This document shows, one piece after another, positions 1-64,000 of a stretch of DNA of 64,000 nucleotides. Position 1 is the stretch's first letter. Every line of letters starts with the position of its first letter. The DNA is taken from contig CANLLZ010000002.1 of assembly GCA_947492235.1 (NCBI GenBank), positions 310,001 to 374,000 on the forward strand, in the 5' to 3' direction. This stretch comes from an uncultured Altererythrobacter sp. (GTDB taxonomy: Bacteria; Pseudomonadota; Alphaproteobacteria; Sphingomonadales; Sphingomonadaceae). The notes beneath the pieces were generated by a model. The model ran no database searches and was not told where the DNA came from. It worked only from the letters and a program-made list of their open reading frames with translations. Made by a program: the position numbers and the translations under genes.

Positions 1-943
1 CGATCCCTTCCCGGAAAGGATCGCCGGGCTGAAAGATCAGCTGGCTCTCGGCAGTGATATGCGCATCGCCAATGATCGTCGGGATGATCCGCCCGGCCTC
101 ATCGCGCCGATAGGACCCGCGGAAGCGGCTGCCGATAATGCTCTCCTGTATCCATTCCTCGCCCGGTGCCAGCTTTCCGTCCGCAGCCAGACAGGCCAGC
201 TTCGCACTGGTCCCCGTCCCGCATGGGGAGCGATCATAGGCGAGACCCGGACAGAGAACGAAATTGCGGCTGTTTGCGTGCGTGCCTTCCGGGCCGCGCG
301 CGGGCGTTGCAAAGAACTCGACATGATCGATTTCCGCGCCATCCGCTCCTGTGATCGACTGCGCCACAAGCGCATGGCGGATGCTGGTCGCCGCCTTGGT
401 CAGGGCCGGAATGTTGTCCCGCTCCACCGGCACGGGAGCCTTCTCGACAAGAAAGAACCAATTGCCGCCCCATGCGATGCTGCCCGTCACCTCGCCCAAG
501 CCATCGACCTGCAAGCTGACATTTTCGGCCAGCCGGTAGCTAGGGACATTTTCTAGCGAGACGGTGTTCGAGCCGAGCAATTCGGTCCTCACCACGCCAA
601 CGGGTGTATCCAGAAGGTGCCTGCCCGCGCCGATGCGGCCCAGATGGGCGAGCGTCACCATCAGCCCGATGGAGCCGTGGCCGCACATGTCCAGATAGCC
701 TGTGTTGTTGAAGAAGATGACGCCGGTGCAGCATCCGTCCTCGGGCGACGATGGCGGACACAGCAATGCGCCAACTGCACCGTCCAGCCCGCGCGGCTCC
801 AGAATGGCCTGCATTCGGAACGCGTCGAATTCTTGTGCGAAGCGCAGCTTCCGCTCCGCCAGAGAACCGCTACCCAGATCGGGGCCGCCCTCCACGATCA
901 CCCGCGTCGGCATGCCGCCGGTGTGCGAATCGATCACTCGCAC
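1..943 (-). CDS. Proline racemase family protein, probable 4-hydroxyproline 2-epimerase (3' end cut by window edge)
   Basis: Translation of the minus strand from a GTG at 943 (a second GTG lies at 937) gives about 314 residues still open at the window edge. It begins VRVIDSHTGGMPTRV, typical of the proline racemase/hydroxyproline epimerase fold. Both catalytic cysteines are present, in MCGHGS and SPCGTGTSA. The family's dehydratase branch (trans-3-hydroxyproline dehydratase) replaces the second cysteine with threonine, so an epimerase is favoured. The last visible residues, DPFREGI, match the usual C-terminus, so only a few residues are probably missing. The start lies 4 bases after the stop of the upstream DHDPS-like gene, suggesting one operon for hydroxyproline breakdown. 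Substrate is inferred from family and context. Confidence 0.8.
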   Translation of the reverse strand, partial: MRVIDSHTGGMPTRVIVEGGPDLGSGSLAERKLRFAQEFDAFRMQAILEPRGLDGAVGALLCPPSSPEDGCCTGVIFFNNTGYLDMCGHGSIGLMVTLAHLGRIGAGRHLLDTPVGVVRTELLGSNTVSLENVPSYRLAENVSLQVDGLGEVTGSIAWGGNWFFLVEKAPVPVERDNIPALTKAATSIRHALVAQSITGADGAEIDHVEFFATPARGPEGTHANSRNFVLCPGLAYDRSPCGTGTSAKLACLAADGKLAPGEEWIQESIIGSRFRGSYRRDEAGRIIPTIIGDAHITAESQLIFQPGDPFREGI

Positions 944-947
944 CGGA

Positions 948-1895
948 TTAAAAATCCGCGCCGGGCCAACTCGCCCACCAATCGCGGAACAGCTTCCAGT
1001 GATATTCCAGGTAGGCCTGCTGCGTCGGGCTGAGCCGGTCCGAAGGGTAAAGCTGGTGGGCGTATTCCGCGCTGCCTTCCAGCACCATCAGATGCTTGTA
1101 GTAGAGCACCAGATCGGGCCCTTCGTCGAAAGTCGCCAGCACGTGCATGGCATCGTCCAGTTCCTTTGCCAGCACCCGCGCCTCGGCATCGCCCGCCGCA
1201 GCCTGCTGGCACAGCTCGACCAGCCGCAGAACCTCGCGCGGCAGAGCATTGCCCACACCTGTAATTGCGCCCTGCGCGCCGCAATTGACGAAGCCGTGAA
1301 AGACCTGCGTGTCGACGCCGACCATCAGCGCCAGATCGGAATCGCCCGCGGTGATATTCTCGGCGGCATAGCTGAGTGAGGCTGCCCCTCCGAATTCCTT
1401 GAAACCGACCAGATTGCGATGTTTTACTCGCAAGCTGGTGAACAATTCCGCCTTGGTCTCGAACCCGTAATAGGGGCTGTTGTAGATCACCGCAGGGAGA
1501 TCGGGCGCGGCCGCAAGGACGGCTTCAAAATGCGCAGCCTGCGCCGCCGCCGAACTGCCCCGCGACAGCACGCGCGGAATGACCATCAGACCCGACGCGC
1601 CAACCGACTGCGCATGGGCCGCGATTGCCGCAGCGGCGCGTGTGTTCTGAGCGCCCGTGCCCACAATCACTGGAACCCCGGCAGTGCACAGCGCCTCCAC
1701 ACCCTCGCAGCGCTGTTCATCGCTGAGCAGCGGCCAATCGCCCATCGATCCGCAGTAAATGACCGCCGACATGCCCGCCTTGATCAGTTCCGCGCCCTTC
1801 GCCGCCAGTGCGCCAAAATCGGGCACACCCGCCGCATCGCACGGCGTCATCAGCGCCGGCATGCACCCTGAAAAAATGGTCGCATTCGTGGTCAT
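948..1895 (-). CDS. DHDPS/NAL family aldolase-like protein, possibly a pyrroline-hydroxycarboxylate deaminase
   Basis: A 315-residue (beta/alpha)8 protein of the dihydrodipicolinate synthase/N-acetylneuraminate lyase family, close to the family's usual length of about 300. The Schiff-base lysine is visible in NLVGFKEFGG and the catalytic tyrosine in VIYNSPYYG. The ATG at 1895 was chosen because homology (FSGCMPALMTPCDAAG) starts just after it; the frame stays open further upstream without family features. The neighbouring hydroxyproline epimerase-like gene, 4 bases downstream, suggests this is the deaminase that converts pyrroline-4-hydroxy-2-carboxylate to 2-oxoglutarate semialdehyde. A true lysine-biosynthesis dihydrodipicolinate synthase is less likely in this setting. 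The assignment to the pathway is inference. Confidence 0.8.
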   Translation of the reverse strand: MTTNATIFSGCMPALMTPCDAAGVPDFGALAAKGAELIKAGMSAVIYCGSMGDWPLLSDEQRCEGVEALCTAGVPVIVGTGAQNTRAAAAIAAHAQSVGASGLMVIPRVLSRGSSAAAQAAHFEAVLAAAPDLPAVIYNSPYYGFETKAELFTSLRVKHRNLVGFKEFGGAASLSYAAENITAGDSDLALMVGVDTQVFHGFVNCGAQGAITGVGNALPREVLRLVELCQQAAAGDAEARVLAKELDDAMHVLATFDEGPDLVLYYKHLMVLEGSAEYAHQLYPSDRLSPTQQAYLEYHWKLFRDWWASWPGADF

Positions 1896-2056
1896 GAAGC
1901 CATTGATCCTTTTCTTCGGCATCCGGCAGCGCCGACTCTGTCCTCGTCCTCGGTAAACACTGCCGGGCCGCCCAGAAAGCGTTGAATTGCCAAGAGCCGC
2001 TTGCTCGTGCACGATTGCCACCGGAATTGGGAGCAATCGAGAGGGGGAACCGGCCA

Positions 2057-3328
2057 ATGCGGACGAAGGATCATCCCCTGCGGCAATGGGCCGTCGATGA
2101 AATTCATCTGCGTCGTTTCGTCCCTGTCCCATCACGCTGCGAGATTTATCAGGCCGTGTTGCTGGTCGATGCTGAAGGGCGCGAAGAAGAAAGCGCACTC
2201 CTTACCGAGGGACGCCCGAAGTTCGACGAGTGGCGGCAGGCCAGACGCAATGCCAGCGGCAACGCGGAGCCGGGCATTTTCTTCCTTTGGGAACGCCACA
2301 CCGAAGCGACTACGCTCACGCTGATCTTCCAGAACGAGTGCCCGCAAGAGGACCGCGCGCCCTACATTGCCTGGATGGAGCAGTGGGCCGGACAAGTCGT
2401 CCGCGCGACACGGATTTTCGTTGTGCCGGACCGCGACGCGATCGGCGACCTTTTGACGCGGCATGATGTGGATATGGGCGATCTGGTCTGTAGCGACATC
2501 AGCGGGGGCTTGCGGATCTGGTCCGATTTCGGCCTGCGGCCCGATGGCTATGGCCGGTTGATCGTTGACGCCGCCGATGTCTCTGACGGAGAACGCGGGC
2601 GGATTATCCAGCGAGTGCAGGAACTGGGCAATTACCGGAACATGGCCCTGCTCGGCCTGTCCGAAGTCCAGAAATACGGGCCGCAAGTCGATGCTGTGGA
2701 GCAGAACCTGTCGGAGCACGCAGCCCGCGTCTCCGAGGCAAAGGATGGCGAGCAGGACGATGCGTTTCTGCAGGAGCTCATCGAAATCTCCTCGCGGCTC
2801 GAGGTCATTCGTTCGCTCACCAGTTTCCGCCTCAGCGCCACGGCCGCCTATGCCGAAATCGCGGCCGACAGGCTGGCGGCGCTGGACGTGCGCTCCGTCG
2901 CCAATCACCAGAGCCTCGATGAATTTACCGAGCGCCGGTTGGTCCCTGCCGCGCGCACATGCTCTGTCTTTACCGACCGGCTGGCGCGCATTGCGGAGCG
3001 GATTTCGCGGGTGATGCACACGCTCGATGTGCGGGTCGACACACGGATCAAGGAACAGAACCTGACATTGACGAAACGAATGGAGCGGTCGATCCAGCTG
3101 CAATTCCGCTTGCAGAGCCTGGTCGAGGGATTGTCCGTGATTGCCGCTGCCTATTATCTGGTCGGGCTGATTGCCTTCATCGTCAAAGGGGCTGCGGCGT
3201 GGCCGGCAGGATCGCAGACGGAGATCGTGATCGCAGCGGTTACGCTGCCCGTCATCGCCCTGATCTACGCCTTCGTACACCGGACGCGGGGGACCGTTCT
3301 GAAGCAATCGGATCTGGAGTCAGATTGA
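2057..3328 (+). CDS. DUF3422 family membrane-anchored protein
   Basis: A 423-residue protein. The opening MRTKDHPLRQWAVDEIHLRR and the motif IPxGSL-like central region fit the DUF3422 family, whose function is unknown. The C-terminal third contains a long helical stretch followed by two hydrophobic segments (near SVIAAAYYLVGLIAFIVKG and IVIAAVTLPVIALIYAFV), a layout resembling CorA-like C-terminal membrane anchors. The ATG at 2057 has a GAGGGGG ribosome site about 9 bases upstream; the frame is open for 25 more codons without a comparable site. It is divergent from the aldolase gene and shares the 161-base intergenic space, in which no motif stood out. No link to photosynthesis is apparent. 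Confidence 0.75.
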   Translation: MRTKDHPLRQWAVDEIHLRRFVPVPSRCEIYQAVLLVDAEGREEESALLTEGRPKFDEWRQARRNASGNAEPGIFFLWERHTEATTLTLIFQNECPQEDRAPYIAWMEQWAGQVVRATRIFVVPDRDAIGDLLTRHDVDMGDLVCSDISGGLRIWSDFGLRPDGYGRLIVDAADVSDGERGRIIQRVQELGNYRNMALLGLSEVQKYGPQVDAVEQNLSEHAARVSEAKDGEQDDAFLQELIEISSRLEVIRSLTSFRLSATAAYAEIAADRLAALDVRSVANHQSLDEFTERRLVPAARTCSVFTDRLARIAERISRVMHTLDVRVDTRIKEQNLTLTKRMERSIQLQFRLQSLVEGLSVIAAAYYLVGLIAFIVKGAAAWPAGSQTEIVIAAVTLPVIALIYAFVHRTRGTVLKQSDLESD

Positions 3329-3448
3329 GGGAGGCTTAGCGGGGAGTCTGTCGCCCGCACACTACCTCCATAAATCCCCTTTCAACCGGTTCCTTTCTGG
3401 TTTAGCCTTCGTCCGGAGAGGATCTTGGGAATTAACAAGGGAGTGAGC

Positions 3449-3991
3449 ATGCGTAAATTTACGACATTGGCGAGCGTTACTGCACTGGCAGTGATGACAG
3501 CAGCTTGCGGCGGCGGCGAGGCGGAGCCCGCTGCACCGGCAGAAGAAGCGGCGCCAGCTGAAGAAACGGCGGTTGAAGAAGAAGCCCCGGCCGAAGAAGA
3601 AGCTCCGGCTGAAGAGACCACCGATACGGCTGCTGCCGAAGGCGGCGCGATGGCGACAACCGATGGTATCGCCTTTGCCAGCCTGACCGGCGATGCTGCT
3701 GCGGGCCGCGTTGTGTTCGCACAGTGCCGCAGCTGTCACGCTGTCGAGGAAGGCGTCAACAAGACCGGCCCATCGCTTGCGGGCATCGTCGGCCGCCAGG
3801 CCGGCTCGGTCGAGGGATACGAGTATTCGCCGGCCAATGCCAACAGCGGCATCACTTGGACCGAAGAGCAGATGTATGTCTACCTCGAAGATCCGCAGAA
3901 AGTGGTTCCGGGCACCAAGATGATCTACCCCGGCCTGCGTGATGCGCAGAAGCGCGCGGATATCATTGCTTATCTGAAGAGCCCGACCTGA
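3449..3991 (+). CDS. Monoheme cytochrome c, probable lipoprotein with acidic Pro/Ala/Glu linker
   Basis: A 180-residue class I cytochrome c. Residues 1-20 form an export signal ending MTAAC, a weak lipobox, so Cys20 may be lipidated. Residues 21-70 are an unusual linker rich in Ala, Glu and Pro with PAEE repeats. The heme domain has CRSCH at residues 93-97 and the axial methionine at about 158 in GTKMIYPG. The ATG at 3449 has AAGGGA six bases upstream. A strong terminator follows. It sits beside the photosynthesis cluster, convergent with hemA. Because pufC is absent from the puf operon, this protein is a plausible electron donor to the reaction centre, but a respiratory role is equally possible from sequence alone. 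Confidence 0.85.
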   Translation: MRKFTTLASVTALAVMTAACGGGEAEPAAPAEEAAPAEETAVEEEAPAEEEAPAEETTDTAAAEGGAMATTDGIAFASLTGDAAAGRVVFAQCRSCHAVEEGVNKTGPSLAGIVGRQAGSVEGYEYSPANANSGITWTEEQMYVYLEDPQKVVPGTKMIYPGLRDAQKRADIIAYLKSPT

Positions 3992-4015
3992 TCGCGAACG
4001 TCTTCTGGACAAGAA

Positions 4016-4043
4016 AAAGGGCCGGGAAACCGGCCCTTTTTTT
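4016..4043 (+). terminator. Rho-independent terminator after cytochrome c
   Basis: A 10-base-pair stem AAAGGGCCGG / CCGGCCCTTT closed by a GAAA loop and followed by a run of T. It lies 25 bases after the cytochrome stop. The stem also has A-rich left flank, so it could end convergent hemA transcription as well. Confidence 0.88.
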
Positions 4044-4063
4044 ATTGGGTGAAGGCGAAGCTG

Positions 4064-5284
4064 TCAGGCGGCGACGTCGCGCCGCGCCAGTTCACACTGT
4101 GACCAGATATCGCTCAGCGCGGTGAGCAGGCGGTCGATGTCATCGTCGCTGTGCACCGGCGACGGGGTGAGCCGCAGCCGTTCTTCACCGCGCGGCACGG
4201 TCGGGTAATTGATCGGCTGCACATAAATCCCGTGGTTCTCCATCAGCCAGTCGCTGATGAATTTGCACTTGTGTGCATCGCCTACCATCACCGGGATGAT
4301 GTGGCTGGGATTGGGCAGATGCGGGATACCCATCCGGTCCAGCGCTGCGCGCACCTTGGCGACGCGCTCCTGCTGCCGCTCGCGCTCGGCATTGCTGACC
4401 TTCAGATGTTTGATGCTGGCGCAGGCGCCTGCCGCAATCGCAGGGGGCAAAGCGGTGGTGAAGATGAACCCGCTGGCAAAGGTGCGTACATAATCGCACA
4501 GGTTTTTCGACGCCGCGATATAGCCGCCCATCACGCCGAACGCCTTGCCCAGTGTCCCTTCGATCACCGTGATCCGGTCCATCAGCCCTTCACGCTCGGC
4601 CACGCCGCCGCCGCGTTCGCCATACAGGCCTACCCCGTGCACCTCGTCGATATAGCTCATCGCATTGTGCTTCTCGCACACGTCGAGAATCTCGGCGATC
4701 GGGGCGATATCGCCGTCCATGGAATAGACGCTTTCAAACGCCACCAGCTTGGGACGATCAGGATCGAGCGTGGAGAGTTTGCGGTCGAGGTCTTCAGGCG
4801 AATTGTGCTCGAAGATCATGCGCTCCGCCTTACTATGGCGGATGCCTTCGATCATCGAGGCGTGATTGAGCGCGTCTGACAGGACCATGCAGTCGGGGAT
4901 CCGCGCGGCCAGCGTGCCAAGCGCCGCCCAGTTCGAAACATAGCCGCTGGTAAACAGCAGCGCGTCTTCCTTGCCGTGCAAATCGGCCAGCTCGTTTTCC
5001 AGCAGTACATGATGGTGATTGGTGCCGGAGATATTACGCGTGCCGCCCGCGCCCGCGCCGCATTCGTTCAGCACGTTGTGCATCGCCTCCAGCACTTTGG
5101 GGTGCTGGCCCATGCCCAGATAATCGTTGGAGCACCAGACGGTGACATTGCTGGTCTCGCCATCGACATAGCGTTTGGCCTGCGGGAACTGACCAGCCTT
5201 GCGCTCGATCTCGGCAAAGACGCGGTAGCGCCCTTCATCCCGCACGGACTGCAGTTCACCGCCGAAAAATGTCTCGTAATCCAT
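4064..5284 (-). CDS. hemA: 5-aminolevulinate synthase
   Basis: A 406-residue pyridoxal-phosphate enzyme that condenses glycine with succinyl-CoA to 5-aminolevulinate, the first committed step of heme and bacteriochlorophyll synthesis by the C4 route. The PLP lysine is Lys247 in EGTLGKAFG; the glycine-rich [12 protein letters not shown] and the YIDEVHGVG motif are also present. The ATG at 5284 follows GGGGG at a good distance; an upstream in-frame ATG lacks support. It is the last gene of the long bchF-to-hemA run, 17 bases after puhE, so precursor supply is tied to expression of the photosynthetic apparatus. A second housekeeping copy elsewhere in the genome cannot be judged from this window. 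Confidence 0.95.
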
Positions 5285-5301
5285 CTTCAAAGACCCCCAA
5301 T

Positions 5302-6084
5302 TCAAACTTCGTCACGCGCCGCATTTCCGTCCAGGGCCCATTGCCACAAAGCGGAATCGCGAAACGGTAATGCAAGAAACAGATGTTCGAGCGCGGCCAG
5401 CAAACACAGGCAGCACAGCAGCGCGTTCTGGACCATCAGGCCCGAAGTTGTGGCCGCCGATGCGGCCCACCCGAAACCGGCAGCCATCGCCATGATCAAA
5501 GCGATGCTCACCGGCAGGAATGGCCGCAGCCGCTTCGGCCCGAAATAGGTTTTGAGATATTCCATGTGCCTCGGCAGCAATTCGTCGCTCATATTGGGCA
5601 CACCCCAATAGATGTTGAGCTTGGACGACAGGCGGAAAATCAGCAGCAGGGCGAACGTATAGGCCCCGACCGGATTGACCGTGAACGCCGCCAGCGAAAG
5701 CAGCAGGCCCGCTGTCATCGCCAGCGCGATTTCATGATGGATCAGAGCCATGGTTGCGGCGGAGAACCGTTCCCACCCCCGCGCCCCGGCACGGCAGGGT
5801 TCACGGTGCGACCCGGAGACTGCGCCGGTCAGGAAGCTGATTTCGTGCCAGCTCCAGATTAGCAAGCCGCCTACGAACGATGCGTAGACAGCCCACTCGG
5901 CCATGGAATTGCTGGTCACCACCACCAGCGACAAGCCGCCGATAGCGCATACGCCGGAAATAATCAGCGCGCGGCCCAGCGACTGGCGCAGGCGGTGGTT
6001 CAGCATCGCCACAAGGCCGGTGCTGACGAACCATAGCGCAATCACCACGGCAAAAGGCAGTCCAAGGTCCGCGAACCCTACCAT
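5302..6084 (-). CDS. puhE: Photosynthetic complex assembly protein PuhE (DUF3623)
   Basis: A 260-residue integral membrane protein with several hydrophobic helices, recognised by position between acsF and hemA and by the family motif [20 protein letters not shown]. PuhE in Rhodobacter affects bacteriochlorophyll levels and photosystem assembly; its biochemical role is not settled. The ATG at 6084 overlaps the acsF stop by 7 bases, implying translational coupling. Confidence 0.9.
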
Positions 6085-7175
6085 GCGGGGGCAAGCCTGA
6101 CGGTTTGCGGCAATTCGTTCACGCGGGGCCGCATAAAATACATCCGCGTAAAGGCGTAACCGGCCTTGGCGGTATGCTTGATCTTCGACAGCTGGCCCCC
6201 AACGCCGCCACGCTCCTTGGCGTCTTCGATGCCGTTCGAAGCCAGCCGCAAATCTTCCATCGCAGCGCGGAAACGCGGATCATCGGTGTCCAGCTCGATC
6301 GGGAAGACCTGCTTGCTGATCTCGGTGGTGATGGAGAAGACCTTGTAGCCATACTCCGCCGGATCGACGCCCAGCGCCTGATGGAACAGCGGGCGGTTGT
6401 GATCGCGCACATACATGGTGGCGTAGACCGACAGCAGAAAGAAACGGATCCACAGCTTGTTGTGGCCCTTCAGCAGCTTGGGATCGGCCCGCAGCAGCAG
6501 GGCAAAGGCCTCGCCATGGCGGAACTCGTCATTGCACCATTCCTCGAACCAGTCGAAAATGGGGTGGAACTTGTTCTGCGGGTTTTTGGCCAGTTCGCGG
6601 AAGATCGTGATGTAGCGGGCGTAACCGATCTTCTCCGACAGATAGACGGCGTAGAAAATGAATTTCGGGCGGAAATAGGTGTATTTCTTGGTCTTGGTCA
6701 GGAAACTGAGATCAACCCCGATGCCGGAGCCTTTGAGCGTTTCGTTGATAAACCCGGCATGGCGGCTCTCGTCGCGAGCGAGCAGTTTGAACAGCTGCTT
6801 CATGTCGGGGTTCTTCGTCCGGCGGGCGATCTCGGCATAGAGGATGCAGCCGGAAAATTCCGATGTGAGCGAACTGGCGAGGAAGTCGATGAACTCCTTG
6901 CGCAGTTCCGGCTCCAGCCCTTCGATCACGCCGTCGAAAGCGTCTGTTTTCTTGAAGTGCTTTTTGTTGGGATCGCCGACCATTTCGGCCATCAGTTCGT
7001 CCCATTCCTGGCGCACCAGCGAGACATCCAGTTTGTCCATCGCGTCGTAATCGGTGGTGTAGAAACGCGGCGCGAGGACCGTGTCCTGCTGCGCGATATC
7101 CATCGTGTCGGGAACGTCCTGCAACGCTTTGGGCGGGGCCGAACGGGCAGCGGATATCTTGGTCTGGGCGTTCAT
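6078..7175 (-). CDS. acsF: Aerobic Mg-protoporphyrin IX monomethyl ester oxidative cyclase
   Basis: A 365-residue di-iron enzyme that forms the isocyclic E ring of bacteriochlorophyll using O2. Ferritin-like metal motifs are visible: ESRH at residues 136-139 and EFRH at 217-220, with the partner glutamates in SEFSGC and YAEIAR. No radical-SAM cyclase (bchE) is seen in the window, so pigment synthesis here appears to depend on oxygen. GTG (7178) and ATG (7175) are adjacent; the ATG was chosen because GGGAAG lies at the better distance. It overlaps the preceding small ORF's stop and the following puhE. An accessory subunit such as BciE/YcfG-type was not recognised nearby. Confidence 0.96.
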
Positions 7176-7471
7176 CACAATCTTCCCGGGTTGAAACTGA
7201 CTTCGTAAAGTTCGGCCATCTCGAAATGGCCGGAGAGCTTGGTCCAGGCACGTTTCAGAGCGCTGGCCCGCTGGACCGTGGCCGTGCGCTGAAAACTGAC
7301 TTTCTCGCCGAACGACACCATCACCGGTTCGCCATGCACCTGCACGCTGTCACCGGGATAAATCGGGACGTTGCCGTCCAACTTCACATGGGCGTGGAAG
7401 TGATCGGGGCTCTGCTCGATCTCTATCCGGCAGCCGGTCTCGAATGTGTCAGCGGTCAGGAAGCCCATCAT
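7175..7471 (-). CDS. Small conserved-looking protein between puhC and acsF, function unknown
   Basis: A 98-residue soluble protein with no signal peptide or membrane helix, coupled to puhC by an ATGA overlap and to acsF by its stop codon. I do not recognise a characterised domain. The middle, with alternating hydrophobic residues ([22 protein letters not shown]), looks like a small beta-barrel, and the C-terminus is helical. Its fixed place directly before acsF suggests a role in the cyclase reaction or in reaction-centre assembly, but that is inference from position only. Confidence 0.75.
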
Positions 7472-7944
7472 GATTTCGTGCCTTCCAGCATTTCGGCGAA
7501 AGCTGCGACATGATCCGCGCCAAACCCGTAAATCTCCGCCTCCGCGCCCGTTTGCGGGTCGCGCAAGGAAAGCGCGCCATTTTCCCAGCGGATCAGCGTG
7601 AAGGGCTGCTCTGCTCCGACACCGGCATGCGCCCGGCGTTTGGCCAGCCGCCGCATGGTCGCGCGGGTGAAGCCCTCTTCGCCGAAGCCGATGATCTTCA
7701 CCGTTTCGCCGGTTGCCGCATCGGAAACGACCACCGCGCCATCCTCGCGGTCGGCAAAGCGCAGCTCGCGCTGCTCGGCCGGAGCGATATTGGCGGCGGC
7801 GCGCGACAGTTCAGGGTCGCCTTCCTTGGGCAGCACGCCGAAGCTGACTGCGGCAGTGAGCGCAAGAATGGTCAGCAGCAATGCCGCCACGCCAATCAGG
7901 ACCGGGCGCGGCACCGTCGGATCATGGTCGTGCGCAGCGCTCAT
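7468..7944 (-). CDS. puhC: Photosynthetic complex assembly protein PuhC
   Basis: A 158-residue protein with one N-terminal membrane helix (about residues 14-35, PVLIGVAALLLTILALTAAV) and a C-terminal periplasmic-type domain. The family pattern is seen in the two similar halves, where TGETVKIIGFGEEGF and TGAEAEIYGFGADH echo each other. PuhC is needed for normal reaction-centre and LH1 accumulation in Rhodobacter. The ATG at 7944 overlaps the puhB stop (ATGA); the longer open frame upstream overlaps puhB and is not coding. Confidence 0.9.
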   Translation of the reverse strand: MSAAHDHDPTVPRPVLIGVAALLLTILALTAAVSFGVLPKEGDPELSRAAANIAPAEQRELRFADREDGAVVVSDAATGETVKIIGFGEEGFTRATMRRLAKRRAHAGVGAEQPFTLIRWENGALSLRDPQTGAEAEIYGFGADHVAAFAEMLEGTKS

Positions 7945-8561
7945 GCGGTGAGGCCTTCCATTTCGGGTTGGAGCGGTGCGTGGCGTGCTGCGTCGTTTGC
8001 GCTGACAACGGGCTGCAACTGCACCGTCGCATCGAACAATTGCTTTGCCACGCCCCGGGCATCGGGGATGGCGCGGAGCATGGGTTGCGGACGGACAAAG
8101 CGGAGCGAGCGAGCGTGGGGCCACAGCATGGTGTAGCCCATGCGCGGCATGCCCTTCAGGCTCAGGACAATGCTGCCGGTATCACCGCCAAGCATTTTGA
8201 GATCGGCGGTTTCAATCTCGCTGAGCGGGATATTGATGCACTTGTTCAGCGCCACGCCGATCCGCAGGACGATCCGCTTGTTCGTCAAAGTGTACACCGT
8301 CGTGCGGCCTACACCATAGGTGTAGAGCGTCAAAAACCCGGTGACGATAACCGCGGAAACCAGCATCGCGCCGGCCGTGGGCATATCGCCCTGCACCACG
8401 GCCAGCCCGCCGATGACCGCGAAATACAGCAGCACCAGCCGGATATGGAGTGCCGATCTGGCCATCCTTTTCCAGTCCGGTGCGCCCTGCCAGAGGATGT
8501 GCTCGCCCTCTGGCAAGGCCTCGGGCAGGCCGCGAACCGGTTCGTGGTCGTATTCGCTCAC
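7941..8561 (-). CDS. puhB: Photosynthetic complex assembly protein PuhB (bacterial PH domain)
   Basis: A 206-residue membrane protein. After a short cytoplasmic N-terminus with the PH-family pattern GEHILWQGAPDWKRMA come two hydrophobic helices (about residues 40-95), then the bPH2-like TVYTLTNKRIVLRIG segment. PuhB is a dedicated reaction-centre assembly factor. The start overlaps the puhA stop (ATGA), and the stop overlaps puhC. Confidence 0.92.
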   Translation of the reverse strand: MSEYDHEPVRGLPEALPEGEHILWQGAPDWKRMARSALHIRLVLLYFAVIGGLAVVQGDMPTAGAMLVSAVIVTGFLTLYTYGVGRTTVYTLTNKRIVLRIGVALNKCINIPLSEIETADLKMLGGDTGSIVLSLKGMPRMGYTMLWPHARSLRFVRPQPMLRAIPDARGVAKQLFDATVQLQPVVSANDAARHAPLQPEMEGLTA

Positions 8562-9328
8562 AGGATCGGCTCCTGACGGGCGCGATTGGCATAGAGATAC
8601 CCGCCGCCGAAATAGGCCATCACCCGCTCCTCTTCGTAGAAGGTGATTTCATCGGCCTTGGCAGGCACCGGCGCAGCAGCAAAATCGGCAGCATTCAGCG
8701 CGTCGATAATGACCTGGCCTTTTTTGCCCTTCACTTTGGACATCCCCATCGGGGCAAGCACTTTCTTCGCGCCGGTATCGATTTCCAGATAGCGCACCTG
8801 ATGTTCGGCCCGGTCGACCCAGATATCGGTGATTGTCCCGGCCACTTCGCCGTCCGCACCGATGGCCGCCATGCCGCGGGGATCGCGATCCTTCCGGTGC
8901 ACCGTAATTCCCGAAGCAATGCCAATCGGCACAATGCGGTTGCGGCCTTCTGCATCCAGATCGGGATGTTTCGCGCGGTCCGCCCATGCAGCCGGGCCAA
9001 TACCGTCTTCCAGCGGATTGCCGGTCGGGTAATAGGGCGCGCCGGGCGAGCGGAAGGTGCGTGCACCCGCCACATCGACCTTCTCCCGCCCGCCGGTGGG
9101 GGTGGTCACATCGTCGCGGCCAAACGGCATCTTGAAGGTCTTGGGGCTGCCCGTGGTCAGGATGCCGCCGGGCCGATCGATCCGGCCGGTGACTTCATCC
9201 TCCACCGGATATCCCTCGCGCCGGTCCTCGCGGCGCAGGTAAAATAACAGCGCGATGAAGAACAGGACGAAGGCGAGGAACACCATCTCCGTCACGTCGA
9301 ACGTGCCCACTATCTTTACGTCATCCAT
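8558..9328 (-). CDS. puhA: Photosynthetic reaction centre H subunit
   Basis: A 256-residue protein with one N-terminal membrane helix (EMVFLAFVLFFIALLFYLRR, residues 14-33) and a large cytoplasmic PRC-barrel domain. Family hallmarks include the basic RREDRREGYP after the helix, the PGAPYYPTGNPLEDGIGPA stretch and the GTITDIWVDRAEHQVRYLE segment of the PRC barrel. H shields the quinone pocket and guides protons to QB. The gene is separated from lhaA by 36 bases, the largest gap in this part of the run, and could have its own promoter there. Confidence 0.97.
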   Translation of the reverse strand: MDDVKIVGTFDVTEMVFLAFVLFFIALLFYLRREDRREGYPVEDEVTGRIDRPGGILTTGSPKTFKMPFGRDDVTTPTGGREKVDVAGARTFRSPGAPYYPTGNPLEDGIGPAAWADRAKHPDLDAEGRNRIVPIGIASGITVHRKDRDPRGMAAIGADGEVAGTITDIWVDRAEHQVRYLEIDTGAKKVLAPMGMSKVKGKKGQVIIDALNAADFAAAPVPAKADEITFYEEERVMAYFGGGYLYANRARQEPIL

Positions 9329-9364
9329 CTCAGACCTCCCTACTCACTTTCTTGTACCCGCCCA

Positions 9365-10801
9365 TCAGGTCGGGAATTCTCTCAGGCCAAACGCGTGCGG
9401 CCCTCCTGCTGTGGTTTCCTGATTGATCCGGGCCAGCTTGCCGACCACTGGCCCCAGCAGCAGCAAGGTCACCAGCAGCAAAATGACCTCCAGAACATAA
9501 ACCGTGCCGTATCCGGTGGTGCGGTCGGCGAGTGTCGTGCCCATCGCACTGCTGAGCGCGACCTGCGTCATGCCATCACGGATCAGCCCGCCCAGCGCGA
9601 TGCCAGCCCCTGCAGCGCTGGCCTGCACCGCGCCCCATGCGCCTAGTGCCATTCCGGCAGAGCCGTCCTTTGCCAGGCCCATGGCGGCAATCATCGTCCC
9701 GACCGAAAAGAGCCCCGTGCCGAACCCGATGGCCGCAGCGCCTGCAAACAGCAGGGCTACGGACCCGAGCGGACCGGCAAACAATGTCATCAGAAAAGCG
9801 CCAATCCCGAAGACGACGCCAAAGCCTGCTAGACGCAGCGGGTCGGAGCCGGTCGGCAGGCGATTGGCGCACAAGGCGAAAGCGATCAGTGCGCCAATCG
9901 CCCACGCGCCTGTCAGACCGGTAGTCGAACCAACCGAAAGACCCAGTATCTCGCCGCCATAGGGTTCCAGCAACGCGTCTTGCATCGAGAATGCCATTGC
10001 CCCCACACCGATGGCACAGAGCAGCCGCTTGGTATTGGGCATGGCAGTGAACGCGCTCCACATGTCCCAAAACGCCGGCGCGGGAGCAGCAGTTTTGGCG
10101 CGGGCCGAGCCGCGCGGCTCCTGTTTCCACAGCGCTGTGATATTGAGCACCATCGTCAGCGCCGCAGCGCCCTGAATGACTTGGATCAGCCGGGTGGAGC
10201 TGAAATCGAGCAGCAAATTGCCGATGGTGAAGGAGGCCAGCATCATCCCCACCAGCAGCATCACATACAGCAAAGCGACCACGCCGGGACGCTTGGCCTC
10301 GGGGGCAATGTCGGTCGCCAGCGCGAGGCCGGCAGTTTGCGTCACATGCATGCCTGCACCGGTCAACAGGAAGGCAAGGCAACCTGCCAGCAGACCGGCT
10401 GTGAACGTGTCGGGACGGGTCAGCAGAACCAGCGCGAAGGGCATGATCGCGAGCCCGCCGAACTGGGCCATGCTGCCAAACCAGATATAGGGCACCCGTC
10501 GCCAGCCGAGGACCGAGCGATGCGTATCGCTGCGATAACCAATCAGCGCGCGCAGCGGCGCGATCAGCAGCGGAATGGCAATCATCAGCGCGACAATCCA
10601 TGTCGGCAGCCCCAGCTCGACAATCATCACACGGTTGAGCGTGCCATTGAGTAGCACCGCTGCAATTCCGACGCTTACCTGAAACAGGGCGAGGCGCAGA
10701 ATCCGGGATAGAGGCAGAGCTTCACTGGCCGCATCGGCGAAGGGCAGGAACCGTGTGCCCACGGCCTGCCAGAAATTCGCAGATGGCGGGCGCTGGTTCA
10801 C
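9365..10801 (-). CDS. lhaA: LH1 assembly protein LhaA (PucC/BCH family MFS carrier)
   Basis: A 478-residue major-facilitator protein with about 12 hydrophobic helices. The family motif lies in GYRSDTHRSVLGWRRVPYIW. LhaA is thought to deliver bacteriochlorophyll to the light-harvesting 1 polypeptides. The GTG at 10801 overlaps the bchM stop (GTGA); the frame is open far upstream but only inside bchM. Its paralogue lies between bchG and bchP. Confidence 0.92.
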   Translation of the reverse strand: MNQRPPSANFWQAVGTRFLPFADAASEALPLSRILRLALFQVSVGIAAVLLNGTLNRVMIVELGLPTWIVALMIAIPLLIAPLRALIGYRSDTHRSVLGWRRVPYIWFGSMAQFGGLAIMPFALVLLTRPDTFTAGLLAGCLAFLLTGAGMHVTQTAGLALATDIAPEAKRPGVVALLYVMLLVGMMLASFTIGNLLLDFSSTRLIQVIQGAAALTMVLNITALWKQEPRGSARAKTAAPAPAFWDMWSAFTAMPNTKRLLCAIGVGAMAFSMQDALLEPYGGEILGLSVGSTTGLTGAWAIGALIAFALCANRLPTGSDPLRLAGFGVVFGIGAFLMTLFAGPLGSVALLFAGAAAIGFGTGLFSVGTMIAAMGLAKDGSAGMALGAWGAVQASAAGAGIALGGLIRDGMTQVALSSAMGTTLADRTTGYGTVYVLEVILLLVTLLLLGPVVGKLARINQETTAGGPHAFGLREFPT

Positions 10802-11492
10802 CGGCGGCTGACCCCCATGGCTTGCGACTTGTAGAACCCGCTCGACACACGCTTCGTGAAATCGACTTGCCATTCCGGCAAAGCGGTATCTATCGCCCGG
10901 GACAGGCTTTCTTCTGCAATCGGTTTGATTGCAGGGGACCGGTCGCTGCGCGGGAACAGCTTGCCCGCCATATGCATGGCGCGCAGCATCAGTGTTCCAG
11001 GAGCAAAGGTGAAGGCGATGTGATTGGTCCGGCCACTCCACGCGTCCAGCACCCCGACAACATCCATCATCTCGTAATGGATGAGCGAATCCATCGCGAT
11101 GACATGGTCGAAAATGCCCAGGCTGCGATCGCGCATGTCGCCCACGCGCCAATCGATCGAAAGGCCCTCCGGCGCGCGCCGCGCAGCAACGTCGATCAGC
11201 CCCTGCGACACATCGATCGCAACCACTTCCGCGCCGCGCTCTGCCGCTGCAATTGCCAAAGCGCCTGTACCGCATCCGGCATCGAGCAGACGCATCCCAT
11301 GCATGTCTGTCGGCAGGGTCGACAGCAAGAGCCCCCGCATTTCATCGCGGCCTGCACGCACGGTGGCGCGGATCCCGCTGACCGGCACATCCGACGTCAG
11401 ATCTTCCCACGCCTTGCGCGCGGTCTGGTCGAAATACTGCTCCAGCCGTCCCCGGCTTTCGGCATAGGTGGAAGAGATCGCGCTATGGGCCA

Positions 11493-11493
<1 letters not shown>
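10798..11493 (-). CDS. bchM: Mg-protoporphyrin IX O-methyltransferase
   Basis: A 231-residue class I methyltransferase that methylates the C13 propionate of Mg-protoporphyrin IX, feeding AcsF. The SAM-binding motif is visible in LLDAGCGTGALAIAAAERG, followed by the acidic EVVAIDVS at the end of strand 2. Its ATG overlaps the bchL stop (TAATG), and its own stop overlaps lhaA. Confidence 0.95.
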
Positions 11494-15985
<4,492 letters not shown>

Positions 15986-15996
<11 letters not shown>

Positions 15997-17521
15997 AATG
16001 TGCCTTCGCTTCGTAGAGCGTTTCCAGCTCGATGGTCCCGACGCCCCGTTCGGCGGCAAAGGCCTCGGTGTTCTTGCGGGCCTTGCCGCGCACGAAGAAC
16101 GGGATTTTCTTTAGCTCCCGCTGCGCGTCATCGCTCCACACCGCTTCAGAATCGTTGGCAGGCTCGGCGACTTGTTCCTGCGGCACTGAATGGCCGGGAC
16201 CAAGATGCGAGGGCACGGCGCTGTCATTGAATTCGAAATCGTCGCGGAACATTGTCAGCAGGTGCTCTTCCAGCCCCATCACCAGCGGGTGGACCCATTC
16301 GTCGAAAAGCACGTTCGCGCCTTCAAAGCCCATATGCGGCGAGTACCGCGCGGGAAAATCCTGCACATGGACCGGCGAGGAGATGACCGAGCAGCCAATG
16401 CCAAAGCGTTTGGCAATGTGGCGTTCCATCTGGGTGCCCAGCACCAGCTCCGGCTGCGCCGCCTCGATCGCGCTTTCGACCGCCAGATGATCGTCGGTAA
16501 TCAGCGGCTCGACACCGTATGTCTTTGCCGCGGCGCGCACATCGCGGGCATATTCGCGGTTGTAGCAACCAAGGCCGACGACCTTGAATCCCATCTCCTC
16601 CGACGCGACCCGCGCGGCGGCCACTGCATGCGTGCCGTCACCAAAGATGAAAACGCGCTTGCCGGTCAGGTAATTGGAATCGACCGAGCGGCTCCACCAT
16701 GACAGGCGCGAGAGGCCCTCGGCCAGCAGAGGCTCGGGATCGGTCCCTGCCAGCTCCGCGACTTCGCGGACGAAATCCTGCGTTGCGCCTACGCCGATGG
16801 GAACCGTGCGAATGGCTGGCTGGCCAAATTCTCGCTTGAGATAATCCGCCGCCAGATCGCCAGTTTCGGGATAGATGACGATGTTGAAATCCGCCTCGCC
16901 CAGCCGGGCGATATCGGCCGCGCTCGCGCCTAGCGGGGCGACGACATTCACATCGACGCCCAATTTGTCGAGCAGGCCGGTGACTTCGACTATGTCGTCG
17001 CGGTTGCGGAAGCCCAGCGCGGTCGGCCCAAGCAGATTGGCGAGCGGGCGGCGTCCGGCAGGGTCGCTGGCAGTGCGGGTCTTGTCGCACAGCGTGCGGA
17101 CAATCTGGTAGAACGTCTCTGCGGCGCCCCAATGTTCCTTGCGCTGGTAGCTGGGCAGCTCCAGCGGCACCACCGGCAGCGGCAGACCCATCTTTTCGAC
17201 CAGCCCGGCGGGATCGTCCTGAATGAGTTCGGCTGTGCAGGATGCACCCACCAGCAGGGCATCGGGGGCGTAGCGCTCGATCAGATCGTTGGCCGCGTCC
17301 TGGAAAAGCTGGGACGTATCTTTGCCCAGATCGCGCGCCTGAAATGTTGTGTAGGTTACCGGCGGCCGCTGGTCGCGCCGCTCGATCATAGTGAACAGCA
17401 GATCGGCATAGGTATCGCCCTGCGGTGAATGCAGCAGGTAGTGAATGCCCTTCATCCCCGTCGCAACGCGCATCGCGCCGACATGGGGCGGGCCTTCATA
17501 TGTCCAGACGGAAAGCTGCAT
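15986..17521 (-). CDS. bchB: Dark-operative protochlorophyllide reductase subunit B
   Basis: A 511-residue NifK-like subunit. The unusual cluster ligand Asp36 (SPQGDTYAD) and Cys95 (VGASCTAEL) match the known BchNB 4Fe-4S site, which uses one aspartate and three cysteines. The C-terminal DUF/PCP-reductase-like domain (near [20 protein letters not shown]) is present. It lies 4 bases after bchN. Confidence 0.97.
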
Positions 17522-17525
17522 CGCG

Positions 17526-19375
<1,850 letters not shown>

Positions 19376-19411
19376 TATACCCTGCGGAAACTACGGCCTG
19401 CCGGAGCAAAG

Positions 19412-19429
19412 TGTCAAGTTTTTTGGACA
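19412..19429. promoter_or_regulatory. PpsR/CrtJ operator between bchF and ppaA
   Basis: TGTCAAGTTTTTTGGACA, a perfect TGT-N12-ACA palindrome. A further half-site-like TTGACACA lies at 19440-19447, giving an extended inverted repeat (GTGTCAAG...; ...AGTTGACAC). On the minus strand the left arm reads TTGACA and could be the -35 box for bchF, followed by TAGTTT after 18 bases. Location in the 185-base divergent space means both bchF and ppaA could respond. Confidence 0.85.
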
Positions 19430-19560
19430 TATAGAAAAGTTGACACAGGATAATTGCCAAGCGCGGGATTTTCCCATAGCCTGCGACTCGCGCAGAGCAG
19501 AAAACTGCCTGCCGGGACGGCGTTATATTATGCCGCCCCAATCGGTGGGAGAGCCTGTCC

Positions 19561-20508
19561 ATGGCCTCGGTTTTCAGCATGAAGGAACTGCGTTCGAAAT
19601 ACGTCGACTGGCGTAGCGGCCGCAAGAACGATGCTGCGCGGGAGCTTGATGAGACCGCAGCCGAGCCGCATGTCTGCACGATTGTACACGATCCCAAAGG
19701 CGCGTTCGATCTGTCCGTCTTGCTTGAAAACATCGTGATCCCGAAGCTGATTGCAGGGCGAGGCAAGCCTTCCCGCCGGATCGGCAAGCAAGGCCTCGCG
19801 GAAACCATCGGTACCGAGCGCAAGCGGCCTATTTCGGCAGAAGATGTAGAAGCCTTCACCGATCTGACTTTGAATAGCGAAGCGTCCGAACTGCTCGATT
19901 TTATCGACAATTGCCTCGCCACCGGGAGCTCGGTGGAAGCAATCTATGTCAACCTTCTCGCCCCCTCCGCCCGCCGTCTTGGCGAATTTTGGGAGGAAGA
20001 CAGCGAGGATTTCGTCGATGTCACGATGGGCCTGTGGCGCATTCAGGAAGTCTTGCGCGAATTGACCCTGCGCATCCCCCCAAGCGGGAAACCCGGGCAA
20101 GGTCGCCGGTCGGCCTTGTTCTCGACCATGCCGGGCGAACAGCACAGTCTGGGCACTCTGATGGTGGCAGAATGCTTCCAGCGCGCGGGTTGGGATGCCG
20201 ATATTTTGATGGAGCCCACACGCTCCGAGCTGACCGGAAAATTTGCCGGACGACATTACGATCTGGTCGGATTGACCCTCAGCAATGACTGCCCTAGCGA
20301 AGAGATCGCAGGTCTGGTCAGTTCGATCCGGTCCGTATCCAAAAATTCCGGAGTGTGCGTCATGCTCGGCGGGCGGCTGATCAACGAGAATCCCGATTTG
20401 GTGCGCGCATGCGGTGCCGACGGCACTGCGCCCGATGCTGTGACCGCGATCGAGCTGGCTAACCGGTTGGTCCCTTTAGAGGCGACAGCGCCTGATCTTC
20501 TGGCATAG
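19561..20508 (+). CDS. ppaA: PpaA/AerR-type antirepressor with cobalamin-binding domain
   Basis: A 315-residue regulator. A helical region (about residues 60-160) is followed by a B12-binding-like domain with the short motif GEQHSLGTLMV, the counterpart of DxHxxG, whose histidine binds cobalamin in AerR. The later LGGRLINENPDLVRACGAD fits the end of that fold. AerR/PpaA proteins modulate PpsR/CrtJ binding in response to light through B12. GGGAGA lies 8 bases before the ATG. It is 12 bases upstream of ppsR on the same strand, so repressor and modulator are probably made together. Confidence 0.9.
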   Translation: MASVFSMKELRSKYVDWRSGRKNDAARELDETAAEPHVCTIVHDPKGAFDLSVLLENIVIPKLIAGRGKPSRRIGKQGLAETIGTERKRPISAEDVEAFTDLTLNSEASELLDFIDNCLATGSSVEAIYVNLLAPSARRLGEFWEEDSEDFVDVTMGLWRIQEVLRELTLRIPPSGKPGQGRRSALFSTMPGEQHSLGTLMVAECFQRAGWDADILMEPTRSELTGKFAGRHYDLVGLTLSNDCPSEEIAGLVSSIRSVSKNSGVCVMLGGRLINENPDLVRACGADGTAPDAVTAIELANRLVPLEATAPDLLA

Positions 20509-20520
20509 GTCGGCCCGGTC

Positions 20521-21933
20521 ATGGACCTTCGAACTTCTGGAAATGAGCGCACCCCGTTCAGCGATGCGGATGCGATGTTCGCAGGCTTCAGCCAGGATGA
20601 TTTCGTAGAGCTCGCCTATTGCGCCGGTGACTTCATGCTGGCCATCGATGAAAGCAATGTCATCCGCGACGTGGCATTCAGCGGCAAGGAATATCAGCTC
20701 GCCAACCGCTGGATCGGCAAGAAATGGGCCGAGACGGTTACCGTCGAAAGCCAGCCGAAAATCGAGCGAATGCTCGATTCAAGGCAGGGGCTCGATACCA
20801 AATGGCGGCAGGTCAACCATCACCATGACGGCGAGGATATTCCCGTCAAATATCGCACGATCAAACCGGAAAGCGGCCCTTGGACGATTGCCGTCGGCCG
20901 CGATTTGCGCGTCGTTTCCGCCTTGCAACAACGGCTGCTGCGAACGCAGCAATCGATGGAGCGCGATTACCTCAATCTGCGCCAGACAGAGACCCGCTAT
21001 CGCCTCCTGTTCGACAACATCTCTTATCCGGTGATGATTGTCGATGCAGACGATCTCAGCATCCAGCAGGCGAACAGCGCGCTGCATAGTCTGGTCAATG
21101 CCGCTCCGGGCAGTCTCGACAGCAAATCGCTGACCAGTCTGGTGGCCGAGGAATCGCGCGATGCGCTGGTCGCCCATATCGGCGCGGCGTCGGTCAGCAA
21201 TGTGTCCGATCCTGTCAGTATCCAGCTCGCCGGTCAGGGCGATCCTGTGCGGCTGACGATGTCGGCTTTCCGGCAATCGGGAAAACAGTACTGGCTGGTC
21301 AATATCGATGACGGGGAACACCGGGTCCCCGGCAGGCAATCGGATCGCTACGTTCTCGATGCGGTCGAGCAGATGCCCGATGCGTTCGTTCTGGCGAACA
21401 GCAAGCAGGAAATCGTCGTGGCCAACCGCGCCTTTGCCGAACTGGTGCAGGCCGGATCGCAGGAGCAATTGGTCGGCGTATCGCTCAACCGGTTTATCGG
21501 ACGCCCCGATGTCGATCTGAACCTGCTGCGCAAGCAGCTGAAAGATCACCAGAATGTCCGCAATTTCAGCTCTGTGGTCAACGATCTGAGCGGCGGCGAG
21601 GAGCCGGTCGAAATCTCTGCCATCATGATCGAGCAGGACCAGCCACTGTTCGGATACTCGGTCCGCACAGTCGGTCGGCGGGAACGTGATTTGCCCGGAT
21701 CGGGTGAGGAATTGCGCTCTGTCGATCAGCTGACCGAACTGGTCGGGCGCAGGCCGCTGAAGGAAATCGTGCGCGAGAGCAGCGATTTGATCGAGCGCAT
21801 GTGCATCGAGGCGGCGCTGATCCACACTTCTGACAATCGCGCCTCTGCGGCGGAGATCCTGGGACTGAGCCGCCAGAGTCTCTATTCCAAATTGCACCGC
21901 CACGGCCTCGGGAATCTTTCCGACAAAAGCTGA
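20521..21933 (+). CDS. ppsR: PpsR/CrtJ transcriptional repressor of photosynthesis genes
   Basis: A 470-residue regulator with an N-terminal domain, two or more PAS domains (around residues 160-270 and 285-390, joined by a coiled linker rich in Q) and a C-terminal Fis-type helix-turn-helix (NRASAAEILGLSRQSLYSKL, about 440-460). The redox-active cysteine at the start of the HTH is present (RMCIEAAL). Only one other cysteine exists, near residue 34, so the partner cysteine known in the PAS region of Rhodobacter PpsR is absent. Its predicted operators lie upstream of bchF/ppaA, bchG, bchC and crtF/crtD. The ribosome site is weak. Confidence 0.95.
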   Translation: MDLRTSGNERTPFSDADAMFAGFSQDDFVELAYCAGDFMLAIDESNVIRDVAFSGKEYQLANRWIGKKWAETVTVESQPKIERMLDSRQGLDTKWRQVNHHHDGEDIPVKYRTIKPESGPWTIAVGRDLRVVSALQQRLLRTQQSMERDYLNLRQTETRYRLLFDNISYPVMIVDADDLSIQQANSALHSLVNAAPGSLDSKSLTSLVAEESRDALVAHIGAASVSNVSDPVSIQLAGQGDPVRLTMSAFRQSGKQYWLVNIDDGEHRVPGRQSDRYVLDAVEQMPDAFVLANSKQEIVVANRAFAELVQAGSQEQLVGVSLNRFIGRPDVDLNLLRKQLKDHQNVRNFSSVVNDLSGGEEPVEISAIMIEQDQPLFGYSVRTVGRRERDLPGSGEELRSVDQLTELVGRRPLKEIVRESSDLIERMCIEAALIHTSDNRASAAEILGLSRQSLYSKLHRHGLGNLSDKS

Positions 21934-21966
21934 TCGGCTGACGGCTGCTTCAGGCGACAATTAGAG

Positions 21967-21984
21967 TGTCCAAAAAATTTGACA
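21967..21984. promoter_or_regulatory. PpsR/CrtJ operator upstream of bchG
   Basis: TGTCCAAAAAATTTGACA, a perfect TGT-N12-ACA site, 30 bases before the bchG ATG. Its right arm contains TTGACA; 17 bases further lies TAGCCT as a possible -10, which would put transcription start at or beside the ATG. Confidence 0.85.
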
Positions 21985-22013
21985 CTATGGTGCGCGAGGC
22001 ATAGCCTCACCAA

Positions 22014-22916
22014 ATGTCGGATTTGACGATTCCCGCTGCATCCCCCCGCGTTCCGGCGCTGAAGGATGTCGTCGCTCTGACCAAGCCTGTCACATGGTTT
22101 CCCCCGATGTGGGCCTTTCTATGCGGCGTGGTCTCCTCCGGTATTTCCTTGAGCGACAATTGGGGCTTCCTGCTGGCGGGTATCGTGCTGACCGGACCGG
22201 TTGTTTGCGGCACCAGTCAGGTCATCAACGACTGGTGCGACCGGCATGTCGATGCCATCAACGAACCGGATCGCCCGATCCCCTCGGGCCGCGTGCCGGG
22301 ACGCTGGCCGGTCGGGCTCGCGCTTGCGGGCACCGCGCTTTCGCTGGCGCTCGGAGCAATGCTCGGCTTCTGGGTTTTCGCCGCAACCTGTGTGGCGCTG
22401 TTTTTCGGCTGGGCCTACAGCGCCCCGCCCTTCCGCTTCAAACGCAGCGGATGGTGGGGGCCGGCGGTCTGCGGCCTGAGCTATGAAGGGCTGTCATGGT
22501 TCACCGGCGCTGCCGTGATGCTGGCTGCCTTGCCGGGCACGAATGTGCTGGCTGTGCTGCTGCTCTACAGTGTGGGCGCGTTCGGCATCATGACGTTGAA
22601 CGATTTCAAGGCCGTCGATGGCGATGCGCAGATGGGCCTCAAATCGCTGCCGGTGACACTGGGTGTGCCCAGCGCCGCGATGATCGCCTGCGCGGTGATC
22701 GCGCTGTCGCAACTCGCCGTGATTGCGCTGCTGCTTGCCGAGCAATTCACGCTGTCCGGCATCGCCGTGTCGGCGCTTCTCGCTTTGCAACTGGCCTGCA
22801 TGGTCCGTCTGGTTCGCGACCCGCGCCGCTTTGCGCCCTGGTACAATGCGACCGGCGTCTCGCTCTACGTATTCGGCATGCTGGCCGCAGCTTTGGGTCT
22901 GGGGGGATATATATGA
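22014..22916 (+). CDS. bchG: Bacteriochlorophyll synthase
   Basis: A 300-residue UbiA-type prenyltransferase with 8-9 membrane helices that esterifies bacteriochlorophyllide a with geranylgeranyl (or phytyl) diphosphate. The aspartate-rich motif DRHVDAINEPDRPIPSG binds the diphosphate through Mg2+; a second motif is FGIMTLNDFKAVDGD. No ribosome site is seen before the ATG at 22014. The stop overlaps the next gene's ATG (ATGA). Confidence 0.95.
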   Translation: MSDLTIPAASPRVPALKDVVALTKPVTWFPPMWAFLCGVVSSGISLSDNWGFLLAGIVLTGPVVCGTSQVINDWCDRHVDAINEPDRPIPSGRVPGRWPVGLALAGTALSLALGAMLGFWVFAATCVALFFGWAYSAPPFRFKRSGWWGPAVCGLSYEGLSWFTGAAVMLAALPGTNVLAVLLLYSVGAFGIMTLNDFKAVDGDAQMGLKSLPVTLGVPSAAMIACAVIALSQLAVIALLLAEQFTLSGIAVSALLALQLACMVRLVRDPRRFAPWYNATGVSLYVFGMLAAALGLGGYI

Positions 22917-24262
22917 GCGTCGCAGCAATTCCGGATGCGGGTGCCGCACCAGACAATCGGGGCCTCGGCTGGTTCGGCATCGTCCGCCTCGGCACAGTGC
23001 AAGCGGCAATCGGCGCGATGGTCATGCTCGCGACCTCGCTGTTCAACCGGGTGATGGTGGTTGAGTATTCGGTCGCTGCCGCTGTCCCGGCTGCGCTGGT
23101 CGCATGGCATTACGGCGTCCAGCTCACTCGCCCTCTATGGGGTCACAAATCGGACCGCTCGCGCAGCCGGACACCGTGGATCATCGGCGGGATGAGCATT
23201 CTTGCCCTTGGAGCGGTGCTGGCGGTCGATGCGACGATCATGATGGCCGATCCGGGCATCGGCGCAGCGCTGCTTGCTATCGCCAGTTTCACGATGATCG
23301 GTTTTGGGGTGGGTATGTCGGGCACGGCGCTGCTCGCCCTGCTGGCATCGCGCGTGTCCCCCCATCGCAAGCCGGCTGCGGCTGCCATCAGCTGGACCAT
23401 GATGATTGCCGGGATTGTCATTGCCGCAGGGTTGTCCGGCGCGTTTCTCGATCCGTTTAGCGAACCGCGTCTCGCCATTGTTACCAGCATCGTGGTGCTT
23501 GTCGCGTTCTGCCTCGCCATGCTTGCGCTGCACAATCTGGAAGCGCGCAATCCGCCGGTAGAGCAGGCCAGCCCGTCGCAGCCGGCACAGAGCTTTCCCG
23601 ATGCCTTGCGCGAAATCTGGCACGAAAAAGAGGCCCGCCGCTTCACCTATTTCGTGTTCATTTCGATGCTCGCTTATTCGATGCAGGATTTGATCATGGA
23701 ACCATTCGCAGGGTTCCTCTTCGAAATGACCCCGGGGGAATCGACCCAGCTTTCGGGCATCCAGCACAGCGGCATTCTGGTCGGCATGCTGCTCTGCGGG
23801 GTCGGAGGCAGCCTCTACGCGAAACGCTTTGGCCAGAACCTCAAAATTTGGATCGTCGCCGGGTGCCTCGGATCGGCTCTGATGCTGGCCGGGCTGTCGT
23901 TTGCCGCAACGCAGGGGACGTCGTGGCCGCTGGTCGCCAATGTGTTCGGCCTCGGCCTTGCCAATGGCGTGTTTGCCGTCGCTGCGGTTGGAGCAATGCT
24001 CGGCCTCGCCAGCAAGGGCCGCAGCTCGGGCGAAGGCACGCGGATGGGCGTGTGGGGCGCGGCGCAGGCGATAGCTTTCGGCACGGGCGGACTGACCGGT
24101 GCCGTGCTGGTCGATCAATTGCGCAGTTTCACAGGGCAGGATGCCAGCGCCTTCCAGATCGTCTTCACGGTCGAGGCGCTGCTGTTCCTCGCCGCTGCAC
24201 TGGTTGCCACGGGCACCACATTGATCCGGCCATCGGGGCAGGAAAAGGGGTTAGCAGTATGA
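22913..24262 (+). CDS. PucC/BCH family MFS carrier between bchG and bchP
   Basis: A 449-residue protein with about 12 hydrophobic helices and the same family motif as LhaA (GHKSDRSRSRTPWIIGG). Such proteins next to bchG and bchP are thought to help hand bacteriochlorophyll to antenna or reaction-centre proteins. ATGA overlaps at both ends couple it to bchG and bchP. Confidence 0.9.
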   Translation: MSVAAIPDAGAAPDNRGLGWFGIVRLGTVQAAIGAMVMLATSLFNRVMVVEYSVAAAVPAALVAWHYGVQLTRPLWGHKSDRSRSRTPWIIGGMSILALGAVLAVDATIMMADPGIGAALLAIASFTMIGFGVGMSGTALLALLASRVSPHRKPAAAAISWTMMIAGIVIAAGLSGAFLDPFSEPRLAIVTSIVVLVAFCLAMLALHNLEARNPPVEQASPSQPAQSFPDALREIWHEKEARRFTYFVFISMLAYSMQDLIMEPFAGFLFEMTPGESTQLSGIQHSGILVGMLLCGVGGSLYAKRFGQNLKIWIVAGCLGSALMLAGLSFAATQGTSWPLVANVFGLGLANGVFAVAAVGAMLGLASKGRSSGEGTRMGVWGAAQAIAFGTGGLTGAVLVDQLRSFTGQDASAFQIVFTVEALLFLAAALVATGTTLIRPSGQEKGLAV

Positions 24263-25467
24263 GCGCTCAAACCGATTATGACGTCATTGTCGTGGGCGGC
24301 GGACCTTCCGGGGCCACCGCCGCGCATGACCTGACCATGCAGGGCCACAAGGTGATGCTGCTGGACAAGGCTGGCCGGATCAAGCCGTGCGGCGGCGCTG
24401 TTCCCCCGCGCCTGCTGAAAGATTTCGACATTCCGCAATCGCTGCTGGTGGCGCATGCCAATTCCGCGCGGATCATCGCCCCGTCGAACAACAAGGTCAG
24501 CATGCCGTGCGGCGATGGCTATGTCGGCATGGTCGACCGTGACCAGTTCGACGAATGGCTGCGGACCCGTGCCGCCGATGCCGGTGCAACCCGCGTCACC
24601 GGCACTTGCGAGACCGTGCAGGACGGCGAAGGCGGCGTCGCCACCCTCACCTACCGCACAGATCGCAGCGCCGAGCCGGTCACAGTCACCGCACGCTGCG
24701 TGATCGGTGCGGACGGCGCACGCTCCCGCGTGGCCCGGCAATGCATTCCCGATGGCGAAAATGTGAAATGCGTCTTCGCCTATCACGAGATCGTCAAAGT
24801 TCCCGAGGGCGCTGCAGCGCAGCAGGCCGCCGATTACGAACCGGACCGCTGCGATGTCTATTATCAGGGCCATCTTTCGCCCGATTTCTACGCATGGGTC
24901 TTCCCCCACGGCAAAACCGCCAGCATAGGCCTGGGCAGCGCGAACAAGGGCTTTCCGTTGCGCGAGACAACCCGCATCATGCGCGAGGAGACCGGTTTTT
25001 CCGATTGGGAAACCGTGCGGAAGGAAGGCGCGCCCATTCCGCTCAAACCCCTCAAACGCTGGGACAATGGCCGCAATGTGCTGGTCGCAGGCGATGCGGC
25101 GGGCGTTGTGGCACCGTCTTCGGGTGAAGGCATTTATTACGCCATGTGTGCCGGACGGCTGAGCGCCAATGCGGTGGATGAATTTCTCGCCACCGGCAAT
25201 CCGAAGGCGCTGAAGGGCGCCCGCAAGGCCTTTATGAAGGCGCATGGCCGGGTGTTTTGGATCCTCGGGATCATGCAGTATTTCTGGTACAGCAGCGACA
25301 AACGCCGCGAGAGCTTTGTAAAAATGTGCGCCGATCCCGATGTGCAGCGCTTGACGTGGGAAGCCTATATGAACAAGGAACTCGTCAAGCGAGATCCCAT
25401 GGCCCATGTCCGTATCTTCCTGAAAGACACCGCGCATTTGCTGGGATTGAAACCCGCCAAAGCATGA
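24259..25467 (+). CDS. bchP: Geranylgeranyl reductase
   Basis: A 402-residue flavoprotein that reduces the geranylgeranyl tail of bacteriochlorophyll to phytyl. FAD-binding GGGPSGATAA near the N-terminus; second flavin motif VLVAGDAAGVVAPSSGEGI near residue 285. ATGA overlap with the preceding carrier fixes the start at 24259; the frame is open further back only inside that gene. The stop overlaps tspO. Confidence 0.96.
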   Translation: MSAQTDYDVIVVGGGPSGATAAHDLTMQGHKVMLLDKAGRIKPCGGAVPPRLLKDFDIPQSLLVAHANSARIIAPSNNKVSMPCGDGYVGMVDRDQFDEWLRTRAADAGATRVTGTCETVQDGEGGVATLTYRTDRSAEPVTVTARCVIGADGARSRVARQCIPDGENVKCVFAYHEIVKVPEGAAAQQAADYEPDRCDVYYQGHLSPDFYAWVFPHGKTASIGLGSANKGFPLRETTRIMREETGFSDWETVRKEGAPIPLKPLKRWDNGRNVLVAGDAAGVVAPSSGEGIYYAMCAGRLSANAVDEFLATGNPKALKGARKAFMKAHGRVFWILGIMQYFWYSSDKRRESFVKMCADPDVQRLTWEAYMNKELVKRDPMAHVRIFLKDTAHLLGLKPAKA

Positions 25468-25946
25468 GCCGCGCGTCTCTTCTCCCGATCGTCATTGCCG
25501 CCGTTCTGGCGCTCGGCACAGCTGTGGTCGGTGGCACGATCACGGTTCTGGACGATTGGTATTACAGCCTGCAACAGCCCGGCTGGGCACCGCCCGGCTA
25601 TATGTTCGGGGTCATCTGGACCGCCATTTTCGCACTGATCGCGATTGCCGGTGTGCTGGGCTGGGAGAAAGCGCCAACGCGCCGCGACGCCGAAGTTATG
25701 CTCGGCATGTTCGCCTTTAACGGCTTCCTCAATCTGCTGTGGAGCTTCCTGTTCTTCCGCATGCAGCGGCCCGATTGGGCATTTTACGAACTGATCCTGC
25801 TGTGGATTTCCATCGCCGGGCTGATCGTGTTTTGCGGCCGCTTTTCCAAATTGTCGAGCGTGCTGCTGGTGCCGTACCTCGTGTGGGTGACCATCGCCGG
25901 ACTGCTCAATTATCAGGTCATCCAGCTCAACGGTCCCTTCGGATAA
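25464..25946 (+). CDS. tspO: TspO/MBR family tryptophan-rich sensory protein
   Basis: A 160-residue protein with five membrane helices and the family hallmarks WYYSLQQPGWAPPGYMFGVIW, NLLWSFLFF and the C-terminal YLVWVTIAGLLNYQVIQLN. TspO binds and may degrade or export porphyrins, and in Rhodobacter sphaeroides it dampens photosynthesis gene expression in oxygen upstream of AppA/PpsR. Co-translation with bchP (ATGA) supports a link to tetrapyrrole status here. Confidence 0.93.
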   Translation: MSRASLLPIVIAAVLALGTAVVGGTITVLDDWYYSLQQPGWAPPGYMFGVIWTAIFALIAIAGVLGWEKAPTRRDAEVMLGMFAFNGFLNLLWSFLFFRMQRPDWAFYELILLWISIAGLIVFCGRFSKLSSVLLVPYLVWVTIAGLLNYQVIQLNGPFG

Positions 25947-25957
25947 GGCCTGCGCCG

Positions 25958-26215
25958 GTGGAGGCCTTCTTCACCAGCGGACGCGCGGTCGATGTGGTTC
26001 TGGCGGTACTTGTGGCCGAGGCTTTCTGGCTGAAATGGCGCGGGCAAAGCTGGGCCGATATTCTGCCCGCGCTGGTCCCTGCCGTGCTGATGATGGTGGC
26101 CCTGCGCGCCGCGCTCACCGGAATGGCATGGCCCTATATCTCGATACCGTTGGCCGCGGCCTTTCCGGTGCATCTGTATGATCTGCGTCGCCGGGCGATG
26201 CTCGGAAAAAGCTGA
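25958..26215 (+). CDS. Small membrane protein at the end of the bchG operon, unknown function
   Basis: An 85-residue protein with a GTG start 11 bases after the tspO stop (no better start exists after tspO; a GCCGG-type ribosome site is poor). It has two to three hydrophobic stretches (VVLAVLVAEAFW, LVPAVLMMVALRAAL, ISIPLAAAFPVHLY) and a basic C-terminus LRRRAMLGK. I do not recognise a family. Position suggests it is the last gene of bchG-carrier-bchP-tspO. Confidence 0.6.
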   Translation: MEAFFTSGRAVDVVLAVLVAEAFWLKWRGQSWADILPALVPAVLMMVALRAALTGMAWPYISIPLAAAFPVHLYDLRRRAMLGKS

Positions 26216-26238
26216 TCGCCACGGGCTGACCGGCAAAG

Positions 26239-26988
26239 TCAGGATTTCAAAAAACCTCCATCAATCGGGATCTCCGCCCCCGTGACATAGGATGCGCGCG
26301 GGCTGGCGAGAAACGCGGCTACGGCTCCGAATTCGCGCGGCTCTCCGAAACGCCCTGCCGGTATGTTTTCTACCGACTTGGCGGAGATCATCTCTGGCTC
26401 CACCCCGGCCTGCCGCGCGATGTTCTGGTGCAGCGAGCGCAGCCGGTCGGTATCGACCTGCCCCGGCATCAGCATGTTGACCGTCACACCATCGGCAGCG
26501 ACTTCCTTCGCCAGCGTCTTCATCCAGCCATGCAGCGCTGCGCGAATAGTGTTGGATAGCGCCAGACCGGGGATCGGCTCGCGCACACCCGCAGAAGTGA
26601 CGCTCAAGATACGCCCGAAACCGGCACTGCGCATGTCGGGCAAGACCAGACGGGTCAGCTCCGTAATGGTCAGGAGCATGGGCTGGATGGCATCGGTCAG
26701 CTGGGATGTCTCCGTTTTATGCGCTGCCGTGGGAACCGGCCCGCCGCAATTGTTGACCAGAATATCCACCCCGCCCAGCTTGGCCTGTGCGTGATCGGCG
26801 ATGGTCGTGGCCGCATCGGAAGCGGCGAGATCGACGCCCAGCATCGGCCAATCCAGATTATCGGGCGCACTGCGCGACACGCCAAGGACATGCGCGCCTT
26901 CGTCGGCCAGTTCCTGCGCAATCGCCGCGCCAAGGCCTTTGCTCGCGCCCAGAACCACGGCCCGTTTGCCTGCCAGCTGAAGATCCAT
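26239..26988 (-). CDS. Short-chain dehydrogenase/reductase with atypical active site
   Basis: A 249-residue Rossmann-fold SDR. The cofactor motif GASKGLG (residues 14-20) and NNCGG are standard, and the C-terminus SYVTGAEIPIDGGFLKS is typical of FabG-like reductases. The catalytic region reads SVTSAGVREPIPGLALSNTIRA, where the usual YxxxK is replaced by SxxxR; this LSN-type variant occurs in some SDR subfamilies. GGGAG lies 8 bases before the ATG. It is convergent with the bchG operon and separated from pufM by the puf terminator, so it is probably not part of the photosynthesis cluster functionally. Confidence 0.85.
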   Translation of the reverse strand: MDLQLAGKRAVVLGASKGLGAAIAQELADEGAHVLGVSRSAPDNLDWPMLGVDLAASDAATTIADHAQAKLGGVDILVNNCGGPVPTAAHKTETSQLTDAIQPMLLTITELTRLVLPDMRSAGFGRILSVTSAGVREPIPGLALSNTIRAALHGWMKTLAKEVAADGVTVNMLMPGQVDTDRLRSLHQNIARQAGVEPEMISAKSVENIPAGRFGEPREFGAVAAFLASPRASYVTGAEIPIDGGFLKS

Positions 26989-27075
26989 TGACGCACTCCC
27001 GTTCCTGTGTCGCGACCAATATGCCGCTTAAGCAGAGCCGCTGCGACTGTCCGCTTTGGCAGTGGCCCAGAGACG

Positions 27076-27106
27076 AAAAAGCCCGGCCTCTGGGGAAGGC
27101 CGGGCT
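27076..27106 (-). terminator. Rho-independent terminator of the puf operon
   Basis: On the minus strand, a perfect 10-base-pair stem (AGCCCGGCCT / AGGCCGGGCT) with a 7-base loop followed by TTTT, 26 bases after the pufM stop. It marks pufM as the last gene and shows that no pufC or pufX follows. Confidence 0.9.
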
Positions 27107-27131
27107 CTTCGTGCTGAGGCTTGAAACCTGC

Positions 27132-28064
27132 TCAGTAATCGGGCGCGTAATGGTGCTCGATTGCCCACAGGTACCAATTGTCGACCACCGTGCCGGTCAG
27201 CAGAATGCCGATGCCGCCGGTCAGCGTGCAGAGCACTGCAAACCACCAAGCCCAGCGGTGGATCGATTCCATCGTGGCGTTGAAGCCCATGGTCCAGCGC
27301 CAGAACAGACCGGCGCGTTCCGAAGCCGTCCCGCGATCGGTGATCTGCTCCAGTTCCCGTTCACCACCGTATCGGCCCACTGCGAGGATCGTCGCCCCGT
27401 GCATGGCGAACAGCAGGGCCGAGCCATAAAGGAACACAATCGAAAGCGCGTGGAACGGATTGTAGAACAGATTGCCGTACAGCAGCGACAGATTGTTGGT
27501 CCATTCAAGGTGCGAGAAAATCCCGAACGGGACCGCCTCCGACCAGCTGCCCATGAAGAACGGGCGAATGAAGCCCAGCACGAGATACAGCCAGATGGCG
27601 CTCATGAAGGCCCAGGCAACATGCGTTCCCATGCCCAGCGCGCGCGCCCGGCGATAGGTGCGCACCCACCACAGCAGGATCGAGGCTGTCAGGAAGAAAC
27701 CGGCCATGATCCACCAGCCGCCTTCATTGAGCGGGACAAAGGGCGAGAAGCCGTATTCCGGTCCCGGAGGATCGAGCGAGAGCCAGAAGAACTGGCGGAG
27801 GAATTCGGTCGGGCTCCAATTGACGGAGGCAGCCATGTTCAGACCGATGATCTCGATAGCAATGAACCCGCATACCAGCGAGGCGATGCCCAGCCAGCCC
27901 AGATAAATTGGGCCGATCTGTGCCTGGCCGAACTTGCCCATCCAGTAGCTGAAACCGGTGTCCTGCGTGCGCTCGCTGCGCTCCACACCCGACAGGGGAA
28001 TGCCCATCTCCGGCGCGTGCTCCAGCTGAACCTGGGTGAAAATGTTCTGATATCTATTTAGCAT
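27132..28064 (-). CDS. pufM: Photosynthetic reaction centre M subunit
   Basis: A 310-residue five-helix membrane subunit that with PufL binds the special pair, accessory bacteriochlorophylls, bacteriopheophytins, quinones and non-heme iron. Typical stretches are GPIYLGWLG near the N-terminus, [22 protein letters not shown] (helix D region with an iron-ligand His) and [22 protein letters not shown]. It starts 12 bases after the pufL stop and is last in the operon. Confidence 0.97.
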
Positions 28065-28076
28065 CGCTCATCCCCC

Positions 28077-28901
28077 TCACGACCAGATCGGCATGTTGCG
28101 CCACCATTCCCACCATTCCGGCCAACCGCCTTCGAACAACGGACCAGCGATGATAATGCACACCGCGCTCCAGAAACCGGCATTCAGCGCCAGAAACAGG
28201 CCCAGCCGGTGGATGCCGATGGTGCCGACCGAGTAGCCGATGAAGTCGCGGAAGAAGGTGTCTTCATATTCCGGCGTCTTCACATTCTCGCCCTTGGCCG
28301 GATTGACCGCCGACAGGATCAGGGCGCCGTGCAGCGCCAGCGCCAGCGTGGTGGTGAAGAAGAACGTCACCGCGATCATATGCGCCGGATTGTAGTGAAA
28401 GTTCACATAGGCGTATCCGACATTGGACACCCAATCGAGGTGGCTGAAAATGCCGTAGGGGAAGCCGTGCCCCCATGCGCCCATCAGGAACGGGCGGAAC
28501 ACCACGAGTGTGACATAGGCGAAAATCGCCACACCAAAGGCAATCGGCACGTGATAGCCCATGCCCAGCTTGCGGCAGATTTCCACTTCGCGCAGCGCCC
28601 ACGAAACGAAGGCGACAATCGCGCAGATGGTGATGACTTGCCAGAAGCCCCCCTCGGCCAATGGCGCAAAGCCGAGGCCATAGGACAGGTCAGGCGGATT
28701 GATTGATATGAGCCACGGGTTCCATGTCGGCCCGAGAGAGGCCGCATAGAAAATCAACGCCGTGCCCAGAATGGCCGCAATCGCGCCGACGACCCCGAAA
28801 AACCCGACGTAAAACGGCCCGATCCAGAAATCGAACAGGTCGCCGCCAATCAGGGTGCCACCCCTGACCCGGTATTTTCTCTCGAAACTCAACAGCGACA
28901 T
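28077..28901 (-). CDS. pufL: Photosynthetic reaction centre L subunit
   Basis: A 274-residue five-helix subunit beginning [20 protein letters not shown], the family signature. The [22 protein letters not shown] segment carries an iron/quinone-site histidine. AGGGGAA lies about 8 bases before the ATG. It is separated from pufA by 177 bases that hold a strong hairpin. Confidence 0.97.
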
Positions 28902-29034
28902 GGCATTTCCCCTGCGCGCTCATGCTTGCCGCCCATCGGGCGACGGTTGTCAGATTCAGAGCCGCATCCGGTTTGGGAGCGGTCCCCGGTTTCGGGCCTG
29001 TTTTGCGCCAGACCCGTCGATTGATAACCCAGTG

Positions 29035-29065
29035 GGAGGCACGGCGCTTTCGCGCCGTGACCTCC
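29035..29065 (-). promoter_or_regulatory. Intercistronic RNA hairpin between pufA and pufL
   Basis: On the minus-strand transcript the arms GGAGGUCACGGCGC and GCGCCGUGCCUCC pair over 13 base pairs with one bulged base, closed by a GAAA tetraloop, 14 bases after the pufA stop. In Rhodobacter a hairpin at the same place protects the pufBA segment from 3' decay, giving antenna excess over reaction centre. No U-run follows, so full termination is unlikely. Confidence 0.85.
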
Positions 29066-29078
29066 AATAGGGCCATGA

Positions 29079-29261
29079 TCAGGTGAGTCGTTCCGACTGC
29101 TCGATCATGGCGGTGTCGGTTCCGGCACCCGGTCCTTCGATCCAGTTGAAGCGGTCAGTGCTCAACAGGATGAAGTGGATCAGGAGCGCAAGGACGAACA
29201 GGAAGATCGCCAGTGCGACCAGTGTCCGACGCGGGTCGAAAATTAACCAAAGTCTCCACAT
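29079..29261 (-). CDS. pufA: Light-harvesting 1 alpha polypeptide
   Basis: A 60-residue single-helix protein starting [12 protein letters not shown], with the bacteriochlorophyll-binding His29 in [10 protein letters not shown]. Standard LH1 alpha layout. It lies 10 bases after pufB. Confidence 0.97.
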
Positions 29262-29271
29262 AGTCTTTCTC

Positions 29272-29502
29272 CTATCCGAACAGCGGTGCGAGCGTGGCCT
29301 GTGCTACACGGATGCCATCATCCAGTGCCGCATAGCCGTTCACGCCGGGGAACCACGGGCGCCACATCCACACCAGAACGTGTGCGATGATCGCGATGAT
29401 CGTGAAGCCGATGAAGCTTGACACGAAAATCTTGTGGAACTCCTTGGCTTCTTCCGGGGTCAGGTAAGCCCCCGGACCGAAGCGGTCGTTCTCCTCACTC
29501 AT
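29272..29502 (-). CDS. pufB: Light-harvesting 1 beta polypeptide with long C-terminal tail
   Basis: A 76-residue single-helix protein. His41 (IAHVLVWMW) binds bacteriochlorophyll and His23 is the conserved cytoplasmic-side histidine; the helix ends at RPWF (residue 51). About 25 residues follow, whereas many LH1 beta chains end near this point. GGAGATGG lies 7 bases before the ATG. It overlaps the small upstream ORF by 8 bases. No LH2 (puc) genes are in the window. Confidence 0.96.
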
Positions 29503-29644
29503 ATTCCATCTCCATTATTGGCCCCTGCAAGCCGCCAGAGGCGCCCCCCACGGGTATTTCCCGGCCTGCCAACGTGGCGGTCCAGGTTGCGGATGCCGGG
29601 CACAGGCCCGGCAAATCTGTTGGGGCGAAAGCGCGACGCATCAT
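29495..29644 (-). CDS. 49-codon ORF between bchZ and pufB, unknown
   Basis: The ATG at 29644 overlaps the bchZ stop (ATGA) and has AGGGGAAA six bases upstream; the TGA overlaps the first 8 bases of pufB. The product starts [17 protein letters not shown] and ends PIMEMEYE, with no membrane helix. It occupies the place where pufQ lies in Rhodobacter, but pufQ encodes a one-helix protein and no similarity is convincing. A GCCGGGC-CTGT-GCCCGGC hairpin lies inside it. It may be a leader peptide, a remnant or a chance frame. Confidence 0.4.
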
Positions 29645-31098
29645 GCGCTTTCCCCTTTGAGTAAAACTGCCGCCAGCCGGTCGGCAGAAACATGCGTCGC
29701 GCCCGCCAGACGGGCATCCCGTTCGGCTGCGTCGCGCAGGTTCTTGGCGGCGGAAATGCGCACCAGAACCGGCTGCGCTTCGACAATCGCATCGAATTTT
29801 TGCTTGGCGTCCTCGTCCCATTCCAGCGGAATATCGGGCCGCGCACCGGCCTTTGCGGGCGTCGCCTCGCCAGCATCCATCTGGGTGGACAGCGGCAGGA
29901 TGTGGAACAGCGCATCGAACAGCGCATTGCACACTTCCTGCACGAGATATGTCGCACCGGAATACCCCATATAGGGCGTTCCGGTGTGACGGCGGATCGC
30001 GGCCCCGGGGAAGGAAGCGGGAATGAAAATTCCACGCGCGCCAGCCTCCGCCATATACATGCGTTCATTGTAACTGCCGAACACCACCATCGGCGGGTTC
30101 TCGAAAATCGCTGCGCGCACCGCTTCATTGTCGGGCTTCACCCCGGCGGTGCGGCTGAAGGAAAACGAGCAGGGCAGTCCCATATCGTTCTCGAGGAAAT
30201 TGCGGATGCCGCGGGCGTATGTCTCGTTCGCGACGATCCCGAAATTCGCTGTGCCGAAGAAGTCCTGCGTGACCGAGCGCCACAGATCCCACAGCGGCTT
30301 GATCGTGGTGTGCTTCTCGCGGGTAATGAAGGGTTCCGGATCGAGGCCGGCCATCTCGCCCAGCTGGCGAAGGAATTTGGTGGTGGAATCGAGGCCAACG
30401 GGGGCCTGCAGATAGGGCCGCTCCAGCTTCTCGCACAGGTTCCGGCCGAACTCGCGGTACATGCAGATATTGACTGAGGCATCGGCCAGCTTGCGGATAT
30501 CGGCCAGATGGCTGCCCAGTGGGAACACCATGTTCACCTCGGCGCCGATCCCTTCGATAAGGCGGCGGATTTCGGCCACATCGGAGGGCATGTTGAACAT
30601 GCCGTAGGATGGCCCGATGATGTTGACTCTGGGCTTTTCGCCCTCGGCCAGCTTGCGCGGTGCGGGCATTTTCTTTGGGCCAAACTCGGTCCACAACCAC
30701 GTCAGCGCGCGGTCTTCGGATTCCCACTGGTCCTCGTCGATCGTGCGCGGAAGGAAGCGCTTGATATTGGTGCCTTCGGGCGTCACGCCGCCGCCGATCA
30801 TCTCGGCGATGGAGCCGGTCACGACCACAGCGGGCAGATCGGGATCGAGCGATTGCCAGGCCCGGCGCATCGCGCCTTCGGTACCGGTCTTGCCCAGCTC
30901 TTCCTCGCCAAGGCCCGTCACGACAATCGGCAATTCGTGCGGCGGCAGGCCGTCTGTGTAATGCAGGACCGATGTCACAGGCAGGTTCTCGCACCCGACC
31001 GGACCATCAATGATCACTTGTAGACCTTTGATCGCCGTGAAGGCGTAGACGGCACCCCAATAGCCGCCCGCCCGATCATGATCGAGGATGAGGGTCAT
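29641..31098 (-). CDS. bchZ: Chlorophyllide a reductase subunit Z
   Basis: A 485-residue NifK-like subunit of chlorophyllide oxidoreductase, which with BchX and BchY reduces ring B of chlorophyllide. The ATG at 31098 follows GGGAGGG at 8 bases; the open frame upstream of it runs through a palindromic repeat and is not coding. Family stretches: [27 protein letters not shown] and [17 protein letters not shown]. The stop overlaps the small ORF before pufB. Confidence 0.95.
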
Positions 31099-31120
31099 AA
31101 GGTGGACCCTCCCTTGAATT

Positions 31121-31191
31121 CCGTTCGTGCCGAGCTTGTCGAAGCACGCTGGGCTTGGCGCGCGCCCTTCGACAGGCTCAGGGCGAACGTG
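31121..31191. repeat. Sphingomonad-type palindromic repeat between bchY and bchZ
   Basis: Two 28-base arms, CGTTCGTGCCGAGCTTGTCG... at 31122 and its imperfect inverse ...CGACAGGCTCAGGGCGAACG ending 31189, match at about 22 of 28 positions around a short GC-rich centre. The arm core GAGC-TGTCGAAG is the well-known repeat seen many times in sphingomonad genomes. It splits an otherwise tight bchXYZ order, giving a 115-base gap. Confidence 0.85.
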
Positions 31192-31213
31192 GCTGGTGGC
31201 GGGCAAGCTTTTC

Positions 31214-32767
31214 TCATGTGCCCACCGCCTCTGCTGCCTTTGCAGCCATGGCGTTTTGCGCAGCGTATTTCTTTTTGAACTTCGGGCGATCTGTCGGCGT
31301 TTCGGACCAGATGCCGCTGGCATAGCCTTCGCCGACGCCTTCAAAGAATTCGGTCATCCGGGCGAAGCGATCCTTGTTGCCCATTGCGGCATTGATTACC
31401 TGCGCCAGACTGCCTGCTCCGGCCGGACCCATCAGTGGGCGGGCGGAGATGAGATTGGTGAAGTAGAGCGCCGGGATGGCCTTGGCTTTGGCATGTTGCA
31501 CCACCGGCGTGGTGCCGATGGACAGATCCGGGCCGAATTCCTCGACCGCGGCAATGTCTTCTTCCAGACTCGCGCGGTAATTGACGCGCACGCCTTTCGC
31601 CTCCAGCCATTCGCGGTCGGGATCGGACCATTTGGTCCGCGGGCAAGCGGTGCCCACATAAGGCACATCCGCGCCGCTTTCGATCAGCAGGCGCGCGACC
31701 AGCAATTCGGAGCCTTCATAGCCCGAAACGGTGATCCGGCCCTTGATCGGCTTGGCGGCGAGAGCGCCGTCAATCGCGGGGAGCATGGCGTTTTGCGCGT
31801 CGGCAATCTGGTCTGCGGAGGCTCCGGTGGCCTCGCCGATGGCTTTCAGCCAGGCGGCTGTCCCATCGCGGCCCACGGGTGCAGAGCCGACGACTTTGCG
31901 GCCCGCCGCTTCAAACTCGCGCACGCTGGCGGTGTAAAACGGGTGGATCGCGGCGATCACGGCACCGTCGAGCGCGGTGTAGAGCTCGCGCCATTCACGG
32001 GTGGGTACGACCGGGCCAGCAGCCAGACCGAGGGGGGCAAGCATATGCCCGATACCCACAGGGTCCGCCGGGAACATCTCGCCCAGCAGTGTAACAGATG
32101 GCTTGTCCGCACGTTCTTTCGGCGCGGCCACAGGACCCTGCTCGGCTTCCTCGCGGGCATATTTCAACATGGCACCGGCAAGAACGTCCTTCGCCTCTGC
32201 ATGGGTTGGCACGCCGAAACCCGGCACGTCGATGCCGACCACACGCACGCCGTTAATCGCGTCGGGAAGCAAGCGCAGCGGCACGCCGCTGGCCGTTGGC
32301 ACGCACAGATTGGTGACAACGATTGTGTCGTATTTCTCAGGATCGGCCATCTGCTCGACGGCTTCCTTGATGTCTTCGAACAGCTTGCCGGTCACCAGCG
32401 TCTCGCTGCTGAAAGGCACGTAGCCGACGCTGCGCCGCGCACCGTAGAAATGCGAGGTGAAGGTCAGTCCGTAAACGCAGCAGGCCGAGCCCGACAGGAT
32501 CGTGGCTGTGCGCCGCATCCGCAGGCCGACGCGCAGGCTTCCGAACGCCGGGCACATGCTCTGCGGCTGATCGTGCGGGCCGAGGGGGTAGTCTTTCTCG
32601 TACTGGTCGAGAATTTCGGATTGGCCTGCCTTCTTCGCTGCCTCGCGCATGGTATCCGCGCCGCCATGGCAGCCGCTGCCCTCGGCGGGAGCAGCAGAAG
32701 CGAGATCGATCCGGTCCGGGGATCGGTTCGATTGGCGCGAGGCAGGAGGGGCAAAGGCGTCAGTCAC
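31214..32767 (-). CDS. bchY: Chlorophyllide a reductase subunit Y
   Basis: A 517-residue NifD-like subunit of chlorophyllide oxidoreductase. Cysteines in [18 protein letters not shown] and [11 protein letters not shown] fit the family. The start is a GTG at 32767, 3 bases after the bchX stop, with GAGGT nearby. The first 45 residues are low-complexity and variable. Confidence 0.95.
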
Positions 32768-32770
32768 GCA

Positions 32771-33754
32771 TCAGACCTCGTCGTAAATCACTTCGAGGGA
32801 TGGCTTCTCTTCATAAGTGCCGCCGCGCATATCGGCCTGGGTGGCCGGGATCAGCTCGACATTTCCACCCGTATCTTCGGGCGAGAACAGGTCGAGAAGG
32901 CCATCCTGGTCGAGGGGAGAGGGTTGGCGCGGCGGTGCCTCGGCGACGTTCTTCGCAAGCTCTTCGAAAAGCCCGCTCCATTCGCCGCCAGGCTTTCCGA
33001 TAATCTGGTAATTGGCGCTCTTGCGGCGGATATCTTCATCCGCAGGGATCGCGGTGAGCACGGGGATGTCGACCGCCTCGGCAAAAGCCTGCGCCTCGCC
33101 CGTCCCGTCATCCTTGTTCACGATCATGCCGGCCACGCCGACATTGCCACCCATCTTGCGGAAATATTCAACCGCGTGGCAGACATTGTTGGCGACATAG
33201 AGCGATTGCAGATCGTTCGATCCGACAACGATGACTTTCTGGCACATGTCGCGCGCAATCGGCAGGCCGAAGCCGCCGCACACCACATCGCCGAGAAAAT
33301 CGAGCAGGACATAGTCGAAGCCCCATTCGTGGAAGCCCAGCTTCTCCAGCAATTCGAACCCGTGAATGATGCCGCGCCCGCCGCAGCCGCGCCCGACTTC
33401 GGGGCCGCCCAGCTCCATCGCGAAGACACCGTCGCGCTGGAAGCAGACGTCTTCTATGGTGACTTCCTCACCGGCCAGCTTCTTCTTCGATGAGGTCTCG
33501 ATGATGGTCGGGCAGCTCTTGCCACCGAACAGCAGGCTGGTCGTGTCGCTCTTCGGATCGCAACCGATCAGCAGAACCCGCTTGCCCTGCTGAGCCATCA
33601 TGTAGCTGAGATTCGAGAGCGCAAAGCTCTTGCCGCTCCCGCCTTTCCCGTAAATCGCGATCACCTGCGTTTCGGATTTCACCTCGCCGGTGTGGACCGG
33701 ATCAGGCTCCTGCGCGGCTTCGGCTCGCAATGTGTCGATATCAAGCACGCTCAT
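32771..33754 (-). CDS. bchX: Chlorophyllide a reductase iron protein
   Basis: A 327-residue NifH-like ATPase that feeds electrons to BchYZ. P-loop GKGGSGKS at residues 36-43; 4Fe-4S ligands Cys124 (GRGCGG) and Cys159 (DVVCGG). The ATG at 33754 overlaps the bchC stop (ATGA) and has GGAGAG 8 bases upstream. The first 30 residues are an acidic extension typical of BchX compared with BchL. Confidence 0.97.
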   Translation of the reverse strand: MSVLDIDTLRAEAAQEPDPVHTGEVKSETQVIAIYGKGGSGKSFALSNLSYMMAQQGKRVLLIGCDPKSDTTSLLFGGKSCPTIIETSSKKKLAGEEVTIEDVCFQRDGVFAMELGGPEVGRGCGGRGIIHGFELLEKLGFHEWGFDYVLLDFLGDVVCGGFGLPIARDMCQKVIVVGSNDLQSLYVANNVCHAVEYFRKMGGNVGVAGMIVNKDDGTGEAQAFAEAVDIPVLTAIPADEDIRRKSANYQIIGKPGGEWSGLFEELAKNVAEAPPRQPSPLDQDGLLDLFSPEDTGGNVELIPATQADMRGGTYEEKPSLEVIYDEV

Positions 33755-34689
33755 GCAGTTTCTCTCCAGTCGAGCACCATTTTCAGGCAATCGGTGTCTT
33801 CAAAGGCGGCGGGGTAAGCCGTTGCGGCATTCGCAGCCGGCTCGACATTCGTGATCAGGCCCGACAGATCGAGCGCGCCGGTGGCGATCAGGGCATCGGT
33901 CGAGGCGATATCTTCCGGCTGCCATTCCGCAGCGACGCGCAGGCGCGCCTCGCGCTGGAAGGCGGGCGGGAAGGCAAAGCTGATCGGCTGGTTGTAGAAT
34001 CCGGCGAGAACGAGCTCCCCGCCTTTGGCGAGCCGGGCGATAAAATCACCGATGGAGGACGCATCGCCGCTGACGTCATAGACAGTGGCGTAGTCGTGCC
34101 GGTCATCATCATCCGGGTGGATGACGCTGTAACCCTGAGCACCCTCTTGGCGACAGGTGTTGGTGTCCCACACCACAGGCGGTTTTGCGCCCGCAGCCAT
34201 GGTCAGGCGGGCGAGCAATCGGCCCAGCACCCCGTGACCGATGATCAGTTCGGGCGGCTCACCATGGGCAACGGCGTGCAATGCCGTGGCGGCGAGCGCA
34301 TAGAGGATGCCGTCTTTGCCCAGCGTTTCTGAAATCGGCAGCGCCCGCGCCGAGGGGATGATGACCGTGCTGGCCGATCCGCCGAACAATCCGCGTGCGT
34401 CGCGGTAGCAATTGGCACCGGGGACAAAGACCCACTCACCGATCCGGTCGCCGACTTCCGCCCCGGCCTCCACGACTCGGCCGACCGACTCGTATCCGGG
34501 GACCAGCGGATATCCCATTCCGGGGAAGCTTGGCATTTGCCCTGTCCAGAGGAGTTTCTCCGTGCCCGTACTGATGCCGCTCCATTGGATATCCACGCGA
34601 AGATCGCCGGATTCCATGGGTTTGAGCGCGGTTTCCCGCATCGCCAAACGTCCCGGTGCGTCAAGTATGATGGCAGAAGTTTGCAGCAT
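33751..34689 (-). CDS. bchC: Bacteriochlorophyllide a dehydrogenase (2-desacetyl-2-hydroxyethyl bacteriochlorophyllide)
   Basis: A 312-residue medium-chain dehydrogenase/reductase that oxidises the C3 hydroxyethyl group to acetyl. GroES-like N-terminal half with GISTGTEKLLWTGQMP and YPLVPGYESVG; Rossmann half with IIGHGVLGRLLARL. The ATG at 34689 follows GGAGGGGA closely. First gene of bchCXYZ-pufBALM, below a PpsR operator. Confidence 0.95.
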   Translation of the reverse strand: MLQTSAIILDAPGRLAMRETALKPMESGDLRVDIQWSGISTGTEKLLWTGQMPSFPGMGYPLVPGYESVGRVVEAGAEVGDRIGEWVFVPGANCYRDARGLFGGSASTVIIPSARALPISETLGKDGILYALAATALHAVAHGEPPELIIGHGVLGRLLARLTMAAGAKPPVVWDTNTCRQEGAQGYSVIHPDDDDRHDYATVYDVSGDASSIGDFIARLAKGGELVLAGFYNQPISFAFPPAFQREARLRVAAEWQPEDIASTDALIATGALDLSGLITNVEPAANAATAYPAAFEDTDCLKMVLDWRETA

Positions 34690-34759
34690 TCCCCTCCGGC
34701 GATTCCGCTACTGATGGCAGGGAATCCGACAGGAGGTAAACTACCTTAACAATACGAAT

Positions 34760-34777
34760 TGTCAACTAAACTGGACA
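34760..34777. promoter_or_regulatory. PpsR/CrtJ operator upstream of bchC
   Basis: TGTCAACTAAACTGGACA, a perfect TGT-N12-ACA palindrome, 71 bases above the bchC ATG. On the minus strand one arm reads TTGACA, with TAGTTT after 16 bases, as a likely promoter that repressor binding would cover. Confidence 0.85.
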
Positions 34778-34810
34778 CTCGGATTATCATGCAACGCGTC
34801 ATGCGGTCTG

Positions 34811-35947
34811 TCACTTGGTTGCGACGAGTGCTTTGGCTATCATCGGCAGCGGGGTTTTCAGCTCCTTAATGGCGGAAAAGCCCGCCTTTTCAGCCATCCG
34901 CATATTCTCCGCCATGGTCCGCGGCCGGCCCGATCCCATGGTCCACAGATACATGCCGAAATAGGCCTCCCCCATGCCTTCAGCCCCGCGCGTCCCGGCC
35001 ATCGGCTCGACAATCAAAAGCCGGCCGCCTGCGGGCAGTGCCTGCTGACACGCGTGCAGCAGCGCCTGTGCCGGTTCATCGTCATGATCGTGCACAATCC
35101 GGATCAAGGTGATGAGGTCGAAACCGGCGGGCAACGGATCAGTCCGGAAGCTGCCGGGATGGATGCTGACGCGCCCCGCCAGAGCTGTTCCGGCCATACG
35201 CGCCTGCGCGAGGGGGACCACATCGGGCAGATCGAAAATGCCGAGCTCCAGATCCGGCGTGGCGGTGCCGACTGCCTCCGCGAATGCACCCGAACCGCCG
35301 CCGATATCGAGCATGCGCTGATGCGTATCGAACGGATATTGCCCGATAATCTGCTGCCAGACCATTGGCTGCGTTGCCCGCATTAGCTCCGAATACGGGG
35401 CTGCTCCTTGCTCGATACCCGCACCTTTCGACGCATAGGTCCAAAAGGCGGAAAGCTCGCTGCCGTTTCCGCCCGGCTGGGTCATCAGGGCCAACGGGTC
35501 GGCCAGATCGCGATAGAGCAAAGCGTGGTGGCGGATCATCGCCATCGCGCCTTCATTGGCCGACAATGCCGCGCCCGTTTCGCCTAGTGTCCACAGGCCC
35601 TTTTGCGGCGACTCGGACAGCTTCAGGGCAGCCGCCGCCTTGAGGATTCGCTCGCTTGCTGCGGGTGGCATTTCGAGAAATGTGGTCACTTCGGCAAGGG
35701 TGCGCGGGGTTTCACCGAGAAAGCCAATCAGGCCGGACTGCACGAAAATATAGGTGATCTGGGTGTAGACGAAGCCGGCAATCAGATCGAATTGCCCCGC
35801 CGCCTTGGCCCGCGCGACACTGCGGAAAACCGGTATTTTTGCAGCCCATGCCTGAAAGCGCGCACTTCCCAATATCCGGTTGCGCCGGAGCGCCCAGCGG
35901 GTGCGCCAAGACAGTGTCTGCGAAGAAAGGTCTACCAATATTGACAT
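34811..35947 (-). CDS. crtF: Hydroxyneurosporene/demethylspheroidene O-methyltransferase
   Basis: A 378-residue SAM-dependent O-methyltransferase that methylates the C1 hydroxyl of acyclic carotenoids (spirilloxanthin-type pathway). SAM motif MLDIGGGSGAFAEAV near residue 205; an N-terminal helical dimerisation domain of the O-methyltransferase family precedes it. The ATG at 35947 is the only in-frame ATG, but no good ribosome site precedes it and it sits inside overlapping palindromes, so the start is less certain. It is divergent from crtD and convergent-free with respect to bchC (same strand, separate promoter). Confidence 0.9.
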   Translation of the reverse strand: MSILVDLSSQTLSWRTRWALRRNRILGSARFQAWAAKIPVFRSVARAKAAGQFDLIAGFVYTQITYIFVQSGLIGFLGETPRTLAEVTTFLEMPPAASERILKAAAALKLSESPQKGLWTLGETGAALSANEGAMAMIRHHALLYRDLADPLALMTQPGGNGSELSAFWTYASKGAGIEQGAAPYSELMRATQPMVWQQIIGQYPFDTHQRMLDIGGGSGAFAEAVGTATPDLELGIFDLPDVVPLAQARMAGTALAGRVSIHPGSFRTDPLPAGFDLITLIRIVHDHDDEPAQALLHACQQALPAGGRLLIVEPMAGTRGAEGMGEAYFGMYLWTMGSGRPRTMAENMRMAEKAGFSAIKELKTPLPMIAKALVATK

Positions 35948-35972
35948 AAACGTATGTCCATTTGAGTGGACT
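35942..35972. promoter_or_regulatory. Overlapping palindromes (near-perfect PpsR site) between crtF and crtD
   Basis: TGTCCATTTGAGTGGACT at 35955-35972 differs from TGT-N12-ACA only in the last base and has perfect GTCCA/TGGAC arms. A second palindrome, GACATAAACGTATGTC, at 35943-35958 overlaps it. The site begins within a few bases of the crtF start and 63 bases before crtD, so it could control both directions. Confidence 0.7.
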
Positions 35973-36034
35973 TGCGATACGCATGCGTCAAACAAAAGCG
36001 ATCAACTCAAGCGATCGCAGACAAGGGAGGATGC

Positions 36035-37615
36035 GTGGCGGCAGCGCCTACAGTCATCATCGGAGCGGGCATTGGCGGGCTGACCAGTGCGGCCATTCTG
36101 TCTGCGCGCGGCGTGCCTGTGACAGTGCTGGAAAAGGAAGCGCAGCCCGGCGGGAAGGTCCGCCAATTAGAGGTCGAAGGCGTGCCGATCGATGCCGGGC
36201 CGACCGTCTTCACCATGCGCCCGGTGATCGAGAATATCTTCGAAGAGGCTGGCGCTTCGCTCGACGAGCATCTGACCCTGACCAGAGCCGACCGGCTCGC
36301 GCGCCATGCGTGGGACGATACCGGCCATCTGGACCTGTTCGCCGATCCCGAACGCAGCGCGGAGGCCGTGGGCGAGTTTGCCGGAGCGAAGGCCGCGGCA
36401 GGCTTCCGCAGTTTCTCCGCCGAGGCCGCGCGGATTTTCGGCATTCTCGACAAGCCCTTCCTGCGCTCGTCGAAGCCCTATCCGCCCAATCTGATGTGGC
36501 GCATCGGGCTGCACCGGGTGGGCGCGCTGCTGGCGATCCGCCCGTATGAGAGCCTGTGGAAGGTGCTGGGCGAGCATTTCGATGATCCTCGCCTGCGTCA
36601 GCTGTTCGGGCGATACACCACCTATTGCGGTTCCTCTCCCTTCCACACGCCCGCCACGCTGATGCTGATTGCCCATGTCGAGCAGCAAGGGGTCTGGGCC
36701 ATCGAGGGCGGCATGACCGCGCTGGCCAATGCGCTGGAGGCGGTCGCCCGCCAGAACGGCGTGTGGTTTCGCTATGGCGCGCAGGTCACGGGCATTCACA
36801 CAAGCCGCAAAGGCGTAAGCGGTGTCACGCTGGAAAGCGGCGAGCATATCCCAACCCGCTCGGTGATCTGCAATGCCGATCCGTCCGCTCTGGGTGCAGG
36901 CGTGTTCGGGGAGGACCTCAGACGGGCCGCAAAACCGATGGCCGAAAAGGACCGGTCGCTCTCGGCAATGGTCTGGCTGGCCAAAGCCAAGCCGCAAGGC
37001 CTGCCGCTGACACATCACAACGTCTTCTTTTCGCCCGATTACGCCCGCGAATTTGCGCAGATCGAAGCGGGTCAGGTGCCCACCGATCCCACCGCCTATG
37101 TCTGTGCGCTGGACCATGGCGAGGACAGCCCAAGCGACAGCGCAAGCGGCACCGCGCAGCGTTTCCAGATCATCGTCAACGCACCGGCCAATGGCGACAT
37201 TCACGATTACACCGCCGGGGAGAAAGACCAATGCACGTCGAACATGATGGCGCGGCTGAGAGCCTGCGGACTGGACCTGGACCCGGCAGGCATGGATACG
37301 CCGATGCAGCACAGGCTCGTCACGCCGAGCGATTTCTCGAAACTCTTCCCGGCGACCGGCGGGGCGCTTTATGGCAGGGCTTCGCACGGATGGGCGGCCT
37401 CCTTCCTCAGGCCCGGCTGCCGGACGAAGATCCGTGGGCTTTATTGCGCGGGCGGGGCGACCCATCCTGGCGCGGGCGTCCCGATGGCCGCCTTGTCAGG
37501 GACACTGGCAAGCGAAGCCGTGCTGTCCGACCGTATTTCGACGCGGTGGTACCACCGGGGGGATATCGCTGGTGGTATGTCGACGCCATCAGCGCAGACG
37601 GCCGCTACGGGCTGA
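36035..37615 (+). CDS. crtD: Methoxyneurosporene/1-hydroxycarotenoid 3,4-desaturase
   Basis: A 526-residue FAD-dependent phytoene-desaturase family protein. FAD motif VIIGAGIGGLTSA right after the start; C-terminal LYCAGGATHPGAGVPMAALSG is the family signature. Position next to crtC and crtF in a photosynthesis cluster favours CrtD over CrtI. The GTG at 36035 has AAGGGAGG just upstream; the ATG at 36031 is out of frame. Its last 60 codons overlap the start region of crtC in another frame. Confidence 0.88.
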   Translation: MAAAPTVIIGAGIGGLTSAAILSARGVPVTVLEKEAQPGGKVRQLEVEGVPIDAGPTVFTMRPVIENIFEEAGASLDEHLTLTRADRLARHAWDDTGHLDLFADPERSAEAVGEFAGAKAAAGFRSFSAEAARIFGILDKPFLRSSKPYPPNLMWRIGLHRVGALLAIRPYESLWKVLGEHFDDPRLRQLFGRYTTYCGSSPFHTPATLMLIAHVEQQGVWAIEGGMTALANALEAVARQNGVWFRYGAQVTGIHTSRKGVSGVTLESGEHIPTRSVICNADPSALGAGVFGEDLRRAAKPMAEKDRSLSAMVWLAKAKPQGLPLTHHNVFFSPDYAREFAQIEAGQVPTDPTAYVCALDHGEDSPSDSASGTAQRFQIIVNAPANGDIHDYTAGEKDQCTSNMMARLRACGLDLDPAGMDTPMQHRLVTPSDFSKLFPATGGALYGRASHGWAASFLRPGCRTKIRGLYCAGGATHPGAGVPMAALSGTLASEAVLSDRISTRWYHRGDIAGGMSTPSAQTAATG

Positions 37616-38454
37616 CGATAATCGGCTTCATCGGCAGCGTTTTTTCGCCCTATTACAAGAAATCGGGCCGGGATATTCCTCTCGATCACAGCTGCCTCAA
37701 TATCGCGCTCTACGGCAAAACCGGCGCGCGCTGGGTGATGACCGAACGCGGCGCGGCGGACACATCGCAGGCGCGCGACCACCTACAAATCGGGCCGAGC
37801 GCTATGCGGTGGCAGGACGACAAGCTCATCATCGACATAGAAGAGCGCGATATCCGGCTGGGCATCCCATGGCGGCGGCGCGTGAAGGGGCGGATCGTCC
37901 TGACGCCGGAAGTGCTGAACGCGCGCTCCTTCAAACTCGATGCTGCGGGCAAGCACAATTGGCACACGATTGCGCCCCGCGCGCGGATCGATGTGGCGAT
38001 GGACCGGCCCGACATAAGCTGGTCCGGCAGCGCCTATCTGGATGGCAATCATGGCAGCGAACCGATCGAGGATGGCTTTCGCGACTGGCACTGGTCGCGC
38101 GCCCATGCCGGGGACGATGTGGCGGTGATCTACGAGGGCACCCGCCGCGATGGCAGCCATTTCGCCAGCGCGCTGCGGTTTGACCAGCACGGTACGCCGC
38201 ATGAGGAGGAACTGCCGCTGGTCGCCCCGCTGCCGCCGACATTATGGGCGATGAAGCGCCAGACACGCGCCGACCGGGGCCATGCTTCGGTGCTCAGGAC
38301 GTGGGAGGATTCGCCCTTTTACGCCCGTTCTGCGCTGTCGATGCGGATCTTCGGAAAGCCGGTGACGGCGGTGCAGGAGAGCATTTCCCTCAATCGCCTG
38401 ATCCATCCGGTGGTGCAGTTCATGCTGCCATACAAGATGCCGCGAGAGGTCTAG
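37444..38454 (+). CDS. crtC: Hydroxyneurosporene synthase (carotenoid 1,2-hydratase)
   Basis: About 336 residues. The product hydrates the C1-C2 double bond of acyclic carotenoids. Conserved family stretches: VPPGGYRWWYVDAIS, LTIIGFIGSVFSPYY, and FRDWHWSRAHAGDDVAVIY. The start is uncertain: no in-frame ATG is near, homology already begins around 37537, and the available codons are TTG at 37444 and GTG at 37546; the TTG includes all conserved residues. This implies a long overlap with crtD (up to about 170 bases). Confidence 0.85.
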   Translation: MRGRGDPSWRGRPDGRLVRDTGKRSRAVRPYFDAVVPPGGYRWWYVDAISADGRYGLTIIGFIGSVFSPYYKKSGRDIPLDHSCLNIALYGKTGARWVMTERGAADTSQARDHLQIGPSAMRWQDDKLIIDIEERDIRLGIPWRRRVKGRIVLTPEVLNARSFKLDAAGKHNWHTIAPRARIDVAMDRPDISWSGSAYLDGNHGSEPIEDGFRDWHWSRAHAGDDVAVIYEGTRRDGSHFASALRFDQHGTPHEEELPLVAPLPPTLWAMKRQTRADRGHASVLRTWEDSPFYARSALSMRIFGKPVTAVQESISLNRLIHPVVQFMLPYKMPREV

Positions 38455-38456
38455 GG

Positions 38457-38627
38457 TCAGTCGGCCGCGTCCTGCTGCTCGGCGGCCTTCTCCGCTGCGG
38501 CCTTTTCCTTGTCTTTGGCAATCTCGCGGTTGACCGACCACAATTGGTAGAAGCCGAAGCCGAGCGCGACCGCACCGGAAAAGACGATCTCGATCCAGCC
38601 GAAATTGTCTGCGAAGCTGGTTTCCAT
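38457..38627 (-). CDS. Small single-helix membrane protein next to bchO, unknown
   Basis: A 56-residue protein: short N-terminus, one membrane helix (about residues 10-32, IEIVFSGAVALGFGFYQLWSV), then a highly charged Lys/Glu/Ala tail (EIAKDKEKAAAEKAAEQQ) likely to form a cytoplasmic coiled helix. GGGGGG lies about 8 bases before the ATG. It is 13 bases downstream of bchO on the same strand and converges with crtC 2 bases from its stop. I do not recognise a named family. Size and layout suit a photosystem or assembly subunit, but this is inference. Confidence 0.75.
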   Translation of the reverse strand: METSFADNFGWIEIVFSGAVALGFGFYQLWSVNREIAKDKEKAAAEKAAEQQDAAD

Positions 38628-38640
38628 TGTCCGTCCCCCC

Positions 38641-39543
38641 TCAGCCTTTGGCGGCGTCTGCAAACGCGGTGATCATCTGCGCAGTCTGCTCCGGCTGCTC
38701 CTCATGCGCAAGGTGCCCGAGACCGGGCATCTCCTGATACTCGCATTGCGGAATCAAATCCGCAGCCTGCTGGACGGCGGAGCGCGGGATGGCTGTGTCG
38801 CCCGTCGCATGGATCAGCAGCACGGGCGCTTTCAGGGCGTGGAGCCGGTCGCGCAATGGCTCCAGCCGCCAGCTTGCCATCATCCGGATAGCCCCGTCGC
38901 AATGGCCGGATCGGGTGAGCAACAACCGGTATTGCCGGTTGCCCGCCCGGTCGATCGTCGATCCGGTTGCCTTGTGCAGGAACCGCTCGGGTTCTCCCGG
39001 AGCGTGGGCCATGCGGGCAAAGATGATCGACACCAGCGGGTTGGTGAACAGGATTTTGGCAAGCTGCGGGAACAGTTTTGCGGCGAGGCCCGGAAACGGC
39101 AGCAGCGCGGGATTGAGGCCCACCAGCGGCGCATGCCAGCCGCGCGCCAGTAGCAATTCCGCACCGATAGCTGCCCCTGCGGAATGGCCGACAATCAGGT
39201 CCGGCTCCACTTCCAGCACATCCAGCAGCACGCCGATGGACGCCGCCATCTGCGGCAATGTCACGCGTCGCCGGTGGCTGGGGCGGGTGAAGCCATGCCC
39301 AGGCAAATCCATCGCAATCACGCGGTATTTCTTGGCCAGCAGCGGCATCAGATCGCGCCAGCTATGTGTCGCCGCGCCGGTCCCGTGGAGCAGGAGGCAG
39401 ACGGGTGCGTCCTCCCGATCCCCTTCCTCCGGGCCCATCATCTGGACGTGCCAGCGATAGCCCTCTGCCGCGACGAAGGAACTGGCGCTTCTGTTCGGCC
39501 AGTCTGCCCCGTCCCGTTCCCAATCGGGATAGCGGGCGCTCAT
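38641..39543 (-). CDS. bchO: Alpha/beta hydrolase BchO (Mg-chelatase-associated)
   Basis: A 300-residue alpha/beta hydrolase. Family opening PDWERDGADWPNRSASSFV and the oxyanion-side LLLHGTGAATHSWRDL; nucleophile elbow GHSAGAA and C-terminal His in GLGHLAHEEQP. BchO accompanies bchI and bchD in most purple bacterial clusters; its substrate is unknown. ATGA overlap with bchD. Confidence 0.93.
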   Translation of the reverse strand: MSARYPDWERDGADWPNRSASSFVAAEGYRWHVQMMGPEEGDREDAPVCLLLHGTGAATHSWRDLMPLLAKKYRVIAMDLPGHGFTRPSHRRRVTLPQMAASIGVLLDVLEVEPDLIVGHSAGAAIGAELLLARGWHAPLVGLNPALLPFPGLAAKLFPQLAKILFTNPLVSIIFARMAHAPGEPERFLHKATGSTIDRAGNRQYRLLLTRSGHCDGAIRMMASWRLEPLRDRLHALKAPVLLIHATGDTAIPRSAVQQAADLIPQCEYQEMPGLGHLAHEEQPEQTAQMITAFADAAKG

Positions 39544-41237
39544 GCCGACACGCTCTCGGCCACGCTTTCAATTGCCTCGACCATCGCCGCGCTGCCGGCA
39601 TAGGGCAGCGCCAGATACTTGCCGCGCAGGGCCTCTGCCAGAGCGGCGGCTTCCTCTCGCGGGCGGGGCGAGATGTCGATCACCACCGCGTGATGCCCCG
39701 CAGCGGCGATGCCTTTGGCGGCATTTTCGGCCTCCGCCATGGCGCGGGCGCGGTCGGGCTCGCCGTCCAGAGTGACATTCGCTTTGCCGTCGGTCAGCAG
39801 GGCGATCATCGGAGTCTGGCCGCGCTTGCCCGACGCATCGGCCATCAGCCGCGCCTCCAGTAATCCGGCGGCAAGCGGCGTGCCCCCACCCCCTGGCAAT
39901 CCCGACAAGGCGCGGCGGGCACGGGTGAGCGAGCGGGTGGGCGGGAGCAGAATTTCCGCTCCGCTATGCCGGAATGCGATCAGCGCGACTTGCGAGCGTT
40001 TGACATGGGCCTGAGCCAGCATCAGCTCGACCGCGCCCTTCGCTTCGGCCAGCCGGGCCATGGCCGAGGAGCCGGAGGCATCGACGGCGAAGATTGTCAG
40101 GCTTTCCTGCCGCTGTTCGAAATGGCGGATGCGCAAATCGGATTTTCGGATGTAGAGTGATTGCCCAGCTGTGTTGGAATCCCCTGCGTTTTCCCTACGG
40201 ATCGCCTGCCACGGGGCGGCGGCGCGCAACGTGTCGATCAGGGCCAGCTTGCGCCCGTCGCCGGGAATGCCGGGTCGCGCGCCCAGCGGCCGCCCGCGCC
40301 TGGACGATGACTCGCGGTTGCCCGATTGGCCGCCAGAGCCGCCTTTGGGACGCGTAAGACCCTTGTCGATCCCGTCCAGAATATGGTCCGGGATAGAGGC
40401 CGCTGCGGCCGCGAGAAGCAGGTCTTCCAACGGCAAATCCTGCGATTGTTGCTCCTCCTCGCCCTGATCGATGGCGGTGTCCGGCGCGCCATCAGGCGGC
40501 GGCGGTTCGGGTGGTTCGGGCGGCTCCATCTCGGGCCGCTGCGTGGCGCGCGGGGCGAGCACCAGCCGGATCGCCGCCTCCAGCTCCGGCTCCCCCGCTT
40601 TCCCCAGCCCCCGCACACCTGCAATTCCACGGGCATAACTTTCGGCCATCAGGACGGGTCGGACCGAATGGATGCCCAGCGCCGCCGCTGTCAAAGCAAG
40701 CGCCTCGCGCTGACCCTTGAGCAGGGGGCGAGCGCGCTTTGCATTCTGCCATTCTTCCGCCCACTCGAAATCCAGCGTCCTGCACCGCGAGAAATCGCAA
40801 TGAAAGGCTGCGCGCTCCAGCAAAGTGGCGAGCGGCGCTTCATCCGCATCCAGCCCGTCATCGAGCAGGATGACCGCACAATCGCCTCTATCGATGGACT
40901 GGGCGAGAAGCGCCGCGATGCCCCTGTCGGTTCGCTCGGCCATGGAGACAATCGCCACGCCGCCCCTTGCGCGTTCGATCAGGCCGGGACGATGCGCGGC
41001 CCGCCCGGTGGCCAAAGTCTGCGTCAGGTCCAGCCCGCCCAGCATCTGTTCGGCATCGGCGCTGACCGGCACCCGCACCACCGGCATGCGCGGCTCCAGC
41101 GCAGGGAGCATTTGAGCCAGCAAGCGATCCCGCACCGGCCCCGCACCGCGCAGCACAATTCCGCCAAAGGCATGGGGCGACTGCGCGAAGGCCTGCGCTG
41201 CCAGCAGGCTGTCCGCAATCGAACGGTCTTCACTCAA
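39540..41237 (-). CDS. bchD: Magnesium chelatase subunit D
   Basis: A 565-residue subunit with an inactive AAA+ N-terminal half, an acidic/proline-rich linker (around residues 235-265) and a C-terminal integrin I domain with the MIDAS motif DASGSS. It forms the motor platform with BchI. ATGA overlaps with bchI and bchO. Confidence 0.95.
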   Translation of the reverse strand: MSEDRSIADSLLAAQAFAQSPHAFGGIVLRGAGPVRDRLLAQMLPALEPRMPVVRVPVSADAEQMLGGLDLTQTLATGRAAHRPGLIERARGGVAIVSMAERTDRGIAALLAQSIDRGDCAVILLDDGLDADEAPLATLLERAAFHCDFSRCRTLDFEWAEEWQNAKRARPLLKGQREALALTAAALGIHSVRPVLMAESYARGIAGVRGLGKAGEPELEAAIRLVLAPRATQRPEMEPPEPPEPPPPDGAPDTAIDQGEEEQQSQDLPLEDLLLAAAAASIPDHILDGIDKGLTRPKGGSGGQSGNRESSSRRGRPLGARPGIPGDGRKLALIDTLRAAAPWQAIRRENAGDSNTAGQSLYIRKSDLRIRHFEQRQESLTIFAVDASGSSAMARLAEAKGAVELMLAQAHVKRSQVALIAFRHSGAEILLPPTRSLTRARRALSGLPGGGGTPLAAGLLEARLMADASGKRGQTPMIALLTDGKANVTLDGEPDRARAMAEAENAAKGIAAAGHHAVVIDISPRPREEAAALAEALRGKYLALPYAGSAAMVEAIESVAESVSA

Positions 41238-42235
41238 CCGAACATCTCGGCCAGCGCCATTTCGATCCGCACGGTGGAGCCCGTTTCATCCAGCACATCG
41301 CGCCGCAAGCGGTGCCGCAAGGCCAGCGGAGCGATGGATTTCAGATGGTCCACCGTGACAGAGGGCGCGCCTTCCAGCGCCGCCAGTGCCCGCGCCCCGC
41401 GCATCAGGGTCAGTTCCCCGCGCAGACCGTCGGCCCCCACCGCCTGCGATAATTCCGCCGCGCTTTTGAGAATCTTTGCAGGCACCTTCACCTTGGGCAA
41501 AGCCTTCTTCGCCCGGTCGATCTGGCGCAGCACCTTGGCATCGTCGGCCTTCCACTTGGCCGCGAATTTCTTCGGTCCCCGCTCCTGCGCATCGCAGCGG
41601 CGCATGATCTCCACCCGTTCGGCAATCGTGTCCGGCGTGCGCACTTCGACCGACAGGCCGAAGCGGTCGAGCAATTGCGGGCGCAGCTCGCCTTCTTCCG
41701 GGTTACCGCTGCCGATCAAGACAAAGCGCGCCTTGTGCCGCACGCTCAGCCCGTCGCGCTCGACCAGATTTTCACCCGACGCGGCGACATCCAGCAGCAG
41801 ATCGACCACGTGATCCTCCAGCAGGTTGATCTCGTCGATATACAGGAAGCCGCGATGGGCCTTGGCCAGCAGGCCGGGTTCGAAATGCTTCTCGCCTGCC
41901 GACAGCGCTTTCTCCAGATCAAGCGTGCCCAGCACGCGGTCTTCGGTTGATCCCAGCGGCAGATCGACGAACGGCACCGGCACTTTGCGCACCCGTTTGC
42001 TGGAGCAGCAATCGGGGCACGATCCGCGATCTTCCGGCGCGCAATTGTAGCGGCACCCCTCCACCGCCGTGATCGGCGGCAGGGTGGCGGCGAGCGCACG
42101 GGCAGCGGTCGATTTGCCAGTGCCCCTGTCGCCGAAGATCATCACACCGCCAATCCGGGCATCGGTGGCGGCGATGAGCAGCGCCTGTTTCATTTCTTGC
42201 TGGCCGACTATGGCGCTGAACGGAAAGACGGACAT
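41234..42235 (-). CDS. bchI: Magnesium chelatase ATPase subunit I
   Basis: A 333-residue AAA+ ATPase. Walker A GDRGTGKST near residue 36-43, Walker B LYIDEINLL, and sensor-type segments typical of BchI. The ATG at 42235 fits the family start (FPFSAIVGQQEMK); an alternative ATG at 42253 adds six residues. It heads bchI-bchD-bchO and is divergent from bciA across 124 bases in which no PpsR palindrome was found. Confidence 0.96.
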   Translation of the reverse strand: MSVFPFSAIVGQQEMKQALLIAATDARIGGVMIFGDRGTGKSTAARALAATLPPITAVEGCRYNCAPEDRGSCPDCCSSKRVRKVPVPFVDLPLGSTEDRVLGTLDLEKALSAGEKHFEPGLLAKAHRGFLYIDEINLLEDHVVDLLLDVAASGENLVERDGLSVRHKARFVLIGSGNPEEGELRPQLLDRFGLSVEVRTPDTIAERVEIMRRCDAQERGPKKFAAKWKADDAKVLRQIDRAKKALPKVKVPAKILKSAAELSQAVGADGLRGELTLMRGARALAALEGAPSVTVDHLKSIAPLALRHRLRRDVLDETGSTVRIEMALAEMFG

Positions 42236-42359
42236 GGGCTGGCGTTGTATCATTCGCGCGGGGGCGGTCAATCGCTGCGCTTGCTCTGGCCCGCCCGCTC
42301 TTCCCCACATGCCTTATCCGCGCCTTTGACGGGAACGCGCCTGCTGATACCGGTGGGAT

Positions 42360-43364
42360 GTGAGCACAGCCGCATCCTCCAGTGCGCCCAAACGGGTTAT
42401 CGTATTCGGCGCGAGCGGGACGATCGGACGCGCGACGGTAAAAGCCATGGTGGAGGCCGGTCACGATGTGGTGGGCGTTGTCCGCCCGCAATCATCCGGC
42501 TCTGACAGACCGGGCGAGTGGGATGGAGCAGACATGCGGACAGCAAGCATTGTCGGCACACAATGCGGCGCAGCGGAGGCTTTGCGCGGCGAGCATTTCG
42601 ATGTCGCCGTCTCCTGTCTCGCCTCGCGCACTGGCCTGCCGGACGATGCTTGGCTGGTGGATTATCAGGCCAATGTTCAGATACTTGAGGCGGCGAAGGA
42701 AGCGGGCATCCCCCACATGATCCTGCTCTCGGCCATCTGCGTCCAGAAGCCCCGCCTCGCCTTTCAGCACGCAAAGCTGGCATTCGAGAAGGCACTCAAA
42801 GAATCCGGCCTGACCTATTCGATTGTCCGCCCGACGGCCTTTTTCAAATCCTTGTCCGGCCAGATAGGCCGCGTGCAGCGCGGCAAGCCGTTTCTGGTGT
42901 TCGGCGACGGCAAGCTTACCTCCTGCAAGCCGATCAGCGACCGCAATCTGGGCCGGTACCTGTCGGAATGCATTACCGACCCGGCACGCCATAATGCCAT
43001 CCTGCCCATCGGCGGCCCGGGTCCGGCCATCACGCCGCTGGATCAGGCGGAAGCGCTGTTCGGCCTAATGGGAGAAGAGCCGCGCATCCGCCGCGTGCCG
43101 GTGGCCCTGCTCGATGCCATCATTGCCGTGCTCGGCCTGCTGGGAAAGGTTTCGCGCAAGGCCGCAGACAAAGCCGAGCTGGCGCGGATCGGGCGGTATT
43201 ACGCCACCGAATCCATGCTGGTCCTCGATCCGCAAACCGGCGCATATTCAGCTCACGCCACCCCCTCCACCGGCAGCGATACCCTGCCCGGCCATTACGC
43301 TGACATTATCGCGGGACGGGGCAGCGTGGACCTCGGCGAACACGCGGTGTTCGAGCGAGGCTAG
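42360..43364 (+). CDS. bciA: Divinyl (proto)chlorophyllide 8-vinyl reductase, BciA type
   Basis: A 334-residue NADPH-dependent atypical SDR. Nucleotide motif VFGASGTIGRATV at residues 15-27; isoflavone-reductase-like NmrA fold with IVRPTAFFKSLSGQ and KPFLVFGDGKLTSCKPISD typical of BciA. It reduces the C8 vinyl group of divinyl intermediates. GTG start at 42360 after GGTGGGA; the ATG two bases earlier is immediately followed by a stop. Confidence 0.9.
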   Translation: MSTAASSSAPKRVIVFGASGTIGRATVKAMVEAGHDVVGVVRPQSSGSDRPGEWDGADMRTASIVGTQCGAAEALRGEHFDVAVSCLASRTGLPDDAWLVDYQANVQILEAAKEAGIPHMILLSAICVQKPRLAFQHAKLAFEKALKESGLTYSIVRPTAFFKSLSGQIGRVQRGKPFLVFGDGKLTSCKPISDRNLGRYLSECITDPARHNAILPIGGPGPAITPLDQAEALFGLMGEEPRIRRVPVALLDAIIAVLGLLGKVSRKAADKAELARIGRYYATESMLVLDPQTGAYSAHATPSTGSDTLPGHYADIIAGRGSVDLGEHAVFERG

Positions 43365-43372
43365 CGCCGCCT

Positions 43373-46006
43373 TCAACGCACACGCGAGGGGGCCACCAGA
43401 ACCGCATTAGCGAGCAACAGGTCCAGCCCGTCGAGATAGGCGCGCGTGGCGGGATCGTGGGCGAAGCCGATGCTCAGCCCTCCGCCCGTGGGCTGCGCGA
43501 TCATATAGGGTTTGAAGGCCAGCTGGCGGCGGTTTTCGTCCCACACATGGCCGCTCGCGATCAGCGCGTCGGCTGCGGCAAAGCGCATGACATTGATGCC
43601 TTTGGACCGGTCCAGCGGGGTGAAGATCTGCGAGCCGCTGGCCAGCACCACCGCGCCATTATCGTACCCAGCCGAGAGGAAATGGCTGCGATCCGCCACC
43701 GTATTGAGCAGCGCGCCGGGCAGCGTGTCGGGCAAGGCCTTCTCGTTCCGGATCGCTTCGCGGTATTGCGCATCGCTGGTGATTTCCTCCGCCTCAGCAA
43801 GCCCGCTCTGCTTCTCCGTTTCCTCGTCCGCGCCTGACACTTCGCGGCCCAGAGCGGCTTCACGCTGCACCGACAGCAGCGGCGCATCGCCGCCGGCAAA
43901 GGCACCGACGCTGTTGCCGATGGCCACCAGCACGCCGCCCCGCGCGACAAACTCACGGATGGTCCTCATCCCGCCAGCACCCATGACCGAAGCCGGACTG
44001 CCATCGGGGACCAGCAGAACATCATATCCGGCCAGAGAGGCACGGGCGAAACGGTGGGTGCGGATCGGCACCACGGGCAGGCCCAGCCGCTGCTCCAGCA
44101 CATAGCGCGATGCGCCTGCACTCAGCTGCGAGATGCCTTCGTCCCACGCAATCGCCACTCTGGGCAGAGTCAGCCGGACAAAGGACTCGCTGCCCAGATT
44201 CGGCCCATCCTCGACCCAGCTGGAATCCAGCGCCACGGTATGCGCCCCAATTGCGCGCGACAATTGGCTCAGGCGCGCGAGGGCCTCGGCATCATTGGCA
44301 CCGGCGGGAAACAGCACCGTTCCGCGCGGAAAGACCCGCCCGTCCTTGGTAAAGCTCTTGTCCGTGACGCGCGCGTCCAGCCCTTCGCGCAGGGCACGGA
44401 TGACCAGCCGGGCCTGTCCGCTATCGGTCCACGGCACGGCAACGGCAAAGCTGCCGCCGCCCTCTGCCACCGGCTCGATGGGCGCATCGGAGCTTAGCTT
44501 CGCGCCCGTCGCCGCGCCCCCGCACAGCGCCACATCCACGCCCGACATCAGCCCGACCGACCATGCGGTGACATCATACAGCTCGTGCGGCAGACCATCG
44601 TCGCGGCGGCGTTCCTGCTCGGACAGGAAATCGGCCGGAAGCGGGGTATCGCGGTCGAGCAGGCTGCGCACAAGCCGCGCAGCGGGCTGGGCCTGCGGAA
44701 CGGCCAGATAGCCTGCGGGATAAGACCTGCCGCACGCATTTGCGGGGCCGGAGCGCCGCAGCACGGTGATGCCCTGCGCCGTCAGCCTGCGGCCCAGCGC
44801 CTCTGCATTCCAGCGCCGCTGGCCCAGATCGATGACATACTGGCCGCGCCCGGCTGCCCCGCCATTATTGGCCGCGCGGTATCCGGCAAAGCCGTTCAGG
44901 AACCGGGCGGCATTGTCCGCCACAGCCTCGGCGGTGGAGAAGCTGGCTATGAAATGGTTACGCACGCCGTCGCCATAGGTCAGCACGGTGCCATCGCGCC
45001 GCTGGAACACCAGCCCGCGCGCAGAGCCCTGCTCGTAAGTGCTGCCGATTGCCCCGTGATGCGTGTTCCACGTGTCGCCGTAACCGGGGTAGAACAGGTC
45101 ATAGACCTCGCGGGTGAAATAGGGCTCGCCCATCCGGTCGAACCACGCGGCGTTGTTGCGCCCGATCACCTCGTAGGACCGGCGCTGGGCGGCGGTAATG
45201 TTGGGATTGAGCGGGCGCGCGGCAGGGCTGAAGAAATAGCTCTGGTCGCCGCCCATTTCGTGGACATCGACCACCACCACCGGATTCCACGCGCGGATGG
45301 CGGCCACTTTGCCCCGCGTTTCGGGCTGGCTCAATGTGAACCAGTCGCGGTTGAGATCGAACATGTAATGGTTCACGCGCCCGCTGGGCCATGGCTCGTC
45401 ATGCTCCGCCGCCTGACGGTCGGCTGCGGGCTCGATCCCCACGGCGGTGCGGAAATGATTGACGAACCGCGCGCGGCCATCGGGGTTCTGCATCGGGTCG
45501 AGCACCACGATGCTTTCGCGCAGAATCCTCTCCACCCGGCTGTCCCCGCGCGCGGCGAGCAGGTGGTAGGCCATCATCAGCGCGGCATCGGTGGAGGAAA
45601 TCTCGTTGCCATGCACGCCGTAGGTCAGCCACGTCACCGGCAGCGCCTGCCCGTTGGACGCGCGGCCCGCCGCGATCTGTGCCAAATCGGCCTGCACCGC
45701 ATCGAGCCGCGCCATATTCTCGCGTGCGGTGAGGATAACGTAATGCAGCGGGCGGCCTTCCCAGCTGGTCGCATAGCGGACGATTTTCATGCGGTCCGGC
45801 GCGGCCTCTGCCAGCGCCCGCAGATAGGTCAGCGTCTCGGCGGGGGACGTGATGCGCTCGCCCGGCGCATGGCCGATTGTTTCGGTCAATGTGGGAATCG
45901 CGGGGTCGAAATCGGCGTCGAGATAAGACTGCGCCTGCGCCGGCTGCACCAGCCAGAGTGCCGCCGCCAGAAACGCGAATATCCGGCCCATCCAGTCACC
46001 CCGCAT
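43373..46006 (-). CDS. M14 family zinc carboxypeptidase-like exported protein with C-terminal GATase-like domain
   Basis: About 877 residues with an export signal (GRIFAFLAAALWLVQPAQAQ). The peptidase domain (about residues 45-400) shows the zinc motif HGNE (GVHGNEIS), the NPDGR arginine motif and the zinc histidine in VVVDVHEMGG. A second domain near residues 640-800 (YDVLLVPDGSPASVM, FVARGGVLVAIGNSV) resembles a class I glutamine-amidotransferase/DJ-1 fold without an obvious catalytic Cys. ATG at 46006 follows GGGGAAA; ATG at 45991 is equally possible. Probable periplasmic peptidase; substrate unknown. It is downstream of the TonB receptor on the same strand. Confidence 0.85.
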   Translation of the reverse strand: MRGDWMGRIFAFLAAALWLVQPAQAQSYLDADFDPAIPTLTETIGHAPGERITSPAETLTYLRALAEAAPDRMKIVRYATSWEGRPLHYVILTARENMARLDAVQADLAQIAAGRASNGQALPVTWLTYGVHGNEISSTDAALMMAYHLLAARGDSRVERILRESIVVLDPMQNPDGRARFVNHFRTAVGIEPAADRQAAEHDEPWPSGRVNHYMFDLNRDWFTLSQPETRGKVAAIRAWNPVVVVDVHEMGGDQSYFFSPAARPLNPNITAAQRRSYEVIGRNNAAWFDRMGEPYFTREVYDLFYPGYGDTWNTHHGAIGSTYEQGSARGLVFQRRDGTVLTYGDGVRNHFIASFSTAEAVADNAARFLNGFAGYRAANNGGAAGRGQYVIDLGQRRWNAEALGRRLTAQGITVLRRSGPANACGRSYPAGYLAVPQAQPAARLVRSLLDRDTPLPADFLSEQERRRDDGLPHELYDVTAWSVGLMSGVDVALCGGAATGAKLSSDAPIEPVAEGGGSFAVAVPWTDSGQARLVIRALREGLDARVTDKSFTKDGRVFPRGTVLFPAGANDAEALARLSQLSRAIGAHTVALDSSWVEDGPNLGSESFVRLTLPRVAIAWDEGISQLSAGASRYVLEQRLGLPVVPIRTHRFARASLAGYDVLLVPDGSPASVMGAGGMRTIREFVARGGVLVAIGNSVGAFAGGDAPLLSVQREAALGREVSGADEETEKQSGLAEAEEITSDAQYREAIRNEKALPDTLPGALLNTVADRSHFLSAGYDNGAVVLASGSQIFTPLDRSKGINVMRFAAADALIASGHVWDENRRQLAFKPYMIAQPTGGGLSIGFAHDPATRAYLDGLDLLLANAVLVAPSRVR

Positions 46007-46086
46007 ACGAACTTTCCCCATTCTCGAGATCCGGCGATCTCCTGCCTTCACTTAAAGCTCTCGCCTAAAGCCCTAGCCTAAAGCAA

Positions 46087-46120
46087 TGTGGCCGACTGCA
46101 CGCAAATGCAATCGGCCACA
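46087..46120. other. Hairpin after the TonB receptor gene
   Basis: TGTGGCCGA and TCGGCCACA form a 9-base-pair stem around a 16-base loop, 30 bases past the receptor stop. No clear U-run follows on either strand, so it may be a weak terminator or an RNA end. TAAAGC repeats (three within 35 bases) lie beside it at 46053-46084. Confidence 0.45.
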
Positions 46121-46149
46121 CCGGTGCGATCCGAAGGGACGGCGGCGCG

Positions 46150-48687
46150 TTAGAACTTCGCGCCGATCTCCACGCCAATCAGACGGCGTGCCCCGGGGGA
46201 TATGAACGATCCGCCGAACTCGATGGCCGGAATGGCTTCGTTGATATATTTCTCGTTGAAGAGGTTCTCGGCGAAGACGGTCACGCTGAACTGGCCGGTG
46301 TCGATCCCGGCGCGCAGATTGAACACACCGAAAGCATCGCGCTGGGCGACATCATAACGCGCATCGCCGACGAAGCCGGGCAAGGCCAAGGCCGAGATCG
46401 GCAGGAGACCGGAGAACAGCGTGGGCCGCGTCTGATCCTGCACCGTGTGGAACCATGTCGGGCCGGTCACGCGGTAATCGGCCCGCACCAGCAGATCGAT
46501 GGAATTGCTCAGCGGCACGTCCATCTCGCTGCCGAAATTGATCGTGTAATCGGCGGTGTAGGGCGATTTGTTGCCGACCGTATAGGTCCGTGAACTGTTG
46601 GCCTTGATCTCGCTCTCGGTCACATTGAACGCGCCGAACAGACGCCAGCCATCGACGATTTCCGCCGTCATATTCAGCTCTGCGCCGTAGACCTCGACCT
46701 CGTCGATATTGGACACCACGCGCAGCAGGCCAAAGCTGCCGACGAAGAATTCGAAGAACTGCATGTCGTCGATTTCGGTGTAATATCCAGCCAGATCGAA
46801 CGTCAGACGCCCGTCCCACACATTGCCCTTCACACCCACCTCGAACGCGCTCGACACTTCCTTGTCGTAATCGTCGCGGATGGTGACGTTTGCGCCGATG
46901 AACTGGTTGAAATTGGCATCGACAAGCGCCGCAGAACCCTGATTGTTAAAGCCGCCCGATTTGAAGCCGATGCCCCAGTTGGCATAGATGTTCACATCGG
47001 GTGTGGGGCGGTAGCTGAGCGTCACCTTGGGCTGCAGCTGCTTGTAGGTCGCGTCCTTGTCGGTCAGCGGGCCGAAGGCTTGCCCCGGATTGATCGGGCC
47101 GCCGGTGAAGGGATCGATCGCGCCGGTCGGGACCAGCGAGGATGTGGTCCGGTCTTCGATATCGTAGCGGAGCGCCAGTCCGGCCGAGAACTTCTCGCTC
47201 GGCTGATATTCCAGCGAAGCAAACGCGGCGTAGACATTGGTATCGAATCCGTCGGCCAGCAGGAGCGATGTGGGGTTGGAACTGCCCGGCGCGTTGAACA
47301 GCTCGCGGCTCACGCCTGCACCGGTATCCGCGCCCAGGCTCACGCCCACTTCGCGGTCGATATTGAGATAATACGCGCCGACCTGCCAGCTGAGAGGGCC
47401 GCCCGTATCCGACGCCAGCCGGATTTCCGCGCTGATGTCTTTCTGGTCGCGCGTTTGCAGCTGGGTCCCGTCGCAGGTCGTCGGGCTGTACGCGCCGAAG
47501 GTCGAGCCATTGGCCGGCGCGAAGATAAACGGCACCGGGATCTGTCCGATAAAGCCGGGCTGGTTGATCGGGAAACCGGTAAGGTTCGCGGTCGAGGCGA
47601 AACAGGAATTGACCGCCGCTGCGCCTGCCGGATCGACGGCGCTGATATAGCGCGCGAAATCAGCCGAGGTGCCGTCTGCCGTCAGCTCCTGCGAAATGTC
47701 GGAATAGAGCGCCCATGCGGTGAGGATGGCCGAATCGAATTGATGCTCGATCTTGGCCGAGACATCGAAGCTGTCCTGGCTGTTGGTCGGGCGAATATTG
47801 CCCTGATAGCCGAACTCGCGGGTGTTGATGTCCTCGTAAAAGGCCGGGTTCACGCCTGCGAAATTGGGCAGATGGAACGAGGCGTTGAAGTTGATCGACG
47901 CGCCGCGCAGCTGCGAATAGCGGGCCTTCACGTCCAGCTCGGTAGCGGGCGAGAGGTCCGCCACCACCCGGCCATCGACAGTCCACACTTCCTGATCGTC
48001 CACCACCTTGTCGTTCAGGAAGGTGTTGGTGAAGAAACCGTCCGTCGTGCGGTAATAACCGGACAGGACGAAACCCAGATTCTCGGCAATCGGCCCGGCA
48101 ATATGCGCGGTGCCTTCGATGGTCTTCTCATTGGCGTAAGAGAGGTTGGCCGCGCCCTCGAAGAAGCTGCCGGGCTTGAGCGTTTGCAGCACGACAGCCC
48201 CCGCCGCGGCGTTGCGGCCATACAGCGCGCCTTGCGGGCCTTTCAGGATTTCCGCCTGCCGCAGCGTGCCCTGCACCTGATTGAGCTGCGCGGTGTTGGT
48301 TTTCAGAATGCCGTCGACCACCAGAGCGATGGAGCTTTCCGCGTCGCGCGCACCGTTGATGCCGCGAATATTGACCTGCGTGTCGCCAGCCTCTGCTGTC
48401 CCGGTGACAATGGTCACGCCGGGGGTGAGCTGGGCAAAGTCAGACGCATTGTCCGCGCCCGTCTTCTCCAGCGCATCCGCTGTCAGCACGGTAACCGAGG
48501 CGGGCGTATCCTGCAGCGTTTCCGACTGGCGGCGGGCGGTAACGATAATGACGCCATCATCGGCCCCGGCATCGGCCCCGGCATCCGCTTGCGCACCGGC
48601 ACCGGTGGCTTCCTGCGCGGCGGCGGGGGCGGAGACGAGCGCTCCAACTGCGATTGAGGCGAGAAGGAAAGGCTTCGAAATCCGCAT
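46150..48687 (-). CDS. TonB-dependent outer-membrane receptor
   Basis: An 845-residue receptor. Signal peptide MRISKPFLLASIAVGALVSA..., then a short Ala/Gly/Asp repeat, the TonB-box-like region VIIVTARRQ, a plug domain (about residues 50-160, with QVNIRGING and LKGPQGALYGRNAAAGAV) and a 22-strand barrel ending in the typical aromatic-poor EIGAKF. ATG at 48687 chosen from the signal peptide. It is divergent from the GntR regulator and shares its operator region, so it probably imports the substrate handled by the neighbouring operon rather than iron, though a siderophore role is not excluded. Confidence 0.9.
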   Translation of the reverse strand: MRISKPFLLASIAVGALVSAPAAAQEATGAGAQADAGADAGADDGVIIVTARRQSETLQDTPASVTVLTADALEKTGADNASDFAQLTPGVTIVTGTAEAGDTQVNIRGINGARDAESSIALVVDGILKTNTAQLNQVQGTLRQAEILKGPQGALYGRNAAAGAVVLQTLKPGSFFEGAANLSYANEKTIEGTAHIAGPIAENLGFVLSGYYRTTDGFFTNTFLNDKVVDDQEVWTVDGRVVADLSPATELDVKARYSQLRGASINFNASFHLPNFAGVNPAFYEDINTREFGYQGNIRPTNSQDSFDVSAKIEHQFDSAILTAWALYSDISQELTADGTSADFARYISAVDPAGAAAVNSCFASTANLTGFPINQPGFIGQIPVPFIFAPANGSTFGAYSPTTCDGTQLQTRDQKDISAEIRLASDTGGPLSWQVGAYYLNIDREVGVSLGADTGAGVSRELFNAPGSSNPTSLLLADGFDTNVYAAFASLEYQPSEKFSAGLALRYDIEDRTTSSLVPTGAIDPFTGGPINPGQAFGPLTDKDATYKQLQPKVTLSYRPTPDVNIYANWGIGFKSGGFNNQGSAALVDANFNQFIGANVTIRDDYDKEVSSAFEVGVKGNVWDGRLTFDLAGYYTEIDDMQFFEFFVGSFGLLRVVSNIDEVEVYGAELNMTAEIVDGWRLFGAFNVTESEIKANSSRTYTVGNKSPYTADYTINFGSEMDVPLSNSIDLLVRADYRVTGPTWFHTVQDQTRPTLFSGLLPISALALPGFVGDARYDVAQRDAFGVFNLRAGIDTGQFSVTVFAENLFNEKYINEAIPAIEFGGSFISPGARRLIGVEIGAKF

Positions 48688-48792
48688 TGACTGCTCCCGT
48701 TGCTGTCCGGCCCTCGGTCCGGGCCACCCGCTGCGATAAATTCCTGCGGCGATGCGCCGCTCGCAAACCGGGCTTGATGAATGCGGCATGTA

Positions 48793-48802
48793 TTGTATAC
48801 AA
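48793..48802. promoter_or_regulatory. Palindromic GntR-type operator, site 1
   Basis: TTGTATACAA, a perfect 10-base palindrome in the 197-base space between the TonB receptor and the GntR gene. The core TGTATACA recurs at 49575-49582. GntR/FCD regulators bind short GT-N-AC palindromes of this kind, so autoregulation and control of the receptor are likely. Confidence 0.65.
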
Positions 48803-48884
48803 AATGCACAGGTCAAGTTTTTTAGGGCCTGCGCCCATTCGGGCCAGAGAAAGCCGTCATCAGGGGGCCTTAGGGAGAGCAGCC

Positions 48885-49565
48885 GTGTCGAAAGCATCGG
48901 ACAGAGCCTATTCGGTCATCAGAGACCTGATTCTCTCCGGCGAGCTGGCGGCGGGCGCTCCCCTGCGCGAGGAAGCGCTGGCAGAGAAATGCGGCGTATC
49001 CCGCACACCGATCCGCGAGGCCCTGAACCGTCTCGAAGCGGAATTGCTGATCCAGCGGACCGAATCGCAGCGCAGCTTCGTAGCCGAATGGTCGCTCGAT
49101 GAAGTGGCCGACGCTTTCGAACTGCGTGCGGTCATCGAAGGCATTGCAGCGCGCCGGGCGGCAGAGCGGATGACGCCCGAAATCCTGCAGAAAATGCGCC
49201 GCTGCGACACAGCGATCAGCGAGGCTGTGGCCCGCGACACAGCCGATGTAGACGCCTATCTCGATGCCAATCGCGAGTTTCACGCGCTGATTGTCGAGGC
49301 CGCCGCGTCCCCCCGTCTGGCTGGCATTCTGGCAACTCTGGTCGAGCAGCCGATCGTCTGGCGTACCGCGCATCATTATGGGGCCGAGGAATTGCGCCGG
49401 TCCCACCGCGAGCACGGCGAATTGCTCGCGGCCTTTGCCCGGCGGGACGGATTGTGGGCGCAGGATATCATGGGCGCGCATATTCGCCGCGCGTTCCACG
49501 CCTATGCCGATGCGCATGGCGGCCTTTCCGCGATCGATACCGCTCCGGCCCGGAGAAGCTCGTAA
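48885..49565 (+). CDS. GntR family regulator, FCD-type
   Basis: A 226-residue regulator: winged helix-turn-helix in residues 1-70 (REEALAEKCGVSRTPIREAL) and an all-helical FCD ligand domain (about 80-215) with metal-type histidines (NREFHALIVE, SHREHGELL). GTG start at 48885 with AGGGAGA six bases upstream. Its stop overlaps the next gene (TAATG). FCD regulators respond to small carboxylic acids, consistent with an adjacent catabolic operon. Confidence 0.9.
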   Translation: MSKASDRAYSVIRDLILSGELAAGAPLREEALAEKCGVSRTPIREALNRLEAELLIQRTESQRSFVAEWSLDEVADAFELRAVIEGIAARRAAERMTPEILQKMRRCDTAISEAVARDTADVDAYLDANREFHALIVEAAASPRLAGILATLVEQPIVWRTAHHYGAEELRRSHREHGELLAAFARRDGLWAQDIMGAHIRRAFHAYADAHGGLSAIDTAPARRSS

Positions 49566-50539
49566 TGTCTGGAATGTATACAGTTGATGGTGTCAACTCC
49601 GTGAGCATAGGCGCCGTCGAGATGCTGGAAGTCAGCCCGCGCGACGGGTTGCAGAACGAGAAGCAGGCCATTTCTACCGCCGACAAGCTGGCTCTGATCG
49701 GCCACGCCATCGCCGCCGGATCGCGGCGGATCGAGGTGACCAGCTTCGTCAATCCGCGCGCCGTGCCGCAAATGGCCGATGCCGAGGATGTGTGCGCGGG
49801 GCTGCCGGACCGGAAAGATGTGACCTTTATCGGCCTCGTCATGAACCAGCGCGGAGCAGAGCGCGCGCTGGCCACCGGGCGGATCGACCAGTTGGGCGCA
49901 GTGTCCGTTGCGACCGATACCTTTGCAATGCGCAATCAGGGCCAGACCAGCGACGGGTCGGTCGAGGCTGCGAAGGAGATCATTGCCCTCGCCCGCCAGT
50001 CGGGCAAAACCGCGCAAGCCACCATCGCCGCCAGTTTCGGTTGCCCATTCGAGGGCGAAGTGGCCGGCGACCGCGTGATCGCCATGGCCACCGCCATCGC
50101 CGAAGCCGGGCCTGTCGAGATCGCGCTGGCCGACACGATCGGCGTGGGCAATCCCGCCCATGTCGCGCGCTTGGTCGAGCGGTTGCGCACAGAATTGCCG
50201 AACCTGCCGGTGCGGGTCCACTTCCACAACACGCGCGGCACCGGCCTCGCCAATGTCTGGGCGGCGGTGCAGGCAGGCGCGCGCACGGTCGATGCTTCAT
50301 TGGGCGGCTTGGGCGGTTGCCCCTTTGCGCCGGGCGCAGCGGGCAATGTGGCGACCGAAGATGTGGCTTACATGCTGGAGCGGGCCGGAATTGCCACCGG
50401 GCTCGATCAGCCGAAACTTCACGCGGCCAATCGCTGGCTGGGGGAAATCATGGACAGACCGCTGTCCGCCATGGCGGCGAAGGCTGGCCCCTTCCCCGCT
50501 CAACAATCCGAACAAACACACGAAAAGGAAGCTGTTTGA
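49565..50539 (+). CDS. HMG-CoA lyase family protein
   Basis: About 324 residues, a DRE-TIM metallolyase of the hydroxymethylglutaryl-CoA lyase type. Metal/substrate motif SPRDGLQNE near the N-terminus, HFHNTRG metal histidines, and the catalytic-cysteine loop GGLGGCPFAPGAAGN near the C-terminus. It would cleave a 3-hydroxyacyl-CoA to acetyl-CoA or pyruvate plus a ketone/acid. ATG at 49565 overlaps the regulator stop; GTG at 49601 is an alternative that would leave the TGTATACA palindrome upstream of the coding region. The stop overlaps hyuA (TGATG). Confidence 0.88.
   Translation: MSGMYTVDGVNSVSIGAVEMLEVSPRDGLQNEKQAISTADKLALIGHAIAAGSRRIEVTSFVNPRAVPQMADAEDVCAGLPDRKDVTFIGLVMNQRGAERALATGRIDQLGAVSVATDTFAMRNQGQTSDGSVEAAKEIIALARQSGKTAQATIAASFGCPFEGEVAGDRVIAMATAIAEAGPVEIALADTIGVGNPAHVARLVERLRTELPNLPVRVHFHNTRGTGLANVWAAVQAGARTVDASLGGLGGCPFAPGAAGNVATEDVAYMLERAGIATGLDQPKLHAANRWLGEIMDRPLSAMAAKAGPFPAQQSEQTHEKEAV
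49575..49582. promoter_or_regulatory. Palindromic GntR-type operator, site 2
   Basis: TGTATACA, the same core as site 1, at the start of the catabolic operon just after the regulator gene. If the lyase starts at 49601 rather than 49565 it is a conventional operator. Confidence 0.5.
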
Positions 50540-52593
50540 TGCGTTATCGCTTGGGCGTCGATGTTGGCGGGACTTTCACCGACCTGCTGCTGTTCGACAA
50601 TGAAACCGGCGGGTTCTGGCGGCACAAAACCCCCAGCACCCCGCATGACAGCTCCGAAGGTATCCTGACCGGCGTGGCTGAGATCACTGGCACCGCCGGG
50701 ATCGACGCGAGCGAGATCGGGTACTTTCTTCACGGCACGACCGTGGCGACCAATGCCGTGCTGGAAGGCAAGGGCGCGCGCGTGGGGCTGATCACGACCG
50801 AAGGCTATCGCCACATCCTGCAGATCGCGCGCAGTTTCGTGCCCGGCGGCCTTGCCGCTTGGATCATCTGGCCCAAGCCGCAGCCGCTTGCCGCGCTGGA
50901 AGATACGCTCGAAGTTGGCGGCCGCATGGACGCCGATGGCAAGGAAGTACGTGCCCTAGACGAAGACGGCGTGCGTGCAGCAATCGCTGCGCTGAAGGTC
51001 AAAGGCGTCGAGGCGCTGACCGTCAGCCTGATGAACGCCTATGTGAATGGTGAACACGAGAAGCGCATCGGCGCAATCGCCGAGGAACTGATGCCCGACA
51101 TCCCCGTCTCGCTCAGCCATGAAGTGCTGCCCGAGATGCAGGAATACGAGCGCACGCTTTCCACCGTGGCCAACGCCGCGGTGCGCCCCGTTGTAGGCAA
51201 ATATGTTTCGAAACTACGCACCGGCCTCGCCGATGCGGGGATGCAGGGCAATCTGTCGCTGCTGCGTTCCGATGGCGGACTGATGAGCGCGGAGAAGGCC
51301 GAAGAGCATCCCGTGAACATCCTCATGTCCGGCCCCGCCGGCGGCGTTACTGGTGCCCTTTGGGTCGCAAAGAATGCCGGTTTCGACAACATCCTGACAC
51401 TGGACGTCGGCGGCACCTCTACAGACGTGGCTCTGATCGAAAATCTGGAGCCGCGCCGCGAACGCACGACCGAAGTCGGGCATCTGTCTGTTCGCGCCTC
51501 GGCGCTTGATGTGAAGACCGTAGGCGCAGGCGGCGGCTCGATCGCTTACGTCCCCGAACTCACCGGCGCGCTGCGGGTCGGCCCACAATCGGCGGGCGCG
51601 GTCCCCGGCCCTGTCGCCTATGGCAAGGGCGGCGAGGAACCGACCGTGACCGACGCCAATGTCGTGCTGGGCTATCTACCCGAAGACCTGCTGGGCGGAT
51701 CGTTTAAGCTGGACCGGGCGGGCGCAGAGAAATCCGTCCAGAAAATCGCCGACGCGCTGGGCATTGGCCTGATGGAGGCCGCGCGCGGGATCATCGACAT
51801 CGTCAACGAGAACATGTTTGGCGCACTGCGGATGATCTCGGTTCAGCAGGGCTACGACCCGCGCCATTTCGCGCTGATGGGCTTTGGCGGGGCAGGTCCG
51901 CTGCATGTCAATGCGGTCGCCCGTCTGATGGACAGCTGGCCGGCGATCTCGCCCGTATCCCCCGGCGTGCTGTGCGCTCTGGGCGATGCGACCACCCGCA
52001 TGCGGACCGAAACCGCGCGCAGTTTCAGCCGCCTCGCCAGCGATACCAAGGTCGAGGAGCTGATCGCGGTGCTCGACGAAATGTCGGCCCAAACCCGCTC
52101 CGAATTGCTCGGCGACGGCGTGCCCGAAGGCGAGATCACCAGCCAATTCGAAGTCGATATCCGCTATGCCGGGCAAGCTTTCGAAGTGCCGCTGACGATC
52201 GACCCAGAGACGCTGCGGTCAGGCGGCATCGAGGCGATCCTCCAGCGCTTCGACGAGGAGCACAACCGCCTCTTCACGTTCAACATGGATACTCCGCACG
52301 AAATCGTGAATCTGCGCGCGGTGGCGCTGGGCGAGGCCCCGCAATTGCCTGCCGCCGAGCTGGAGAAAGGCGACGGCAATCCCGCCCACGCCAAGATCCG
52401 CGACCACACGCTGTGGATGGACGGCAAGGAACAGCAGGGCGCAATCTATGACCGCGCCAAGCTAAAACAGGGCGACACCATCCCCGGCCCCGCCATCATC
52501 ACCGAAATGGATTCCACCACACTCGTTGAAACCGGATGCGTCGCCACCATCGATGCGGTCGGCAACATCCTCATCAATCCGGAGAGCAAATAA
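50539..52593 (+). CDS. hyuA: Hydantoinase/oxoprolinase family protein, subunit A
   Basis: A 684-residue ATP-dependent amidohydrolase subunit. N-terminal actin-like ATPase motif RLGVDVGGTFTDLLLFD and FLHGTTVATNAVLE; central hydantoinase A domain with ILTLDVGGTSTDVALIE and MGFGGAGPLHVNAVA. With HyuB it opens five-membered lactams, hydantoins or imides at the cost of ATP, or carboxylates ketones in related enzymes. Start and stop overlap its neighbours (TGATG, TAATG). Confidence 0.9.
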   Translation: MRYRLGVDVGGTFTDLLLFDNETGGFWRHKTPSTPHDSSEGILTGVAEITGTAGIDASEIGYFLHGTTVATNAVLEGKGARVGLITTEGYRHILQIARSFVPGGLAAWIIWPKPQPLAALEDTLEVGGRMDADGKEVRALDEDGVRAAIAALKVKGVEALTVSLMNAYVNGEHEKRIGAIAEELMPDIPVSLSHEVLPEMQEYERTLSTVANAAVRPVVGKYVSKLRTGLADAGMQGNLSLLRSDGGLMSAEKAEEHPVNILMSGPAGGVTGALWVAKNAGFDNILTLDVGGTSTDVALIENLEPRRERTTEVGHLSVRASALDVKTVGAGGGSIAYVPELTGALRVGPQSAGAVPGPVAYGKGGEEPTVTDANVVLGYLPEDLLGGSFKLDRAGAEKSVQKIADALGIGLMEAARGIIDIVNENMFGALRMISVQQGYDPRHFALMGFGGAGPLHVNAVARLMDSWPAISPVSPGVLCALGDATTRMRTETARSFSRLASDTKVEELIAVLDEMSAQTRSELLGDGVPEGEITSQFEVDIRYAGQAFEVPLTIDPETLRSGGIEAILQRFDEEHNRLFTFNMDTPHEIVNLRAVALGEAPQLPAAELEKGDGNPAHAKIRDHTLWMDGKEQQGAIYDRAKLKQGDTIPGPAIITEMDSTTLVETGCVATIDAVGNILINPESK

Positions 52594-54488
52594 TGCCTGC
52601 GCAGCTCATTCAGGAAAACACCACGCCGTTCGATACGGTAGAGATCGATCCGGTCACGCTGGACATCATCGAGAACGCCCTGCGCAATGCACGCATCGAG
52701 ATGGACGCGACGCTGGTGCGCACCGCGATGTCGCCCGGCATTCGCGAGCAGGGTGATGCCTTCCCGCTGATTGCCGATCCTGCGGGTAAGATGATTGTCG
52801 GCCAGTTCGGCAGCTTTATCGACGGGTTCCTGCAAACCTTTGACGGCACGATCGAGGACGGGGACATGATCTTCCTGTCCGATCCGTATAGCTGCGGCGG
52901 AGCAATCAGCCACTCGAATGACTGGCTGGTGATGCTGCCCGTGTTCCACGAAGGCCGCCTGATCGCATACACCGCGATGTTCGGCCATATGAGCGACATT
53001 GGCGGGAAAGTCGTCGGCTCCATGCCGATCAAAGCGCATTCGATCTTCGAAGAAGGCGTGCGCATCCCTCCGGTGAAAATCTGGAAGAAGGGCGAATATA
53101 ATGAAGACCTGATGAAACTGGTGATGCACCAGACGCGGAAAGCCGACTGGTGCCAGGCCGATCTCAACGCGCTGATCGCATCGTGCCGGGTTGCCTCCAA
53201 ACGCATCGTGGAAATGGCCGACCGGTTCGGGCCGGATGTCTATTACTCGGCGACGCAAGCCCTGCTTGATCGCAATTACCGCGCGATGAAATCATTGCTC
53301 GCCATGGCCATTGCCGAGGAGCCGGTGAGCTTCGAGGATTACATCTGCGATGACGGAATGGGCTACGGCCCTTACAAGATCAAATGCACCATGTGGCGCG
53401 AAGGCGACCGGGTCATTCTGGACTTCGCCGGGACCGATCCGCAATCCGCCGCCTCGATCAATTTCTTCCTCAACGAGAACATGTTCAAGATGTTCTTCGG
53501 CATCTACATGATCATGGTGTTCGACCCGCAGATCCTGTTCAATGACGGGTTCTACGATCTGATCGATGTACGCATTCCGTCGGGCTCGCTGCTCAAGCCG
53601 GAATTTCCCGCCGCCCTGTCGGGCCGCACCCACGCGCTGGGCCGTATTTTCGATATTCTCGGCGGTCTGCTGGGCCAGAAAACGCCGGAGTTCCTCAATG
53701 CTGCAGGCTTCAGTTCCTCCCCCCATCTGTTCTATTCGGGCAATGACAATCGGGAAGGCAAATCGGGCGAGTGGTTCCAGCTGTTCCAGATCGGCTTTGG
53801 CGGGATACCCGGCCGCCCGCTGGGCGACGGGCCGGACGGGCACTCGCTGTGGCCCGGCTTCACCAATGTGCCCAACGAGTTTCTGGAGCGCTATTTCCCA
53901 ATGCGGATCGAGCGTTACGAGACCGAGCCCGACAGCGGCGGCGCTGGTCTGCACCGCGGGGGCAACGGTATCCGCATGACCTATCGCTTCCTGGCGGATG
54001 GCCGCATTGCCATTCACGATGACCGCTGGTTCGTGCCGCCATGGGGCGTCAATGGCGGCCTGCCGGGCAAGCGCGCGAAAAAGATACTGGAGCGCGCCGA
54101 CGGCACCACCGAAATTGTCGGCAACAAGGTGGAGGATGTGGAGGTCCGCGATGGCGACCAGCTGCACTTCATCACCTGGGGCGGCGGCGGATGGGGGGAC
54201 CCGTTCGAGCGTGACCCGGCGCTGGTCGCGCTGGAAATCGAGCAAGGCCTGCTGACCGCCGAGGGCGCGCGCGAATATGGCGTGGTGATGCTGGACAATG
54301 GCACTGTGGACGAGGCAGCCACCACCGCCTTGCGCAGCGACATGAAAGCCCAGCGCGGCGAGCCCAAGCTGTTCGATTACGGCCCCGGCATCGAAGCCTT
54401 GCGCGAAGCTTGCGAGGAAGAGACCGGCCTGCCCGCGCCGATCCAGCCCGAATGGCACAGCGAGCCAATCGCGGAGGCCGCAGAATGA
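52593..54488 (+). CDS. hyuB: Hydantoinase B/oxoprolinase family protein
   Basis: A 631-residue partner of HyuA. Family opening VDPVTLDIIENALRNARIEM-like segment, GD-rich SDPYSCGGAISHSNDW, and the C-terminal GGGGWGDPFERDP signature. The same genes encode N-methylhydantoinase, 5-oxoprolinase, caprolactamase and acetone/acetophenone carboxylase subunits, so the substrate cannot be read from sequence. GGAGAG precedes the ATG; the stop overlaps the CoA-transferase gene (ATGA). Confidence 0.9.
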   Translation: MPAQLIQENTTPFDTVEIDPVTLDIIENALRNARIEMDATLVRTAMSPGIREQGDAFPLIADPAGKMIVGQFGSFIDGFLQTFDGTIEDGDMIFLSDPYSCGGAISHSNDWLVMLPVFHEGRLIAYTAMFGHMSDIGGKVVGSMPIKAHSIFEEGVRIPPVKIWKKGEYNEDLMKLVMHQTRKADWCQADLNALIASCRVASKRIVEMADRFGPDVYYSATQALLDRNYRAMKSLLAMAIAEEPVSFEDYICDDGMGYGPYKIKCTMWREGDRVILDFAGTDPQSAASINFFLNENMFKMFFGIYMIMVFDPQILFNDGFYDLIDVRIPSGSLLKPEFPAALSGRTHALGRIFDILGGLLGQKTPEFLNAAGFSSSPHLFYSGNDNREGKSGEWFQLFQIGFGGIPGRPLGDGPDGHSLWPGFTNVPNEFLERYFPMRIERYETEPDSGGAGLHRGGNGIRMTYRFLADGRIAIHDDRWFVPPWGVNGGLPGKRAKKILERADGTTEIVGNKVEDVEVRDGDQLHFITWGGGGWGDPFERDPALVALEIEQGLLTAEGAREYGVVMLDNGTVDEAATTALRSDMKAQRGEPKLFDYGPGIEALREACEEETGLPAPIQPEWHSEPIAEAAE

Positions 54489-55693
54489 GCCAGACGAAAG
54501 AGGGCGCCAATACAGGCGCGCTGGCTGGCTTGCGGGTGGTGGAGCTCGGCCAGCTTCTCGCTGGCCCGTTCTGCGGGCAGCTGCTGGGCGATATGGGCGC
54601 GGAGATCATTAAGGTGGAGCCTCCCGGCAAGGGCGATCCTATGCGCGATTGGGGCCAGGGCGAGGAAAAGGTCCAGTGGGAAGTCATCGCCCGCAACAAG
54701 AAATCCGTCACCGCCAATCTGCGCGTGGCGGAGGGGCAGGAACTTGTCCGCAAACTGATCGGCACGGCGGATATTCTGATCGAGAATTTCAAGCCCGGCA
54801 CGCTGGAGCGCTGGGGTCTTGGCCCCGATGTTCTGCTGGAGCAATATCCGCGTCTGATCATCGCCCGCATGTCCGGCTATGGGCAGGACGGACCCTATTC
54901 GGGCCGTGCGGGCTTTGGCGGAATTGGGGAGGCCATGGGCGGCTGGCGCTATGTCGTCGGAGATCCGGACCGCCCACCTGCCCGCATGGGTGTCTCCATC
55001 GGCGATACGCTGTGCGCCACCTATGGCTGCATGGGCGTGCTGGCCGCGCTGCATTCCCGCGAGAAGACGGGCAAGGGTCAGGTGGTCGATACCGCGCTGT
55101 ACGAGGCTGTGTTGCAGGTCATGGAGGGGCTGGTCCCCGAATATGATCACAACGGCTTTATCCGCGAACGCTCCGGTTCCATCCTGCCCGGCATCGCGCC
55201 GTCGAATGTCTATTCGTGCAAGGACGGCCCGTTCATGATCGGGGCCAACAACGATGCAATCTTTGCGCGGCTCGCGGTCGCCATGGGGCAGCCGGAATTG
55301 GCCGAAAGCCCGAAATACGCCACCCATCTGGCGCGCGGCGAAAACCAGACCGAGCTCGACAATCTGGTCAATGCATGGACCGCGACCAAGACCGTGGACG
55401 AAGTCGATGCCCTGATGATCGAGCACTCGATCCCCGCAGGCCGGGTCTACCGCGCGCCCGACATGCTGGAGGACCCACATTTCAAGGCGCGCGAGGCGAT
55501 CATCGAAGTCGAGACCGAGACGCGCGGGCCACTGAAAATGCAGAACGCCTTCCCCAAATTCAGCCGCACGCCCTCCTCTGTCCGCCGCCCCGCTCCAGCG
55601 ACGCCTGGGCAGGACAATGCCGAAATCTATGGCGCGCTGAATGGCTGGGAAGAGAGCGATTTCCTACGGATGGCAGCGGCAGGCGTACTCTGA
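54485..55693 (+). CDS. CaiB/BaiF family CoA-transferase (class III)
   Basis: A 402-residue family III CoA-transferase. N-terminal RVVELGQLLAGPFCGQLLGDMGAEIIKVEPP is the family hallmark, and the catalytic aspartate is probably in SIGDTLCATYG. It would activate the organic acid produced by the hydrolases to its CoA ester for the lyase. Overlaps both neighbours (ATGA, TGATG). Confidence 0.9.
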   Translation: MSQTKEGANTGALAGLRVVELGQLLAGPFCGQLLGDMGAEIIKVEPPGKGDPMRDWGQGEEKVQWEVIARNKKSVTANLRVAEGQELVRKLIGTADILIENFKPGTLERWGLGPDVLLEQYPRLIIARMSGYGQDGPYSGRAGFGGIGEAMGGWRYVVGDPDRPPARMGVSIGDTLCATYGCMGVLAALHSREKTGKGQVVDTALYEAVLQVMEGLVPEYDHNGFIRERSGSILPGIAPSNVYSCKDGPFMIGANNDAIFARLAVAMGQPELAESPKYATHLARGENQTELDNLVNAWTATKTVDEVDALMIEHSIPAGRVYRAPDMLEDPHFKAREAIIEVETETRGPLKMQNAFPKFSRTPSSVRRPAPATPGQDNAEIYGALNGWEESDFLRMAAAGVL

Positions 55694-56331
55694 TGACGGC
55701 GGACCCTGCCGAGCCAGTCGCGCATGCTGACGCCTTCGCCGGGCATTTGCAGCCGGGCGAGCGGCCCGCATTGCTGCTGGTCGATATGGTGGAGGCCTAT
55801 CTGCAGGAGACTTCGCCGCTTTATCTGGAAACCGCGCAAGCGGCGCTGGATCAGGCGGCCCGATTGCTTGCGCGCGCGCGGCAGAATTGCACACCCGTTG
55901 TGTTCACCAATGTCGCATACAAGGCGGACGGTTCGGATGGCGGGCATTTCTTCCGCAAAGTGCCCGCACTCTCGGCCTTTGTCGAAGGCTCCCCGCTGGG
56001 CGCATTCCCGCAAGCGCTCACCCCGCAAGACGGTGAGCCGGTCTTTACCAAGCAATACCCGTCCGCCTTTTTCGGCACCGCGCTGGATAGGCAATTGTAT
56101 GATCTGCGTGTCGATACGGTGATTGTGGCGGGCTATTCCACCTCGGGCTGTGTGCGGGCGAGCGCGCTCGACGCGCTGCAATACGGTTTCATCCCGATCA
56201 TTGCCGAAGACGCCTGCGCCGACCGGGACAGCGCGACGCACGATGCCAACCTGTCCGACCTCGGCAAGAAATACGCCGAAATACAGAGCGTCGACACGAT
56301 ACTCGATTGGCTGCGCCAGCCCGGCCCCTAG
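55693..56331 (+). CDS. Isochorismatase-like cysteine hydrolase
   Basis: A 212-residue hydrolase of the isochorismatase/N-carbamoylsarcosine amidase/nicotinamidase fold. The Asp-Lys-Cys triad is visible in LLLVDMVEAY, VFTKQYPSAFF and GYSTSGCVRAS. In context an amidohydrolase acting on an N-carbamoyl or amide product of HyuAB is most plausible. Its TAG stop overlaps the stop of the convergent antiporter gene in CTAG. Confidence 0.88.
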   Translation: MTADPAEPVAHADAFAGHLQPGERPALLLVDMVEAYLQETSPLYLETAQAALDQAARLLARARQNCTPVVFTNVAYKADGSDGGHFFRKVPALSAFVEGSPLGAFPQALTPQDGEPVFTKQYPSAFFGTALDRQLYDLRVDTVIVAGYSTSGCVRASALDALQYGFIPIIAEDACADRDSATHDANLSDLGKKYAEIQSVDTILDWLRQPGP

Positions 56332-58199
56332 CCTTCCCCGCCCTTTGGCTCGGCCAGAATCGCGGCCAGCCGCGATTGCAGCTGCCCCTCCCAATCGCTG
56401 CGCCGTCGGTTGATTTCGGCAATATAGGTCTCGTTCTCCATCGTCGGCAGAGCGGGGTCGTAATGCTGCGCCGCTTCCAGCATGACCTCCCGGTCCATTG
56501 CGTTGAAGCTGCCGACAACCCGCTCCGCCTGATCGCGGCTATAGCCCATTGCCTCGATCGCTGATCGGCCCATCCGCAGCGAGCTGTCATAGGTTTCGCG
56601 AATGATGTCACGGCACCCGGCGTAATAGAGGTCATACACATGCTCGCGGTCGACCGCGCGCGCCACGATGTGGACATGCGGATAATGCTTGGTGATGTGG
56701 CGCACCAGCTGGGTGGTCTGGTCCTTCTGGTCAATTGCGATGACGAACAGCTTGGCCTCCCCAATGCCCGCTGCCTCCAGCATATCGGGCCGGGTGGCAT
56801 CCCCGAAATAGGCATGGGTGTTGAATCTTTTCAGCATTTCCAGCTGTTTCGAGCTAAAATCGATCACGGTCGGCGACCAGCCCGACGCGCGCAGGATCCG
56901 GCTGACAATCCCGCCGACCCGGCCATGGCCTGCGATGATGACTTCGCAGCGTTCCTCGATCGTATCCATCGCCCGCGCCTCGGCCCGCAGCAGGCGCGGC
57001 GCGATGACTTTGTCATAGAGGATAAACAGCAGCGGCGTGAGCAGCATGGACAGCGCCACGATCAGCAGCAGACGGTCCGCCAGCTCGACCGGCAGGACCG
57101 CGCTCGACACGGTGAGCGAGAGCAGCACGAAGCCGAACTCCCCGGCCTGCGCCAGCCCCAGACTGAACAGCCAGCGATCCGAACCCGTGATCTTGAAGGT
57201 GACCGCCAGCAGGTAGAGCACCGCCGCCTTCGCCGCCATCAGGCCCAGCGTAAGGCCGATGATCGCCAGCGGGCCGTCCATCAGCAGACCGAAATTGATG
57301 CCTGCCCCCACGGTCATGAAAAACAGGCCCAGCAGCAGGCCTTTGAATGGCGCGATATCGGCTTCCAGCTCGTGTCGGTATTCGCTGGTAGCCAGCACCA
57401 CTCCAGCAAGGAAAGTGCCGAGCGCGGGCGACAGGCCGGCCAGCGACATCAGCAGCGCAATCCCGATCACGAACATCAGCGCGGCGGCGACGAACAGCTC
57501 GCGCAAATTGGCCGCAGACACGAACCGGAACACCGGCCCCGTCAGATAATAACCGATGGCAATCACCGCGCCGATTGCGCCCAATGTCACAAGCGCCGCT
57601 CCCCAAGCAGGGAGGTGCTCGACCAGACTGAACGATCCGCCCGAATGGTCTCCTTCAGCCCCGTGCCCCATCGCGCCCGCCAGTTCGGGCAGAGCTAGCA
57701 GCGGGATCAGCGCCAGCATCGGAATAACGGCAATGTCCTGAAACAGCAGGACCGAGAAACTCGATTGCCCGCCATCGCTTTTCATCAGGCCCTTCTCGCC
57801 CAAAGTCTGCAGCACAATCGCGGTGGAGGAGAGCGCCAGCACCAGCCCGATGGCCAGCGCCACGGACCACACCTCGCCCAGCACCATGGCTACGCCCATC
57901 ACCACCAGCGTGGTCAGACCCACCTGCCCTCCGCCAAGCCCGAGCAGCCGCCCGCGCATCGACCACAGCAATTTCGGCTCAAGCTCCAGCCCGACCAGAA
58001 ACAGCATCATCACCACGCCAAATTCAGCGAAATGCTGGATCGCGATGATATCGACCTGAAGGAAGGCGAGAAGCGGGCTGATCGCGATACCGGCGATCAG
58101 ATAGCCCAGCACCGATCCCAGCCCCAGCCGAGAGGCAATCGGCACCGCCGCGATCCCGGCAACCAGAAAAATGAAAGCGAGCAGCAGGAAGTCGGTCAA
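56328..58199 (-). CDS. Kef-type cation:proton antiporter with TrkA-N domain
   Basis: About 623 residues: a CPA2 antiporter domain with about 12 membrane helices (GLGSVLGYLIAGIAISPLL, FGVVMMLFLVGLELEPKLLW, LSSTAIVLQTLGEKGL) followed by a cytoplasmic RCK/TrkA-N domain (VIIAGHGRVGGIVSRIL, then HAYFGDATRPDML). A TTG at 58199 with GCGGAG seven bases upstream gives the family start MTDFLLLAF; a GTG at 58235 is an alternative. Likely K+ or Na+ efflux under stress; glutathione gating cannot be judged. Confidence 0.88.
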   Translation of the reverse strand: MTDFLLLAFIFLVAGIAAVPIASRLGLGSVLGYLIAGIAISPLLAFLQVDIIAIQHFAEFGVVMMLFLVGLELEPKLLWSMRGRLLGLGGGQVGLTTLVVMGVAMVLGEVWSVALAIGLVLALSSTAIVLQTLGEKGLMKSDGGQSSFSVLLFQDIAVIPMLALIPLLALPELAGAMGHGAEGDHSGGSFSLVEHLPAWGAALVTLGAIGAVIAIGYYLTGPVFRFVSAANLRELFVAAALMFVIGIALLMSLAGLSPALGTFLAGVVLATSEYRHELEADIAPFKGLLLGLFFMTVGAGINFGLLMDGPLAIIGLTLGLMAAKAAVLYLLAVTFKITGSDRWLFSLGLAQAGEFGFVLLSLTVSSAVLPVELADRLLLIVALSMLLTPLLFILYDKVIAPRLLRAEARAMDTIEERCEVIIAGHGRVGGIVSRILRASGWSPTVIDFSSKQLEMLKRFNTHAYFGDATRPDMLEAAGIGEAKLFVIAIDQKDQTTQLVRHITKHYPHVHIVARAVDREHVYDLYYAGCRDIIRETYDSSLRMGRSAIEAMGYSRDQAERVVGSFNAMDREVMLEAAQHYDPALPTMENETYIAEINRRRSDWEGQLQSRLAAILAEPKGGEG

Positions 58200-58409
58200 A
58201 ATGGTCTCCGCTTGGTCTTCGCCGAAATGCGCCACAGCCTATGCCACCCTTGAGCGCAAGACGCGATAGCGGCTCGCGAAGACGCCGATACCGCATTCAT
58301 AACAGCATTTGTCATCGACCTAACCGGCCTTGTCGCCCCCGTGCCCCACCAATTGCTGCATCACACTTCCAGCGCATCTGAAGCGCCGGGTTACGGAAGG
58401 ATGACTGCA

Positions 58410-59312
58410 ATGATTCACACAGGTTTCAAATCACGGGCACTGCTGCTGGCAGGGATCGCGGCAATGATGGGCACACCCGCCATGGCCAAGGACGAAGTCG
58501 AGCTGGTCAAATGCGAAGGCAGCTACGGCACCATCGCGGTGGTCGATGGCGACACGCAGGGCTGGACGAAATACGGCCTTAGCTCACCGCGCGATCTGGT
58601 GAATGCGCTGGCCAATGAAAGCGGCTGTTTCACCCCGCACAATACTGCCAGCGGCGGACAGGCCGATTTCCTTCTGAACGTCATCGCCGGTGACAAGGAA
58701 GAGGTCGACCGCGGCGTGCAGATGGCGACGACAGCCGCCACCGAAGGCCTTCTGCGCTCCGGCGCCGCCAGCACGATCCTCTCCAAAGTGCCGATGGGCG
58801 GCGCATTGCTGGGCGCGTTTGGTGGCTTTGGCGGCAAGAAGAAAACCGTGGCGGCGGGTATCCGCGTGATCAGCCCGGCCAACGGCATGACACTGGTCGC
58901 AGGCAGCGGCGAAGTGAAGAAATCGAGCCTGTCGTTCCGCCGCGTGCCGACCGGCACCTGGGCATACGGCGTGCAGCAAGCGACCGGTTCCAGCGGCTAT
59001 ACCAGCAAGAAAGACGGCCGGATGCTGACCGAGGCATTTGTCATCGCATTCAACAATGTGGTGTCGCAGGCCGGCGCCCTGACGGTGGCGACCGGTGCAG
59101 CGGCAGCGGCCCCGACCGCTACTGTCAGCACGACCTACACCGTGGCCGCCGACAGCAAGCTTTACAAAGCGGCCAACACTTTGAGCGGCGAAGTGCGTTC
59201 GCTGCGCGCCGGAACCGAGCTGACCCCGACAGGCCAGAAGGACGGCCTGTTTGTGGAAGTCAGCGACAGTTACGGCAACACAGGATGGGTTTCCGTCGAA
59301 GACCTGCAGTAG
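58410..59312 (+). CDS. Secreted protein with C-terminal bacterial SH3 domain
   Basis: A 300-residue exported protein. Signal peptide ends TPAMAK. The middle (about residues 30-215) contains a glycine-rich segment (GGALLGAFGGFGGKKK) and is not recognised. The C-terminal 65 residues form an SH3b-type domain (KLYKAANTLSGEVRSLRAG ... NTGWVSVEDLQ), which usually binds cell wall or stabilises envelope proteins. ATG at 58410 chosen because GGAAGG lies 9 bases upstream; the ATG at 58401 is too close to it. Confidence 0.75.
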   Translation: MIHTGFKSRALLLAGIAAMMGTPAMAKDEVELVKCEGSYGTIAVVDGDTQGWTKYGLSSPRDLVNALANESGCFTPHNTASGGQADFLLNVIAGDKEEVDRGVQMATTAATEGLLRSGAASTILSKVPMGGALLGAFGGFGGKKKTVAAGIRVISPANGMTLVAGSGEVKKSSLSFRRVPTGTWAYGVQQATGSSGYTSKKDGRMLTEAFVIAFNNVVSQAGALTVATGAAAAAPTATVSTTYTVAADSKLYKAANTLSGEVRSLRAGTELTPTGQKDGLFVEVSDSYGNTGWVSVEDLQ

Positions 59313-59345
59313 CAGGTTGCAAGCGACCCGGCGACGGAGGACTGG

Positions 59346-59386
59346 CGCGGGGGCCTGATCGATATCAGGGCCCCGCGCCTTTTTTT
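59346..59386 (+). terminator. Rho-independent terminator after the SH3-domain gene
   Basis: GGGGCCTGAT and ATCAGGGCCCC pair with one bulge around CGAT, followed by GCGCC and seven T. It lies about 35 bases after the stop and 8 before the end of the convergent TPR-CHAT gene. Confidence 0.8.
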
Positions 59387-59393
59387 GTGCGCG

Positions 59394-62342
59394 CTATTCG
59401 CCGATCAGGACGAAGGGCGCCCAGACCGACGGATGCGCCGCACCCGCCACACCGGTATCGGCCATCAATGCCAGCTGCGCCTGCTGCAAGGCGATAGCGA
59501 GATCGGTCCCGCCGCGCGCCGCGCCGAGCGTATCGACGGTCAGGCGCGCCGCCGCATCATCCCGCACCCGCCAATGCGACAGCATCAGCGACTGTGTGCC
59601 CGATGTAAGAAACGCATTGGCGAGGCCGGTATAGGCTGGCGCGGTGGCATTGCGGCCCGCCGCGCTGTTGCAGGCCGAGAGGATCACAAGATCCGCCGCC
59701 AGACCCAGCCGGGCAATCTCGCTGGCTTGCAGCAAGCCATCGTCGTGAGCGCCCGTCGCCTGCTGCGGCGGAGTGAGCACCAGCGCCGGTTCGCGCAGGC
59801 CCCCGATCTCGCCTGCCAGCAATCCATGCGTGGCGAACAAAGCAACCGAGCGCCGGTCTTCACCAAGGCTTCGCACGCGTGCCTCGGTCGCTTCCGCGCC
59901 GGTCAGGATGGTGCGCTCTTTGGCGTCGAAGGCTGCTGCGACATTCGTCACTTCGGATTGGGTCGCGGGCAGAGCGGGCAGAGCGCGCACATCGTCGAGC
60001 GACACCGAGACACCGCGATAAAGGCTTGCCCCGGCCACTGCCGCGCCGCTGTCCCCGGCGAGCGCCGGAGCGCCAACACCCAGAAAACCTGCGCCCACAG
60101 CATTGCCCGGCCCGCCGTCAAAGGCTTCCGATGGCGTGAGCGCAGTCGAGAAAGCATGGGACTTGGCTAGCCAGTCGGCGTCCTTCACATCCATCACCGT
60201 GCCACCGGGCAGTTCCGGCAGCAGGATCGCAAAGGGTATGCGCGATAAGGCATCGCTGGTGATTACCGAAACGCGCGTCTTTCCGGCCAGCGCGGCGGCC
60301 AATTGTGGCGGCAATATCTGGTCGTTCAGCGCCTTGGCCGCATCGAACGGGAAATCGCCTGCACCCTGCGCGTCGCCATCCAGCGAACTGCGCAACTGCG
60401 CCACCAGCGGACGGATGACGGGCCGCCCGCCTTGCGTCTCCGCCATCGTCACGCCATCGGCGGCCAGGGCCATGGTCAGCGTCCGGTGGCGGGCAGGCAT
60501 GGCAATCAGGATCGCCTGATCAGCCTCTAATCGCGCCGTCATCTCGGCCACATCAGGCGTCGCGGGATGGAGCCAGCGCGCGAAATCGGGCACGTCCTCT
60601 TCCAGCGCCGCGCCCAGAGCTTCCACTTGCGGTGTCAGCGTGTCGATGGCCGCCTTGCGCTCCTTCGCCAGCTCCGCATTGCCCGATGCCAGCAGGCTGG
60701 TCCATTCGCGGTGCAGAACCCGCAGCCGCTCCCGGTCGGTGCGCAATTGGTCGATCCGTGCGGCAAGTTCGGGATTGTCCGACCGGTCGGCGCTGAACGC
60801 GAGGAATTGCCGCGCCCGCGCATTGACGCCCCAGCTGGCCAGCTCGAAGGCTTGCAATGCCGCTTCCGGCTTGCCCGCCGCAATTGCGGCCTCGGCAATC
60901 TGCATTAGCGGCTCGTAATAGCTGGAAAGATCGGCGCCCAATTCCAGCCGCTCGGCCTGATCGAGCATCGCATCGGTCAGAACCGCAGTGGCTTGTTCGA
61001 CCATCGGCCAGCCTGCACTGGCATTGCCCAGCCGGATATTCAGTAGCCCGCGCCGGATCATGCGGGGAGCATCCACCGCGTCACCAACATCCTGCATGCG
61101 TCCAGTCATCCTGGGCCGGTCCAGCAATTCCAGCGCGCCCGCATAATCGCCCTGTTCTTCCAGCCGCAACGAAAGAGTGTCCAGCCCGCGCAGGGCCTTC
61201 TCGTTCTCCACCGGCAGGCCCGCAGCCAACTCGCCGCCGACCCGCGCCAGCTCTAGCGCACGCTCGGCATCGCCCGATTCCCAAAGGGCGTTGGATGCCG
61301 TGACGATCGAAATCACGCTCTCTCCGGGGTCACCCTCCCGCGTCAGCTCGTATCGCGATGTGGTCAACTCCGCTGCTTCTTCAAAACGGCCTAGATTGGC
61401 CAAGATAACGCCCAGATTGTGCAGCGCCGTCAGCGTGTAGGGATGGGTCGGGCCGATGCCTTCATTGAGGATATCGAGCGCATTGCGGGCCGGTTCCTCG
61501 GCCTCCTCGAACCGGTCCGTATCGCGCAGGATGCGCGCCAGAGACGCCTGTGCGATCCCCGTAAAGGGGTGGCGCGGGGGCAGCAATTCATTCGCCAGTT
61601 GGGTGCCGCGCTGCGCCATGGCCAGCGCATCGCTGGAACGGCCTGCGTCGATCAGGATGTTCGCCCCGCTGGTCATCGACAAGAACAGCGTAGCGTCCTC
61701 CAATCCGCCGATCACCAATCCGTCGATCGCGGGATCGATATAGGTCGCCGCCTCCGTAAACCTTCCGCGGGAATACAGCGCCGAGGCATAATTGAGATAG
61801 CCCAGCCCCAGCGCCTTGGCATCTTCCGGCTCCAGCCCCTGCGGGCTCTCGCCATAAATCCGTTGCCGGATGGCAAGCGACTGCTCCTGTAGGGGAATGA
61901 CTTTTTCAGGCTGTTCATTGGCATCGTAAAACGTCGCCACATTGGCAAGCGAGCTGGCCATCGCCTCGCCATCGGTTTCGCCCGCCTCCTCCAGACGCCG
62001 CTTGGCCTCCAGCGAAGCCTCGAGCGCGCCGGGGAAATCCTGGCTGTAATAACGGGAATCGCCCATTTTGTTGAGCGCCAGTGCCTGCTCGGTCACCGGC
62101 CCATCACTTGCCTCGACTGCCTTGAGATAAAGCTCCCATGCGGCCACAGCCTCTGCCGCCTGGCCCAGCGGATCGATCGCCTCGGCGGCGGCTTTCAGCG
62201 CTGCGGGCGAGCCCTCTGCCGGAGCCTCTACCGGCGTATCTTCTGCGGTCTCCTGCGCCGATAGCGGAACAGCGACCAGTGCGGACATTCCGGCCAGTAA
62301 TGTTGCGGCCTGCGTAAGCTTGCGAATGGGGTTTCTCCTCAT
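59394..62342 (-). CDS. Exported TPR-CHAT domain protein (caspase-like)
   Basis: A 982-residue protein. Signal peptide MRRNPIRKLTQAATLLAGMSALVAVPLSA, then many TPR-like helical repeats (about residues 60-480, e.g. ARNALDILNEGIGPTHPYTLTALHNLGVILANL), a coiled middle region and a C-terminal CHAT domain. The caspase-type dyad is intact: His839 in FATHG and Cys891 in LSACNSAAG; the end HPSVWAPFVLIGE is the family signature. CHAT proteins include proteases and scaffold-like proteins of unknown activity; export suggests a periplasmic or surface role. Divergent from a two-component regulator across 121 bases. Confidence 0.88.
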   Translation of the reverse strand: MRRNPIRKLTQAATLLAGMSALVAVPLSAQETAEDTPVEAPAEGSPAALKAAAEAIDPLGQAAEAVAAWELYLKAVEASDGPVTEQALALNKMGDSRYYSQDFPGALEASLEAKRRLEEAGETDGEAMASSLANVATFYDANEQPEKVIPLQEQSLAIRQRIYGESPQGLEPEDAKALGLGYLNYASALYSRGRFTEAATYIDPAIDGLVIGGLEDATLFLSMTSGANILIDAGRSSDALAMAQRGTQLANELLPPRHPFTGIAQASLARILRDTDRFEEAEEPARNALDILNEGIGPTHPYTLTALHNLGVILANLGRFEEAAELTTSRYELTREGDPGESVISIVTASNALWESGDAERALELARVGGELAAGLPVENEKALRGLDTLSLRLEEQGDYAGALELLDRPRMTGRMQDVGDAVDAPRMIRRGLLNIRLGNASAGWPMVEQATAVLTDAMLDQAERLELGADLSSYYEPLMQIAEAAIAAGKPEAALQAFELASWGVNARARQFLAFSADRSDNPELAARIDQLRTDRERLRVLHREWTSLLASGNAELAKERKAAIDTLTPQVEALGAALEEDVPDFARWLHPATPDVAEMTARLEADQAILIAMPARHRTLTMALAADGVTMAETQGGRPVIRPLVAQLRSSLDGDAQGAGDFPFDAAKALNDQILPPQLAAALAGKTRVSVITSDALSRIPFAILLPELPGGTVMDVKDADWLAKSHAFSTALTPSEAFDGGPGNAVGAGFLGVGAPALAGDSGAAVAGASLYRGVSVSLDDVRALPALPATQSEVTNVAAAFDAKERTILTGAEATEARVRSLGEDRRSVALFATHGLLAGEIGGLREPALVLTPPQQATGAHDDGLLQASEIARLGLAADLVILSACNSAAGRNATAPAYTGLANAFLTSGTQSLMLSHWRVRDDAAARLTVDTLGAARGGTDLAIALQQAQLALMADTGVAGAAHPSVWAPFVLIGE

Positions 62343-62385
62343 GCTTCGCCAGAAATGTGGGAAGCGCGAGCTTAACGCGCCATTA

Positions 62386-62403
62386 TGTAACAGCAATTGT
62401 AAT
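62386..62403. promoter_or_regulatory. Direct repeat in the TPR-CHAT / response regulator promoter region
   Basis: TGTAAC and TGTAAT, starts 12 bases apart, in the 121-base divergent space. OmpR-family regulators bind direct repeats of similar size and spacing, so this is a candidate site for the adjacent regulator. Short and AT-rich, so chance is possible. Confidence 0.35.
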
Positions 62404-62463
62404 TTTCTGTCTGGCGCGGTCTGGTCTAATACAGGCCATCGAACATCGCAGCAGAGCAACCCC

Positions 62464-63138
62464 ATGCGCATTCTCTACATCGAAGACGACAGCCAGCAGG
62501 CCAGCGATGTCGCGGCGATGGTCGAGCGCGAGGGGCTGGTGCTCGACCATGCGGGCAATGGCGCGCATGGGCTGAAGGCGCTGGGCGGCGGGGACTATGA
62601 TGTCGTCCTGCTCGACCGGATGCTGCCCGATATGAGCGGGATCGAGATCGTCTCGAAAATGCGCTCCGCCGGATCGGAAGTGCCGGTGCTGATGGTGTCG
62701 GCGCTGGGCCGGTCGGAAAACCGGGTCGAGGGGCTGGATGCAGGCGTCGATGACTATCTGGCCAAACCTTTCGCCGCCGACGAATTGTTGGCCCGCCTGC
62801 GCGCGCTGCACCGGCGTGCGTCGGGCGAAGGGAGCAGCGCGATCATCCTGTTCGGCGATATGGAATGCCATGTGAAGGCGCGCGCGGCCTATCGCCAGGG
62901 CAAGCACATCGCGCTCAGCCCGAAGGAGTTCGAGCTGTTCCGGTATTTCATGCAGAATGGCGGCGAGGTGGTCACCCGCGTCATGCTGCTGAAGGATGTG
63001 TGGAACCTCGATTTCGATCCGCAGACCAATGTGGTGGACGTCAATGTCGGGCGGCTGCGGCGCAAGCTGGAGCAGGGTTTCGACAGTCCGGTGCTGGAGA
63101 CGATCTGGGGATCGGGCTACCGGCTGCGCGCTGTTTGA
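62464..63138 (+). CDS. OmpR/PhoB family response regulator
   Basis: A 224-residue regulator. Receiver domain with acidic pocket EDD (7-9), phosphoacceptor Asp51 (VVLLDRMLPD) and the LAKPF lysine; C-terminal winged helix with SPKEFELFRYFMQNGGEVVTR and VDVNVGRLRRKLE. Divergent from the TPR-CHAT gene, 3 bases upstream of its kinase. Confidence 0.95.
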   Translation: MRILYIEDDSQQASDVAAMVEREGLVLDHAGNGAHGLKALGGGDYDVVLLDRMLPDMSGIEIVSKMRSAGSEVPVLMVSALGRSENRVEGLDAGVDDYLAKPFAADELLARLRALHRRASGEGSSAIILFGDMECHVKARAAYRQGKHIALSPKEFELFRYFMQNGGEVVTRVMLLKDVWNLDFDPQTNVVDVNVGRLRRKLEQGFDSPVLETIWGSGYRLRAV

Positions 63139-63141
63139 GCG

Positions 63142-64000
63142 ATGGACGACCCGCTTATCCCCCGTGCCCCTGCCTTTGCCAAGCGCTCGCTGGTCTGGCG
63201 CTGGCTGGCTGGCACATTGCTGGTCGGGCTGGCCGGGCTGGGCGTGCTTTTCATGGTGGTCGACCGGACGACGGCGGCCTCCAGCCGGCAGATCGTGGAG
63301 CAGGCGGTGGCCACCGATCTCGCCGGGCTGGTCGATATCTATGTCACCTCCGGCGAGGCGGAACTGAGCGCGCGGATCGCGGACCGGCTGGCTATGCCCG
63401 CCGCCGAAGGGGACGCGCGGCATTACCTCCTGAGCACGGGCGACGGGCGCAAGCTGGCGGGCGATCTGGAGCGCTGGCCGCAAATCTCTGCCGAGACATC
63501 GGAAATGGCGATCATCACGCCGCAAGGGCCGGGTATCGGCGGTCCGGTACTGGCGCAGGCGACCATGCTGGAGCCGGGCGTGCGATTGGTGGTGGGCCAC
63601 GAATTCGCCGCGCAGACCGCGATGCGCCGGGATATCCGCACCGGCTTTGCGCTGGCGGCGGCGGCGTTGCTGGCAGCCCTGCTGCTCTGGGCCTTCCTCG
63701 CGGCCCGCACGCTCAGGACGCGGGTGGACCGGGTCAACACGATGTTCCGGGCGATTGGCGACGGGGCGAGCGCCCCTGACCTGCCCGAAACCGGCCCGCC
63801 CGACGAGCTGGGCGAGCTGACCGCCCATGCGCTGGCGCTGAAGCACCGGATCGGCGCGCTGCTGGCCAGCCAGCGGCAAGTCAACGATCATCTCGCCCAC
63901 GAAATCCGCACGCCTTTGGTGCATCTCGATAACCGTCTGGCCGCGCTGGCCGATGGCCCGGAGAACGCATCTGCCGAAGCGCTGAATGCCGCGCGCGCGA
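63142..64000 (+). CDS. Sensor histidine kinase (3' end cut by window edge)
   Basis: The visible 286 residues contain an N-terminal membrane helix (about 19-40), a periplasmic sensor loop (about 41-170), a second membrane helix (about 173-193), a HAMP-like linker and the H-box HLAHEIRTP with the phosphorylated His253. The ATPase domain lies beyond the window. Partner of the response regulator just upstream; signal unknown. Confidence 0.9.
   Translation, partial: MDDPLIPRAPAFAKRSLVWRWLAGTLLVGLAGLGVLFMVVDRTTAASSRQIVEQAVATDLAGLVDIYVTSGEAELSARIADRLAMPAAEGDARHYLLSTGDGRKLAGDLERWPQISAETSEMAIITPQGPGIGGPVLAQATMLEPGVRLVVGHEFAAQTAMRRDIRTGFALAAAALLAALLLWAFLAARTLRTRVDRVNTMFRAIGDGASAPDLPETGPPDELGELTAHALALKHRIGALLASQRQVNDHLAHEIRTPLVHLDNRLAALADGPENASAEALNAARA

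Follow-up and report, generated by a model that had tools for sequence, protein, structure and literature searches.

A conserved sphingomonad gene set predicted to import and break down a nitrogen-ring compound

What compound would a bacterium take up and degrade with an outer-membrane receptor, a HyuAB-type ring opener, an amidohydrolase, a CoA-transferase and a C-C lyase whose genes stand together around one regulator? This question is raised by a locus in a 64-kb stretch of DNA, hereafter the window, within which all coordinates are given (Table 1). The sequence-only reading of this locus had described five enzyme genes overlapping by 1-4 bases behind a GntR/FCD regulator, with an outer-membrane receptor divergent from the latter, and had assigned families from visible motifs. 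We confirmed this layout, the overlaps from regulator to hydrolase being 1, 1, 1, 4 and 1 bases, and the family assignments were upheld by Pfam, in which all seven proteins exceed the curated cut-off for their own family and the regulator has both its GntR and its FCD domain. Subfamily calls were made by NCBIfam equivalog cut-offs; among the best 25 matches of the receptor, no NCBIfam receptor model reached its cut-off. In the span first claimed for the locus, 48687-56331, position 48687 is only the start codon of the receptor, whose gene reaches down to 46150 and so falls beyond that span.

Table 1. Features of the locus, in positions of the 64-kb window.
Feature	Position	Strand	Basis and remarks
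TonB-dependent outer-membrane receptor, 845 aa	46150-48687	-	Pfam Plug + TonB_dep_Rec_b-barrel; divergent from regulator
Putative GntR operator TTGTATACAA, palindrome	48793-48802	.	Consensus; between receptor and regulator
GTCAAG on + strand, a promoter-like TTGAC box reading toward the receptor	48812-48817	-	Sequence; putative promoter role
GntR/FCD regulator, 226 aa, GTG start	48885-49565	+	Pfam GntR + FCD
HMGL-family C-C lyase, 324 aa	49565-50539	+	Pfam HMGL-like; NCBIfam NF004283
Shorter match TGTATACA	49575-49582	.	Start of lyase gene
HyuA, ATP-binding subunit of ATP-dependent cyclic amidase	50539-52593	+	Pfam Hydantoinase_A + both end domains
HyuB, metal-binding subunit	52593-54488	+	Pfam Hydantoinase_B
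Family III (CaiB/Frc-like) CoA-transferase	54485-55693	+	Pfam CoA_transf_3
Isochorismatase-fold amidohydrolase	55693-56331	+	Pfam Isochorismatase

Conserved co-occurrence across genomes had been proposed as a check on this gene set, and we assessed it in 80 named loci, 64 of which have enough flanking sequence for gene content to be assessed. Genes for HMGL, HyuA and CaiB stand beside HyuB in all 64; the receptor and GntR genes are each present in 63, the hydrolase gene is present in 49, and gene order and orientation are kept in 52. We also ranked the ORF clusters of 77 loci by how widespread they are: of the top 70, apart from the set itself and a racemase block described below, none occurs in more than eight loci, and linkage that holds in 64 of 64 loci for HMGL, HyuA and CaiB therefore exceeds chance. 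Other families of the class have the gene set too, with its genes rearranged (loci L146, L148 and L233). Together, these counts support the gene set as a co-inherited unit that many sphingomonad bacteria have retained. In 15 of the 64 assessable loci the sequence fetched showed no hydrolase gene, which may therefore not be obligatory, and some relatives have a wider set than the one first described.

The palindrome TTGTATACAA is a new observation beyond the first reading of the locus. In all but one of 66 loci (65) it precedes GntR, and its 112 exact copies, distributed over 74 of the 80 loci, all fall between -60 and +420 bases relative to the 5' end of a sequence matching one of the set's genes, with 39 of them assigned to HMGL. 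Many relatives carry the full TTGTATACAA near the 5' end of the lyase gene, where the window itself has the shorter TGTATACA. GTCAA follows 15-28 bases after the start of the operator copy in 73 of the 112 cases. Within the 2.97 Mb genome from which the window comes, WTTGTATACAAW occurs at a single place, and allowing up to one mismatch the window holds one operator-like sequence against 0.14 expected; two more places in the genome have the operator-like sequence with one mismatch. It is plausible that GntR acts as the single regulator of the set through this conserved site.

The ring-opening step would fall to HyuAB. HyuA contains DVGGTFTD, DVGGTSTD and GAVPGP, which PMC8453981 gives as the ATP motifs of caprolactamase. 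In HyuB, residues D55, H107, D110 and H132 align with D41, H99, D102 and H124 of CapB, and each position of this metal tetrad is kept in 84 of 86 HyuB sequences. With Hydantoinase_A and Hydantoinase_B domains, two phosphate motifs and the metal tetrad all present, HyuAB is a predicted member of the ATP-dependent lactamase family. Neither subunit reached any NCBIfam equivalog cut-off, and caprolactamase identity was rejected, given that the two subunits score 544 (HyuA) and 216 (HyuB) bits against caprolactamase equivalogs that require 1000 and that the vicinal cysteine pair of CapB is aligned with a gap in the window protein. The window genome also encodes a distinct HyuAB, in fused form, next to a DUF969 gene.

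The lyase had been called HMG-CoA-lyase-like, a label that is borne out by its NF004283 score (307 bits, cut-off 246), which places it within the HMG-CoA lyase family, and by its R, D, E, H, H, C and N residues, all kept in alignment with the human enzyme at positions that we take to be catalytic. Each of these residues is found in 98 or 99 of 101 operon-type lyase sequences, the rest being gaps. The label nonetheless needs care because the clade carries a loop motif of its own, NQGQT in the window lyase and NQGQ[TS] in 90 of the 101 sequences. Residues 1-17 have no counterpart in any of the four solved lyases compared, so the true start of the protein could be further in.

The two remaining enzymes can likewise be placed by family. 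The CoA-transferase has an SIGD motif from residue 171, and no NCBIfam equivalog cut-off was reached by it, including those of its best matches, the succinate--glutarate (262/750 bits) and succinyl-CoA:mesaconate (235/700 bits) CoA-transferases. The hydrolase, with TSGC from residue 150, also reached no NCBIfam equivalog cut-off; its PDB matches are 26st (1.1e-39), 3ot4/3uao (5.6e-32), 4l07 (2.2e-29) and 1nba (1.5e-24), of which 3uao and 4l07 are presumably maleamate amidases.

Relatives of HyuAB are found with other neighbours, and in particular with other lyases. Loci L172, L173 and L175-L177 combine them with a CitE/RipC-like lyase, an acyl-CoA dehydrogenase, CaiB, a receptor and the hydrolase, and loci L149, L178, L187, L189 and L205 with LeuC/LeuD-like and methylisocitrate-lyase-like genes, while locus L219 has HyuAB, HMGL, CaiB and a methylisocitrate-lyase-like gene in a single run. 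These calls were profile-checked for proteins of L149, L176, L178, L188 and L189 and made by similarity to them elsewhere. In loci L243, L244, L248 and L249, CaiB and HMGL are adjacent and the sequence fetched contains no HyuAB. A racemase-like gene of the Asp/Glu/hydantoin-racemase family and two SnoaL-like genes join the set in 21 of the 64 assessable loci; this block was rejected as part of the core on that count and because a search of the window genome at 1e-40 gave no match to it.

From gene overlaps, protein families, active-site residues, conservation of the set and the operator-like site, we consider that the locus is probably an inducible catabolic regulon for import, ring opening by HyuAB, amide hydrolysis, CoA transfer and C-C cleavage, and this general chemistry, set out already in the sequence-only reading, is still the likeliest one. 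The receptor would import a nitrogen-ring compound, which HyuAB would open with ATP, perhaps using bicarbonate as in caprolactamase. The isochorismatase-fold enzyme would then take off the remaining amide or carbamoyl nitrogen to leave a dicarboxylic acid, which would receive CoA through the family III transferase, for instance from succinyl-CoA, and the HMGL-type lyase would split a 3-hydroxyacyl-CoA into acetyl-CoA (or a homologue) and a keto acid. GntR would repress in both directions through TTGTATACAA. Our favoured candidate for the ring is a cyclic imide, because ring opening followed by a second amide cleavage would give a dicarboxylate and because relatives pair similar HyuAB proteins with a hydratase of the aconitase type and a lyase of the methylisocitrate-lyase type, the kind of pair that handles alkylmaleates. 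Against this reading, the window operon contains no hydratase, so either the substrate already carries the 3-hydroxy group needed by the lyase or another source must supply it; the loci in which no hydrolase gene was found also count against it. A more specific version is quite unlikely: a TonB-fed route for alkyl-substituted cyclic imides, such as maleimides from tetrapyrrole oxidation, in which HyuAB would be an imidase and an alkylmalate would be cleaved by exchangeable lyases, HMGL or CitE-like with CoA and methylisocitrate-lyase-like without it.

Other substrates would make different use of the same enzymes. In a hydantoin or ureide pathway, HyuAB would open a hydantoin substituted at position 5 or at nitrogen, giving a carbamoyl compound, the hydrolase would be a carbamoylase, the racemase-like protein of relatives would handle stereochemistry, and CaiB and HMGL would dispose of the carbon skeleton. 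The names of the nearest solved proteins, N-methylhydantoinase for HyuB and N-carbamoylsarcosine amidohydrolase for the hydrolase, point this way, as does the linkage of the racemase-family gene. Relatives also carry proteins that suit ureides or hydantoins equally: a dihydropyrimidinase (L150, above its cut-off), a PuuE-allantoinase-like protein (below cut-off) and an FAD monooxygenase (L219, below cut-off, with 3-hydroxybenzoate 6-monooxygenase as its best match and urate hydroxylase among the weak ones). Racemization is doubtful, however, because the racemase-like protein has Thr and Ser at two positions where two hydantoin racemase crystal variants differ by Cys, positions that we take to be catalytic, and an amino acid product would have no obvious need for CoA transfer and a C-C lyase; overall we regard this pathway as rather unlikely. 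Very unlikely, in our estimate, is a lactam with an acetate arm, whereby HyuAB would open an oxindole-type lactam to an aryl-substituted hydroxysuccinate, CaiB would activate it and the lyase would free acetyl-CoA. Anaerobic indoleacetate breakdown, a pathway that has a family III CoA-transferase, offers a precedent. Its HyuAB-like enzyme, IaaCE, is described in PMC8453981 as having been proposed to open 2-oxoindoleacetate. Against the lactam reading, the window operon has no oxygenase, the hydrolase would lack a clear role, and in the aerobic auxin papers searched by term no hydantoinase, CoA transferase or lyase turned up. The auxin iad/iac pathway, considered for its supposed hydantoinase and lyase genes, was rejected as the answer on this result and kept as a low-ranking rival.

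Two further proposals concern single enzymes, and we consider both extremely unlikely. HyuAB could be a carboxylase of the acetone/acetophenone kind, which belongs to the same superfamily and whose acetophenone carboxylase subunits are among the NCBIfam matches, but with 314 (HyuA) and 126 (HyuB) of the 1500 bits required these matches fall well short of the cut-off and behind those to caprolactamase subunits, and an amidohydrolase neighbour would make little sense. Alternatively, the lyase could be the leucine-breakdown HMG-CoA lyase of this genome, with the other genes unrelated to it. It is the genome's only HMGL match at 1e-10, and carboxyltransferase, biotin-carboxylase-like and acyl-CoA dehydrogenase genes are also present there, four of which were tested and fell short of every NCBIfam equivalog cut-off; yet an operon-type HMGL (at least 52% identity) coexists with a second type (36-43%) in 12 of 99 family genomes, and the lyase gene's presence in every assessable operon locus also argues against this explanation.

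The sequence-only reading knew of no named pathway with exactly this combination, and among the matches listed from the open-licence library searched, we found neither this gene set nor a homologous operon with an assigned substrate. To our knowledge, the substrates of many hydantoinase/oxoprolinase genes have yet to be established. PMC8453981 says the same of close homologues of capAB. At the locus described here, enough is defined, from importer and regulator to operator-like site and downstream steps, to allow some direct experiments, and the switch of C-C lyase around related ring openers provides a handle on the ring-opening product.

Several known systems share parts of this layout. CapAB of Pseudomonas jessenii has in common with the window HyuAB two unfused subunits, the ATP motifs and the Asp-His-Asp-His metal tetrad, and differs from it by the CapB cysteine pair. 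By description, IaaCE is a further likeness: it is HyuAB-like, its proposed role is the opening of an N-heterocycle, and it belongs to a longer catabolic cluster. Creatinine breakdown supplies the names of the nearest solved proteins to HyuB and the hydrolase, although that route is not known to include a CoA-transferase or a C-C lyase. Among family III CoA-transferases, those for glutarate and mesaconate give the best NCBIfam matches of the window enzyme, below cut-off, and for HMG a solved succinate--hydroxymethylglutarate CoA-transferase is third and fourth among its closest PDB matches. Of the solved HMG-CoA lyases compared, 1ydo, 2ftp and 2cw6 have NINKS or NINCS where the window lyase has NQGQT; the NIN form is not universal, since a fourth, 6nds, has NMRMT, and with four lyases of less than 50% identity in the loci showing NIR or NVR it was rejected as a general mark of HMG-CoA lyases. 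In family cut-off and catalytic residues, the window lyase is like HMG-CoA lyase.

The gene set around HyuB is a real and conserved catabolic unit that is probably under regulation; it joins known enzyme families in a combination for which we found no published account in the open-licence literature searched. At 1e-100, HyuB was matched in 76 of 298 genomes of a family sample and in 34 of 385 of a class sample. Our scan of named genomes confirmed at least 583 relatives, from which the best 80 loci were taken forward. Their titles name Erythrobacter, Novosphingobium, Sphingorhabdus and similar, or for some MAGs just Sphingomonadales or Alphaproteobacteria; exclusion of 16 with short flanks left 64 assessable. 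The co-occurrence search proposed in the sequence-only reading found the genes kept together: the HMGL lyase, HyuA and the CaiB-like CoA-transferase accompany HyuB in all 64 of these loci from the best 80, the receptor and the GntR regulator in 63 each and the hydrolase in 49, the last not being found within the stretch examined around HyuB in 15. The order receptor (minus strand), GntR, HMGL, HyuA, HyuB, CaiB is found in 52 of the 64, and 40 of those 52 close on the 3' side with the hydrolase; in nine loci the hydrolase lies elsewhere or the order is altered. Of the 70 most widespread ORF clusters compared, those belonging to neither the gene set nor a racemase block each reached at most 8 of 77 loci. 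L146, L148 and L233, which represent other families within the class, hold the regulator, a receptor-like gene and all five enzyme genes in differing orders.

The five overlapping enzyme genes noted earlier behind the GntR/FCD regulator measure as described, with overlaps of 1, 1, 1, 4 and 1 bases at all junctions from regulator through hydrolase, and the families read from motifs agree with Pfam profile searches for all seven products. The operon's 3' end is at the hydrolase, whose stop is overlapped by an opposing 635-residue frame, taken for a potassium-efflux protein, that terminates at 56328. The lyase is the sole product to reach an NCBIfam cut-off (NF004283, 307 vs 246 bits); HyuA, HyuB, transferase and hydrolase fall below that of every model listed. 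A caprolactamase study (PMC8453981) names two phosphate motifs and an adenosine motif, and these are present in HyuA. The HyuB Asp-His-Asp-His set (D55, H107, D110, H132) is conserved at each position in 84 of 86 aligned sequences. The lyase retains the residues aligned with human R41, D42, E72, H233, H235, C266 and N275, and these are conserved in 98 or 99 of 101 operon-type sequences (at least 50% identity to the window lyase), the remainder being gaps. SIGD starts at transferase residue 171 and TSGC at hydrolase residue 150.

Whether the genes respond to the regulator had been left in doubt, and the answer offered here is purely computational, namely a conserved putative operator, TTGTATACAA. 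Of the 66 loci in which GntR matched on the forward strand, 65 have it within about 250 bases upstream of that gene, L078 being the single locus without it. Across 1,575,263 bases, 112 exact copies were found in 74 of 80 loci, all between 420 bases ahead of and 60 bases within the 5' end of a gene-set or racemase-like match (assigned to GntR 45, HMGL 39, racemase-like 18, receptor 10). One mismatch to the version WTTGTATACAAW adds two further places in the window genome.

Coordinates of features in the window and in loci fetched around relatives of its proteins
Feature	Location	Content
Putative operator version	48792-48803 (window)	WTTGTATACAAW, single place in window genome
Racemase block, example	L041:4426-6013	racemase-like, two SnoaL-like proteins
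Second HyuAB of window genome	L199:6516-10801	fused HyuAB, then DUF969 gene

The racemase block joins the gene set in 21 of the 64 assessable loci from the best 80. In the example, a 247-residue protein (Pfam Asp_Glu_race) neighbours two SnoaL-like proteins, 144 and 136 residues long. It carries IDT and GST, with Thr and Ser at the two positions that a Cys distinguishes between a pair of crystal variants of a single hydantoin racemase; LGSTTM recurs in 23 of 23 such racemase-like proteins and LIDTxxDxG in 22. At 1e-40 such matches occur in 34 of 298 family genomes and not in the window genome, and 26 of 27 genomes with a match of at least 69% identity also hold window-type HyuB (Fisher p 2e-16, ignoring relatedness). 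More remote relatives, at 45-51%, are found in clusters of another kind, such as L181 and L185, where Pfam finds Rieske oxygenases and a catechol dioxygenase or muconate-lactonising-type enzyme, so the racemase-like family is not specific to the HyuAB pathway. These clusters look like an aromatic pathway; by eye, L183 and L184 resemble them, the racemase-like relatives of this group being at 47-50%, and TonB receptors are also nearby.

The second HyuAB of the window genome, 1199 residues, is presumably a 5-oxoprolinase. Elsewhere, HyuAB relatives (HyuB 60-63%) adjoin a Sua5/YrdC-like protein in L141, L142, L145 (profile-checked), L157 and L158; these loci also carry MmgE/PrpD-like or methylisocitrate-lyase-like genes, plus ABC transporters in some of them. 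Two diverged HyuAB copies lie about 17-18 kb apart in L150/L151, L152/L153, L154/L155 and L156/L157, separated by an ABC transporter, an amidase and in some dihydropyrimidinase-like genes.

Near other HyuB relatives the C-C lyase varies, being CitE/RipC-like with acyl-CoA dehydrogenase, CaiB, receptor and hydrolase (L172, L173, L175, L176, L177) or methylisocitrate-lyase-like with LeuC/LeuD-like genes (L149, L178, L187, L189, L205). Proteins of L149, L176, L178 and L189 were profile-checked and the other lyase-variant loci assigned by similarity to those; the LeuC/LeuD-like proteins checked reached their model cut-offs, and the methylisocitrate-lyase-like, CitE-like and PuuE-like ones all fell under their own equivalog cut-offs. 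In L219, HyuAB, HMGL, CaiB and a methylisocitrate-lyase-like gene are co-directional and followed by a gene judged by eye to be of the IclR type, while the opposite strand holds PuuE-like and arylmalonate-decarboxylase/maleate-isomerase-family relatives. In a midpoint-rooted FastTree of 86 HyuB sequences, including 14 of the best 80 named loci, the IclR type nests within the window's wider clade, where several supports (0.24-0.52) are too low to orient the change. CaiB and HMGL are adjacent, with no HyuAB within the stretch examined, in L243, L244, L248 and L249, the last two pairs adjoining acyl-CoA-dehydrogenase-like genes. From these varying lyases and HyuAB-free pairs, we read the unit as two modules, a ring opener with an amidase and a CoA-transferase with a lyase.

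The window lyase is the only HMGL match in its genome at 1e-10. Among 99 family genomes, 12 have the operon type alongside a 36-43% HMGL type. Judged from sequence, an NQGQ[T/S] loop is a mark of the operon-type clade (NQGQT 82, NQGQS 8, together 90 of 101; nine other variants, two gaps) and may indicate a different acyl group in the substrate. Four lyases below 50% identity among the loci examined carry NIRMS, NIRMT or NVRKD. By contrast with the operon type, three of four solved lyases compared (1ydo, 2ftp and 2cw6) have NINKS or NINCS at this loop, and the fourth, 6nds, has NMRMT.
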